Program-made: the position numbers and the translations under genes
Shown: positions 1 to 42,453 of the stretch, in pieces
Position numbering within the stretch: position 1 is the first letter of the stretch
How the letters are laid out: the number at the start of each line of letters is the position of its first letter
Notes under the pieces: model-generated
Databases searched by the model: none
What the model was told of the DNA's origin: nothing
Seen by the model: only the letters and a program-made list of their open reading frames with translations
Assembly: GCF_003426775.1 (NCBI RefSeq)
Contig: NZ_QJUG01000054.1
Span: 1 to 42,453, forward strand
Direction of reading: 5' to 3'
Length of the DNA: 42,453 bases
DNA from: Allorhizocola rhizosphaerae
Lineage (GTDB): Bacteria; Actinomycetota; Actinomycetes; Mycobacteriales; Micromonosporaceae

Positions 1-82
1 CGGCCGGTATCGCGGCGGCGGCCGAGGCGAGAGGGCGGCGGCCCGGCAAAGCCGTATGGCGTAGGTGGGTAGAGGAACTACC

Positions 83-144
83 ATGGACGCACCACAGTTG
101 TGCCGAGTGAGAGAGCGGGTGGCGGGAGGCCAAGCGGCCGAGTT

Positions 145-148
<4 letters not shown>
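83..148 (+). CDS. possible 21-residue leader ORF upstream of phoH
   Basis: An ATG at 83 follows a purine-rich stretch AGAGGA at 71-76 with 6 nt spacing. It opens a 21-codon frame whose TGA (146-148) overlaps the preferred phoH ATG (145) in an ATGA junction. The peptide begins MDAPQLCRVRERV and has no recognisable domain. If translated, it would deliver ribosomes to phoH by coupling. It could be chance, because a short open frame is not rare in GC-rich DNA. The first 82 bases hold no assignable gene; they may include the tail of an upstream gene. Confidence 0.3.
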
Positions 149-1170
<1,022 letters not shown>

Positions 1171-1174
1171 ATAG

Positions 1175-1696
1175 ATGTCGATTGAGATCGCCAACGAGTC
1201 CGGGGTGGACGTGGATGCCGACGCGATCGTCGCGGTCGCCCGGCACACCCTGGCACAGATGGGCGTCAACCCGTTAGCCGAGCTGTCGGTGCTGCTCGTC
1301 GACGCGGACTACATGGCGGTGCTCAATCACCAGTGGATGGGCAAGGACGGCCCGACCGACGTGCTCGCCTTCCCCATGGACGAAAACACCTCGATCGACC
1401 ATGGGCCGGCCGAAAACACGGGCGCGCCAACGCTTTTGGGTGACATCGTGCTTTGCCCGGAGGTTGCGCAGGCGCAGGCGGCGAAATATGGCAGTCCCGA
1501 CCCGCGCATGCGTGCCGATTCGGCTGAGATAGTCAAACCCGTGGATGGAAACTACGGCATGGCCGACGAGCTGACCATGCTGACCATCCATGGGGTGCTG
1601 CACCTGCTCGGCTACGACCACGCCGAGCCGGAGGAGGAGCGGGAGATGTTCGCCCTGCAGGGCAAGCTGCTCGACGCCTGGCAGGCCCGGCGGTGA
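1175..1696 (+). CDS. ybeY: rRNA maturation endoribonuclease YbeY
   Basis: Zinc-dependent endoribonuclease acting in 16S rRNA 3'-end maturation and ribosome quality control (family knowledge). The signature [11 protein letters not shown] is visible, with zinc-binding histidines at about residues 139, 143 and 149. At 173 residues it matches the usual length. The start is well placed: GAAGG at 1163-1167 precedes ATG 1175, and the gene begins 4 nt after the phoH stop, so the two are co-transcribed. The N-terminal half carries the usual V-L-N-x-x-W-x-x-K-x-x-P-T-D-V-L-S/A-F-P pattern, seen here as [19 protein letters not shown]. About 25 residues between the FPMD and HGVLH motifs look like an insert of the kind actinobacterial members carry. 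Confidence 0.97.
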
Positions 1697-1732
1697 CCGG
1701 TCACCATAGCCGCGGACACAGGTGGGACGGCA

Positions 1733-3040
1733 ATGTCAGGTGATTTAGGCGGCCTGCCCGACGCCACCCTGTTGGGCACGGCCGCCGGTTTGGTGGTGCT
1801 GGCGGGCCTGTTCGCGATGAGCGAGGCCGCGCTGGGCGCGGTGTCGCCCGCGCGCGCCGCGGAGCTGGCCCGCGAGGGGTGGCGGGGCGCGATGGCCCTG
1901 CACACCGTGGCCAAGGACGCGGTGCGGCACATCAACCTGCTGCTGTTGCTGCGCCTAATGTGCGAGCTGACGGCCACCACGCTGGTCACGCTGGTGGCGG
2001 TCGAGACGTTTCGCGGGGTGGCGTGGATCGCGGCGGTGGTGACGGCCGGCGCGATGACCGTGCTGAGCTTCATCGTGGTCGGTGTGGCGCCGCGGACGAT
2101 CGGGCGGCAGCATGCGTACGCGGTGGGCCGATACAGCGCGCCGATCGTGCGCTGGCTCGGGCGCGCGCTGAACCCGTTGGCCCGCTTGCTGATCGTCATC
2201 GGTAACGCGATGACGCCGGGGCGCGGTTTCCGGGAGGGGCCGTTCGCCACCCAGGTCGAGCTGCGGGAGCTGGTGGACCTGGCCGAGCAGCGCGGCGTGG
2301 TGGAGCACGGCGAGCGGGAGATGATCCACTCGGTGTTCACGCTCGGTGACACGATCGCCCGTGAGGTGATGGTGCCGCGCACGGAGATGGTCTGGATCGA
2401 GGCGTCGAAGACCGTCGAGCAGGCGATCACCCTGGCGCTGCGGTCGGGCTTCTCGCGCATCCCGGTGATCGGGGAGTCGGTCGACGACGTGCTGGGGGTC
2501 GTCTATCTGAAGGATCTGGCCCGGCGCATGCAGCAGGGCAACGCCAAATCCACGGCCGTCTCCGTGCTGATGCGCGAGGCGGTGTTCGTACCAGAATCAA
2601 AGCCTGTCGATGATTTGCTGTCGGAGATGCAGGCGGCGCGGACGCATATCGCGATTGTCATTGATGAGTACGGTGGGACCGCGGGGTTGGTGACGATCGA
2701 GGACATCCTGGAGGAGATCGTCGGCGAGATCACCGATGAGTACGACGTCGAGCGGCCGCCGGTCGAGCGCCTGTCCGAGGAGGAGTTCCGGGTCACCGCG
2801 CGGCTGCCCATTGAAGACCTCGGTGAGCTGTTCGACGTGGAGCTTCCGGCCGACGAGGTCGAGACCGTGGGCGGGCTGCTCGCGCAGGCGCTGGGGCGGG
2901 TGCCGATCCCCGGCTCGGCTGCCACGATCGGCGGGCTGTCGCTCGTGGCGGAGGGCACCACCGGGCGGCGCAACCACATAGACACGGTGCTGGTCAAGCG
3001 CACCGTTGCCGACAACGAGAGGGATCTGGCCGATGTCTGA
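1733..3040 (+). CDS. CNNM/CBS-domain membrane protein (CorC/HlyC family)
   Basis: Integral membrane protein of 435 residues. It has an N-terminal CNNM-type transmembrane region (about 1-190, several hydrophobic segments beginning LLGTAAGLVVLAGLF), two cytoplasmic CBS domains (about 210-335, including IAIVIDEYGGTAGLVTIED) and a C-terminal CorC_HlyC domain (about 345-425, with the motif EVETVGGLLAQALGRVP). Family members are implicated in divalent metal (Mg/Co) efflux or homeostasis; the older label hemolysin is historical. It is the third gene of the phoH operon. Its TGA overlaps the ATG of the next gene (3033), which implies translational coupling. The M. tuberculosis counterpart in the same position is Rv2366c. 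Confidence 0.92.
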   Translation: MSGDLGGLPDATLLGTAAGLVVLAGLFAMSEAALGAVSPARAAELAREGWRGAMALHTVAKDAVRHINLLLLLRLMCELTATTLVTLVAVETFRGVAWIAAVVTAGAMTVLSFIVVGVAPRTIGRQHAYAVGRYSAPIVRWLGRALNPLARLLIVIGNAMTPGRGFREGPFATQVELRELVDLAEQRGVVEHGEREMIHSVFTLGDTIAREVMVPRTEMVWIEASKTVEQAITLALRSGFSRIPVIGESVDDVLGVVYLKDLARRMQQGNAKSTAVSVLMREAVFVPESKPVDDLLSEMQAARTHIAIVIDEYGGTAGLVTIEDILEEIVGEITDEYDVERPPVERLSEEEFRVTARLPIEDLGELFDVELPADEVETVGGLLAQALGRVPIPGSAATIGGLSLVAEGTTGRRNHIDTVLVKRTVADNERDLADV

Positions 3041-3332
3041 CCTGTCTGCGGAAGACGCCAAGTTGGTGACGCTGGCGAAGTCGGCGCGGGCGCGGGTGGG
3101 CGCGGCCGAGGGCGCGGCTGTGCGCGACGGCGACGGGCGCAGCTACACGGGCGTCACCGTGGCCCGGCCGACGTTCGTGATCACGGCGCTGCAGCTCGCG
3201 GTGGCCAACGCCATCGCGGCCGGGGCAACGATGCTGGAAGCGGCGGTGGTCGTGACGGAGGAGTCCAAAGTGGACGAGACGCCGGTTTCTGACCTCACGC
3301 CGGACGCGCCCGTTCTGGTCGTCGTGCCCTAG
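3033..3332 (+). CDS. degenerate cytidine-deaminase-like protein
   Basis: A 99-residue protein that in actinobacteria sits between the CNNM protein and Era and is often labelled cytidine deaminase. The N-terminal part resembles the deaminase fold (LVTLAKSARARVGAAEGAAVRD, then a TGVTV strand and a helix ALQLAVANAIAAGA). However, the zinc and catalytic motifs HAE and PCxxC are absent, and the helix where HAE should be reads LQLAV. It is therefore probably not an active deaminase; a binding or scaffolding role is inference. I prefer ATG 3033, inside the TGA of the preceding gene, over the upstream in-frame ATG at 3006 because the family sequence starts there. It is the last core gene before the accessory block. 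Confidence 0.85.
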   Translation: MSDLSAEDAKLVTLAKSARARVGAAEGAAVRDGDGRSYTGVTVARPTFVITALQLAVANAIAAGATMLEAAVVVTEESKVDETPVSDLTPDAPVLVVVP

Positions 3333-3359
3333 CGCCGGCACGGGTGTTACCGTCGCCCG

Positions 3360-4832
3360 GTGATTCACGACGGCGCGGGCGTTGCCGCGAGCCGGCGGTC
3401 TTGGGCCGGGCGGCTCGCGGATCTGTACTGGGCGTGGGTGTTCCTGGTGACCCTGGCCGTGGTCTCGTTCCGGATCGGCGAGCCCGATCTGTGGCGGGAT
3501 GAGCTGGCGTCGTGGAGCGCGGCGGGCCGGTCGTTGCCCGAACTGCTGGCGCTGGCGCAAAATATCGACGCGACGTCGATCGTGTACTACCTCGTGCTGC
3601 ATGCCTGGATGGCCGTCTTCGGCGACTCGGCGGTCGCGATGCGTGCGCCGTCGGCCCTGGCCATCGCGGCCGCGGCGGCGGTCATGGCCTGCTTGGTCCG
3701 GGTGTGGTATGGGCGGCTGCAGGCGGTACTGGCCGGATTGTTATTCGCCCTGCTGCCGGTGATGAGCTACTTTGCGCAGCAGGCGCGGTCATATGCGTTC
3801 GCCACGCTCGGAACCGCTGTGGCCACATGGCTTCTGGTGCGCGCGTTGCAGCGGCCGCAGTGGCGGCGATGGGTGCCGTATGGGGTCGCGGTGGGCGCGA
3901 CGGCGATGTTCCATCTCGTCGCGGCGATGGTCGTGGCGGGCCACGCGGTCGCCGTGGGTGCTTGGTTTCTGTTGCAGCGTGACAGGCGAATGCTTCGATG
4001 GCTAGTCGCGGCGCCGGCCGGGCTGATGCTCGCGCTGCCGGTGGGCGTCATGGCCATGCGGCAGCATGGTGACCAGCTTTACTGGCTCACCGTCAAACCG
4101 GGACTGCGTGACCTGATCCAAGCGCCTCAATCGATCGTCATGTCCGGGTTGGTGGCCGCGGCGGCCGTGACGCTCGCGGCGATCGGCCTGTTCGACAATG
4201 CCAAAACGACGGCTTTGGGCCTCGGCCTGACAGCGGCGCCAATCTTGCTGATATGGCTCATCTCCCAGTACTCGTCCTATTGGTTTGGGAGGTACCTGGC
4301 GTTCAGCCTGGTGGGTCTGGTCGTCCTCGCGGCGACGGCCCTGGCGCGAGCGCGGCCGTGGGCAGCCGTGGCTGTGCTGGGGTTGGTAGCCGTGCTGGGC
4401 ATCGATGACCAGCGAGCGATCAGAGGCCCCGTGTCGGTGGGGCAGGGGAACGTGCGCTACAGCGAAGCCATCGGCTGGCTTGGCGGGCAGGTGCGGCCGG
4501 GCGACGCGCGGTTGTACCTGCAGGACGACAGCTGGATGGCGATCGATGCCGCGCTGGACTACCACGGTCTGGGCGAAGAACGGCTCAGGACGGTGTGCCG
4601 CGACAAGACCGGCCCGCAACGCGACCACCTGTGGGGATCGCCCGCCACGGATATGCCCGCGTGCCTTGGCGACACCGCGCGCCTGTGGGTGGTCCGCCCG
4701 TTCGACCAGCGCGAGCATCCGCTGGCTCCGGCGCCCGCGCCGTTGGCCGGTGAGCTTCAGTCACGTTACGAGCGCATCACCGTGACCGTGATCGGGAACC
4801 TGACCCTCGTGCTCTATGAGCGGCGCGGCTAG
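3360..4832 (+). CDS. GT39-like (GT-C) membrane glycosyltransferase
   Basis: Polytopic membrane protein of 490 residues with roughly ten or more hydrophobic helices and a short soluble C-terminus. The conserved acidic DE of GT-C enzymes lies in the first extracytoplasmic loop: the sequence DLWRDELASW (about residues 43-52) matches the D-x-W-x-D-E pattern of lipid-linked-sugar-dependent mannosyl/arabinosyl transferases. A second motif, SYFAQQARSYAFAT, is typical of the family. Donor and acceptor are not predictable, although polyprenyl-phosphate sugars are usual. The start GTG 3360 is preceded by TACCGT and a 6-nt spacer, so the mRNA is probably leaderless. It is the first gene of the accessory block and converges on the isomerase-like gene with only 13 nt between the stops. 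Confidence 0.88.
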   Translation: MIHDGAGVAASRRSWAGRLADLYWAWVFLVTLAVVSFRIGEPDLWRDELASWSAAGRSLPELLALAQNIDATSIVYYLVLHAWMAVFGDSAVAMRAPSALAIAAAAAVMACLVRVWYGRLQAVLAGLLFALLPVMSYFAQQARSYAFATLGTAVATWLLVRALQRPQWRRWVPYGVAVGATAMFHLVAAMVVAGHAVAVGAWFLLQRDRRMLRWLVAAPAGLMLALPVGVMAMRQHGDQLYWLTVKPGLRDLIQAPQSIVMSGLVAAAAVTLAAIGLFDNAKTTALGLGLTAAPILLIWLISQYSSYWFGRYLAFSLVGLVVLAATALARARPWAAVAVLGLVAVLGIDDQRAIRGPVSVGQGNVRYSEAIGWLGGQVRPGDARLYLQDDSWMAIDAALDYHGLGEERLRTVCRDKTGPQRDHLWGSPATDMPACLGDTARLWVVRPFDQREHPLAPAPAPLAGELQSRYERITVTVIGNLTLVLYERRG

Positions 4833-4845
4833 CGACGGCAACGTA

Positions 4846-5640
4846 TCAGTCGATGAGGCGGTGGCGCTCCACCATTGTGGCGACGGTCTCGGCGGGCGGG
4901 GTGTCCCAAATGGACTGGTTGAAGATTTCGACCTCGACGTAGCCGTCGTAGTCCGCGTCGAGCACGGCCCTGGTGATGGGCGGGAAGTCGATGTGGCCGT
5001 CGCCGACGTGGCCTCGGCCCAGCAGCATGTCGGCCGGGAGCGGTACGACCCAGTCGCACACCTGATAGGACGAGATGCGACCGCGCGCCCTCTTGAGTTG
5101 GGCGAACAGGTCGGGATCCCACCAGACGTGGTATGTGTCGACGACCACGCCCACCTCGTGCGGCGCGAACGGCTCGGCCAGGTCGAGCGCCTGGCCGAGG
5201 GTCGAGACGACCGCGCGGTCGGCGCAGAACATGGGGTGCAGCGGCTCGATGGCCAGCCGCACGCCCGTTGCGTTGGCTTGTGGGACAAGCTGTTCCAGTG
5301 CGTCGGCGACCGTTTGGCGCGCTGCGGGCAGGTCTTTGGAACCCGCGTGCAGGCCGCCGACCACGAGCACGAGCTCGCGCGTGCCCAGTGTGGCGGCCTC
5401 GTCGAGGGCGCGCCGGGTGTCGTCGACCCCGTCGGGCGTGGTGAAAAACCCGCCCCGGCACAGGGTCGTGACGGTCAGGCCGTGGTCGTCGAGCACGGTG
5501 CGGGCGGCGGCCGCGCCGCCCGCACCTTCAATAACGTCGCGCCACGGGCCGATGCCCGTGATGCCGTGCTCCACGCACAGGCGGGCGGCCTCGGCGAGGG
5601 TGGCCCGCTTGATCGTGGCGGTGTTAAGCGAGAGAAGCAT
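4846..5640 (-). CDS. sugar phosphate isomerase/epimerase-like TIM barrel protein
   Basis: A 264-residue AP-endonuclease-2/xylose-isomerase-like TIM barrel. Metal-ligand positions are visible: Glu in AIEPLHPMF, Asp/His in VVDTYHVWWD, a His-rich GHVGDGHIDF and a C-terminal Glu in VEVEIFN. Members isomerise or epimerise sugars, inosose or keto-sugars. Some relatives act as 3-keto-glycoside eliminases next to Gfo/Idh oxidoreductases, so that role is possible here. The start ATG 5640 opens MLLSLNTATIK and overlaps the end of the DUF993 gene by 17 nt, so it is the last gene of the gfo-DUF993-isomerase operon. The specific reaction is unknown. Confidence 0.88.
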   Translation of the reverse strand: MLLSLNTATIKRATLAEAARLCVEHGITGIGPWRDVIEGAGGAAAARTVLDDHGLTVTTLCRGGFFTTPDGVDDTRRALDEAATLGTRELVLVVGGLHAGSKDLPAARQTVADALEQLVPQANATGVRLAIEPLHPMFCADRAVVSTLGQALDLAEPFAPHEVGVVVDTYHVWWDPDLFAQLKRARGRISSYQVCDWVVPLPADMLLGRGHVGDGHIDFPPITRAVLDADYDGYVEVEIFNQSIWDTPPAETVATMVERHRLID

Positions 5641-6622
5641 GTCTGGCCGCCGCGAGGTCGAGATCGGTGATGACGCCTGCTTCGAGCGCGAGGCGGTAGA
5701 GCTTGTCGAGGTGCTCCTTGGAGCGCGCGGTCTGCAGGCCGCCGACCATGTGGAAGTGCTCCTGGTGGCCGTTGAGCCAGGCAAGGTAGACGATGCCGGT
5801 CTTGTAGTTGTAGGTCGGCGCCTCGAAGATGTGGCGGGCCAACGGCACCGTCGGGTCGAGGATGGCCCGGAAGCCCGCGGTGTCGCCGGCGTCCAGCGCT
5901 TCGCGTGCCCGCGCTGCGGGCACGGCGATGGCGTCGAAGATGCCGAGCAGGGCGTGCGATCCGGACTCGATGAGCGACGGATAGTTGAAGTCGTCGCCCG
6001 TGTAGAGCTTCACGCCATCGGGAAGCTTGCTGCGCAACGCTATCTCGCGGTCCGCGTCCAAAACGGACACCTTGACGCCGTCTACTTTGGACGCGTAATT
6101 GTGGATGAGCTCCAGGACCGACTCATCGGGGTTGGGGCCCCAGTAGCCTTCCAGCTGCGGGTCGAACATCTCGCCGAGCCAGTGCAGGATCACCGGAGCG
6201 TCCACTTGCGACAGCAGGTTGCCGTAGACGGTGTGGTAGTCCTTTTCGGACTTGGCGGAGGCGGCCAGCGCGCGGGAGGCCATGAGGATGGCGCCGGCTC
6301 CGGCGGACTGCACCACCTCCAGCTGGGCGCGATATGCCGCCTCGATTTTCGCGAGTGGATGGGAACCGGCGGGCAGTTGGTCGGTACCCACTCCGCAAGC
6401 GAGAAGGCCCCCAACGGACCCGGCCTCCGCGGCACTCAGCTTGATCAGCTGCTGCGTCGCGTCCCAGGGAAGGCCCATGCCGCGCTGCGCGGTGTCCATG
6501 GCGTCGGCCACGCCGAGCCCGAGCGACCACAGGTGACGGCGGAACGCGAGCGTCGCGTCCCAGTCGATGTCGGTGTCGCTCGTCGCCACGACGTGTGCGG
6601 CGGCATAGAAGGTCCGTTTCAT
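5624..6622 (-). CDS. DUF993 dihydrodipicolinate-synthase-like aldolase
   Basis: A 332-residue protein of the DUF993 family, a branch of the DHDPS/N-acetylneuraminate lyase class-I aldolase fold. The likely Schiff-base lysine is K184 in SKVDGVKVSVLDAD, and the barrel strand PVILHWLGEMF and DDFNYPSLIESG are family-like. Retro-aldol or dehydration of a keto-acid or keto-sugar is the expected chemistry, but no substrate is established. The gene follows the Gfo/Idh gene through three tandem copies of an initiation region; only the third ATG (6622) opens this frame, so MKRTFYAAAH is the start. It belongs to the operon divergent from lacI-1. Confidence 0.88.
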   Translation of the reverse strand: MKRTFYAAAHVVATSDTDIDWDATLAFRRHLWSLGLGVADAMDTAQRGMGLPWDATQQLIKLSAAEAGSVGGLLACGVGTDQLPAGSHPLAKIEAAYRAQLEVVQSAGAGAILMASRALAASAKSEKDYHTVYGNLLSQVDAPVILHWLGEMFDPQLEGYWGPNPDESVLELIHNYASKVDGVKVSVLDADREIALRSKLPDGVKLYTGDDFNYPSLIESGSHALLGIFDAIAVPAARAREALDAGDTAGFRAILDPTVPLARHIFEAPTYNYKTGIVYLAWLNGHQEHFHMVGGLQTARSKEHLDKLYRLALEAGVITDLDLAAARHASLA

Positions 6623-6675
6623 GGGGCGGGGACCTCCGGGTTTTTCATAAGGCGACGACCTGCGGGCTTTTTCAT
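6619..6675 (-). CDS. 18-residue bridging mini-ORF in tripled start region
   Basis: The frame MKKPAGRRLMKNPEVPAP begins at ATG 6675, which overlaps the TGA of the Gfo/Idh gene (ATGA). Its own TGA overlaps the ATG of the DUF993 gene (ATGA). It therefore bridges the gap exactly and could couple translation of the two neighbours. It contains two of the three copies of the repeated RBS-ATG module. A functional peptide is unlikely. Confidence 0.35.
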   Translation of the reverse strand: MKKPAGRRLMKNPEVPAP

Positions 6676-6690
6676 AAAGCGAGGACCTCC
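6619..6690 (-). repeat. three tandem copies of an RBS-plus-ATGAAA module
   Basis: On the minus strand three units of 26-27 nt follow one another. Each has a core AGGTC, a short GC stretch and ATGAAA, with start codons at 6675, 6648 and 6622 (spacings 27 and 26 nt). The first overlaps the Gfo/Idh stop, the second is in frame with the first, and the third starts the DUF993 gene. This is a direct tandem duplication of a translation initiation region. Confidence 0.8.
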
Positions 6691-7817
6691 AGGCGGCGGC
6701 CCTCCCGGGCCGAGCGCAGGCCGAGCTCGGCGAGCTGGACGCCCTTGGCACCGCTGCGCAGGTCGTGTGCGTAGGGGGTGCCGGTAACGACGGCCGCGAG
6801 GAACTCCTCCCACTGCGCCTTGAAACCGTTGTCGTAGGAGTCGTTGTCGGGCACGTCTGTCCACTGTGCACGGAAGTCGTGGGTGACCGGAAGGTCGGGG
6901 TTCCAGACCGGCTTGGGGGTGGTGTTGCGGTGCTGGATGCGGCAGTCGCGCAGCCCGGCGACCGCGCTGCCGAGGGTGCCGTCGACGTGGAAGGACACGA
7001 GCTCGGTGCGGTCCACGCGGGTCGCCCAGGAGCTGTTGACCTGTGCGACGATCCCGCCCTCGAGCTCGAGCACCGCGTAGGCGGCGTCGTCGGCCGTTGC
7101 GGCGTAGGCGTTTCCGGCCTCGTCCCAGCGCTGCGGGATGTGCGTGCTGGCATGCGCATAGACGGACTTGACGGGAGCGATGATGTGGTCGAGCACGTAA
7201 CGCCAGTGCGGGAACATGTCCAGGATGATGCCGCCGCCGTCCTCGGCGCGGTAGTTCCAGCTGGGGCGCTGGGCGGGCTGCCAGTCGCCCTCGAACACCC
7301 AGTACCCGAAGTCGACCCGCACCGCCAGGATGCGCCCGAAGAAGCCGGAATCGACCAGGCGCTTGAGCTTGCGCAGCCCGGGAAGGTACAGCTTGTCGGC
7401 GACCACGCCGTGGATGATGCCCTTCTCGTCGGCGCGGCGGGCCAGGTCGAGCGCGTCTTCGAGGGATTCGGCGACCGGCTTTTCGGTGTAGATGTGCTTG
7501 CCCTTGTCGATCGCCTTGCGCAGCGCCTTGGTCCGGGCGGTGGTCACCTGCGAGTCGAAGTAGATCTCGTTGGCCTCGTCGTCGAGCGCCGCTTCGAGAT
7601 CGGTGGTGTAGCGGGTCAGGCCGTGCTGCTCGGCGAGCTGGGAGAGCTTCGCCGCGCTGCGGCCGACGAGGATCGGCTCCGGCCAGACCCGGGTGCCGTC
7701 GGGCAGCGCCAGCCCGCCCTGCTCCCGGATGGCCAGGATGGAGCGCACGAGGTGCTGACGGTAGCCCATCCGCCCGGTCACGCCGTTCATGATGATGCCG
7801 ATTGATTTGCGGTCCAT
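6672..7817 (-). CDS. Gfo/Idh/MocA family NAD(P)-dependent oxidoreductase
   Basis: A 381-residue sugar dehydrogenase-like protein. The N-terminal Rossmann fold shows GIIMNGVTGRMG (about residues 7-18) as a variant dinucleotide motif. The family EKP motif is YTEKPVAES (EKP at 112-114), with Lys 113 the usual catalytic or structural lysine. The C-terminal domain has the typical beta-sheet with DMFPHWRYVLDH. Members oxidise or reduce sugars, inositols or glycosides. ATG 7817 is preceded by AGGGA at good spacing. It is the first gene of the triad with DUF993 and the TIM-barrel protein. It is transcribed away from lacI-1, whose palindromic operator lies about 42 bp upstream, so LacI control is likely. 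Confidence 0.92.
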   Translation of the reverse strand: MDRKSIGIIMNGVTGRMGYRQHLVRSILAIREQGGLALPDGTRVWPEPILVGRSAAKLSQLAEQHGLTRYTTDLEAALDDEANEIYFDSQVTTARTKALRKAIDKGKHIYTEKPVAESLEDALDLARRADEKGIIHGVVADKLYLPGLRKLKRLVDSGFFGRILAVRVDFGYWVFEGDWQPAQRPSWNYRAEDGGGIILDMFPHWRYVLDHIIAPVKSVYAHASTHIPQRWDEAGNAYAATADDAAYAVLELEGGIVAQVNSSWATRVDRTELVSFHVDGTLGSAVAGLRDCRIQHRNTTPKPVWNPDLPVTHDFRAQWTDVPDNDSYDNGFKAQWEEFLAAVVTGTPYAHDLRSGAKGVQLAELGLRSAREGRRLEVLAL

Positions 7818-7858
7818 AACGTCCCTACTTCCGCTGTCCGCGCCTTGGCCCGGAGTCT

Positions 7859-7872
7859 GGAAAGCGCTTTCC
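7859..7872. promoter_or_regulatory. LacI-family operator between gfo-like and lacI-1
   Basis: GGAAAGCGCTTTCC is a perfect 14-bp palindrome with the central CG typical of LacI/PurR-type operators. It lies 24 bp before the lacI-1 start and about 42 bp before the gfo-like start. It precedes the lacI-1 -10 element (TACCCT, 7884-7889) in the -35/spacer zone. Autorepression of lacI-1 and repression of the divergent triad are inferred. Confidence 0.8.
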
Positions 7873-7895
7873 GGGCCATGCGGTACCCTACGCAC

Positions 7896-8885
7896 ATGGC
7901 TCGCCTGACGTCAACCGGTCCGACGCTGCAGCAGGTCGCCACGCTGGCCGGGGTCTCCCTCGCGACCGCGTCGCGCGTCCTGCACGGCAGCGGCGGGCGG
8001 CGCGTGGACCCGTCACTCACCTCCCGCGTCGTCGATGCCGCGGCACAGCTACGTTATGTCGCCCACGCGCCGGCCCAGTCGCTGGCGCGCTCGCGCAGCA
8101 CGATGGTCGGGCTGCTGGTGCACGACATCGCCGATCCATATTTCGCGGCGATCGCGGCCGGGGCGATGCGGGTCGCGCGTGAGCACGACCTGATGGTGCT
8201 CGTAGCGAACACCTTTCGGGACCCCTCGCTGGAGCGCGATTATGTGGCCAGGTTGCGGGCACAGCGGGCGCGGGCGGTGCTGCTCGCCGGATCGGCGTTC
8301 AACGATTTCTCGATGGCGGCGGAGCTGACGGCGTTCGCGGAGTCCGGTGGGCGGGTCGCGGCGATCGGCGGGCACGGCACGGGGTTCGACACCGTGGCGC
8401 TGGACAACTTCGGCGGCGCGCAACAGGTGGCTCAGCACCTGGTTTCGCTGGGGCACAAGCGGATCGGGGTCATCTGCGGACCGTCCACATTGGCCACGTC
8501 GCAGTCGCGGCTCGACGGGTTCGCGTCGGTCGTCAAGCCGGTGGCGGTGGCCGAGTCCGACTTCACCCGGGAGGGCGGGCACTCGGCGGCGGTCACGTTG
8601 CTGCGCAAGCACCGGCCCACCGCGATATTCGCGCACAACGATCTGATGGCGGTGGGGGCGCTGGCCGCGCTGCGTGAGCTCGGGCGGACGGGTGTGTCGG
8701 TGGTGGGCTTCGACGACCTGCCGGTGGCCGTGGACGTCACACCCGCGCTGACGACCGTCCGGCTGGACCTTGACGCCATCGGCGCGAGCGCGATGGAGCT
8801 CGTGCTGTCCGACCACCCGCCGGGCCGCAGCATCTCGGCCGAGGCCGTGTTGGTGGTCCGGGAGAGCACCTCGCCTGTCGGCTAG
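7896..8885 (+). CDS. LacI family transcriptional regulator (lacI-1)
   Basis: DNA-binding repressor of 329 residues. The N-terminal helix-turn-helix is TLQQVATLAGVSLATASRVL, followed by a hinge helix and a periplasmic-binding-protein-like effector domain (LVHDIADPYFAAIAAG; AHNDLMAVGALAALRELG; VVGFDDLP). I chose ATG 7896 because an upstream in-frame start would translate through the operator, and because TACCCT at 7884-7889 with a 6-nt spacer suggests a leaderless transcript. It probably senses the sugar handled by the divergent Gfo/Idh-DUF993-isomerase operon. The last 14 codons are duplicated in degenerate form downstream at 8918, and its stop overlaps the stop of the convergent kinase remnant. 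Confidence 0.93.
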   Translation: MARLTSTGPTLQQVATLAGVSLATASRVLHGSGGRRVDPSLTSRVVDAAAQLRYVAHAPAQSLARSRSTMVGLLVHDIADPYFAAIAAGAMRVAREHDLMVLVANTFRDPSLERDYVARLRAQRARAVLLAGSAFNDFSMAAELTAFAESGGRVAAIGGHGTGFDTVALDNFGGAQQVAQHLVSLGHKRIGVICGPSTLATSQSRLDGFASVVKPVAVAESDFTREGGHSAAVTLLRKHRPTAIFAHNDLMAVGALAALRELGRTGVSVVGFDDLPVAVDVTPALTTVRLDLDAIGASAMELVLSDHPPGRSISAEAVLVVRESTSPVG

Positions 8886-8962
8886 CCGAGCTGTCTCTCT
8901 GTCCAAACGCGACGCCGGAGGCCGTGTGGGTGGTCCGGGAGAGCGCGGCGCCTGTCCAGCCG
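8841..8962 (+). repeat. duplicated 3' end of lacI-1
   Basis: The segment starting at 8841 (coding the last residues of lacI-1, VRESTSPVG) recurs at 8918 with period 77. The run GGTGGTCCGGGAGAGC is identical in both copies, followed by a GCCTGTC match. The second copy lies beyond the stop codon and is read on the other strand as the aberrant tail of the kinase remnant. Confidence 0.8.
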
Positions 8963-9031
8963 ATCGGCCAGCGCCTGCGCGACCGTGGACTTGCCGGCCG
9001 CCTGGATGCCGGTGACGAGGATGACGGTCAT
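8882..9031 (-). pseudogene. truncated P-loop kinase/phosphotransferase
   Basis: A 49-codon frame begins MTVILVTGIQAAGKSTVAQA, with a perfect Walker A motif (GIQAAGKST), like the AAA/chloramphenicol-phosphotransferase-type P-loop kinases that normally run about 170-180 residues. After roughly 27 kinase-like residues the frame runs into DNA duplicated from the lacI-1 3' end and stops. No Walker B, lid or nucleoside-binding region remains, so it is almost certainly inactive. Its ATG overlaps the stop of the FAD oxidoreductase (ATGA), a relic of an operon. The breakpoint at about 8950-8962 coincides with the edge of the duplicated lacI tail. Confidence 0.75.
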
Positions 9032-10419
9032 TGCCGCGTCTGCATGCCCTGCTGCGGTTGGGGGCCTTGCTGCGGTTGGGGGCCTTGCTGCGTTTGCGCG
9101 CCCTGCTGCGTTTGCGCGCCCTTGGAGGCGCGTAGCACGCGCAACACGAACGACGGTTTGAACAGCGCGCTGGGCGGGATGAGCAGGTGTTGTATGGCCG
9201 TGAAGACCTTGCGCACCTCCGGGTCGGCGCGGGCGGCCAGCTGCACCCGCTTGGAGTATCCGTTGAGCAGTGAGATGCCGCGCGGCCGCGGCCCCGTGGT
9301 CTCGGGGAAGACGAAGTCGCCGCCGACCGCGAACCGCCACGGCGTGGTGAGAATGGTGCCGACCTCACGGTAGTAGGCGCGGGTCAGGTCGGGCGACGCG
9401 CCGCCGTATCGGTCGAGCAGCCGGCCGAGCGCGAGCGCCTCCAGCGTCGCGCACGTCATGCCCTGCCCGTAAATCGGGTTGAAGCTGCACACCGCGTCGC
9501 CCGCGGCCACGTAGCCCGCCGGCACGGCGGTCAGCTTCTCGAAGTATCGCCGCTTGCTCGACGGGAACGTCATGCTCATCACCTCGGTCAGCGGCTCGGC
9601 CTCGCGCAGCGCGGTGTGGATCTGAGGCAGCGGGAGCTCGGCCGCGAACGCGAGCATCTGCGCCTCGTCGCGCGGGAAGTCGCCGTGCCAGCCGCCCATC
9701 GACACCAGCCAGCGATCGCCCTCCACCGGCAGGAGGATTCCGGTCCGCTTGGCGGGCGCGGTCGGGAGTGTGAAATAGCCGAGTGCCTCGCCCTCGCCGC
9801 CGGGCTCGCGCTTGAGGAACCGGCTCGCGTAGCCGACCCCGATGTTCACCTCCACAGTGGACGGTACGGCGCAGCCGAGATCGGCCAGCCACCGCCCGGA
9901 CCGGCCGCCGCGCCCGGAGGCGTCGACCACGAGGCCCGCATCGACGGTGGTGCCGTCGCCGAGCACGACACCGGTGATCCGGTTGGCGTCGCCGGCCAGG
10001 CCGCTGACCGCCGTGCCGGGCCGGACGACCACATTGGACAGCTGGCTGATGCGCTTGTACAGCAACGCGTCCAGCAGTGGGCGGCTGAACGAGATGAGCT
10101 CCATGCCGATGCGCGCCCGGGGCCACGCACCGCCGAAACGGTGGAAGATCAGATCCAGGCCCGGGTCGAACGGGACGGCGCCCTCGGCGATCATCTCGTC
10201 GCAGATGCCCGGAAAGAGTTCCTCCAGCGCGCGCTGGCCGGCGGCGAGCAGCACGTGCGGATGGTGCCCCTGCGGGACTCCCCGGCGCGGCAGGGCCGAG
10301 CCGTCCAGCGAATCCCGCTCGATGACGGTGACGTGTGCGAATCGTTGGGCCAGAACGGTTGCGGCGGTCAGACCCGCCACGCTCGCGCCGATGACGACGG
10401 CGCCGCCTTCACTCCCCAT
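9028..10419 (-). CDS. FAD-dependent oxidoreductase with hexapeptide-repeat tail
   Basis: A 463-residue flavoprotein monooxygenase/geranylgeranyl-reductase-like enzyme. The N-terminal dinucleotide motif is VIGASVAGLTAA (about residues 8-19) and the second FAD motif is GYVAAGDAVCSFNPIYGQGM (Gly-Asp contact). The substrate is unknown. The C-terminus carries five tandem hexapeptides of the type GxQxxQ (GAQTQQ twice, GPQPQQ twice, GMQTRQ), unusual for this family and probably disordered. The start ATG 10419 has TAGGCT 8 nt upstream, compatible with a nearly leaderless mRNA. It is followed, with ATGA overlap, by a truncated kinase. Confidence 0.85.
   Translation of the reverse strand: MGSEGGAVVIGASVAGLTAATVLAQRFAHVTVIERDSLDGSALPRRGVPQGHHPHVLLAAGQRALEELFPGICDEMIAEGAVPFDPGLDLIFHRFGGAWPRARIGMELISFSRPLLDALLYKRISQLSNVVVRPGTAVSGLAGDANRITGVVLGDGTTVDAGLVVDASGRGGRSGRWLADLGCAVPSTVEVNIGVGYASRFLKREPGGEGEALGYFTLPTAPAKRTGILLPVEGDRWLVSMGGWHGDFPRDEAQMLAFAAELPLPQIHTALREAEPLTEVMSMTFPSSKRRYFEKLTAVPAGYVAAGDAVCSFNPIYGQGMTCATLEALALGRLLDRYGGASPDLTRAYYREVGTILTTPWRFAVGGDFVFPETTGPRPRGISLLNGYSKRVQLAARADPEVRKVFTAIQHLLIPPSALFKPSFVLRVLRASKGAQTQQGAQTQQGPQPQQGPQPQQGMQTRQ
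9031..9120 (-). repeat. 18-bp tandem repeat coding GxQxxQ hexapeptides
   Basis: Five 18-bp units at the 3' end of the FAD oxidoreductase gene, two nearly identical pairs plus a diverged fifth. The period is a multiple of three, so the frame is kept. Such in-frame minisatellites vary in copy number by slippage. Confidence 0.9.
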
Positions 10420-10445
10420 GACACCGAAGCCTAGCCGCTCGTCAC

Positions 10446-10585
10446 CCCCCCCGCGTTGATCACGACCTCACGTCCATGTTCGACGGTGTGTCGCGGCATC
10501 AACTCCATGGTCGATTCGCCAGGGTTGATCATGAAGTTGGCGTGACGACACGCCGCTGGGCATGGATTTAAGTTCATGATCAACC
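10446..10585. repeat. pair of REP-like palindromic elements
   Basis: The right element has perfect 13-bp arms: GGTTGATCATGAA (10523-10535) and TTCATGATCAACC (10573-10585). A second hairpin sits inside the loop (GGCGTG-ACGA-CACGCC, 10539-10554), giving a cruciform-like fold. The left element (about 10446-10520) is a degenerate version with GTTGATCA at one end and ATCAACTCCATGGTCGAT at the other. They lie between divergent genes, directly upstream of the lacI-2 promoter. Confidence 0.75.
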
Positions 10586-10596
10586 GGAAAAGGGGG

Positions 10597-10625
10597 TTGA
10601 CGGGTGGGGGTTGTGGGGGCAGACT
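10597..10625 (+). promoter_or_regulatory. putative promoter of the lacI-2 operon
   Basis: TTGACG at 10597-10602 and CAGACT at 10620-10625 are 17 bp apart. The predicted transcription start falls in or beside operator 1 (10630-10641), a layout expected for a LacI-repressed promoter. The -10 match is weak. Confidence 0.45.
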
Positions 10626-10629
10626 CGCC

Positions 10630-10686
10630 GGAAACGTTTACAACTAGCTACCGGGAGCAGCGCATCGTGGATCGTAAACGTTTACG
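10630..10686. promoter_or_regulatory. two LacI operators upstream of lacI-2
   Basis: Operator 2, CGTAAACGTTTACG (10673-10686), is a perfect 14-bp palindrome with central CG. Operator 1, GGAAACGTTTAC (10630-10641), shares its AAACGTTTAC core. The centres are about 44 bp apart, near four helical turns, which suits a looped repressor. Both lie before the chosen lacI-2 start. Confidence 0.8.
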
Positions 10687-10705
10687 ACCTGGCGAAAGGC
10701 CGACC

Positions 10706-11671
10706 GTGCACACGGTCGCCGCGCTGGCGGGCGTGTCCATCGCGTCGGCGTCGCGTGTGCTCAATGGGCACGGCGGGAGTCCCGAGACGGTGGCGAAGGT
10801 GCGCGAGGCGGCCGAGACCGTGGGCTACGTGCCCAACGCGATCGCGCGTTCGCTGCAATCCCAGCGGACCGACCTCATCGCGTTCGCCGTCGAGGACATC
10901 GGCAACCCGGTTTACGTCGAGATGATGCGCGCCATCGAGTCGGTGGTCGCCGAATCGGGGCGCCAGCTGGTGGTGCACGCCACGGGCGGGCAGGTGGGGC
11001 AGGAGACCGCCCTGCTCAAACGGCTCGCTCACCGCTATGTGGACGGCATGATCATTTCGCCGATCCGGCTGACGGATGCTCATGTTGCGGCGATGGTGGC
11101 GTCACCCGCCCCGGTGGTCGTGATTGGACAGTTGCCGGATGAGGTGCAGGTCGACAATGTGCGCACCGATTCGCGGACGGGCATTGCGCTTGCGGTTGAT
11201 CATCTTGTATCGGGTGGGCGCAAGCGGATCGCGTTTATCAACGGGCCGCTGGACACCGTGCCGGGGGCGGCGCGTGATAGCGGTTACCGGGAGGCCATGC
11301 GGCGGCATGGGTTGGAGCATCGGATCGAGGTCGGCGAGTTTCAGTATGAGGCGGGGCGGGTCGCGGCCGAGCGGCTGCTCGGTTCGGGACAACCAGACGC
11401 GATCATCTGCGCCAACGACCTGATCGCGGTGGGCGCGCTGCACGCGCTGCTGGTGGCCGGGGTGCGGGTCCCGCAAGACGTCGCGCTGGTGGGCATGGAC
11501 GACACCGAGCTGGCGCGCATGTCGTACCCGCAGATTTCAAGCGTGTCACTGGGCTCGGCGGCCCGCGGGCGGCTCGCGGCACAACTCCTGCTCGAACGGA
11601 TCAAGGATCCGGCGCTCAAGGCGCGGCGCGAACTCGTGCCGCCGCAGCTCGTCGTGCGGGAGAGCTCATGA
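10706..11671 (+). CDS. LacI family transcriptional regulator (lacI-2)
   Basis: A 321-residue repressor. The helix-turn-helix starts immediately at the N-terminus (HTVAALAGVSIASASRVLNG) and is followed by the sugar-binding-like domain (EDIGNPVYVEMMRAIE; CANDLIAVGALHALLVAG; LVGMDDTELA). GTG 10706 is preferred because GAAAGG (10694-10699) lies 6 nt upstream, whereas longer frames would translate through both operators. It is the first gene of a roughly 13-kb operon and overlaps the permease start by ATGA. Autoregulation through the operators at 10630-10686 is likely, with a sugar or riboside as presumed inducer. Confidence 0.93.
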   Translation: MHTVAALAGVSIASASRVLNGHGGSPETVAKVREAAETVGYVPNAIARSLQSQRTDLIAFAVEDIGNPVYVEMMRAIESVVAESGRQLVVHATGGQVGQETALLKRLAHRYVDGMIISPIRLTDAHVAAMVASPAPVVVIGQLPDEVQVDNVRTDSRTGIALAVDHLVSGGRKRIAFINGPLDTVPGAARDSGYREAMRRHGLEHRIEVGEFQYEAGRVAAERLLGSGQPDAIICANDLIAVGALHALLVAGVRVPQDVALVGMDDTELARMSYPQISSVSLGSAARGRLAAQLLLERIKDPALKARRELVPPQLVVRESS

Positions 11672-12543
11672 GGCGCTCCGACCGCACGGGGGTCTATCTC
11701 CTGCTCCTGCCGAGTCTCATACCGATCCTCGCGCTGTCGGTGTTTCCGTTGCTGCGCGGGATGTACTTGGGCTTCACCGACGCGCGCGCCGGGCGCAACG
11801 TTGAGGTCAACTTCACGGGCTTCGCCAACTATCAGGAGTTGCTGAAGGACGAGCTCTTCTGGGGCTCATTCCGGATTGGACTGCTGTGGGCGTTCGGCGT
11901 GACCGTGCTGCAGTTCCTGCTCGCGCTCGGGCTGGCACTGCTGCTGAACCAGCCGCTGCGATTCCGTGGACTGGCAAGGGTTCTGGCGCTCGTGCCGTGG
12001 GCCATGCCGCCGGTCGTCGTTGGCATCCTGTGGCGGCTGGTCTATCACCCGGACGCCGGGCTGCTCAACGAGGCGCTGCACCGCGTGGGCGCGGAAGGCT
12101 TGCGCAGCAACTGGTTGGGCGACTTCGCCACCGCGCTGCCCGCGGTCATCATCGTCGGTGTGTGGGCGGGCATGCCTCAGACGACGGTCGTGCTGCTGGC
12201 CGGGTTGCAAGGCGTGCCAAAGGAACTGCACGAGGCGGCGGCGACCGATGGGGCCTCGGCGTGGCAGCGTTTCAGAAACGTGACGCTGCCCGGGATTGCC
12301 CCGGTCATCGTGGCCATCACGTCGCTGGACTTCATCTGGAACTTCAATTCCTTCGGGCTGGTGTATGTGCTCACGCAGGGCGGGCCGGGCGGTAAGACCA
12401 TGCTGCCCATGCTGTTCGCCTACGAGGAGGCGTTCCGGTATGGCAATTACGGCTACGCGGCCGCGCTCGGCAACGTGATGGTCCTGATCATCGTGGCGCT
12501 GCTCGCGATCTACCTGCGGCGCCGGCTGAGGGAGGCGAAATGA
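11668..12543 (+). CDS. sugar ABC transporter permease (MalF type)
   Basis: Inner-membrane permease of 291 residues with about six transmembrane helices, starting with LLLLPSLIPILALSVFPLL. The EAA loop that docks the ATPase reads LPGV/K-type: GVPKELHEAAATDGASAWQR. It pairs with the next permease for carbohydrate import (CUT1 family). No ATPase gene is present in the operon, so a shared MsiK-like multitask ATPase elsewhere in the genome is expected from knowledge of actinobacterial CUT1 systems. Its ATG overlaps the lacI-2 stop, and its stop overlaps the next start. Confidence 0.94.
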   Translation: MRRSDRTGVYLLLLPSLIPILALSVFPLLRGMYLGFTDARAGRNVEVNFTGFANYQELLKDELFWGSFRIGLLWAFGVTVLQFLLALGLALLLNQPLRFRGLARVLALVPWAMPPVVVGILWRLVYHPDAGLLNEALHRVGAEGLRSNWLGDFATALPAVIIVGVWAGMPQTTVVLLAGLQGVPKELHEAAATDGASAWQRFRNVTLPGIAPVIVAITSLDFIWNFNSFGLVYVLTQGGPGGKTMLPMLFAYEEAFRYGNYGYAAALGNVMVLIIVALLAIYLRRRLREAK

Positions 12544-13361
12544 TGAAGCGTTTCCTTCAATACGTGGCTTTGATGGGGTACCTCATCTTCCTCGGCTTTC
12601 CCTTGGTGTGGATGCTTTCGACCTCATTGAAGCCGCCACCGGAGCTGGTGAAGCTGCACCCGACTCTCGTGCCGGACGCGCCGACGCTGATGAACTATGT
12701 GCAGGCGTTCAGCGAGCAGCAGTTGGACCGGGCCGCGTTCAACAGTCTGAAGGTCGCGCTCGGGTCGGCTGTGTTGACCGTGATTGTCGCGCTGCCCGCG
12801 TCCTATGCGTTGGCGCGCTTCAAGACTCGGGTCGGCACGGCCGCGCTGGGCTGGGTGCTGCTGTCGCAGCTGTTCCCGTTCGTGCTCCTGATCATCCCGA
12901 TTTTCCTGGTGCTGCGGGAGGTCGGGCTCGCCAACACGCACGCCGGGCTGGTGTTGATCTACGTGGTGTGGGCGCTGCCGTTCGCGCTGTGGATGCTGCA
13001 GGGGTTCGTGCGCAACATCCCGCGGGAGCTGGAGGAGGCGGCCGCTGTCGACGGTGCGACGCGCTTGCAAGTGCTGTGGCGCGTGGTGTTTCCGTTGCTC
13101 GCGCCGGGTGTTGTCGCGACCGCTCTGTTCGCCTTCATCTCGGCGTGGAACGAGTTTTTCTTCGCGCTGGTGCTCATCAAGAACCCCGACCTGGCGACTC
13201 TGCCGGTGACCCTGGCGCGGTTCGTCGGAATCGAAGGAACGGCCCGGCTCGGGCCGCTGGCCGCGGGATCGCTGCTGGCCACCATCCCGAGCCTGCTCTT
13301 TTTCGCCTTCATGCAACGCCGTCTGTCCTCCGGATCCCTAGCCGGAGCGGTGAAAGGCTGA
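12540..13361 (+). CDS. sugar ABC transporter permease (MalG type)
   Basis: Second CUT1 permease, 273 residues and about six transmembrane helices, with the EAA loop IPRELEEAAAVDGATRLQV. The C-terminal stretch after that loop (LLAPGVVATALFAFISAWNE) is highly typical of MalG-like proteins. ATG 12540 overlaps the MalF-type stop codon, so the two are translationally coupled and presumably made in equal amounts. It forms the channel heterodimer with the preceding protein. Substrate specificity is set mainly by the binding protein encoded next. Confidence 0.94.
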   Translation: MMKRFLQYVALMGYLIFLGFPLVWMLSTSLKPPPELVKLHPTLVPDAPTLMNYVQAFSEQQLDRAAFNSLKVALGSAVLTVIVALPASYALARFKTRVGTAALGWVLLSQLFPFVLLIIPIFLVLREVGLANTHAGLVLIYVVWALPFALWMLQGFVRNIPRELEEAAAVDGATRLQVLWRVVFPLLAPGVVATALFAFISAWNEFFFALVLIKNPDLATLPVTLARFVGIEGTARLGPLAAGSLLATIPSLLFFAFMQRRLSSGSLAGAVKG

Positions 13362-13392
13362 ACTGGCATACAAACACAGGAGGTTGGAATTC

Positions 13393-14655
13393 ATGTTACG
13401 TCGACTCGCGGTGGCGGCAGCGCTGCTGTTAGGACTGGCCGCGTGCAGTGGTGGCAATGCGCCGCAGGAGGAGACCAGCGGGCCGGTGAAACTGCGCTTC
13501 CTGTCGCTCGCGTGGCAGAAAGAGTCGTTGGCGGCCAACAAGGAAATCGTCACGAAGTGGAACGCGGAACACCCGGACATTCAGATCGAATATGTGCAGG
13601 GCGACTGGAATTCGGTGCACGACCAGCTGCTCACGTCGTTTGAGGGCGGCGACGCACCGGACATCTTCCACTACGAGGCGGCGGCGCTCGGCGAGTTCAG
13701 CAAGCAGGGATACCTCGCCGACCTTTCGTCACTTGTCTCAAGCGAGCTGAAGGGGCAGATCGCCCCGGGAGTGTGGGACACCACGACGTTCGACGGGAAG
13801 GTGACCGGAGTCCCGTTCCTGCTGGAGTCGCAGGTGGTGATCGCCAACAAGAAGCTGCTCGACGCGGCCGGGATCGCGGTGCCGCCGGCGACGGGCGGGT
13901 GGACCTGGGACGAGTTCCAGGCCAACGCGCAGAAGCTGACGGCCGGCGAGACGTTTGGCGTGGCGTGGGCGCTGAAGTCACCGACCAACCGGGTGATGAA
14001 CCTGTCGCTGAACTTCGGTGGCAAGTTCTTCTACGAGGAGGGCGGTAAGACCGTCGTCAAGGTGACGGACGCCGAAAAGGCGGTGCCGCAACGGATACAC
14101 GACATGCTTTATGTTTCGAAGACGGCGTCCCCGGCGGCGCTGGGGATGAGCGGGGCGGACAGTCTGCCCGGATTCTTCGGTGGCAAATACGCGATGCTGC
14201 CCGGATCGGTGTCGCTGCGGCAGCAGATGGTCGAGCAGGCGCCGGCGGGGTTTGAGTGGGTGACGATTCCGCCGCTGAAGGGTGCCTCTTCGCAGCAGGC
14301 GGCGAATCCGCAGACACTGTCCATTTCGGAGGACAGCAAGGCCAAGAAGCAGGCCATGCAATTCATCGAGTATTTCTTGAACCCCGCGAATATGGCGACT
14401 CTGGCCAAGGGCGACTGGCTCGTGCCGACGGGGAAGAAGGCCAATGACGAGCTCGTGAAGCTGACGGGCGGCAAGCAGGGCTGGGACGTGGCTGCCGACA
14501 GTGCGGCGGATCTGACCATCTCGGCATTCCAGAAGGTCAATGGGTATCCGGAGTGGAAGAGCAAGCACGCGACGCCCGCGCTGCAACAGTACTTCGCCGA
14601 CAAAATCACGTTGGAGCAGCTGGCGAAGCAGCTAGAGGACGGTTTCAGGGGATGA
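13393..14655 (+). CDS. lipoprotein sugar-binding protein of ABC importer
   Basis: Extracellular solute-binding protein of 420 residues (family 1, CUT1 type). The signal peptide ends in a lipobox LAAC with Cys at about residue 18, so it is a membrane-anchored lipoprotein. The body shows typical SBP features (VTKWNAEHPDIQIEYVQGDW; GDAPDIFHYEAAAL; aromatic-rich binding-cleft regions). AGGAGG at 13378-13383 is 9 nt before ATG 13393, a strong ribosome-binding site that favours ATG over the in-frame TTG 13384. The strong RBS fits the need for excess binding protein. It overlaps the next gene by ATGA. The ligand is unknown. Confidence 0.93.
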   Translation: MLRRLAVAAALLLGLAACSGGNAPQEETSGPVKLRFLSLAWQKESLAANKEIVTKWNAEHPDIQIEYVQGDWNSVHDQLLTSFEGGDAPDIFHYEAAALGEFSKQGYLADLSSLVSSELKGQIAPGVWDTTTFDGKVTGVPFLLESQVVIANKKLLDAAGIAVPPATGGWTWDEFQANAQKLTAGETFGVAWALKSPTNRVMNLSLNFGGKFFYEEGGKTVVKVTDAEKAVPQRIHDMLYVSKTASPAALGMSGADSLPGFFGGKYAMLPGSVSLRQQMVEQAPAGFEWVTIPPLKGASSQQAANPQTLSISEDSKAKKQAMQFIEYFLNPANMATLAKGDWLVPTGKKANDELVKLTGGKQGWDVAADSAADLTISAFQKVNGYPEWKSKHATPALQQYFADKITLEQLAKQLEDGFRG

Positions 14656-15818
14656 CGCAACTGCTCGACCGGTCGGTGGGGTGCCTGGTCGGCGCGGCCG
14701 TGGGCGATGCGCTGGGCGGTGCGACCGAAACCGCGCTGCCCGAGGAGATTCGCGCGCGGTACGGCGGTTGGGTCACGGGCATCGTGCCGCCGTTCCACGA
14801 GAACTGGGCGGCGCGGCCGCTGGCCCCGTATCACAAGGGCGACGGGCACATCACCGATGACACGCTGCTCACGCATGCGCTGGTGCGGGTGTATGCGCGC
14901 AAGCGCGACCACCTGGACGCGTTTGACGTGGCGGAGCTGCTGGTGCCCGACCTGATCGAGCAGGTGGTGCACATCCCGGACATGGGGCGCGAGGCGGTGG
15001 CCTTCCATCGCCTCGCGGCCGCGGAGCGGTGGTTGGTGACACGGTTGTGGCATGCGCACGCCGACCCGAGGGAGGCGGGGGTCGGGAACATCTGCAATTG
15101 CGGAGCGGCGATGTACATGGCTCCGGTTGGGGTCGTGAACGCGGGGGATCCGGTGGGCGCTTATGACGAGGCGGCTTCTATCGCCGGAGCGCATCAGCAC
15201 TCGTACGGGCGGGAGGCCGCGGCCGTTTTCGCGGCGGGGGTTGCGGCCGCGATGACGCCGGGTGCCGCGGCGTCGGATGTGGTGGATGCGTGCCTTGCGT
15301 TGGCCAAGGACGGGACGCGTGCGGCGATTGCCGCCGTCGTGTCTGCCGCCCGGTCCTATGAGGACTGGCGGGAGGCGATCGGGCCGTTGCGGGCGGCGAT
15401 TGCGCCGTTTGACACGGTCGGTGAGGCGTATCGCAGTCCCGGGCTCGGTGCGCGGCGGCCAAGCCGGCTGCACTCGATTGAGGAACTGCCCATCGCGTTG
15501 GGGATGCTGTTGGTGGCGCGGGGCTCCTTCGAGGGCGCGGTTTTGGGCGCGGTCAATTACGGGCGGGACGCGGACTCGACGGCGACCATGGCCGGTGCGT
15601 TGGCGGGAGCGCTTGGTGTCAGTCCAATCCCTGAGGATTGGGCGGCAACGGTTTCGGCCGCCTCTAAACTGGACCTCGCGGCGCCGGGTCGCGTGCTGGC
15701 GGAGGTCGCGACCGAAGTCCTTGCGCGCGACGAACTCCGGTTCGCCAAGCGGGCCGCGGCAATGGGCTCGCTAACGGGGTCGCGCATGGTGACCGAAGCG
15801 CAGGGGGTGCCGACGTGA
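14652..15818 (+). CDS. ADP-ribosylglycohydrolase family protein (ARH-1)
   Basis: A 388-residue protein of the ARH/DraG fold, an all-helical binuclear Mg enzyme that cleaves alpha-ribosyl bonds. Metal-ligand motifs are present: the N-terminal GAAVGDALGG with HITDDTLLTHA (Thr-Asp-Asp near 68-70) and the C-terminal GRDADSTATMAGALAGAL (about residue 305), which supplies the D-x-D-S/T ligands. ATG 14652 overlaps the binding-protein stop. In a sugar-import operon with a PfkB kinase it more probably acts on a small imported riboside or related glycoside than on modified proteins; that is inference. It lies immediately before a second, longer ARH paralogue. Confidence 0.9.
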   Translation: MTQLLDRSVGCLVGAAVGDALGGATETALPEEIRARYGGWVTGIVPPFHENWAARPLAPYHKGDGHITDDTLLTHALVRVYARKRDHLDAFDVAELLVPDLIEQVVHIPDMGREAVAFHRLAAAERWLVTRLWHAHADPREAGVGNICNCGAAMYMAPVGVVNAGDPVGAYDEAASIAGAHQHSYGREAAAVFAAGVAAAMTPGAAASDVVDACLALAKDGTRAAIAAVVSAARSYEDWREAIGPLRAAIAPFDTVGEAYRSPGLGARRPSRLHSIEELPIALGMLLVARGSFEGAVLGAVNYGRDADSTATMAGALAGALGVSPIPEDWAATVSAASKLDLAAPGRVLAEVATEVLARDELRFAKRAAAMGSLTGSRMVTEAQGVPT

Positions 15819-17128
15819 GGCTCACGTGGGTGCAGCCGGAGGATCTGCTGCCGCACGAGTTCGGCACGTCTCGCGATGAGGGGCGCGACGTGTCGGAGCT
15901 GGAGCGCCGATGGGTGGCTGCGGGCGGCTCGCTCAAGCCCCCGGTCAGCGGGGCCTCGCCCGTGCCTGCCTCGCCAGGACTCCGTGCGCTTGCTCTCGAA
16001 CTGCTCGACGCGTGCGATGCGCTGCGAGCAGCCGAAAGCGGCGGTGCGACGGGTGTGGCCGGTTCATCGAGCGGTGCGGTGGCAATGGGTGGTGTGCCAG
16101 GCGATGAGCTGCGCAGGCTACACGGCGCGTGGGTTGGGCGCGCCGTGGGGTGTTTGTTGGGCAAGCCGGTGGAGAAGATCCCGCGGCTGGGGATCCGGCA
16201 GATCTTGCAGGTGACCGGGCGGTGGCCACTGGACGGCTACTTTACCGCGGTCGGCCTGCCGGACGAGGTGGCCGAGCGCTGGCCGTGGAACCGGCGCAGC
16301 GCGCCGAACTCGCTGGCCGAGAACATCGACGGGATGCCGGAAGACGACGACCTGAATTTTGCCGTGCTCGCGCTGAAAATCCTTTCCACGTATGGTCCGG
16401 ACTTCACTAGTAGTGACGTGGCGCAGGCGTGGTTGGATTGGCTGCCGGCGGGTCGCGTGTTCACCGCGGAGCGTGTCGCCTATCGGAATATGCTGCTGGG
16501 ATTGACCCCGCCGGAGACCGCGAACCGCCACAATCCGTTCCGGGAGTGGATCGGGGCGCAGATTCGGGCCGATGCGTATGGGTGGGTGAATCCGGGCCGG
16601 CCGGGCGACGCGGCGGAGATGGCGGCGCGTGACGCGGCCGTGAGCCATGTGGGGGACGGGATTCTTGGCGCCCGCTGGGTCGCGGCCATGACCGCCGCAG
16701 CGCTGACAGCGTCCACCGTGGACGATGTTTTGGACGCCGGAGACAGTGTGCTCCCGGCGGGACGGTTCCGGGAGGTGATTCGGCGCGCCCGAGGGCTGAC
16801 GGGCGACTGGGAGAGCATTGTGGACGAGCTCTATCGGGAGCACGGGCAACTTCATTGGGTGCACGTGAGAAATAACGCCGCCCTGGTGGCCGCGGCGTTG
16901 GCCCATGGCAAGGGGGACTTCAGCACATCGATTTGCGCGGTGGTCAGCGGCGGCTGGGACACCGACTCCAACGGGGCGACCGTCGGCTCGGTGACGGGTG
17001 CACTCGCCGGGACGCTTCCGAAAGTGTGGACCGATCCGTTGCGCGACACGTTGCACACGAGCATAGCGGGCCTGGATGGAGTGACGTTCAGCGAGCTCGC
17101 GGCCTGGACGAGGAGGCTTGCGACGTGA
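15815..17128 (+). CDS. ADP-ribosylglycohydrolase family protein (ARH-2)
   Basis: Second ARH-fold protein, 437 residues. It has an N-terminal extension of about 100 residues (MRLTWVQPEDLLPHEFG) that is absent from ARH-1, with an Ala/Pro/Gly-rich linker (about 45-95). The catalytic core shows GAWVGRAVGCLLGKP, the acidic metal cluster MPEDDDLNFAVLAL (about residue 174) and GGWDTDSNGATVGS (about residue 379). The binuclear metal site therefore looks intact. GTG 15815 overlaps the ARH-1 stop (GTGA). A tandem, diverged pair suggests either two sequential substrates or an obligate complex; neither is proven. Its stop overlaps the start of a bridging mini-ORF. Confidence 0.9.
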   Translation: MRLTWVQPEDLLPHEFGTSRDEGRDVSELERRWVAAGGSLKPPVSGASPVPASPGLRALALELLDACDALRAAESGGATGVAGSSSGAVAMGGVPGDELRRLHGAWVGRAVGCLLGKPVEKIPRLGIRQILQVTGRWPLDGYFTAVGLPDEVAERWPWNRRSAPNSLAENIDGMPEDDDLNFAVLALKILSTYGPDFTSSDVAQAWLDWLPAGRVFTAERVAYRNMLLGLTPPETANRHNPFREWIGAQIRADAYGWVNPGRPGDAAEMAARDAAVSHVGDGILGARWVAAMTAAALTASTVDDVLDAGDSVLPAGRFREVIRRARGLTGDWESIVDELYREHGQLHWVHVRNNAALVAAALAHGKGDFSTSICAVVSGGWDTDSNGATVGSVTGALAGTLPKVWTDPLRDTLHTSIAGLDGVTFSELAAWTRRLAT

Positions 17129-17253
17129 GTGAGGGCTTGCCCGAGCGAACCAAAGGATATGTGCAGCGGAGGGACGCCATTGTGGTGAGGGTTTGCCCGA
17201 GCGAATCGGTAGGCATGCGCCGCGGAGCGAAGCGGAGGGACGCCGTTGAGTAG
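17125..17253 (+). CDS. 42-residue bridging mini-ORF between ARH-2 and kinase
   Basis: GTG 17125 overlaps the ARH-2 stop (GTGA). The frame runs 42 codons and ends 8 nt inside the PfkB gene. It is internally duplicated (each half holds a degenerate LPERTK / CPSESV then RRDA pattern) because the DNA is a tandem repeat. It could couple kinase translation to ARH-2; there is no recognised domain. Confidence 0.3.
   Translation: MSEGLPERTKGYVQRRDAIVVRVCPSESVGMRRGAKRRDAVE
17129..17248 (+). repeat. tandem duplication of a 54-64 bp intergenic/RBS segment
   Basis: Unit 1 (17129-17182) and unit 2 (17185-17248) share GTGAGGG, TTGCCCGAGCGAA and GCGGAGGGACGCC. Unit 2 has a 10-bp internal expansion (GCGGAGCGAA). 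Each unit ends in an SD-like GGAGGG followed by a TTG; the second TTG starts the PfkB gene. Confidence 0.85.
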
Positions 17254-18100
17254 GGTTGTGGTTGTCGGTAGTGCCAACATGGATTTGGTGGTGACGGCGG
17301 AGGCGTTGCCGGCTCCGGGGGAGACGGTGCTGGGCGACAGTTTCGCGACGATTCCGGGTGGGAAGGGCGCGAATCAGGCGGTCGCGGCGGCCAAGGCCGG
17401 TGGGCGGTGCGCGTTTGTGGGCGCGGTCGGGCAGGACGTGTTTGGGAAGGCGTTGCGCGACCACCTGATCGATGCCGGGGTCGATGTGGCTCGGCTGAGG
17501 ACTGTGCCCGGCCCGTCAGGTGTGGCGCTGATCGCGGTCGACGCCAACGCGGAGAACTTGATTGTGGTCGCGCCCGGCGCCAATGCCACGCTCACCCGCC
17601 TGGACGTGCAGGATCGCATGGTCATCGAGGCTGCGGATGTGCTGCTGTGCCAGCTGGAGATTCCACTCCCGACGGTCGCACAGGCCGCCACCGCGGCCCG
17701 TTCGGCGGGCACGATCGTGATGCTCAACGCCGCACCGGCCCGGCCGCTGCCGCCCGAATTGCTTGCCGCGGTCGACGTGCTCATCGTGAATGAGCATGAG
17801 GCGGCGTCGATGCCCGGCATCCTGGAGACGGTGCCGCACGTGGTCATGACGTTGGGTGCGCGCGGTGCCGCCTATTACTCCCGCACGGGCGCGGGCATCA
17901 CCGTGCCCGCGCCTCGCGTGCCGGCCGTGGACACGACGGGTGCCGGTGACGCGTTCGCGGGAGCGCTCGCCGTCGCCTGGGCGGAGGGCCGGAAGATCGT
18001 GCAAGCGCTGCATCGGGCGTGTGCCGCCGGTGCGCTGTCCACGATGAAGCGAGGGGCGTCACCGCCCACCCGCGAGGAGATCGAGGCGGCGATCCGATGA
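17246..18100 (+). CDS. rbsK: PfkB family carbohydrate kinase, ribokinase-like
   Basis: A 284-residue sugar kinase. PfkB signature 1 is GGKGANQAVAAAKAGG (about residues 33-48). Signature 2 is DTTGAGDAFAGALAVA (about residue 229), containing the anion hole and the catalytic Asp. The N-terminal VVVVGSANMDLVV closely matches ribokinases, so phosphorylation of D-ribose at O5 is the best guess; a related ketose or nucleoside is possible. The start is TTG 17246, with GGAGGG 5 nt upstream. Directly downstream of two ARH proteins, it would trap a released ribosyl sugar. It overlaps the next gene by ATGA. Confidence 0.9.
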   Translation: MSRVVVVGSANMDLVVTAEALPAPGETVLGDSFATIPGGKGANQAVAAAKAGGRCAFVGAVGQDVFGKALRDHLIDAGVDVARLRTVPGPSGVALIAVDANAENLIVVAPGANATLTRLDVQDRMVIEAADVLLCQLEIPLPTVAQAATAARSAGTIVMLNAAPARPLPPELLAAVDVLIVNEHEAASMPGILETVPHVVMTLGARGAAYYSRTGAGITVPAPRVPAVDTTGAGDAFAGALAVAWAEGRKIVQALHRACAAGALSTMKRGASPPTREEIEAAIR

Positions 18101-19962
18101 ATCCCTATGTGCCACGGCCGATCGACCTGCCGACGCCGTTGCCGCTCGTGCCGGGCGCCGATCTGTCCGCATTGGACGAGGCGAAAGTCTTTGCTGCACC
18201 CGACAATCCCGCTGACTGGCCTCTGTGGAGGGACCAGCTGGCGCGTTGGCGGGCCGAGGCACGCGACCGGATCGCCTACGACGGATCGCACTACGACTCC
18301 ATCCCGTTGGACTGCTTCACCATCTGCTTGGCGTGGCTGTGGGACGAGACACTCTACGACCACCGGCGCAAAGTGTTCACTGTGGACAGCTTCCTGGACG
18401 CGGCCGACCGTGACTTCGGTGGGTTCGACGGCGTTGTGCTCTGGCACGCGTACCCGGTGATAGGAATCGACAGCCGGAATCAATTCGATTTCTATCATGA
18501 GGTACCAGATCTGCCCGCAGTGGTGGAGGCCTTCCAGCGCAGGGGTGTTCGGGTCTTTGTGGACTACAACCCGTGGGACACCCTGCCCGGCGGGCCGCAC
18601 GCCGAAGAGCTCGCCAAGCTGGTCGAACAGCTCGGTGTGGACGGCGTCTTCCTCGACACGCTCAAGGAGAGCGATCTGCGGGGTGCACTTCCGGAGCGGG
18701 TCGTGCTGGAGGGCGAATCGCGCGTTCCGCTGGCCCGCGTCGGGGACCATGCGATGTCGTGGGCACAGTGGTTTGCCGACTCGGCGGTGCCGGGTGTGTT
18801 GCGCGCCAAGTGGTTCGAGCGGCGGCACATGATGCACCACACGCGCCGCTGGCACCGCGACCATCTTGAGGAGTTGCACTCGGCGTGGCTCAACGGGTGC
18901 GGCATGCTCGTGTGGGAGAGCGTTTTCGGGGTGTGGGTGGGCTGGAACGAGCGCGACCGGTCGGTGCTGCGGGCGATGCGCCGCGTGCAGAAGGCCTATC
19001 CGGAGTGGCTGCGATCGGAATCGTGGACGCCGTTATCCGGTACCGGAGAAAAGGTCTTCTCTTCTCGATGGGTCCACAATGGCCTTCCGCTTTGGACTGT
19101 CGTGAATCGACATTCCGATGTGTATGACGGGCCTTGGCTGATCACCGAGGACGTGCCCGGACGGCACTGGGTCGATCCGGCCGCCGGGATCGCGCTGACT
19201 GTGACCGCGTTGGGCGGTGGCTTCGTGGAGATCGGTGGCCGGATTCCGGCGGGGGGCGTGGCCGCCGTGTTTCCAGCGCTGGAGCCGATTTCTCCGGAAC
19301 GGATCGAGCTTGGTGATCCAGCATTTCCGGCGCGCATGGCGGTGCGAAGGCCGACGCCCGTCGTGCGTAGGTCTGAAGTGCCGCAAGGGATGGTAGCCGT
19401 TGAGGGTGGAAGATTCGAACTGACGGTGGAGTACAGGCAGCGCGAAACCGGGCTGTATGGCGAGACTCCGTATGTCGACGAGTGGAAGCCGTTGCCACCG
19501 AGGCTGCACAACCGGGCGACGATGCGGCGCACGGTCGAGATTGGACGGTTTGCCATCGGTGTGCGCGAAGTGACGAACGCGCAGTATCGCGAGTTTGATC
19601 CCGGCCACCTTGGTGAGGATGATGCGCCCGCAACGGGTGTCGACCTGGAGGATGCGCGTGCCTACGCGCGCTGGGCCGGGATGCGGCTGCCGACGGAGGA
19701 TGAGTGGCAGATCGCGTTCGGGGCGGGTCTGGTCAGCCGAGCCAAACCTCACGTGTGGAACCTCACCGAGAGCGAACACTCCGATGGGCGCACCCGGTTC
19801 TGTATTGTCAAGGGCGGCAGCGAATTTCGGGCCAGTGGGTCGGAGTGGTACTTCGACGGGGGCCCGCAAGCGCCTTGTGTGTCCGCAAAGTTACTCCTAC
19901 TCGGAGCGGGCCTGACCCGCTCGCCCTCCATCGGTTTCCGCTGTGCAATAGATCTGGAGTGA
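18097..19962 (+). CDS. TIM-barrel glycosidase-like / FGE-sulfatase-domain fusion
   Basis: A 621-residue two-part protein without a signal peptide. Residues about 60-400 look like a glycoside-hydrolase-type barrel: FDGVVLWHAYP, GVRVFVDYNPWDT, GVDGVFLDTL and MLVWESVFGVWVGW carry candidate acidic catalytic residues. Residues about 428-621 form an FGE-sulfatase/SUMF1-like domain (GMVAVEGGRFEL; FAIGVREVTNAQYREFD; AYARWAGMRLPTEDEWQIAF; VKGGSEFR; IGFRCAID). The paired catalytic cysteines of true formylglycine-generating enzymes are not seen, so sulfatase activation is unlikely. Its role is unknown, perhaps intracellular glycoside cleavage. ATG 18097 overlaps the kinase stop. Confidence 0.75.
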   Translation: MNPYVPRPIDLPTPLPLVPGADLSALDEAKVFAAPDNPADWPLWRDQLARWRAEARDRIAYDGSHYDSIPLDCFTICLAWLWDETLYDHRRKVFTVDSFLDAADRDFGGFDGVVLWHAYPVIGIDSRNQFDFYHEVPDLPAVVEAFQRRGVRVFVDYNPWDTLPGGPHAEELAKLVEQLGVDGVFLDTLKESDLRGALPERVVLEGESRVPLARVGDHAMSWAQWFADSAVPGVLRAKWFERRHMMHHTRRWHRDHLEELHSAWLNGCGMLVWESVFGVWVGWNERDRSVLRAMRRVQKAYPEWLRSESWTPLSGTGEKVFSSRWVHNGLPLWTVVNRHSDVYDGPWLITEDVPGRHWVDPAAGIALTVTALGGGFVEIGGRIPAGGVAAVFPALEPISPERIELGDPAFPARMAVRRPTPVVRRSEVPQGMVAVEGGRFELTVEYRQRETGLYGETPYVDEWKPLPPRLHNRATMRRTVEIGRFAIGVREVTNAQYREFDPGHLGEDDAPATGVDLEDARAYARWAGMRLPTEDEWQIAFGAGLVSRAKPHVWNLTESEHSDGRTRFCIVKGGSEFRASGSEWYFDGGPQAPCVSAKLLLLGAGLTRSPSIGFRCAIDLE

Positions 19963-19964
19963 GC

Positions 19965-21809
19965 ATGAGGTGGTTCGCTGCCACGGTCGTGGCGCTGGCT
20001 TTGGTCGCCGTGCTGCCGGGCGCGGCTCCGGCGAAGCGGGTGCAGGAGGGCACGCTGCACGCGACGCAGACCTACAACGTTTATCTGCCGCATGGGTATG
20101 AGCGCGGAGACCAGCGCTATCCCGTGCTCTATCTGCTGCACGGGCGGGGCGACACCATGCAGGCGTGGACGCAGGTGAAGTCCGATCTCGACGCGCTCAT
20201 CGCGAAGGGCACGGTGCCGGCGGTCATCGCGGTCATGCCGGACGCGCCGTGGAGCGAGCGTGGCAACTACTACGTGGACTCGCAGCACGTCGACGGGTTC
20301 GCCGTGGAGACCGCGCTGACCCGCGATCTGGTCGCGCACGTCGACGCCACCTATCGGACGGCGGCCCACCGGCAGGCCCGGCTCATCGGCGGTTATTCGA
20401 TGGGCGGGTTCGGCGCGATCCGATACGCGCTGGCCCACCCGGACCTGTTCGCCCATGCGCTGGTGCTGAGCCCGGCTGTGTATACGCCACAACCACCGGC
20501 CGACTCGTCGGCGCGCGGGTTCGGGGCGTTCGGCAACGGCGACGTGCTGTTCGACGAGGCGGTCTATGCGCGGCTCAACTACCCCGCGCTGCTGTCGCAA
20601 GTGGACGATGACCTGCCGGTGCGCCTGTTCATCGCGGTGGGCGACGACGAGTGGGCCGGGCCGGAGCCGCAGCACGACCTGGACTTCGAGGCGGCCAAGT
20701 TATACAACGCGGTCCGGCGGGTGCCGGGCATCGCCGCGCAGTTCCGCGTGCTCGACGGCGGGCATGACTGGAGCGTGTGGCGGGCCGGGTTCGCCGAAGG
20801 CCTGAGTCACCTGGGACGGACGTTGAGCATCACCCCGCCGATGGGGTTGCCGGGCGCGCTTTACGGCAGCCCGACGGCCAACCGGGCCGGGGGAGTCGCC
20901 GCCCACCCGGACGGGTCCGTCACGCTCGCGCTGGGTGGGCAGGACGCGGTGGTCAAACGCGTGGGCGGCTGGACGGTCACGTTCGGCGCGGACGGGGTGG
21001 CCGACCGGCTCTACGGCGTGGTGGCCCTGCCCGACGGCGGGGTCGTCACGGGCGGATACAGCGGGCGCGACATGCTCCTGGCGCGGGTGTCGGCGACCGG
21101 TGAAGTTCTGTGGCGCAAGACGTTTGGGGATCCGGCGCAGCCGGACCGGATCTATGGGCTGACCGCGGTGCCGGGTGGCGACGGCGTTTACGTCACCGGT
21201 TACACGGGGTCGGAGAAGCAGGTCGTGCTGGCGCGGGTGGCAGGCAGCGGCGAGATCGTGTGGCAGACGACGTTTGGTGAGGCCACGAGCGAAGACAAGG
21301 GGTTCGCGGTCGCGGCAACAGCGAGCGAGGTCTACGTGGTGGGCACGTTCGGGATCGCGGCGTACGCGCCTGATGGGGCGCGGCGGTGGGCCGCGCCCGG
21401 CGGCATGCTCGCCGGGGTGGCGATCGATGGGTCCGGGCGGGCCGTGGCGACCGGCGCGGATCTCACGACGATCGCCTACGACGCGAGCGGCAAGGAGGTG
21501 TGGCGCGCGGCGTTGGGCCGGGGGACCGGGGCCGACGTCGTGGCGCTGCCCGATGGCGGCGTGGCGGTGGCCGGGTTCAGCGACGCGGTGTGGACCGTGC
21601 CGGCGGGCGCCCACGACGTGGTGGTGATCCGGCTCGACCGGCGCGGGCGGCAGACATCGGTGCTGCAGTTCGGCACGGGGCGGGCCGACGGCGCCGACGC
21701 GTTCAGCGAGGAAAACCTATACGCGGCCTACTCCAGCATCGGCAGGCTGCTCGTGACCGGGCTTTCGGGCGACGGCGACGTGTTCTTCGGCGAGGTGGGG
21801 TTGCCGTGA
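19965..21809 (+). CDS. secreted esterase with C-terminal beta-propeller-like domain
   Basis: A 614-residue exported protein. The Sec signal peptide (about 1-24) ends AAPA before KRVQEG. Residues about 35-285 are an alpha/beta-hydrolase of the esterase-D/feruloyl-esterase/Ag85 type: YPVLYLLHGRGDTMQAW, the nucleophile elbow GGYSMGGFGA (Ser about 146), and the catalytic His in LDGGHDWSVW (about 267). Residues about 295-614 carry repeats of the type LPDGGVVTGGYSG...LARV, resembling PQQ-like/delta-60 propeller blades. Start ATG 19965 lies 2 nt after the preceding stop. It may deacylate a glycoside before uptake by the ABC importer in the same operon (inference). Confidence 0.85.
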   Translation: MRWFAATVVALALVAVLPGAAPAKRVQEGTLHATQTYNVYLPHGYERGDQRYPVLYLLHGRGDTMQAWTQVKSDLDALIAKGTVPAVIAVMPDAPWSERGNYYVDSQHVDGFAVETALTRDLVAHVDATYRTAAHRQARLIGGYSMGGFGAIRYALAHPDLFAHALVLSPAVYTPQPPADSSARGFGAFGNGDVLFDEAVYARLNYPALLSQVDDDLPVRLFIAVGDDEWAGPEPQHDLDFEAAKLYNAVRRVPGIAAQFRVLDGGHDWSVWRAGFAEGLSHLGRTLSITPPMGLPGALYGSPTANRAGGVAAHPDGSVTLALGGQDAVVKRVGGWTVTFGADGVADRLYGVVALPDGGVVTGGYSGRDMLLARVSATGEVLWRKTFGDPAQPDRIYGLTAVPGGDGVYVTGYTGSEKQVVLARVAGSGEIVWQTTFGEATSEDKGFAVAATASEVYVVGTFGIAAYAPDGARRWAAPGGMLAGVAIDGSGRAVATGADLTTIAYDASGKEVWRAALGRGTGADVVALPDGGVAVAGFSDAVWTVPAGAHDVVVIRLDRRGRQTSVLQFGTGRADGADAFSEENLYAAYSSIGRLLVTGLSGDGDVFFGEVGLP

Positions 21810-21853
21810 CGCCATGGGGATGTGCCGCCGTGCCGAGTGGGGTTGGGGTGTGA
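21806..21853 (+). CDS. 15-residue bridging mini-ORF before the CoA-transferase
   Basis: GTG 21806 overlaps the esterase stop (GTGA). After 15 codons the TGA (21851-21853) overlaps the CoA-transferase ATG in a TGATG junction. It exactly spans the 43-nt gap, so translational coupling is the likeliest role if it is translated. Confidence 0.3.
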   Translation: MTPWGCAAVPSGVGV

Positions 21854-23031
21854 TGAAGCCGTTAGAGGGTGTGCGAGTGCTGGAGCTGGCGACCATCTTC
21901 GCCGGGCCGATGGCGGGCGCGTTCCTGGGCGACTTCGGCGCCGACGTTATCAAGCTTGAACACCCGGCCAAGCCCGACCCGGCGCGCTGGCACGGACCGG
22001 CCAAGGACGGCATCGGGCTGTGGTGGAAGGTGTTGGGGCGCAACAAACGCACGGCGACGCTCAACCTGTCCCACCCGGACGGTGCGGCCCTGCTGCTTCG
22101 CTTGGCCGCCGAGACCGATGTGCTGATCGAGAATTTCCGCCCGGGGACGTTGGAGCGCTGGGGCGTCGGGCCAAGCGAGCTGCACGCGGCCAACCCGGGC
22201 CTGGTGATCGCGCGGATCTCGGGGTTCGGCCAGTTCGGGCCCTACGCTTCGCGGCCCGGATTCGGCACGCTGGCCGAGGCGATGAGCGGGTTCGCCACGG
22301 CCACCGGCGAGCCGGACGGTCCGCCGACCCTGCCCCCGTTCGGGCTTGCCGACTCGATCAGCGGGCTGGCCACGGCATACGCCGTCATGCTCGCACTGAC
22401 CGCCCGTTCGCGCGGCGGGTCCGGCCAGGTGATCGATCTGGCCATCATCGAGCCCATCATGGCCATGCTCGGTCCGCAGATCACGTGGCTCGATCAGCTC
22501 GGCTACGTCCAGCCGCGGCTGGGCAACCGGTCCAACAACAACGCGCCGCGCAATACCTATCGGTGCGCGGACGGGCGATGGGTGGCCGTGTCGACCAGCT
22601 CGCACAGCATCGCCGAGCGGGTGATGCGGTTGGTCGGGCGGCCGGAGGTGATCGCGGAGCCGTGGTTTGCCAGCGGTTCCGGGCGGGCGGCACACGGCGA
22701 GCTGCTCGACAAGGCCGTGGCCGACTGGATCGGCGTGCGGGGGCGCGACGAGGTGATCGCGGCGTTCGAGCGGGCGCAGGCGGCCATCGCACCCGTCTAC
22801 GACGTGCGCGACATCGTGGCCGACCCGCAATATCAGGCGCTTTCGACCGTGATCGAGGTGCACGATGACGACTTCGGCTCGGTGAAGATGCAAAACATCC
22901 CGTTCCGGATGTCGGCCACGCCCGGCGAGATCCGGTTCGCGGGGCGGGCGCATGGGCAGGATACCGCCGAGGTGTTCGGATTCCTCGGACCGTCCGAATT
23001 GGACGACCTGCGGGAGAGGGGAGTCATCTGA
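21853..23031 (+). CDS. CaiB/BaiF family III CoA-transferase
   Basis: A 392-residue family III CoA-transferase, moving CoA between carboxylic acids through an aspartyl anhydride. Visible hallmarks are the N-terminal LEGVRVLELATIFAGPMAG, the CoA-binding DVLIENFRPGTLERWG, and the conserved region GLADSISGLATAYAV, which contains the expected catalytic Asp. The substrate acid is unknown. ATG 21853 is chosen (GTG 21850 directly before it is an alternative). Together with the CitE-like lyase downstream it could activate and cleave a hydroxy-dicarboxylic acid such as a citramalate- or malate-like compound. Its presence at the end of a sugar-uptake operon is notable. Confidence 0.92.
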   Translation: MKPLEGVRVLELATIFAGPMAGAFLGDFGADVIKLEHPAKPDPARWHGPAKDGIGLWWKVLGRNKRTATLNLSHPDGAALLLRLAAETDVLIENFRPGTLERWGVGPSELHAANPGLVIARISGFGQFGPYASRPGFGTLAEAMSGFATATGEPDGPPTLPPFGLADSISGLATAYAVMLALTARSRGGSGQVIDLAIIEPIMAMLGPQITWLDQLGYVQPRLGNRSNNNAPRNTYRCADGRWVAVSTSSHSIAERVMRLVGRPEVIAEPWFASGSGRAAHGELLDKAVADWIGVRGRDEVIAAFERAQAAIAPVYDVRDIVADPQYQALSTVIEVHDDDFGSVKMQNIPFRMSATPGEIRFAGRAHGQDTAEVFGFLGPSELDDLRERGVI

Positions 23032-23141
23032 TGGTGTTCGGGTGGCGTGACACGAGCGGCGGTCCGGAGCCGGCGGCACCCGGGGATCGCGCTTTGCGCG
23101 GGTCCGGTGACGCGGTTGTCGCCGGAGCGGGGGGCGGCTGA
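23031..23141 (+). CDS. 36-residue bridging mini-ORF between CaiB-like and CitE-like genes
   Basis: ATG 23031 overlaps the CoA-transferase TGA (TGATG). The frame runs exactly to TGA 23139-23141, which overlaps the CitE-like ATG 23141 (TGATG again). It encodes a Gly/Ala-rich peptide starting MVFGWRDTSGG with no known domain. It may be a coupling ORF or a scar of a deleted gene; CoA-transferase/lyase pairs are often separated by a MaoC-type hydratase gene. Confidence 0.4.
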   Translation: MVFGWRDTSGGPEPAAPGDRALRGSGDAVVAGAGGG

Positions 23142-23935
23142 TGTTGCTCACCTGGCTTTATGTGCCCGGCGACCGGCCCGAGCGGTTCGCCAAGGCCGTC
23201 GCGTCCGGTGCCGACGCGGTGATACTCGATCTCGAAGACGGTGTGCCCTCGGGGCGCAAGGCCTACGCCCGGGATGCGGTGCGCGAATTCCTGTCCGACG
23301 CTTGCGACGTGCCGGCCTTCGTGCGGATCAACACCCTCGACGACCTGTTCACCGCGCCAGGCGTGGCAGGGTGGCGGCTGCCCAAGGTCGAGTCGCGGGC
23401 GCAGGTGCTCGCGGCCGCCGCCCTCACCGACGCGCCGCTGCACTGCCTGATCGAGTCGGCGTTCGGGCTGGAGGTGGTGCTCGACATCGCGCGGGTCGCG
23501 GGCGTCGGTGCGATCGGGCTTGGGGAAGAAGACTTGCGCTCAGACCTCGGCCTCGTGGGCGACGAAGGTCTGCTGTGGGCGCGCAGCCGCATCGTCGTGG
23601 CGGCCCGCGCGGCGGGCCTGCCTCCGCCCGCTATGTCCGTCTACAGTGATCTGTCCGATCTCGACGGTCTGCGGGCAAGCTGTGCGCAGGGGCGGCGGCA
23701 CGGATTCCTCGGCCGGACGGCATTGCACCCCAAGCAACTCCCGGCCATCGTCGACGGCTTCCGCCCACCGGCCGAGGAGGTGAGCCGTGCGCAGGCTCTG
23801 CTCGCATCGGTGACGGAAGACTCCGGCGCACTGGTCCTGCCCGACGGCCGCTTCGCCGACCGTGCCCTCGTCGCCGCCGCGCAGCGGGTGGTCGAGCTGG
23901 ACGCCCACTGCCAAGCGGCGGTCCGCGCGGGTTGA
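23141..23935 (+). CDS. HpcH/HpaI aldolase / citrate lyase beta (CitE-like) protein
   Basis: A 264-residue class II aldolase-fold enzyme acting on acyl-CoA thioesters. The N-terminal TWLYVPGDRPERFAKAVASG and DAVILDLEDGVP hold the Mg-binding acidic residue region. VKVESRAQ-like PKVESRAQVLA and LIESAFGLEVV provide the other metal-ligand Glu, and GRTALHPKQL is a hallmark of CitE-like proteins. Likely reactions are cleavage of malyl-, citramalyl- or beta-methylmalyl-CoA-type substrates. A stand-alone CitE without citrate lyase alpha/gamma supports the CoA-thioester role. It is the last gene of the lacI-2 operon. Its 3' end is tandemly duplicated downstream. Confidence 0.9.
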   Translation: MLLTWLYVPGDRPERFAKAVASGADAVILDLEDGVPSGRKAYARDAVREFLSDACDVPAFVRINTLDDLFTAPGVAGWRLPKVESRAQVLAAAALTDAPLHCLIESAFGLEVVLDIARVAGVGAIGLGEEDLRSDLGLVGDEGLLWARSRIVVAARAAGLPPPAMSVYSDLSDLDGLRASCAQGRRHGFLGRTALHPKQLPAIVDGFRPPAEEVSRAQALLASVTEDSGALVLPDGRFADRALVAAAQRVVELDAHCQAAVRAG

Positions 23936-24045
23936 CCGTGTTTGGCTGATGCGGCGCAGCGGGTGGTCGAGGTGGGTGCCCCCCGCCTGGCGGCGGTCCG
24001 CGCGGGTTGACCGTGTTTGGCTGATGCGGCGTAGCGGGTGGGTGC
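23879..24045 (+). repeat. 75-bp tandem repeat of the citE-like 3' end
   Basis: Copies start at 23879, 23954 and 24029 (the third is partial). Each has GCGCAGCGGGTGG (GCGTAGCGGGTGG in the third), and the first two continue to GCGGTCCGCGCGGGTTGACC and GTGTTTGGCTGATG. Only the first copy is coding: its TGA ends the protein. The rest lies between citE-like and the regulator gene. Confidence 0.9.
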
Positions 24046-24073
24046 GCCGGGGGTCTACTGCCGAGCTCGCCGG

Positions 24074-24089
24074 GTTCGCCTTGAGCGAA
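24074..24089. promoter_or_regulatory. ClgR-box-like site upstream of the regulator gene
   Basis: GTTCGC-CTTGA-GCGAA matches the published Streptomyces ClgR motif as I recall it (GTTCGC-5N-GCG), and the TTCGC/GCGAA arms are perfectly inverted. It lies about 70 bp before the ATG of the ClgR/PopR-like gene, suggesting autoregulation or control by a genuine ClgR elsewhere. Confidence 0.6.
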
Positions 24090-24159
24090 AGGGCTGCCCC
24101 TGCGTGCCGGTTAACCGCTATACAGGACGAAGCTAAGTCGTGCGCGATGAGAGGACATC

Positions 24160-24591
24160 ATGGCGGATCCGGTGATACCGGCCGCCCCCGAGTGGGGCAG
24201 GGGTCGGCGCACGCGAGCATTGTTGCGCTCGGTGCTGGGCGAGGCGCTGCGCCAGGAGCGGCTTGAGCAGGGGCGCACACTGGCCGACGTGGCGATGGCC
24301 GCGAGGATTTCGCTGCCCTACCTGTCCGAGGTGGAGCGTGGGCGCAAGGAGGTCTCGTCGGAGGTCCTGGCCGCGCTCTGCGACGCGTTGGGCATCGACC
24401 TGTCCGATCTGCTGGTCGCCGTCGTCCTTCACCTCAACGGTGAAAGCGTGGCCGGCGAGAGCATTGTGGCATCGCTGGCCGTGGGCCGCCGCGTGGCCGT
24501 TGACGGGCTGGGCACGGCGGCCGGCAACGGTCCCGGCGTGGTGGCGCCGCCGATGCGCCGCCGCGGCGACGCGTATGCGTTGGCTGCCTGA
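24160..24591 (+). CDS. ClgR/PopR-like XRE regulator with ssrA-like C-terminus
   Basis: A 143-residue regulator. The Cro/CI helix-turn-helix at about residues 34-85 ([20 protein letters not shown] and [20 protein letters not shown]) closely resembles ClgR and PopR, the actinobacterial activators of clp genes. The C-terminus ends AYALAA, identical in its last five residues (YALAA) to the ssrA degradation tag. Streptomyces ClgR and PopR are ClpP substrates through their terminal alanines (established). It converges on a clpP pair and has a ClgR-type box upstream. ATG 24160 follows GAGAGGA at good spacing. The variable middle (about 95-130) is Gly/Ala-rich. PopR rather than housekeeping ClgR is favoured by position and by the operator at 26119. 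Confidence 0.88.
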
Positions 24592-24687
24592 GCCGGCCGG
24601 TCGTGTGTAGCGGTGTGGTGGTGCTGCCGCGGGGACGCGGGTGTGTGGCTGTTTGAGCCGGCTGGCCGTGTGTGGCGGTGTCGTGAA
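24557..24687 (+). repeat. 65-bp tandem duplication of the regulator's 3' end
   Basis: Copy 1 (24557-24622) covers the last codons and stop of the ClgR/PopR-like gene. Copy 2 (24623-24687) repeats it with substitutions: CCGCGG, TGGCT, TGAGCCGG, CCG/T GTGTGT and GCGGTGT are shared at an offset of 65-66. Copy 2 is non-coding. Confidence 0.75.
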
Positions 24688-24721
24688 GGTTGCCGCATCA
24701 AAAGGGTCGGATGAACTGTCG

Positions 24722-24772
24722 CGCGGGCTACATCTCTGCACCGGTAACTCGGCGCCGAGATGCAGCCCCGCG
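24722..24772. terminator. hairpin between convergent regulator and clpP genes
   Basis: GGGCTACATCTC (24725-24736) pairs with GAGATGCAGCCC (24757-24768) with one mismatch around a 20-nt loop, and the stem extends by GCG/CGC beyond a bulge. It lies 25 nt past the clpP stop (minus strand) and past the regulator stop (plus strand), so it may terminate both. A short T-run (CTTTTG) follows on the minus side. Confidence 0.6.
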
Positions 24773-24784
24773 AAGAACTTCAAC

Positions 24785-24806
24785 GGCCGCCGGGTGTCAG
24801 GCGGCC
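24785..24806. terminator. second hairpin, overlapping the clpP stop
   Basis: GGCCGCC (24785-24791) and GGCGGCC (24800-24806) form a perfect 7-bp stem with an 8-nt loop across the stop codon of the downstream clpP gene. It may protect the mRNA 3' end or assist termination. Confidence 0.4.
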
Positions 24807-25441
24807 GCCAGTTGTGCCGACCTCGGGGTGTTGAGTTTCGTGGTGGTGATGATCTGGTCGGCGAGGCCGTAGGCGACGGCTTCGGGGGCGGTGAAGGTGC
24901 GTTGGCGGTCGATGTCGTGGTGGATTTTGTCCATAGGGTGGCCGGTGTGCTGGCTCAGGATCTCGTCCATCTCGGCTCGCATGCGGGCCACGTCTTTGGC
25001 CCGGATCGCCAGGTCGGGAAGTGTGCCCTGGGCGACGTTGAACCAACCATCCTCCGTAGAAGGCTGATGCAGGACCACTTTGGCGTGCCGGAGCATGGAC
25101 CGCTTGCCGGGCGTGCCCGCCGCCAGCAGCACGGCGGCCGCGCTTGAGGCTTGGCCCACGCAGAAGGTGGCGATGTCCGGGCGGACGTACTGCATCGTGT
25201 CATAGATGGCCGTCAGCGCACTGTAGGAGCCGCCGGGGGAGTTGATGTAGAAGCCGATTTCGAGCTCCGCGCTCTCGGCCTGCAGGTGCAGCAATTGTGC
25301 GATGACGACATTGGCAACGCCGTCGTCGATCTCCGTACCAAGAAAGACGATTCTTTCCGACAGTAAGCGCGAGTAGATGTCGTAGGCTCGCTCGCCCCGC
25401 GACGTCCTTTCTATGACCGTCGGTATCGTGTACTGGCCCAT
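24797..25441 (-). CDS. clpP: ClpP-type serine protease subunit (ClpP4-like)
   Basis: A 214-residue caseinolytic protease subunit that assembles into a self-compartmentalised double ring working with Clp ATPases. The catalytic triad is complete: Ser100 in [10 protein letters not shown], His125 in VVLHQPST, Asp176 in [26 protein letters not shown] is the conserved substrate-channel segment. I chose ATG 25441 because the family N-terminus starts there; it lies 2 nt after the upstream clpP stop, so the two form an operon. The C-terminus ends QLAAA, an alanine-rich tail. Pairing and regulator context suggest the inducible ClpP3/ClpP4 pair of streptomycetes rather than ClpP1/P2, which usually neighbour tig and clpX. 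Confidence 0.93.
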
Positions 25442-25443
25442 TG

Positions 25444-26037
25444 TCAGATCCCCACTTTCCGCTTGGCGACGTGCGGTCGCACGTCGTCGACCCGCTCCAC
25501 GATGTGGTCGACGATCCCGTATTCGAGCGCCTCCCGTGCGCTGAACCAGCGGTCGCGCTTGCCGTCGTTCTTGATGGTTTCCACGGTCTGCCCGGTGTGC
25601 TGTGCCGTCAGTGCGCTCATCAGGTTGCCGAGCCGCTCCAGCTGCCCGGCGTAGATTTCGACATCGGCGGCCGTCCCGCCCAGCCCGGCCGAACCCTGGT
25701 GCATCAGGATCTGCGCGTGCGGCAGCGCGAACCGCTTGCCCGCCGTCCCCGCGCACAGCAGGAACTGCCCCATGCTGCCCGCCAATCCCATCGCCACCGT
25801 GATGACGTCGTTCGGGATCAGCCGCATGGCGTCGTAGATCGCCAGCCCGGCGAGCACGGAACCGCCGCGCGAGTTGATGTAAAGGCCGATGTCGCGGCGC
25901 GGGTCCTCCGCCGACAGCAGCAACAGTTGGGTGCAGATGCGGTTGGCGATCTCGTCCTCGACATCGGAGCCCAGGACGATGATGCGCTCGTGGAGCAGGC
26001 GTGTGGCTAACTGATCATCGAGCGTTCCCGCGTGCAT
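25444..26037 (-). CDS. clpP: ClpP-type serine protease subunit (ClpP3-like)
   Basis: A 197-residue ClpP subunit, the first gene of the clpP pair. The triad is intact: Ser88 in [11 protein letters not shown], His113 in ILMHQGSA, Asp158 in KNDGKRDRW. The substrate-channel strand is [17 protein letters not shown], with Arg in place of the usual Pro before GG, a difference also seen in divergent ClpP paralogues. The start ATG 26037 has TAGGAG about 8 nt upstream. Its promoter region holds a 19-bp palindrome at 26119-26137. The two different subunits probably form a mixed tetradecamer (known for actinobacterial ClpP pairs). Confidence 0.93.
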
Positions 26038-26113
26038 GGCGATCTCCTATTCCGTCGGTGATTCGGCCTCAACGGTCGTGCACGCGGCGACCCGATCCAA
26101 GGCAATCTGCTGA

Positions 26114-26140
26114 CAGCTACTCTGCTCTCAGCAGAGTCAA
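26114..26140 (-). promoter_or_regulatory. clpP promoter with embedded PopR-box-like palindrome
   Basis: ACTCTGCT-CTC-AGCAGAGT (26119-26137) has perfect 8-bp arms and a 3-nt centre. It matches the PopR box as I recall it (TCTGCC-3N-GGCAGA) except for a symmetrical C/G to T/A change. On the minus strand TTGACT (26140-26135) and TAGCTG (26119-26114) could be -35/-10 with a short 15-bp spacer, so the palindrome lies between them. A degenerate second half, TCTGCTGACAGC, is at 26106-26117. Confidence 0.65.
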
Positions 26141-26163
26141 GGTCGCGTGTTAGCCTTCGTGCC

Positions 26164-26301
26164 ATGGCAACGGACAAGAAGATCGGTTACCTGGCCAACG
26201 AGCAGCGGGTCGCCGCCTACAAGGCGCAGACCGGGCGCAAGGAGCTCACACCCAGGCAGGCGCGGCGCGTGGCGAAGAAAGCGCGTCAGGGCAAGGCATA
26301 A
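26164..26301 (+). CDS. 45-residue basic protein divergent from clpP
   Basis: A small Lys/Arg-rich protein beginning MATDKKIGYLANEQRVAAYK and ending in a strongly basic helix (PRQARRVAKKARQGKA), with the motif QTGRKELTPRQARR. I do not recognise a characterised function; nucleic-acid or ribosome binding would fit the charge. TAGCCT at 26151-26156 with a 7-nt spacer before ATG 26164 suggests a leaderless transcript. The upstream -35 zone falls within the clpP palindrome, so a ClgR/PopR-type factor could control it together with the clpP pair. Era starts 26 nt downstream. Codon usage (G/C in third positions) supports a real gene. Confidence 0.7.
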   Translation: MATDKKIGYLANEQRVAAYKAQTGRKELTPRQARRVAKKARQGKA

Positions 26302-26327
26302 CGGCCCGGTCGAGATAACCTCCAGGG

Positions 26328-27203
26328 ATGTATCGCGCCGGTTTCGCCTGTTTCGTTGGCCGCCCCAACGCGGGCAAATCGACCCTGACCAACGCCATCG
26401 TCGGTCAGAAGATCGCGATTACCTCGAGCAAGCCCCAAACCACGCGGCACATCATTCGCGGGGTGCTGCACCGCCCCGAGGCGCAGCTGGTGCTCGTCGA
26501 CACGCCCGGTCTGCACCGCCCGCGCACGCTGCTCGGCGAGCGGCTCAACGATCTGGTCCGCTCCACGTGGAGCGAGGTCGACGTGATCGGGTTGTGCATT
26601 CCCGCGAATGAGCCGGTGGGCAAGGGCGACACGTTCATCGCCTCCGAGATCGCCGCGCTGAAGGCCAAGCTCGTCGCGGTCGTGACCAAGACCGACCTGG
26701 TGGGCAAGAAGGAGCTGACCGAGCAGCTGATGGCGGTCAGCCGGCTGGGCGATTTCGCCGACGTCGTTCCCGTCAGCGCCGTCACCGCCGACCAGCTCGA
26801 TGTGCTGACCGACGTGATGATCAGCCATCTGCCCGAGTCTCCTCAGCTGTACCCGGACAGCATGCTCACCGACGAGCCGGAGCATGTGCTGATCGCGGAG
26901 ATGATCCGCGAGGCGGCGCTCGAAGGTGTGCGTGACGAGTTGCCGCACTCGATAGCGGTACTGGTCGAGGAAATCATTCCTGCCAACGGTTTGACGAAGG
27001 TCTACGCGGACATCTACGTCGAGCGGCAGTCGCAGAAGGCGATCGTCATCGGGGCCCGCGCGACCCGTCTGAAAGAGGTCGGCACCCGGGCCCGGGCGCA
27101 GATCGAGGAGCTGCTCGGCACGAAGGTCTACCTCGACCTGCACGTCCGGGTGGCCAAGGACTGGCAGCGCGATCCGAAGCAGTTACGCAAACTAGGCTTC
27201 TAG
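26328..27203 (+). CDS. era: GTPase Era
   Basis: Essential Ras-like GTPase that binds 16S rRNA and promotes 30S assembly. It has 291 residues. G1 is GRPNAGKST (11-19), the G2 region carries TSSKPQTTRH, G3 is DTPGLHRP (from about 58) and G4 is TKTD (120-123). The C-terminal KH domain carries ERQSQKAIVIG and ends VRVAKDWQRDPKQLRKLGF, as in canonical Era. The start is ATG 26328. TAACCT (26316-26321) is exactly 6 nt upstream, which implies a leaderless transcript and independence from the distant phoH operon. In most actinobacteria era follows the CDA-like gene directly; here about 23 kb intervenes. Confidence 0.97.
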   Translation: MYRAGFACFVGRPNAGKSTLTNAIVGQKIAITSSKPQTTRHIIRGVLHRPEAQLVLVDTPGLHRPRTLLGERLNDLVRSTWSEVDVIGLCIPANEPVGKGDTFIASEIAALKAKLVAVVTKTDLVGKKELTEQLMAVSRLGDFADVVPVSAVTADQLDVLTDVMISHLPESPQLYPDSMLTDEPEHVLIAEMIREAALEGVRDELPHSIAVLVEEIIPANGLTKVYADIYVERQSQKAIVIGARATRLKEVGTRARAQIEELLGTKVYLDLHVRVAKDWQRDPKQLRKLGF

Positions 27204-27205
27204 GC

Positions 27206-27958
27206 ATGCGCCGACCCCTCTACCGCGACGACGCCCTCGTGCTGCGGGTGCAGCGGCTGGGCGAGGCGGACCGGATCATCACGCTGCTGACCCGCCGGCA
27301 CGGCCGGGTCCGGGCGGTCGCCAAGGGGGTACGCAAGACAACCTCCCGCTTCGGCGGTCGGCTCGAACCGTTCGGCCTGGTCGACGTGCAGTGCAGTGAG
27401 GGGTCCACGTTGGACACCGTGACCCAGGTGGAGGGCAAGGATCTGTTCGGCCGGCACTTCCTGGACGACTATCCGCGCTACACGGCCGCCAACGCGATCG
27501 CCGAGACGGCCGAGCGGCTCACGCCGGTCGAGCGCGAACCGGCATTACGCCTCTACCTGCTGACCGTGGGCGCGCTGCGCGCGCTCGCCGGGCGGGAGCG
27601 GGCGACGACGCTCGTGCTCGACGCCTATCTCCTGCGGGCCATGGCCCACGCGGGCTGGGCACCGGCCCTGCGCGACTGCGCGGTCTGCGCCAACCCCGGC
27701 CCGCACCGCGCCTTCTCCATCGCCGCGGGCGGGGTCGTGTGCCCCAACTGCCGCCCGCCCGGCGCCGCCCATCCGAGCCAGGCCTCGCTCGATCTCATGT
27801 GCGCCCTGCTTGAGGGCGACTGGGTGGCGGCCGACGCGTCGGATGTGAAGGTCCGGGGTGAATCCAGTGGATTTGTTGCGGCGCATCTGCAGTGGCACCT
27901 CGAACGCGGGTTACGATCCCTGCCGCTAGTTGATCGAAGAGAGAGCCAGAACCGATGA
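27206..27958 (+). CDS. recO: DNA repair protein RecO
   Basis: A 250-residue mediator of RecF-pathway recombination that helps load RecA on SSB-coated DNA. The N-terminal OB fold begins [20 protein letters not shown]. The central helical part has [22 protein letters not shown]-terminal zinc motif uses two CxxC pairs (CAVCANPG and VVCPNCRPP). The length is typical. It starts 2 nt after era and its stop overlaps uppS (ATGA), so era-recO-uppS are co-transcribed as in other actinobacteria. Confidence 0.96.
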
Positions 27959-28746
27959 GACCGCCGAGCCCGCACCCGTCCGGGGCAAAGCCGCCCAGAC
28001 TGCCCGTGTTGCCCAATCACGTCGCCATCGTCATGGACGGCAACGGCCGCTGGGCCAAGGAGCGTGGCCTGCCGCGCACCGAGGGACACCGGCGGGGCGA
28101 GTTCTCGCTGTTCGACACCATCGAGGGTGCGCTCGAAATCGGGGTGCCGTTCCTGTCCGCCTACGCGTTTTCCACCGAGAACTGGAAGCGCTCGCCCGAG
28201 GAGGTGCGCTTCCTCATGGGCTTCAACCGCGACGTGATTCGGCGCCGCCGCGATCAGCTCATCGAGCTCGGAGTGCGGGTCGTGTGGTCGGGGCGGCGCG
28301 GTCGGTTGTGGAAGAGCGTCATCGACGAGCTCGAAACGGCCGAGCAGATGAGCCGGCGCAACTCCAAGCTCACGCTCCAGTTCTGCGTGAACTACGGCGG
28401 TCAGGCCGAGATCGCCGATGCCGCCGCGGCCATCGGGCGCGAGGTCGCCGCCGGCCGCATCCGACCCGAGAAGATAACCGAGAAGCTTTTCAGCCGGTAC
28501 CTTTACCACCCCGAGGTGCCCGACGTCGACCTATTCCTGCGCCCATCCGGGGAGCAGCGGACGAGCAACTTCCTGCTGTGGCAGTCGGCCTACGCGGAGC
28601 ACATTTATCTCGACACCCTGTGGCCCGACTTCGATCGCCGCCACCTGTGGTACGCGTGCGAGCTGTATGCCCAGCGCGACCGCCGCTTCGGCGGGGCCAT
28701 CCCCAACCCGGTCGCGCCCGCGAAGTCGGAGATCCCTAGGGGATGA
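27955..28746 (+). CDS. uppS: isoprenyl transferase (undecaprenyl diphosphate synthase type)
   Basis: A 263-residue cis-prenyltransferase making polyprenyl diphosphate for peptidoglycan and other envelope glycans. The catalytic/pyrophosphate motif is [16 protein letters not shown] (Asp 28), with [13 protein letters not shown] and the C-terminal [15 protein letters not shown] supplying IPP-binding arginines and Ser. The first about 20 residues are Pro-rich and variable. ATG 27955 overlaps the recO stop. The gene's end overlaps the end of the convergent subtilase gene by 11 bp, leaving no room for a conventional terminator between them. Confidence 0.96.
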
Positions 28747-29926
28747 AGCCGCTGTAGAGCAGGCGGTTCGCGGTCCCGGCCGGCGGCGCCGGCGCGATGG
28801 CGTTCACGGTCGCGTTGCCCACCATCGCGTCGCGCACCTGTTGCGGCGTCGCGGTGGGGTAGACCTGCAGGTAGAGCGCGGCGACCCCGGCGGCGTGCGC
28901 GGCCGCGCTGGAGGTGCCGCTCATCGTGTTGGTCCCGCTCGTGATCCAGGTCGAGACGATGTTCACGCCGGGCGCGAACAGGTCGACACACGTGCCGTGA
29001 TTCGAGAACGACGCCCTGGCGTCCCAGCCGCCCGTGATCGTGCTGGCGGCCACGGTGACCGCAAGCGGGACCCGAGCCGGGCTGAAGTTGCACGCGTTCG
29101 TGGCGCTGTTGCCGGCCGCGGCCGTGTAGGTGATGCGGCTGGCGATGGAGTTCGCCGTGGCGTTGTCCAGGGCCGTGTGGGGAGCGGTGGCGATGCTCAG
29201 GTTTGCCACGGCCGGGCGGATCGCGTTTTGGGTGACCCAGTCGATCCCGGCGATGACGATGGCGACCGACGAGCTCGCGCCACCGCATGCCCCTCCGGAC
29301 AGGACTCGGACGGCGACCAGCTTCGCCTGCTTGGCCACGCCGTGGACGCTGCCGCCGATGATGCCCGCGATGTGAGTCCCGTGCCCGGTGCAATCGTTGG
29401 CGATGCCGTCGTTGTCGACGAAGTCCCATCCGTACCGCGCCCGCCCACCGAAGTCGGGATGTCCAATGTAGATGCCGGAGTCGATGACGTATGCGGTGAC
29501 GTCGCCCGCCATATTGGCGAAGGTGTAGCTTTGGCTCAAGGGGAGCGCGCGCTGATCGATGCGGTCCAGCCCCCACGATGGTGGGTTCGGTTGCGTGCCT
29601 TGAGGACTCATCCGGTGATCCTGCGACACATACGCGACCTCGGGGCGCGCGGCGATCCGCTTCGCCTCGGCCGCGCTCACGGTCAGTGAGAACCCGCGCA
29701 ACGCGGCCGTGTAGACGTGGCCCACCTTTGCGCCGTGTTCGCTCGCGATGGACTGGGCGACCGATCGCACGTCGGCGGCGTCCTTCAGCACGACGATGTA
29801 GCTGTCCGCGATCGCCGTCGCCCCTCCGGAATCCAGGATCTCGCCATAATTGGCGGCGGATGCCGGAGCCGCGCTCGAATACGTCGCCACCATCAGACCG
29901 GCCGTGAAGGCTGCGAGCCACCTCAT
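28736..29926 (-). CDS. secreted subtilisin-like serine protease (S8)
   Basis: A 396-residue secreted protease. The signal peptide (1-24) ends ASA, followed by an inhibitor-I9 propeptide (about 42-105; [20 protein letters not shown]). The S8 catalytic domain has Asp149 ([16 protein letters not shown]), His182 ([13 protein letters not shown]), oxyanion Asn273 ([11 protein letters not shown]) and Ser339 ([16 protein letters not shown]). It is aqualysin/proteinase-K-like, with several cysteines that could form disulphides. TAGAAT lies 6 nt before ATG 29926, pointing to a leaderless mRNA and its own promoter inside the 35-bp gap after the ECF operon. Its stop overlaps uppS convergently. Confidence 0.95.
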
Positions 29927-29961
29927 GCGGCGATTCTAACCAACGAATCCATAAATTTCTA

Positions 29962-30669
29962 TCATTTGGTACCGAGCCAGAGCGCAAGCGCCCCAAGGAC
30001 TATCGCGCCGACCACGAGCATCGCGTCAGCCATCGTGAACGACTGGGGGCGTGCGACGGTCCGGGGCGTGCGGGAGTCGAAACCGCGGGCGTCCATGGCG
30101 ATCGACAGGCGCACACCGCGCCGGATCGCGCCGACCAGCAACACGAACGCGATCCGGGCGAATCCGGGCCGCACACCGCGAGCCCGGCGCGCCATCGTGA
30201 TCATTGCCCAGTCGTCGCGCAGCATGCCAACCAGGCGGAACGCGGCCAGCGCGCCGATGGCGAAGCGGGGCGACACACGGGCGTGCTGGATCAGCGAGTC
30301 GGCCAGATCGGTCGGGTCGGTGGTGGCGAACACGACCACCGCGGGGAGCGCGACGGCCAGCAGCCGCAACGCCAGCGCGCCGCCCGTGGCGAGGGTTTCG
30401 GTGGTGACGGTGAACGGGCCGAGCGCCAACAGGGTTTCGCCACCGCGTGCGGTGCCGAAAACCGTGTAGATGACAAGCATTGCGGCCGCCGACAACCACA
30501 GCGGCGCGGCTTTGCGCAGCAGCGAGCGATAGCTCAGGCCAAACAGCGGCACGCACGCCAGCTCAGCGGCCAGGGCGATCGCCGGTACCAGAGGATTGAG
30601 ACTGAACAGCAGCATCACCGGCAAGATGAGTGCCGCCGCGAGCTTGGCCACCGGAGCCCTGTGTTTCAC
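29962..30669 (-). CDS. ykoC: ECF transporter T component (EcfT/YkoC-like)
   Basis: A 235-residue energy-coupling-factor transmembrane protein with about five to six hydrophobic helices. The T-component signature with two Ala-Arg-Gly-type coupling motifs is seen as ARRARGVRPGFAR and AMDARGFDSRTPRT. GTG 30669 overlaps the TGA of the ATPase gene (GTGA), so it is coupled. It links the dual ATPase to the YkoE-like substrate-binding subunit. With a TPP riboswitch at the operon head, the substrate is thiamine or its hydroxymethylpyrimidine precursor. Confidence 0.9.
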   Translation of the reverse strand: MKHRAPVAKLAAALILPVMLLFSLNPLVPAIALAAELACVPLFGLSYRSLLRKAAPLWLSAAAMLVIYTVFGTARGGETLLALGPFTVTTETLATGGALALRLLAVALPAVVVFATTDPTDLADSLIQHARVSPRFAIGALAAFRLVGMLRDDWAMITMARRARGVRPGFARIAFVLLVGAIRRGVRLSIAMDARGFDSRTPRTVARPQSFTMADAMLVVGAIVLGALALWLGTK

Positions 30670-31946
30670 AGCGCCACCTCGCGATCCGCCAGGCACGCCA
30701 CCACGTCCGGATCATGTGTCGCCACGACGATTCCGTGCCCCGCGTCGCGCAGCGACGCAAGCAGTTTGACAAGCTCGATCCATGTGCGACGGTCCTGCCC
30801 GAACGTGGGCTCGTCGAGGATCAGCAGCCGGGGTGCCCGCGCCAGAGCCGTTGCCACGCTGAGCCTGCGCGCCTCACCGCCCGACAGGGTGAACGGGCTG
30901 GCCGCGGCCAGGCGCTCAAGATGCAGGCGCGCCAGCAGTTCTTCGACACGTCCTGGCGACACACCGCCCAGCGCCAGCTCCTCGCGCACGGTTGCGGCGA
31001 CGAACTGGTGCTCCGGGTTCTGGAACACCGAGCCGATTCGGGCCGCGAGCGCCCTGGGCTTGAACCGCAACGGATCGCCGTCGGGAGTCATCACGCGACC
31101 CCCGCGCGGCGGGGCGAGACCGCCGAGCGCGAGTGCGAGTGTCGTCTTGCCCGAGCCGTTGGGCCCGGTGAGCGCGACCACCTCGCCTTCACGGCACTCA
31201 AGCGTGTCCGTCCACACCAGACGGTCACCGGGCGCTTTGACGGCGCGGATTTGGGGCAGCGGCCGTCCCGGCACCCACACCCCTCCCGCCGCGAGCTCAT
31301 CGCCAAGCGAACCGTCCAAAATCGACGGCGGCCCGTCGGCCACGACCCCGTCGCGAGTCAGCACGACCACGCGAGTCACCAACGGGAGCATCTCGGCGAT
31401 GCGGTGTTCGACAAGCACCATGGTCTCGACGGTCGCGAGCACATCCCGCACGATGGCAGCTCCCGCCGGGTCGAGGTTGGCCGTGGGCTCGTCCAGCAGC
31501 AGCACGTCGGGCCGCGCGGCGAGCGCGCCCGCGAGGACCAGCCGTTGCTGTTCGCCCCCGGACAGCGCGGAGGTGTCCCGCTCCCGACCATGGGGGAACC
31601 CCACCCGGCCGAGCACCTCATCGACCCGTGCCCAGATGCGCGAAGCCGGCCAGCCCAGGTTTTCCAGGCCGAACGCGACCTCGTCCCCGGCGCGCGACAT
31701 CACGATCTGCGACTGCGGGTCCTGGAACACGATCCCGGCCCGGCCATCGACCTGGATCGAGCCCTCGCCTTGGCCCGAGTCCGGGGGCAGCAGTCCGGCC
31801 ATCGCCTGCAGGAGCGTGGACTTGCCCGCACCGGATGGCCCGAGCAGCAGCACCCGCTCACCGCGCTCGATGCTCAGGTCAAGCCCGCGCACCGCCCACG
31901 CGCGACGCCCGGCGTGCCGCCAGCCGAATCCCCGTAGCCGGATCAA
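30666..31946 (-). CDS. ykoD: ECF transporter dual-domain ATPase (YkoD-like)
   Basis: A 426-residue cytoplasmic ATPase with two fused ABC domains. Domain 1 has Walker A GPSGAGKST, the Q-loop VFQDPQSQIV, signature LSGGEQQ and Walker B VLLLDEPTANLD. Domain 2 has GPNGSGKTT, VFQNPEHQFVA, LSGGEARR and LLILDEPTFGQD. Both sites look competent. The start is unusual: TTG 31946, whose last two bases lie in the ykoE TGA (TTGA), opening LIRLRGFGWRHAG. The coding frame extends far upstream as noise, but ABC homology begins here. It energises the YkoC/YkoE transporter. Confidence 0.9.
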   Translation of the reverse strand: MIRLRGFGWRHAGRRAWAVRGLDLSIERGERVLLLGPSGAGKSTLLQAMAGLLPPDSGQGEGSIQVDGRAGIVFQDPQSQIVMSRAGDEVAFGLENLGWPASRIWARVDEVLGRVGFPHGRERDTSALSGGEQQRLVLAGALAARPDVLLLDEPTANLDPAGAAIVRDVLATVETMVLVEHRIAEMLPLVTRVVVLTRDGVVADGPPSILDGSLGDELAAGGVWVPGRPLPQIRAVKAPGDRLVWTDTLECREGEVVALTGPNGSGKTTLALALGGLAPPRGGRVMTPDGDPLRFKPRALAARIGSVFQNPEHQFVAATVREELALGGVSPGRVEELLARLHLERLAAASPFTLSGGEARRLSVATALARAPRLLILDEPTFGQDRRTWIELVKLLASLRDAGHGIVVATHDPDVVACLADREVAL

Positions 31947-32524
31947 ACCAGCGCTCGGCTCCGCCCGGCCGGGAACCGGTCCAGCACACCGGTGGCGGCC
32001 AGCGCGCGCGCCAGTAACGGCGACCCGAACCCGGCGATCACGATCGCGCTGACCACCGTCGCCACGATGAGCGGGAGCCGGAATGTGGCCCAGTCGGCCG
32101 TGGCCCACCAGACGAACGTGTCCCACAGCGCCGCGCCGATCCCGCTCGCCGCCGCGGCGAGCAGCGCCACCGGCATCGTCCACACGCGATAGAGCACGAT
32201 CAGGAACACCAGCTCGGCCCCGATGCCCTGCACGAGCCCCTGCCAGATGACGCTGCCGCCCCACGCGTTGCCCAGGGCAACGGAGATGATGGCCGCGAGC
32301 CACTCGCAGTACAGGGCGGCGCCCGGCTTGCGGATGATCCACGCCCCGAGCACGGCCGGCACCAGCCACACCCCGTAGATCAGGCCCTGGGCGGGCGGGT
32401 AGAACGTGAACGCGGGTGTGGTCGCGAGCCACAGCTGGTTCCAGGCCCAGAAGACGACGCCGAACGCGACGGCGATCACGGATGCGACGACTATATCGAC
32501 GGTCCGCCACGCGAACCTGTTCAT
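31943..32524 (-). CDS. ykoE: ECF transporter S component YkoE (thiamine/HMP)
   Basis: A 193-residue integral membrane substrate-binding subunit with five or six helices. The aromatic-rich FWAWNQLWLATTPAF and GLIYGVWLVPAVLGAWIIRKPGAA match the YkoE family (ABC_cobalt/DUF), which imports hydroxymethylpyrimidine or thiamine. The preceding TPP riboswitch supports this strongly. ATG 32524 follows TCAGGA (32538-32533) at good spacing. This ribosome-binding site directly abuts the aptamer's 3' end, so TPP probably blocks translation initiation. It is the first gene of ykoE-ykoD-ykoC. Confidence 0.93.
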   Translation of the reverse strand: MNRFAWRTVDIVVASVIAVAFGVVFWAWNQLWLATTPAFTFYPPAQGLIYGVWLVPAVLGAWIIRKPGAALYCEWLAAIISVALGNAWGGSVIWQGLVQGIGAELVFLIVLYRVWTMPVALLAAAASGIGAALWDTFVWWATADWATFRLPLIVATVVSAIVIAGFGSPLLARALAATGVLDRFPAGRSRALV

Positions 32525-32536
32525 AGCACTACTCCT

Positions 32537-32620
32537 GACTCCCTACGCTGGCATTACCCAGTTCAGGTCCGAGGGTCTGCACATGCACTCTCAGCGTCCG
32601 TTTGGACGCTCCCCTGTCGT
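32537..32620 (-). ncRNA. TPP riboswitch (THI element)
   Basis: On the minus strand the conserved THI-box pieces occur in order: CAGGGGAGCG, then CTGAGAG, ACCCTCGGACCTGAACTGG, GTAATGCCAGCGTAGGGA. CTGAGA and ACCTGAWCTGGRTAATRCCAGCGTAGGGA are diagnostic of the thiamine pyrophosphate aptamer. The 3' end lies about 13 nt before the ykoE ATG and next to its Shine-Dalgarno, implying translational repression by TPP. Confidence 0.96.
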
Positions 32621-32649
32621 GGACTAGAGACTACACCGGCCGGAGCAGC

Positions 32650-32655
32650 TAACCT
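32650..32655 (+). promoter_or_regulatory. -10 element implying leaderless start of the DUF318-type gene
   Basis: TAACCT lies directly before ATG 32656 and exactly 6 nt before the in-frame GTG 32662. A transcription start at the GTG would make 32662 the true, leaderless start. The same TAACCT-N6-start layout is seen at era. Confidence 0.5.
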
Positions 32656-33675
32656 ATGCGCGTGACCGTCACCGAACGCCCCGACGTAGCGGCCGACACA
32701 CCCCCGGGTCCCAAAAAGGAGCGCCGGATCGGGTCTGTCGAGGTTCTGGCCCTGCTGCTGATCGCTCTCGTGGTCTTCCGCGGGCCGATCGCACAGAAGA
32801 TCGTCGAGTTCCCGCTGCTCCAGACATGGACGACCGTCTTCGTCTCGATCATGGTGCAGGCGATGCCGTTCCTCGTGTTCGGTGTGGCGCTGTCGGCCGT
32901 GATCGCCGTCTACGTGCCCCGCTCGTTCTGGTCCAAGGCGCTGCCCAAGCACCCGGCGCTGGCCGTGCCGGTGGCCAGCTGCGCGGGCGTGGTCCTGCCG
33001 GGCTGCGAGTGCGGGTCGGTGCCGATCGCGGGCTCGCTCATCCGGCGCGGCGTCACCCCGGCCGCGGCGCTGGCGTTCCTGCTCGCCGCGCCCGCGATCA
33101 ACCCGATCGTGCTCACCGCCACGGCCGTCGCGTTCCCGCGCAACCCAGAGATGGTGGTCGGGCGCGGGCTCGCGTCCCTGGTCGTCGCCATGATCATGGG
33201 TTGGCTGTGGCTCCGGCTCGGCAAGACCGAGTGGATCAAGCTGCCGCACCGGCCCGAGCTGGACGGCCTGTCCAAGACGCGGGCGTTCTTCGGCGCGCTG
33301 CGCCACGACGTCGTGCACGCGGGCGGGTTCCTCGTGCTCGGCGCGATGGCCGCCGCCACGATCAACGTGATCGTGCCGGCCCAGTGGCTGCAGGCCATCG
33401 CCGACAACCCGTGGTTGTCCGTCATAGCGCTGGCGATTCTCGCCGTACTGCTATCAATCTGCTCTGAAGCCGACGCCTTCGTCGCCGCGTCGCTCAGCCA
33501 GTTTTCCCTCACCTCGCGATTGGTCTTCCTTGTCGTCGGGCCGATGGTCGACCTCAAGCTGATCTCGATGCAGGCGGGCGTGTTCGGCCGCCGCTTCGCG
33601 TTCCGGTTCGCGCCGACCACCCTCGTCGTCGCGACCGGCATCGCCACTCTCACCGGATGGTTGGTGTTCTCATGA
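32656..33675 (+). CDS. DUF318/YraQ-type membrane permease
   Basis: Polytopic membrane protein of 339 residues with about eight helices (337 if GTG 32662 is the start). Conserved features are VASCAGVVLPGCECGSVPIAG, with a Cys-x-Cys pair in the membrane, the repeated half-motif SICSEADAFVAASL and AAPAINPIV. The family comprises putative permeases for metals or metalloids (ArsP-like relatives), frequently paired with the TIGR03943 protein that follows here. Transport substrate is unproven; zinc or another soft metal is a family-level guess. It diverges from the TPP-riboswitch operon. Confidence 0.88.
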   Translation: MRVTVTERPDVAADTPPGPKKERRIGSVEVLALLLIALVVFRGPIAQKIVEFPLLQTWTTVFVSIMVQAMPFLVFGVALSAVIAVYVPRSFWSKALPKHPALAVPVASCAGVVLPGCECGSVPIAGSLIRRGVTPAAALAFLLAAPAINPIVLTATAVAFPRNPEMVVGRGLASLVVAMIMGWLWLRLGKTEWIKLPHRPELDGLSKTRAFFGALRHDVVHAGGFLVLGAMAAATINVIVPAQWLQAIADNPWLSVIALAILAVLLSICSEADAFVAASLSQFSLTSRLVFLVVGPMVDLKLISMQAGVFGRRFAFRFAPTTLVVATGIATLTGWLVFS

Positions 33676-34409
33676 ACCGACAAGCGCAAGGCGTCGTGCT
33701 GCTGCTCCTCGGTGGGGCCGTGCTCAAGGCCAGCCTCACCGACATGTATCTGCGCTACGTCAAGGAGTCGTTGCAGCCCTTCCTGATCGCGGCGGGCGCG
33801 CTGCTGGTCGTCGCCGCACTCATGACCATCTATCACGACCTGCGCAAGAGCGACCATGAGGAGCACGACCACGGCCACGACCATGGCCACGAGAAGCACC
33901 ACGAGCCGCGCGTCGGCTGGATGCTGATCGCGCCCGTGCTGGGCCTGCTGCTGGTCGCCCCACCCGCGCTGGGCGCGTTCGCGGCCGGGCAGAGCGGGTC
34001 GGCCAAGCTGCAGGAGGCCGACCTGTACCCGCCGCTGCCCGAGGGCGACCCGGCGAAGATCAGTGTGCTCGACTACGCCACCCGCGCGATCTTCGACAAG
34101 GGCGTGTCCATGAAGGACGGCGCGGGCAAGGATCGCAAGGTGCAGATCTCCGGATTCATCTCGCAGGGCCCGGACGGCAAGCAGGTGCTCACCCGCATGA
34201 TGCTGTCGTGCTGCGCCGCCGACGCCCGCGCGATCAAGGTGGGCATGACCGGCCGCCCGCCGGAGGGCCTGAGCGAGAACCAGTGGGTCGAGGTCGTCGG
34301 GATCTACACGGCCACCACCGCCAAGGATCCGGTGAGCAACAACGACATCCCGTTCATCGACGTCCTGGAGTGGAAGCCGATCGAGCCGCCCCGAAACCAA
34401 TACGAGTGA
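33672..34409 (+). CDS. TIGR03943/YcgQ-type partner with His-rich loop
   Basis: A 245-residue membrane-anchored protein. It has two N-terminal transmembrane segments separated from a third by a metal-binding-type loop rich in His/Asp/Glu (HEEHDHGHDHGHEKHHE, about residues 62-80). The soluble C-terminal domain contains MMLSCCAADARAIKVG, the conserved Cys-Cys motif of the family, and ends with the IDVLEWKPIEPP pattern. ATG 33672 overlaps the permease stop (ATGA), so the two proteins are made together and presumably form one transporter. The His loop suggests zinc, nickel or cobalt handling (inference). Confidence 0.88.
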   Translation: MNRQAQGVVLLLLGGAVLKASLTDMYLRYVKESLQPFLIAAGALLVVAALMTIYHDLRKSDHEEHDHGHDHGHEKHHEPRVGWMLIAPVLGLLLVAPPALGAFAAGQSGSAKLQEADLYPPLPEGDPAKISVLDYATRAIFDKGVSMKDGAGKDRKVQISGFISQGPDGKQVLTRMMLSCCAADARAIKVGMTGRPPEGLSENQWVEVVGIYTATTAKDPVSNNDIPFIDVLEWKPIEPPRNQYE

Positions 34410-34449
34410 TTACTACCACGCGGTAACCTATCGCGCTAGCGTGTGTGGT

Positions 34450-36348
34450 ATGACCACGACGCAGCGAGCAGAGGTCACCGCCGAGCAGGCCCGCAGCGTG
34501 GCAGAGGCGGCGCGGGAGACCGAGTGGCGCAAGCCGAGCTTCGGCAAACAGCTGTTCCTCGGCAAGCTCCGGATGGATCTGATCGATCCCTGGCCGGAGG
34601 CGAAGACGAGCGAGGACGCCCAGCGCTTCCTGGAGCAGCTGGGGGAGTATGCGGCCAACCACATCGACGGGATGCAGATCGAGCGGGACGCCCGCATCCC
34701 CGACGAGGTGTTCCGTGGGTTGGCCGAGCTCGGCTGCTTCGGCATGAAAATCGACAGGAAATACGGCGGTCTTGGGCTGTCCAATCTCGACTACTGCCGC
34801 GCCCTGACGCTCGTCGGTTCGGCCAGCCCGACCATTGGCGCGCTGCTGTCGGCCCACCAGTCGATCGGCGTGCCGCAGCCGCTCAAGCTGTTCGGCACCG
34901 AGGAGCAGAAGCAGAAGTTCCTGCCCCGCCTGGCCGCGGGCGAGGTGTCGGCGTTCCTGCTCACCGAGCCCGACGTGGGCTCCGACCCGGCGCGGCTGTC
35001 ATCGACCGCGGTGCCGGTCGAGGGCGGATACAAGCTCAACGGCGTGAAGCTCTGGGCCACAAACGGTTCCGTGTCAACGCTTCTCGTGGTCATGGCACAG
35101 GTACCGAAGAGCGACGGTCACCGTGGCGGGATCACCGCATTCGTGGTCGAGGGCACGGCCGAGGGCGTGACGGTCGAGCGGCGCAACGCGTTCATGGGCC
35201 TGCGCGGCCTGGAAAACAGCGTGACGCGTTTTCACGACGTGTTCGTGCCGGCCGAAAATGTCATCGGCGGCGAGGGCCAGGGCCTCAAAATCGCGCTCAC
35301 CACGCTCAACACGGGCCGGCTCTCGCTGCCCGCGATGTGTGTCGCCGCAACGAAGTGGTGCATGGCCGTCGGCCGGGGCTGGAGCGCTGAGCGGGTCCAA
35401 TGGGGACGCGCGGTGGGCCAGCACGAGGCGGTGGCGACCAAACTCGGGTTCATCGCCGCCACGTCCTACGGCATCGAAACCATGCTGGAGCTGTGCTGCC
35501 TGCTCGCCGACGACGACCGTAACGACATCCGGATCGAGGCGGCGCTGGTCAAGCTGTTCGGCTCGGAGAAGGCGTGGACGGTCGCCGATGAGCTGGTGCA
35601 GGTGCGCGGCGGGCGCGGCTACGAGACCGCCGAGTCGCTGGCCGCCCGGGGCGAGAAACCCCTTGGCATCGAACAGATCCTGCGCGATCTGCGGATCAAC
35701 CGCATCTTCGAGGGATCGACCGAGATCATGCATTTGTTCATCGCGCGCGAAGCGGTGGACAAGCACCTGTCGGTGGCCGGCGATATCATCAACCCGAAGG
35801 CGAAGCCCGGCCAGAAGGCCAAGGCATTGCTCAAGGCGACCGGATTCTACGCCCGTTGGCTGCCAACGCTTTTCGTCGGTCCTGGACTCTTCGGCGGATA
35901 CCGTCGCTACGGCGCGCTGGCCCCTCACGTCCGCTATGCCGAGCGGGCCGCGCGCCGCCTGGCCCGCCAGACGTTCAAGGGCATGGCCCGGTGGCAGGGC
36001 CGCCTGGAGCACCGGCAGGCGTTCCTGGCGCGCATCGTCGACATCGGGGCGGAGCTGTTCGCCATCGCGGCCGTGTGCTCGCGGGCGCGGCACAGCGGGC
36101 GCGCCGAGGAGGTCGAGCTCGCCGATCTGTTCTGCCGCCAGGCGCGGCAGCGCGTCGTGATCCTCGAGCACGCCCTGTGGAACAACACCGACGCCGACGA
36201 CGTGGCGCTGGCGCGCAAGCTCCTCGACGGCCGCTACGCGTTCACCGAGCAGGGCATCGTGCCGCCGCCCCTGCAGCAGGGGGAGTGGGTCACCCACTGG
36301 CAGCCCGGCCCGTCCACCGAGCCCAACCTTTTACGCAAGCTCACGTAG
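34450..36348 (+). CDS. acyl-CoA dehydrogenase family protein (long form)
   Basis: A 632-residue flavoenzyme, longer than the classical about 380-residue acyl-CoA dehydrogenase because of a C-terminal helical extension (about 430-632) as in VLCAD/ACAD9-like bacterial FadE proteins. Core motifs are FLLTEPDVGSDPARLSSTAV (FAD-contact signature 1), NAFMGLRGLENSVTRF, and signature-2-like QVRGGRGYETAESLA with RDLRINRIFEGSTEIMH. ATG 34450 has TAGCGT 7 nt upstream, suggesting a leaderless start. It stands alone, with no electron-transfer or thiolase neighbours, so the acyl chain is not predictable. Confidence 0.92.
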   Translation: MTTTQRAEVTAEQARSVAEAARETEWRKPSFGKQLFLGKLRMDLIDPWPEAKTSEDAQRFLEQLGEYAANHIDGMQIERDARIPDEVFRGLAELGCFGMKIDRKYGGLGLSNLDYCRALTLVGSASPTIGALLSAHQSIGVPQPLKLFGTEEQKQKFLPRLAAGEVSAFLLTEPDVGSDPARLSSTAVPVEGGYKLNGVKLWATNGSVSTLLVVMAQVPKSDGHRGGITAFVVEGTAEGVTVERRNAFMGLRGLENSVTRFHDVFVPAENVIGGEGQGLKIALTTLNTGRLSLPAMCVAATKWCMAVGRGWSAERVQWGRAVGQHEAVATKLGFIAATSYGIETMLELCCLLADDDRNDIRIEAALVKLFGSEKAWTVADELVQVRGGRGYETAESLAARGEKPLGIEQILRDLRINRIFEGSTEIMHLFIAREAVDKHLSVAGDIINPKAKPGQKAKALLKATGFYARWLPTLFVGPGLFGGYRRYGALAPHVRYAERAARRLARQTFKGMARWQGRLEHRQAFLARIVDIGAELFAIAAVCSRARHSGRAEEVELADLFCRQARQRVVILEHALWNNTDADDVALARKLLDGRYAFTEQGIVPPPLQQGEWVTHWQPGPSTEPNLLRKLT

Positions 36349-36361
36349 ATTTTTGTGTGCT

Positions 36362-36393
36362 GGTGGCGTGTGCCTTTCGGGGTACACGCCATC
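36362..36393. terminator. hairpin between convergent genes
   Basis: TGGCGTGTGCC (36364-36374) pairs with GGTACACGCCA (36381-36391), with one G-T wobble, around a 6-nt loop. It lies 15 nt after the acyl-CoA dehydrogenase stop and 34 nt after the response-regulator stop. There is no T-tract on either side, which is usual for actinobacterial terminators. Confidence 0.65.
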
Positions 36394-36426
36394 GGCGTCG
36401 CCCGGCCAGCTTCCCCCTGGAGCGGG

Positions 36427-37092
36427 TCAGCGCATCCAGCGCGGCTGGATCCGGCCCGACTCGTACGCCCAGACGACCAGCTGGGCGCGATCGCGGAGGT
36501 CGAGTTTGGACAGGATCCGGCTCACGTGGGTCTTGGCCGTCGCATAGTTGATCATTAGGCGTTGCGCTATCTCGTCATTGGACAGTCCGGCGGCCACCAG
36601 GTCCAGGACTTCCGCCTCGCGGGCCGTCAGGCTGGCCACTTCGGCCGCCGGTGCCGGTGCGGCCATCCGGGCGGCCACGTCGGCGATGAGCCGGCGGGTG
36701 AGCGAGGGGGCCAGCAACGCGTCGCCCCGGGCCACCACCCGCACGCAGTGGACCAGTTCGGTTGGCTCCACATCCTTGACCAGGAAGCCACTCGCGCCGG
36801 CGCGGATCGCGCCGTAAAGGTATTCGTCCTGTTCGAAGGTGGTGAGAATGACGATCTTGACGGCGTCCAGTCGCTTGTCCGAGACGATCCGCCGGGTCGC
36901 CTCCAGCCCGTCCACGTTGGGCATCCGGATGTCCATGAATACCACGTCGGGGTGGTGTTCGGCGGTGAGTCGCACCGCCTCGAGGCCGTCACCGGCCTCG
37001 GCAACGACGGTCATGTCGGCCTCACCCTGCAGGATCGAGCGGAAACCTGCCCGGACCAGGGTCTGATCGTCAGCGAGGACCACCCTGATCAC
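36427..37092 (-). CDS. NarL/FixJ-type response regulator
   Basis: A 221-residue two-component regulator. The receiver domain has acidic residues at 8-9 (LADDQTLVRAGF), phospho-acceptor Asp54 (VVFMDIRMPNVDGLEA), the switch Thr (VILTTFEQDEYL) and Lys (GFLVKDVEP). The C-terminal LuxR helix-turn-helix is LTAREAEVLDLVAAGLSNDE followed by IAQRLMINYATAKTHVSRIL. GTG 37092 gives the canonical VIRVVLADDQ start. A cognate histidine kinase of the matching HisKA_3 class lies 1.8 kb away on the same strand, separated by the multicopper oxidase gene. Confidence 0.93.
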   Translation of the reverse strand: MIRVVLADDQTLVRAGFRSILQGEADMTVVAEAGDGLEAVRLTAEHHPDVVFMDIRMPNVDGLEATRRIVSDKRLDAVKIVILTTFEQDEYLYGAIRAGASGFLVKDVEPTELVHCVRVVARGDALLAPSLTRRLIADVAARMAAPAPAAEVASLTAREAEVLDLVAAGLSNDEIAQRLMINYATAKTHVSRILSKLDLRDRAQLVVWAYESGRIQPRWMR

Positions 37093-37199
37093 GCGGTCTC
37101 GCCCTCGGTCGGCGTCCGGACGGACCACGGCGCGCTAAGGTGCGGTGAGGTGAGCCCGGTACGGCGCATGATGCCCATCGTATTGCGGGGCGTGGGCTT

Positions 37200-37230
37200 C
37201 CGCCCGGGCACACCGAATCACCCGGAGCGG
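37200..37230 (-). terminator. hairpin after the multicopper oxidase gene
   Basis: CCGCCCGGG (37200-37208) pairs with CCCGGAGCGG (37221-37230) with one bulged A and a 12-nt loop. It lies 15 nt past the oxidase stop on the minus strand and before the response-regulator gene. No T-tract. Confidence 0.4.
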
Positions 37231-37244
37231 CTTTGGCGAAAGCA

Positions 37245-38753
37245 TCAACGGTGGTGATGCGTGGCCCTGGCCAAAAGCGTCCGCGAGACCTGCTCCTCGG
37301 TCCCCGGTTCGACGACGACGAACTGGCCCATCATGCCTTTGTCCTCGTGCCGCAGGATGTGGCAGTGGTACATGTACGGCGACACGGGGTCGACGTAGCT
37401 GCCGAACGAGACCGCCAGCCGGGCCTTCACGCCCTTGGCTATGAAGACGGTGTCCTTGGGCCCCCGCTGGTACGCCGGTGGCGGCGCGCCGTTTATCTCC
37501 AGGACTCGAAAATGCACCTCGTGGATGTGGAAGTTGTGCGCGTACGAGGCATTGTTGATCTCCCAGATTTCGTGCGCCCCGGCGGGTACCACCTCGTCGA
37601 TCCGGTTCATGTCCATCTCTTTGTCATTGATCTCCGAACCGGAGAGTTTGAAGGTGCGCACGCGGGCACCGGGTGGCGGTGGGGTGGCGGGTACCCCGCC
37701 GAGGGCCGAGGGCAGCACGGCCGAGGGGGCCAGTTGCGGCGCCGCGACGAACTTCATCAGCGCGAAATCGTCCTCCTCCGGGTCGCCGGCCTCCCGCGCC
37801 GTCTCGCCGATGCTGTTGAGCACGACCTGCTCGCCGGGGGCGAACCGCACCACGATCTGCGCGCGCTCGCCGGGGCTGAGCTTGACCCGGTCCACTTCGG
37901 CGGGTCGCTCCAGCAGTCCGCCGTCGGTGCCGATCACGTGGAATGTGCGGTTGTCGGCGAACCCCACGCGGTAGATCCGTGCGTTGGAGGCGTTGAGAAT
38001 CCGGAGGCGCACCGCCTGCGTGGTGACGCGGAAATGCGCGCCGAGCGTGCCGTTGACGAGGATGCTGTCGCCGAGCAATCCCCAGGTGCCGTCCTCCACG
38101 CCGCCCTCGTCCAGCCGGCCGTCGCGCTTGAATCTCTTGTCCTGGACGATCAGGGGGACGTCGTCGACGCCGTACTCGCCGGGCAGGTCCGGCTCGTCCG
38201 GGTCGTCAAGGATGATCAAGCCCGCCAGGCCGCGGTACACCTGCATGGCTGTCTTCTTGTGAAGGTGCGGGTGGTACCACCCGGTCATGGCCGGCTGGTC
38301 GATCGTCCACTCCGGACTCCAGGTGGCGCCGGGCTCGATCATCTGGTGCGGGCCGCCGTCCATCTTCGCGGGGACGCGCACCCCGTGCCAGTGCAGGGTT
38401 GTGGTCTCGCCGAGCCGATTGGTCACCCGCATACGCACCTTGTCGCCGCGGGATGCCCGCAGCGTGGGACCGAGGTAGGCACCATTGATGCCCCAGGTCT
38501 GGGTGGTCTTGCCCGGCAGGAACTCCGAGCGGCCCCCGCTCTGCATGGTCATCGTGAACTGCTTCACCCCGTCGGCGCCCACCTCCGGCATGAGCAGTGG
38601 CGGGATCCGCAGGGCGTTGCCGAAGCCGTCCGCGCCGCCGGAGGAGCTCTCGTTGCCGGAGTTCCTGTCGGATCCGGCGCTGCAGGCACCGGCCAGGCTG
38701 GTGACGGACGCACCGGACAATCCCGCAAGGAGGAGAACACTTCTGCGCTTCAT
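37245..38753 (-). CDS. exported multicopper oxidase (lipoprotein-type)
   Basis: A 502-residue laccase/CueO-like oxidase coupling substrate oxidation to reduction of O2 to water. The leader MKRRSVLLLAGLSGASVTSL ends in a lipobox-like AGAC (Cys about 24), so a lipid-anchored protein is likely. All four copper motifs are present: HWHGVRV, WYHPHLHKK, AHNFHIHEVHF and the C-terminal YHCHILRHEDKGMMG, which supplies His-Cys-His and an axial Met. Three cupredoxin domains are expected at this length. It may serve copper tolerance or phenolic/bilirubin oxidation. It lies between a histidine kinase and a response regulator on the same strand. Confidence 0.93.
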   Translation of the reverse strand: MKRRSVLLLAGLSGASVTSLAGACSAGSDRNSGNESSSGGADGFGNALRIPPLLMPEVGADGVKQFTMTMQSGGRSEFLPGKTTQTWGINGAYLGPTLRASRGDKVRMRVTNRLGETTTLHWHGVRVPAKMDGGPHQMIEPGATWSPEWTIDQPAMTGWYHPHLHKKTAMQVYRGLAGLIILDDPDEPDLPGEYGVDDVPLIVQDKRFKRDGRLDEGGVEDGTWGLLGDSILVNGTLGAHFRVTTQAVRLRILNASNARIYRVGFADNRTFHVIGTDGGLLERPAEVDRVKLSPGERAQIVVRFAPGEQVVLNSIGETAREAGDPEEDDFALMKFVAAPQLAPSAVLPSALGGVPATPPPPGARVRTFKLSGSEINDKEMDMNRIDEVVPAGAHEIWEINNASYAHNFHIHEVHFRVLEINGAPPPAYQRGPKDTVFIAKGVKARLAVSFGSYVDPVSPYMYHCHILRHEDKGMMGQFVVVEPGTEEQVSRTLLARATHHHR

Positions 38754-38838
38754 ATCAACGATGGTTCCAGGCTCCGGCGCGAATCGATCGCCTGAGCGTC
38801 CCCGAAAAGTCCCCGGATTCCTTGTGCTGCAACGTACA

Positions 38839-38849
38839 ACCTCAGAGGT
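38839..38849. promoter_or_regulatory. small palindrome in the oxidase upstream region
   Basis: ACCTC-A-GAGGT is a perfect inverted repeat about 90 bp upstream of the multicopper oxidase start, in the 159-bp gap after the kinase gene. It could bind a regulator, possibly the neighbouring NarL-type one, but short palindromes arise by chance. Confidence 0.25.
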
Positions 38850-38912
38850 ACACCGAATCGGCCCGGTACGACCGGAGGTGTATTTCCAGTGCGTGTTCAA
38901 ACACAAGCAGCC

Positions 38913-40085
38913 TCAACCGGTGCCGTCCTCGGGCTCCACCGGCAGCCGTGCCCGCACCCGGAAACCTCCCCCGGCGGTGGGACACGCGTGCAGCTCTCCC
39001 CCGACGGCCGCGGCCCGCTCCCTCATGCCCAGCAGACCGTTGCCGGGTCGCATCGCGACGGTGTCCCCCCGCGCCGTCCGGTCATTCTCGACCTCGATGA
39101 TCATGTCCGTGCCGGTGTGCCGGAGATCCACCCGCACCGTGCTCGCCGGCGCGTGCCGGACGGCGTTGGTCAACGCCTCCTGCACGATCCGGTACGCCGC
39201 CAGGTCGATCGGCGCGGGCAGGGCCGGCACCGCGCCGGCACCGGTAAGCCGGACCGGCAGACCGGATGCCTCAGTTTGTGCAATCAGCTCCGGCAACCGG
39301 GACAACGACGGTGCGGGTCGCACGGGGTCCTGCGAGTCAACCTGGCGCAGCACGCCCAGCACCTCTCGGACTTCGCGCAACGCCTCCTTGCTTGCGGCGC
39401 GGATCGCCTCCAGCGCAGCGAAAGCCCCATCCGGGTCGCGGGTGTGCAGGGCGGCACCGGCCTGGACGTTGATCAGTGAGATCTGGTGCGCCATGACGTC
39501 GTGCAACTCCCGCGCGATGCGCAGGCGTTCCGCCGTGGCCCGCCGCCACGCCTCGTGCTCCCGCGTCGCTTCCGCCTCAGCGGCCCGCTGCTCGGCGGCG
39601 GCGACACGGTCACGCCGGCCGCGGGCCATCTCGCCGAGGGCGATCGTGAGGAGCACGATAGCGCCGATGGCCACGCCGGTCTGCGCCTGCGCGGCCTCGC
39701 TCCGCTCACCGGCCAGCCGGTGGACGACGACGGGCGCCAGCGGAAAGCCGATCGCCATTACCAGGGCGGCGCAGATGGACACCGGGCGACGGCAGTCGCG
39801 GGCGACGACATAGAGCGTCAGCACGAACGAGAGGGCCATCGGCGAGTCCGGGAAGCCCAGCGGGTAGTAGAGCAGCGCGCAGACGCTGCTCACCACCAGG
39901 ACCGGAATCGGGTGGCGCTGGCGCACGACCAGCGCACCGGCGCTGAGCACCAGCAGAGCCCAACCGACCGGGAACAGCGGACGGCCGCCTGCGTCCGCGT
40001 TCAGCACGGTGACGACATCCAGGATGAGGATCAGCGCCGCCAGCACCATGTCGCGCCGCATCGGCGTCCACTCCCAGGGCCGCAT
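38913..40085 (-). CDS. sensor histidine kinase (HisKA_3, NarL partner class)
   Basis: A 390-residue membrane sensor kinase. The N-terminal about 155 residues hold four to six transmembrane helices (MVLAALILILDVVTVL; WALLVLSAGALVV; GVAIGAIVLLTIALGE). A coiled coil (about 158-185) and the HisKA_3 dimerisation domain follow, with phospho-accepting His195 in ARELHDVMAHQISLINVQAG. The HATPase_c domain contains VQEALTNAVRHAPAS (N box) and GNGLLGMRERAAAVGG (G box). The start ATG 40085 is the first Met of the family-like N-terminus (MRPWEWTPMRRD). The sensing mechanism is intramembrane. It probably signals to the response regulator at 36427. Confidence 0.93.
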   Translation of the reverse strand: MRPWEWTPMRRDMVLAALILILDVVTVLNADAGGRPLFPVGWALLVLSAGALVVRQRHPIPVLVVSSVCALLYYPLGFPDSPMALSFVLTLYVVARDCRRPVSICAALVMAIGFPLAPVVVHRLAGERSEAAQAQTGVAIGAIVLLTIALGEMARGRRDRVAAAEQRAAEAEATREHEAWRRATAERLRIARELHDVMAHQISLINVQAGAALHTRDPDGAFAALEAIRAASKEALREVREVLGVLRQVDSQDPVRPAPSLSRLPELIAQTEASGLPVRLTGAGAVPALPAPIDLAAYRIVQEALTNAVRHAPASTVRVDLRHTGTDMIIEVENDRTARGDTVAMRPGNGLLGMRERAAAVGGELHACPTAGGGFRVRARLPVEPEDGTG

Positions 40086-40186
40086 GGCGACTACTGTAAG
40101 CAGCCCGCCGCGCACCGCCCCCGCCCGCACGCGCTCGCGCGTCCATTTAGCCCGGGACCGTGACCTCGAGCGCCGTGAGGTGCCGA

Positions 40187-40825
40187 TTATGAACCGGAAG
40201 TCGCCACCTCGGGGCGTTGACCGGCGAAGGCCCGCAGCAGTGTGGCGATCGCGATGGTCAGGTCCGCACGGTTGGCGGCTGTTCCGGGTGCCGGCGCGCT
40301 GCTGCTGCCTGCTCCGGCCAGCCGGTCGAACAGCAGCCCGTCGATGCAGGCAACGAGGTGAGCGCCGGCCTGCTCCGGATGCCGGGCACCGGCGGCGGCC
40401 AACATCGCCGTCGATTGCGCGCGTGAGGCTTCCCCATACCGGAGGATGGTCCGCAGTTCGGGGTGGTGCGTGGCCTCCAGCAGGCACGCGTAGCGGGCGA
40501 GGACGCGGTCGCGTTCGGTACTCATCCATCGATCCAGGAGGGCGGCGATGCCCGCGGCGAACGCGTCGATGTCTTCTATCGCCGTCACCGACATACCGGC
40601 TTCGGTCGGCAGCCGGGCCTCGTCCAAGTCGGCCCGGTCGAGGTCGGCGAGCCGGCGCACCACCGCCTCGATGAGCGCCTTGCGAGTACGGAAATACGCC
40701 GATGTGGTGCCCTGCGGCAGCGCGGCGCGCGTGTCGACGGCACGGTGAGTCAGGCCGCGCATCCCGCGCTCGGCGAGTACTGCGATCGCGGCGTCGGTCA
40801 GGGCCGCGAAGCGGTCGGTAGGCAT
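40187..40825 (-). CDS. TetR family transcriptional regulator
   Basis: A 212-residue repressor. The N-terminal TetR helix-turn-helix covers about residues 5-50 (ALTDAAIAVLAERGMRGLTH; TTSAYFRTRKALIEAVVRRL), followed by an all-helical ligand-binding domain ending in an Ala/Ser/Gly-rich stretch. ATG 40825 is the family-like start. It diverges from an FAD monooxygenase across two palindromic sites (40844-40880), so it most likely represses both genes and is relieved by the monooxygenase substrate or product. Confidence 0.93.
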   Translation of the reverse strand: MPTDRFAALTDAAIAVLAERGMRGLTHRAVDTRAALPQGTTSAYFRTRKALIEAVVRRLADLDRADLDEARLPTEAGMSVTAIEDIDAFAAGIAALLDRWMSTERDRVLARYACLLEATHHPELRTILRYGEASRAQSTAMLAAAGARHPEQAGAHLVACIDGLLFDRLAGAGSSSAPAPGTAANRADLTIAIATLLRAFAGQRPEVATSGS

Positions 40826-40843
40826 GGTGTTTGGCCACCCCTT

Positions 40844-40880
40844 TCTACGGCTGTAGTATGGACTTCTACATTTGTAGAAG
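40844..40880. promoter_or_regulatory. two phased TetR operators
   Basis: CTTCTACATTTGTAGAAG (40863-40880) is a perfect 18-bp palindrome. TCTACGGCTGTAGT (40844-40857) repeats its TCTAC-N4-GTAG pattern. The centres are 21 bp apart, two helical turns, so both dimers would bind on the same face. The downstream site lies immediately before the monooxygenase ribosome-binding site. Confidence 0.85.
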
Positions 40881-40889
40881 GAGAGAGTG

Positions 40890-42041
40890 ATGACACGGAC
40901 GGCAGTGGTGATCGGGGCGGGCATCGGTGGGCTGACCGCGGCGATCGGTCTACATCGCACGGGCTGGCAGGTGACCGTCCTCGAACGTGCCGCCGCCTTT
41001 GCACCCGTCGGGGCGGGCTTGGTCCTGCAGGCCAACGGACTGCGCTGTCTCGACGCGCTGGGCCTCGGCGCCGACGTGCGCAAGCAGGGCCACGCCGACG
41101 TGTCCGGTGGCACCCGCAGATGCGACGGCAGGTGGCTGGCCCGCATCGAGGCCGGCGTGCTGGAACGCATGCTGGGCACACCCGCGATCGGCATCCATCG
41201 CGCCGCCCTGCACGAGATCCTGCTTGGAGCCCTGCCAGACGGTGTCGTCGTGACCGGCGCGGAGGTGCGTGCCGTCACCACGGACGGCGACGTCACCTAT
41301 CAAAACAAGGACATGGCAGTTCAAGTAAATGCCGATCTCGTGGTCGGTGCCGACGGCATCCACAGCGCAGTGCGCAAGCTGCTCTGGCCTGAGGCCGCCG
41401 CACCGGCACACATCGGCGTGACCGCGTGGCGCGGCGTCACGCCGGTTTGGGACGGCGACCTTGCCGTCGCGATCAGCTGGGGCCGGGGCGCAGAGTTCGG
41501 CATGGTGCCGCTCATCGACGGTCGCGTCTACTGGTTCGCCGCCGTCAACGCCCCGGCCGGCGGACCGGCCGGCGACGACATGGCCCGGGTCCGTGCCCGG
41601 TTCGGCAACTGGCACGACCCGATCCCCGCCCTCATCACGGCGACTAGCACCGTCCTGCGCGACGACCTCGCATGTCTCGACAAGCCACTCACGACGTACG
41701 TCAAGGGCCGGGTCGCCCTGCTCGGTGACGCCGCGCACGCGATGACACCCAATCTCGGCCAGGGTGCCAACCAGGCGCTCGAGGACGCGATCGTCCTGGC
41801 TTGCCTCGCCGGCCGGCCGGACGGGCTCACCGCCTATGACCAGCAGCGTCGTCCGCGCAGCCAGCAGGTCGCGAAGGCGTCCCGCATGATCGGCCGCTTC
41901 GGGCAGCAACTGGAAAACCCCATCGCCGTGGCCGCCCGCAACACCATCATGCGGCTGACGCCACCGCGGCTGGCGCTGCGCTCGATGAGCCGCCACGCCG
42001 ACTGGCGACCCCCACCCGGCTGTGAACCGCTAAGTCAGTGA
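40890..42041 (+). CDS. FAD-dependent aromatic-ring monooxygenase-like protein
   Basis: A 383-residue class A flavoprotein monooxygenase of the salicylate/6-hydroxynicotinate hydroxylase type. FAD motifs are VVIGAGIGGLTAAIGLHRTG (about 6-25), LVVGADGIHSAVRK (the DG motif, about 150) and LLGDAAHAMTPNLGQGANQA (the GD motif, about 280). The C-terminus lacks extra domains. AGGAG lies 7-8 nt before ATG 40890; an adjacent GTG at 40887 is an alternative. Control by the divergent TetR suggests induction by an aromatic or xenobiotic substrate. Substrate unknown. Confidence 0.92.
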   Translation: MTRTAVVIGAGIGGLTAAIGLHRTGWQVTVLERAAAFAPVGAGLVLQANGLRCLDALGLGADVRKQGHADVSGGTRRCDGRWLARIEAGVLERMLGTPAIGIHRAALHEILLGALPDGVVVTGAEVRAVTTDGDVTYQNKDMAVQVNADLVVGADGIHSAVRKLLWPEAAAPAHIGVTAWRGVTPVWDGDLAVAISWGRGAEFGMVPLIDGRVYWFAAVNAPAGGPAGDDMARVRARFGNWHDPIPALITATSTVLRDDLACLDKPLTTYVKGRVALLGDAAHAMTPNLGQGANQALEDAIVLACLAGRPDGLTAYDQQRRPRSQQVAKASRMIGRFGQQLENPIAVAARNTIMRLTPPRLALRSMSRHADWRPPPGCEPLSQ

Positions 42042-42086
42042 ACAAGGGCAGGTGGCGGCGAGGGTCTGTTCGGCTCGGTCGGTGGT

Positions 42087-42114
42087 GCCGCCGTAGCGGC
42101 GTCTCGACGGCGGC
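42087..42114. terminator. hairpin between convergent genes near the right edge
   Basis: GCCGCCGT (42087-42094) and ACGGCGGC (42107-42114) form a perfect 8-bp stem with a 12-nt loop in the 113-bp gap between the monooxygenase stop and the stop of the minus-strand edge gene. Confidence 0.5.
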
Positions 42115-42154
42115 GAGCTGCCGCTGGAAAAGGCGCACGCCACCGCACAAGGTC

Positions 42155-42439
42155 TTAGAGCGAAGGTTTGAGCCCGAGCCGGCGGAGCTCCAGGCGGGCC
42201 AGCGCGTCGACGCACGACGGGTCGCCGGTGCGCCAGCCCGCCACCACGTCCTCGTCCAAATTGGACAGCCGACGCAGCGGGGCGTTGGCCAGCGCGCGCA
42301 ACGCCAGCAGCTCCTGCCCGCCGGGCCGCCTGCGCACCCGGGCCGCGGCCGACGCCGCGCGGATCCACAAGGCACGAAACGGTAACCACAGCGCGAGCGC
42401 GATCAGGATGGGCACCCCGCCGGTGAGCCACGCCAGCAC
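42155..42439 (-). CDS. small membrane-anchored hypothetical protein, possibly 5'-truncated
   Basis: A frame of at least 94 residues at the window edge. One N-terminal hydrophobic helix (WLTGGVPILIALALWLPF) is followed by a basic, Ala/Arg-rich cytoplasmic-type segment and the pattern LRALANAPLRRLSNLDEDVV, then AGWRTGDPSCVDALARLELR. I do not recognise the family. GTG 42439 may be the start, or the gene may continue past the window because the frame stays open to the end. It is convergent with the monooxygenase gene. Confidence 0.55.
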   Translation of the reverse strand: MLAWLTGGVPILIALALWLPFRALWIRAASAAARVRRRPGGQELLALRALANAPLRRLSNLDEDVVAGWRTGDPSCVDALARLELRRLGLKPSL

Positions 42440-42453
42440 GGTCGCCAGATCGC

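Follow-up and report, generated by a model that had tools for sequence, protein, structure and literature searches.

A PopR–clpP3clpP4 type locus with a likely ClgR input to popR in Allorhizocola rhizosphaerae

The ClgR regulon of actinobacteria comprises clpP1P2, clpC and lon. A second Clp system, PopR with clpP3 clpP4 of Streptomyces lividans, was reportedly described by Viala, Rapoport and Mazodier in 2000 and by Viala and Mazodier in 2002. According to passages of PMC9765437 and PMC12607617, ClpP3P4 is expressed upon failure of ClpP1P2, and PopR and ClgR are both degraded by ClpXP1P2. Passages of PMC9775585 add that the terminal alanines matter for the degradation of PopR in Streptomyces, quote the ClgR site as GTTCGC-5N-GCG, and give the S. 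lividans operator as a contiguous 15+15 arrangement that contains the hybrid TCTGCC-3N-GGCGAA.

We analysed a stretch of 42,453 nucleotides (the window) from Allorhizocola rhizosphaerae (Micromonosporaceae), whose genome assembly (8.8 Mb in 493 contigs) is 96.66% complete. The features named in a preliminary description of the window were all present at the positions it had given; they are listed in Table 1 with those added here. For comparison, we annotated 101 loci of the PopR type, consisting of the window, 20 stretches from relatives and the best 80 loci of a scan, a sample picked for similarity to the window and not a census. Within it, popR lay beside clpP3 and/or clpP4 at 49 loci, counting one genome twice (L024 is from the same genome as L062), and the arrangement was convergent in all 49. 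Another 34 loci had popR with a single ClpP1-like gene, and 18 had no clpP in the stretch examined. The 49 loci of the clpP3P4 type came from Micromonosporaceae, Streptosporangiaceae, Jiangellaceae, Kineococcus, Isoptericola, one Streptomyces and three Acidimicrobiia-type records.

Table 1. Features of the popR–clpP3–clpP4 locus, with positions counted from the first base of the window.
Feature	Position	Strand	Evidence
ClgR-type box (predicted), GTTCGCCTTGAGCGAAA	24074..24090	+	10/10 arm positions; matrix score 20.6, top of 47 popR upstream regions
popR, encoding a 143-aa PopR-clade activator (XRE/HTH_31)	24160..24591	+	Pfam HTH_31; PopR side of the tree
Codons for C-terminal ALAA, presumed ClpP degron	24577..24588	+	AA end in 49/49 clpP3P4-type PopRs; own tmRNA tag
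clpP4-like peptidase gene, 214 aa	24797..25441	-	PF00574; P4 clade, SH-aLRT 88
clpP3-like peptidase gene, 197 aa, first of the pair	25444..26037	-	PF00574; P3 clade, SH-aLRT 100, with Streptomyces ClpP3
CTTGG, possible -35 element of clpP3	26097..26101	-	After the proximal 15-mer, next to the operator
Proximal PopR site (predicted), one half degenerate, TCTGCTGACAGCTAC on the + strand	26106..26120	-	Abuts the distal 15-mer; 15+15 layout
Distal PopR operator (predicted), perfect TCTGCT-N3-AGCAGA	26121..26135	-	12/12 positions; sole exact match in the genome; arms reach 26119-26137

The regulator belongs with PopR. It scored 93.8 bits against the NCBIfam equivalog model for ClgR, below the cut-off of 170. 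A tree was built from 131 HTH cores (82 columns, with weak inner forks). In it, the ClgR sequences of this genome and its relatives split off from the PopR-type sequences with an SH-aLRT of 98, and the window regulator fell on the PopR side with Streptomyces, which supports the preliminary description in calling the gene PopR-like. Its nearest neighbor in the tree was the PopR of locus L018 (genome G017); among the matches listed, the closest named PopRs by E-value were those of Catellatospora and Longispora, at 60-67% in the best segment. The genome's own clgR gene sits elsewhere, on contig C480.

The two peptidase genes are adjacent and convergent to popR. Their proposed identity as a ClpP3/ClpP4 pair was borne out by a tree of 87 ClpPs: besides the two clades of Table 1, the deeper groupings of P3 with P1 and of P4 with P2 both had an SH-aLRT of 100. 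The P3 clade held 32 sequences, namely all 31 P3 entries and L073, which BLAST had assigned to P1. Both proteins retain the catalytic serine, histidine and aspartate, as read by eye from alignments to solved chains. A backup, as the preliminary description had called the locus, presupposes another clpP pair, and the genome has one: it contains exactly four PF00574 matches, in two pairs, the second in a separate housekeeping locus, tig-clpP1-clpP2-clpX, on contig C219. A small divergent ORF (26164-26301) was considered as a further part of the module and rejected; it had no Pfam match, was matched in only two of 36 other genomes and, among the loci compared, matched nothing except the window's own copies.

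Upstream of clpP3, the 19-mer ACTCTGCTCTCAGCAGAGT (26119-26137) begins 82 bases ahead of the start of the gene and consists of two perfect 8-base arms flanking a 3-base center, so that 16 of its 19 positions pair. An exact TCTGCT-N3-AGCAGA occurs at one place in the whole 8.8-Mb genome; with up to one mismatch the pattern occurs at 10 places, compared to 23 for the reversed control pattern. In the form TCTGCY-N3-RGCAGA the operator is tandem, a contiguous 15+15 with one degenerate half. The second 15-mer, which abuts the palindrome, is absent from the preliminary description. A consensus sigma-70 scan of positions 23900-26400 returned no promoter. In a set of operator sites matching at least 11 of 12 positions (39 non-Streptomyces sites at 36 loci and 11 Streptomyces sites), TTGG or TTGT started 5 bases past the operator at 26 of the 39 versus none of the 11. 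Taken together, the regulator tree, the ClpP tree, the two clpP pairs, the convergent unit at 49 of 101 loci, the AA tails, the genome-unique operator and the tandem layout, which is as published, give good support to a module of the PopR–clpP3clpP4 type, previously known from Streptomyces and found here in a lineage outside it.

The window PopR ends in GDAYALAA. The mycobacterial ssrA tag has YALAA as its last five residues, the likeness on which the preliminary description had based its view of the tail as a near-perfect ssrA mimic. The genome's own tmRNA tag, ANTTRSQLALAA, ends in LALAA, so the match to it is of four residues, not five; ALAA is shared, and the match of five holds for the mycobacterial tag only. 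A tail of two alanines is conserved as had been supposed, closing the PopRs of all 49 clpP3P4-type loci, 43 of them with LAA. Elsewhere AA was found in 18 of 20 Streptomyces PopRs, 10 of 34 of the single-clpP type and 10 of the remaining 18. Because LAA is the rule among clpP3P4-type PopRs the tail is ordinary, and to speak of near-perfect mimicry overstated the case; it fits a conserved degron and no special mimic.

A ClgR-type box had been pointed out in front of popR, where GTTCGCCTTGAGCGAA begins 86 bases ahead of the start codon. To score such boxes we used a ClgR matrix trained on 45 boxes located in front of clpC and clpP1, with the popR regions kept out of the training set and a 1% null threshold of 7.7. 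The motif was present before clpC in 26 of 30 regions and before clpP1 in 24 of 27, mostly from Micromonosporaceae, rates that are partly by construction since these are the training sets (from the clpP1 set, 7 of 35 entries without an anchor were left out and L017, which duplicates L206, was excluded). The genome itself has an exact box before clpC and a 9/10 match before clpP1. Upstream of popR at the non-Streptomyces clpP3P4-type loci (L110 being grouped with Streptomyces and the duplicate L024, from the genome of L062, dropped), 25 of 47 regions passed the 1% threshold and 31 passed 5%, with the window's box the best of the 47 and that of the nearest relative, L018, passing 1% with a score of 14.0. 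None of the 34 single-clpP-type regions passed 1% and three passed 5%, while 4 of 14 regions from popR loci where no neighboring clpP was seen, and 2 of 11 regions upstream of clgR, passed 1%. A ClgR input to popR is favored by the motif that relatives have before clpC and clpP1, by the box before the genome's own clpC and by the 25 of 47 popR loci; the box is likely a ClgR operator and popR likely a ClgR target in A. rhizosphaerae.

Our main reading, to which we give a probability of about 0.78 on sequence grounds, is that the locus is a PopR–ClpP3P4 backup protease module with a ClgR input to popR, forming a ClpP-gated second tier. We infer the binding, degradation, induction and feed-forward logic as follows. 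PopR would be continuously made and continuously destroyed, through its C-terminal alanines, by Clp with ClpP1P2. Failure or overload of ClpP1P2 would leave PopR intact, allowing it to bind the promoter-adjacent tandem 15-mers and turn on ClpP3P4. ClgR, which activates clpP1P2 and clpC, would also increase the transcription of popR. Two conditions would then have to coincide for the backup to come on, a ClgR signal that raises PopR synthesis and a failure of proteolysis that spares PopR; this would be a coherent feed-forward scheme whose second tier is gated by ClpP activity. The preliminary description had suggested a hierarchy of ClgR over PopR; the box is supported across relatives, but the simple form of this hierarchy is weakened because the genome's own ClgR ends in VVGV, without an AA tail, and the ClgR tier may thus not be gated by ClpP. 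ClgR also ends in GV in G016, G017 and G020, and in AA in six other relatives. If the AA tail is what ClpP recognizes on ClgR, the first tier may be blind to ClpP in this part of the family; PopR would then be the only sensor, and ClgR would determine how much of it is made.

Some of the comparative data count against this circuit. Upstream regions from 16 of the 47 non-Streptomyces loci fell below the 5% threshold, among them L038-L041 (Catellatospora and Longispora), and their neighbor L019 passed at 5% only; in this group (L019, L038-L041) the place before popR is taken by a hybrid PopR/ClgR half-site. None of 23 Streptomyces popR upstream regions passed 1%, so ClgR input is no part of the published model as it appears in passages of the papers cited above. 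Eight of the 23 passed 5%, where about one was expected, which leaves room for weak ClgR sites there.

The hybrids, which the preliminary description does not contain, raise an alternative that we regard as possible, at odds of around one in five: ClgR and PopR may share operators, as heterodimers or as competing homodimers, with the popR and clpP3 promoters drifting among full ClgR, full PopR and hybrid half-sites. TCTGCY-N3-RGCGAA was found in 9 of 68 popR upstream regions (L019, three Catellatospora, Longispora and four Streptomyces), compared to none in 100 shuffles, and in 9 of 51 clpP3 upstream regions (seven Streptomyces, L040 and L023), where shuffles gave a mean of 0.02 and a maximum of 1. 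Such sites thus recur in the Catellatospora group, in Streptomyces and in one further genome (G022), and the S. lividans site holds one in the passages of PMC9775585. However, related sequences are not independent, GCGAA may be a tolerated PopR half-site, and the window itself has no hybrid site. In the window, the box at popR is wholly of the ClgR type and the operator at clpP3 wholly of the PopR type. We advance only tentatively the idea that the two sister activators, ClgR for the main Clp and PopR for the backup, read one half-site family and meet on hybrid operators, possibly as heterodimers. If so, both Clp systems would form one circuit.

A little less probable again is that the box is a PopR autoregulatory site or a chance GC-rich dyad, popR lying outside the ClgR regulon and the module being controlled only post-translationally, as in Streptomyces. 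The frequency of GTTCGC-N5-GCG in the window agrees with chance: allowing up to one mismatch, 48 sites were counted against 48.96 expected, five of them exact, so that only position and conservation across relatives lend the box meaning. Moreover, the genome contains 28 exact matches to TWCGC-N5-GCGAA, and 19 of the 20 inspected, the clpC box included, lie inside some ORF of at least 100 aa; hybrid or PopR-leaning sites stand before popR in the Catellatospora group and in some Streptomyces. Although the window statistics allow a chance origin, the comparative counts speak against it, and we rejected it. With an arm score of at least 9/10, the box was present in 31 of 44 clpP3P4-type popR upstream regions, whereas 50 shuffles averaged 1.84 and peaked at 5; it was present in none of 34 of the single-clpP type. 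(This count, which leaves out nine loci without an LLR anchor, used a different anchor from the matrix scan, in which 25 of 47 regions passed the 1% null.) A PopR site is disfavored by the scores of the window's box: the ClgR matrix gives it 20.6, the PopR-site matrix -9.5.

The preliminary description had also seen in the operator a symmetrical change that implied co-evolved specificity, the window PopR reading a site that the Streptomyces PopR would not. The site does differ symmetrically from the Streptomyces consensus, and the base pair at position 6 was C/G in 8 of 11 Streptomyces sites and mixed in three, with T/A on both sides in none. Outside Streptomyces, however, T/A on both sides was the commonest form (24 of 39 sites, next to 7 C/G, 6 mixed and 2 with another base) and an identical recognition stretch of 15 residues faces CC in L043 and TT in L044, L047 and L052, so that the case for co-evolved specificity falls and we reject it as very improbable.

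We return to the ClgR-fed PopR–ClpP3P4 module. The operator and the tail are ordinary, and it is the ClgR input that probably departs from Streptomyces. Within the sample of 101 loci, the PopR–ClpP3P4 backup occurs well beyond Streptomyces, and it gains a likely transcriptional input from ClgR that Streptomyces sequences do not have in full form. ClpP3P4 is insensitive to ADEP in Streptomyces, according to passages of PMC12607617; since Clp is an antibiotic target, the way in which the backup is armed bears on the resistance of producers to Clp-directed drugs.

Three known arrangements can be set beside the window. The single-ClpP1-like type (34 of 101 loci, mainly Micromonospora) likewise has a PopR-clade regulator and mostly TCTGCC-type 15-mers before clpP. 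It differs in having one clpP, usually in the same direction as popR with popR first (29 of 34; clpP was first in three and the genes were divergent in two), in the ClgR box (0 of 34 at 1%) and in the AA tail (only 10 of 34). With respect to the ClgR regulon, the box before popR fits both the clpC/clpP1 motif of relatives and the GTTCGC-5N-GCG quoted in PMC9775585, yet popR is not named as a target in the passages of PMC9765437, PMC12607617 and PMC9775585 consulted. Compared with Streptomyces, the half-sites of the window have T and not C at position 6, CTTGG follows the operator (this was not found at the 11 Streptomyces sites), and a ClgR-type box precedes popR, where 0 of 23 Streptomyces regions reached the 1% threshold. 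In other respects the locus is like the S. lividans system as presented in those passages, with a PopR-clade activator carrying an AA tail, a clpP3-clpP4 pair, a contiguous 15+15 operator and a separate clpP1P2.

Three genes of A. rhizosphaerae are followed just downstream by tandem copies of their own 3' end, with the stop codon included in the repeat. Two of these, the citrate-lyase-like gene and popR, are in the window, while the third, clgR, lies elsewhere in the genome. Repeated gene ends are possibly a habit of this genome.

Features of the window and of the clgR region of the same genome (L236)
Feature	Position	Strand	Description
Citrate-lyase-like gene, repeat	23879-24041		75-base unit, 2.2 copies
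popR, repeat	24560-24685		65-base unit, 1.9 copies
clgR, repeat	L236:200-402		39-base unit, 5.2 copies
clgR	L236:1-238		product ends in GV
clpP4, terminal codons	within 24797-24814		QLAAA
Basic ORF	26164-26301		45 aa (MATDKKIGYLANEQ...), divergent from clpP3
TPP riboswitch	32523-32625	minus	

The C-terminal end of ClgR in this genome and in three related ones (G016, G017 and G020; loci L161, L162 and L166) is GV, not AA. Because GV replaces AA in ClgR of all four genomes, the presumed ClpP degron seems to have been lost in part of the family. The alanine-rich end in the table is that of ClpP4 itself; ClpP4 of two near relatives lacks an AA end, finishing in VSA (L018) or PAG (L019).

The basic ORF starts 27 bases past the palindrome and may share the operator region with clpP3. 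A Pfam search with it gave no match, and weak matches were found in 2 of 36 other genomes.

In all three trees (support 87, 98 and 98), the module of L060, from Planomonospora (Streptosporangiaceae), grouped inside the window's Micromonosporaceae group, and this nesting hints at horizontal transfer.

A popR-like gene accompanied by a single ClpP1-like gene was found at 34 loci (L030-L033, L035, L036 and many of L074-L117) of the 101 annotated, a set that includes the best 80 of the scan. The two genes run in the same direction with popR first in 29 of these 34 and most loci have TCTGCC-type 15-mers before clpP, and the popR product has an AA tail in only 10.
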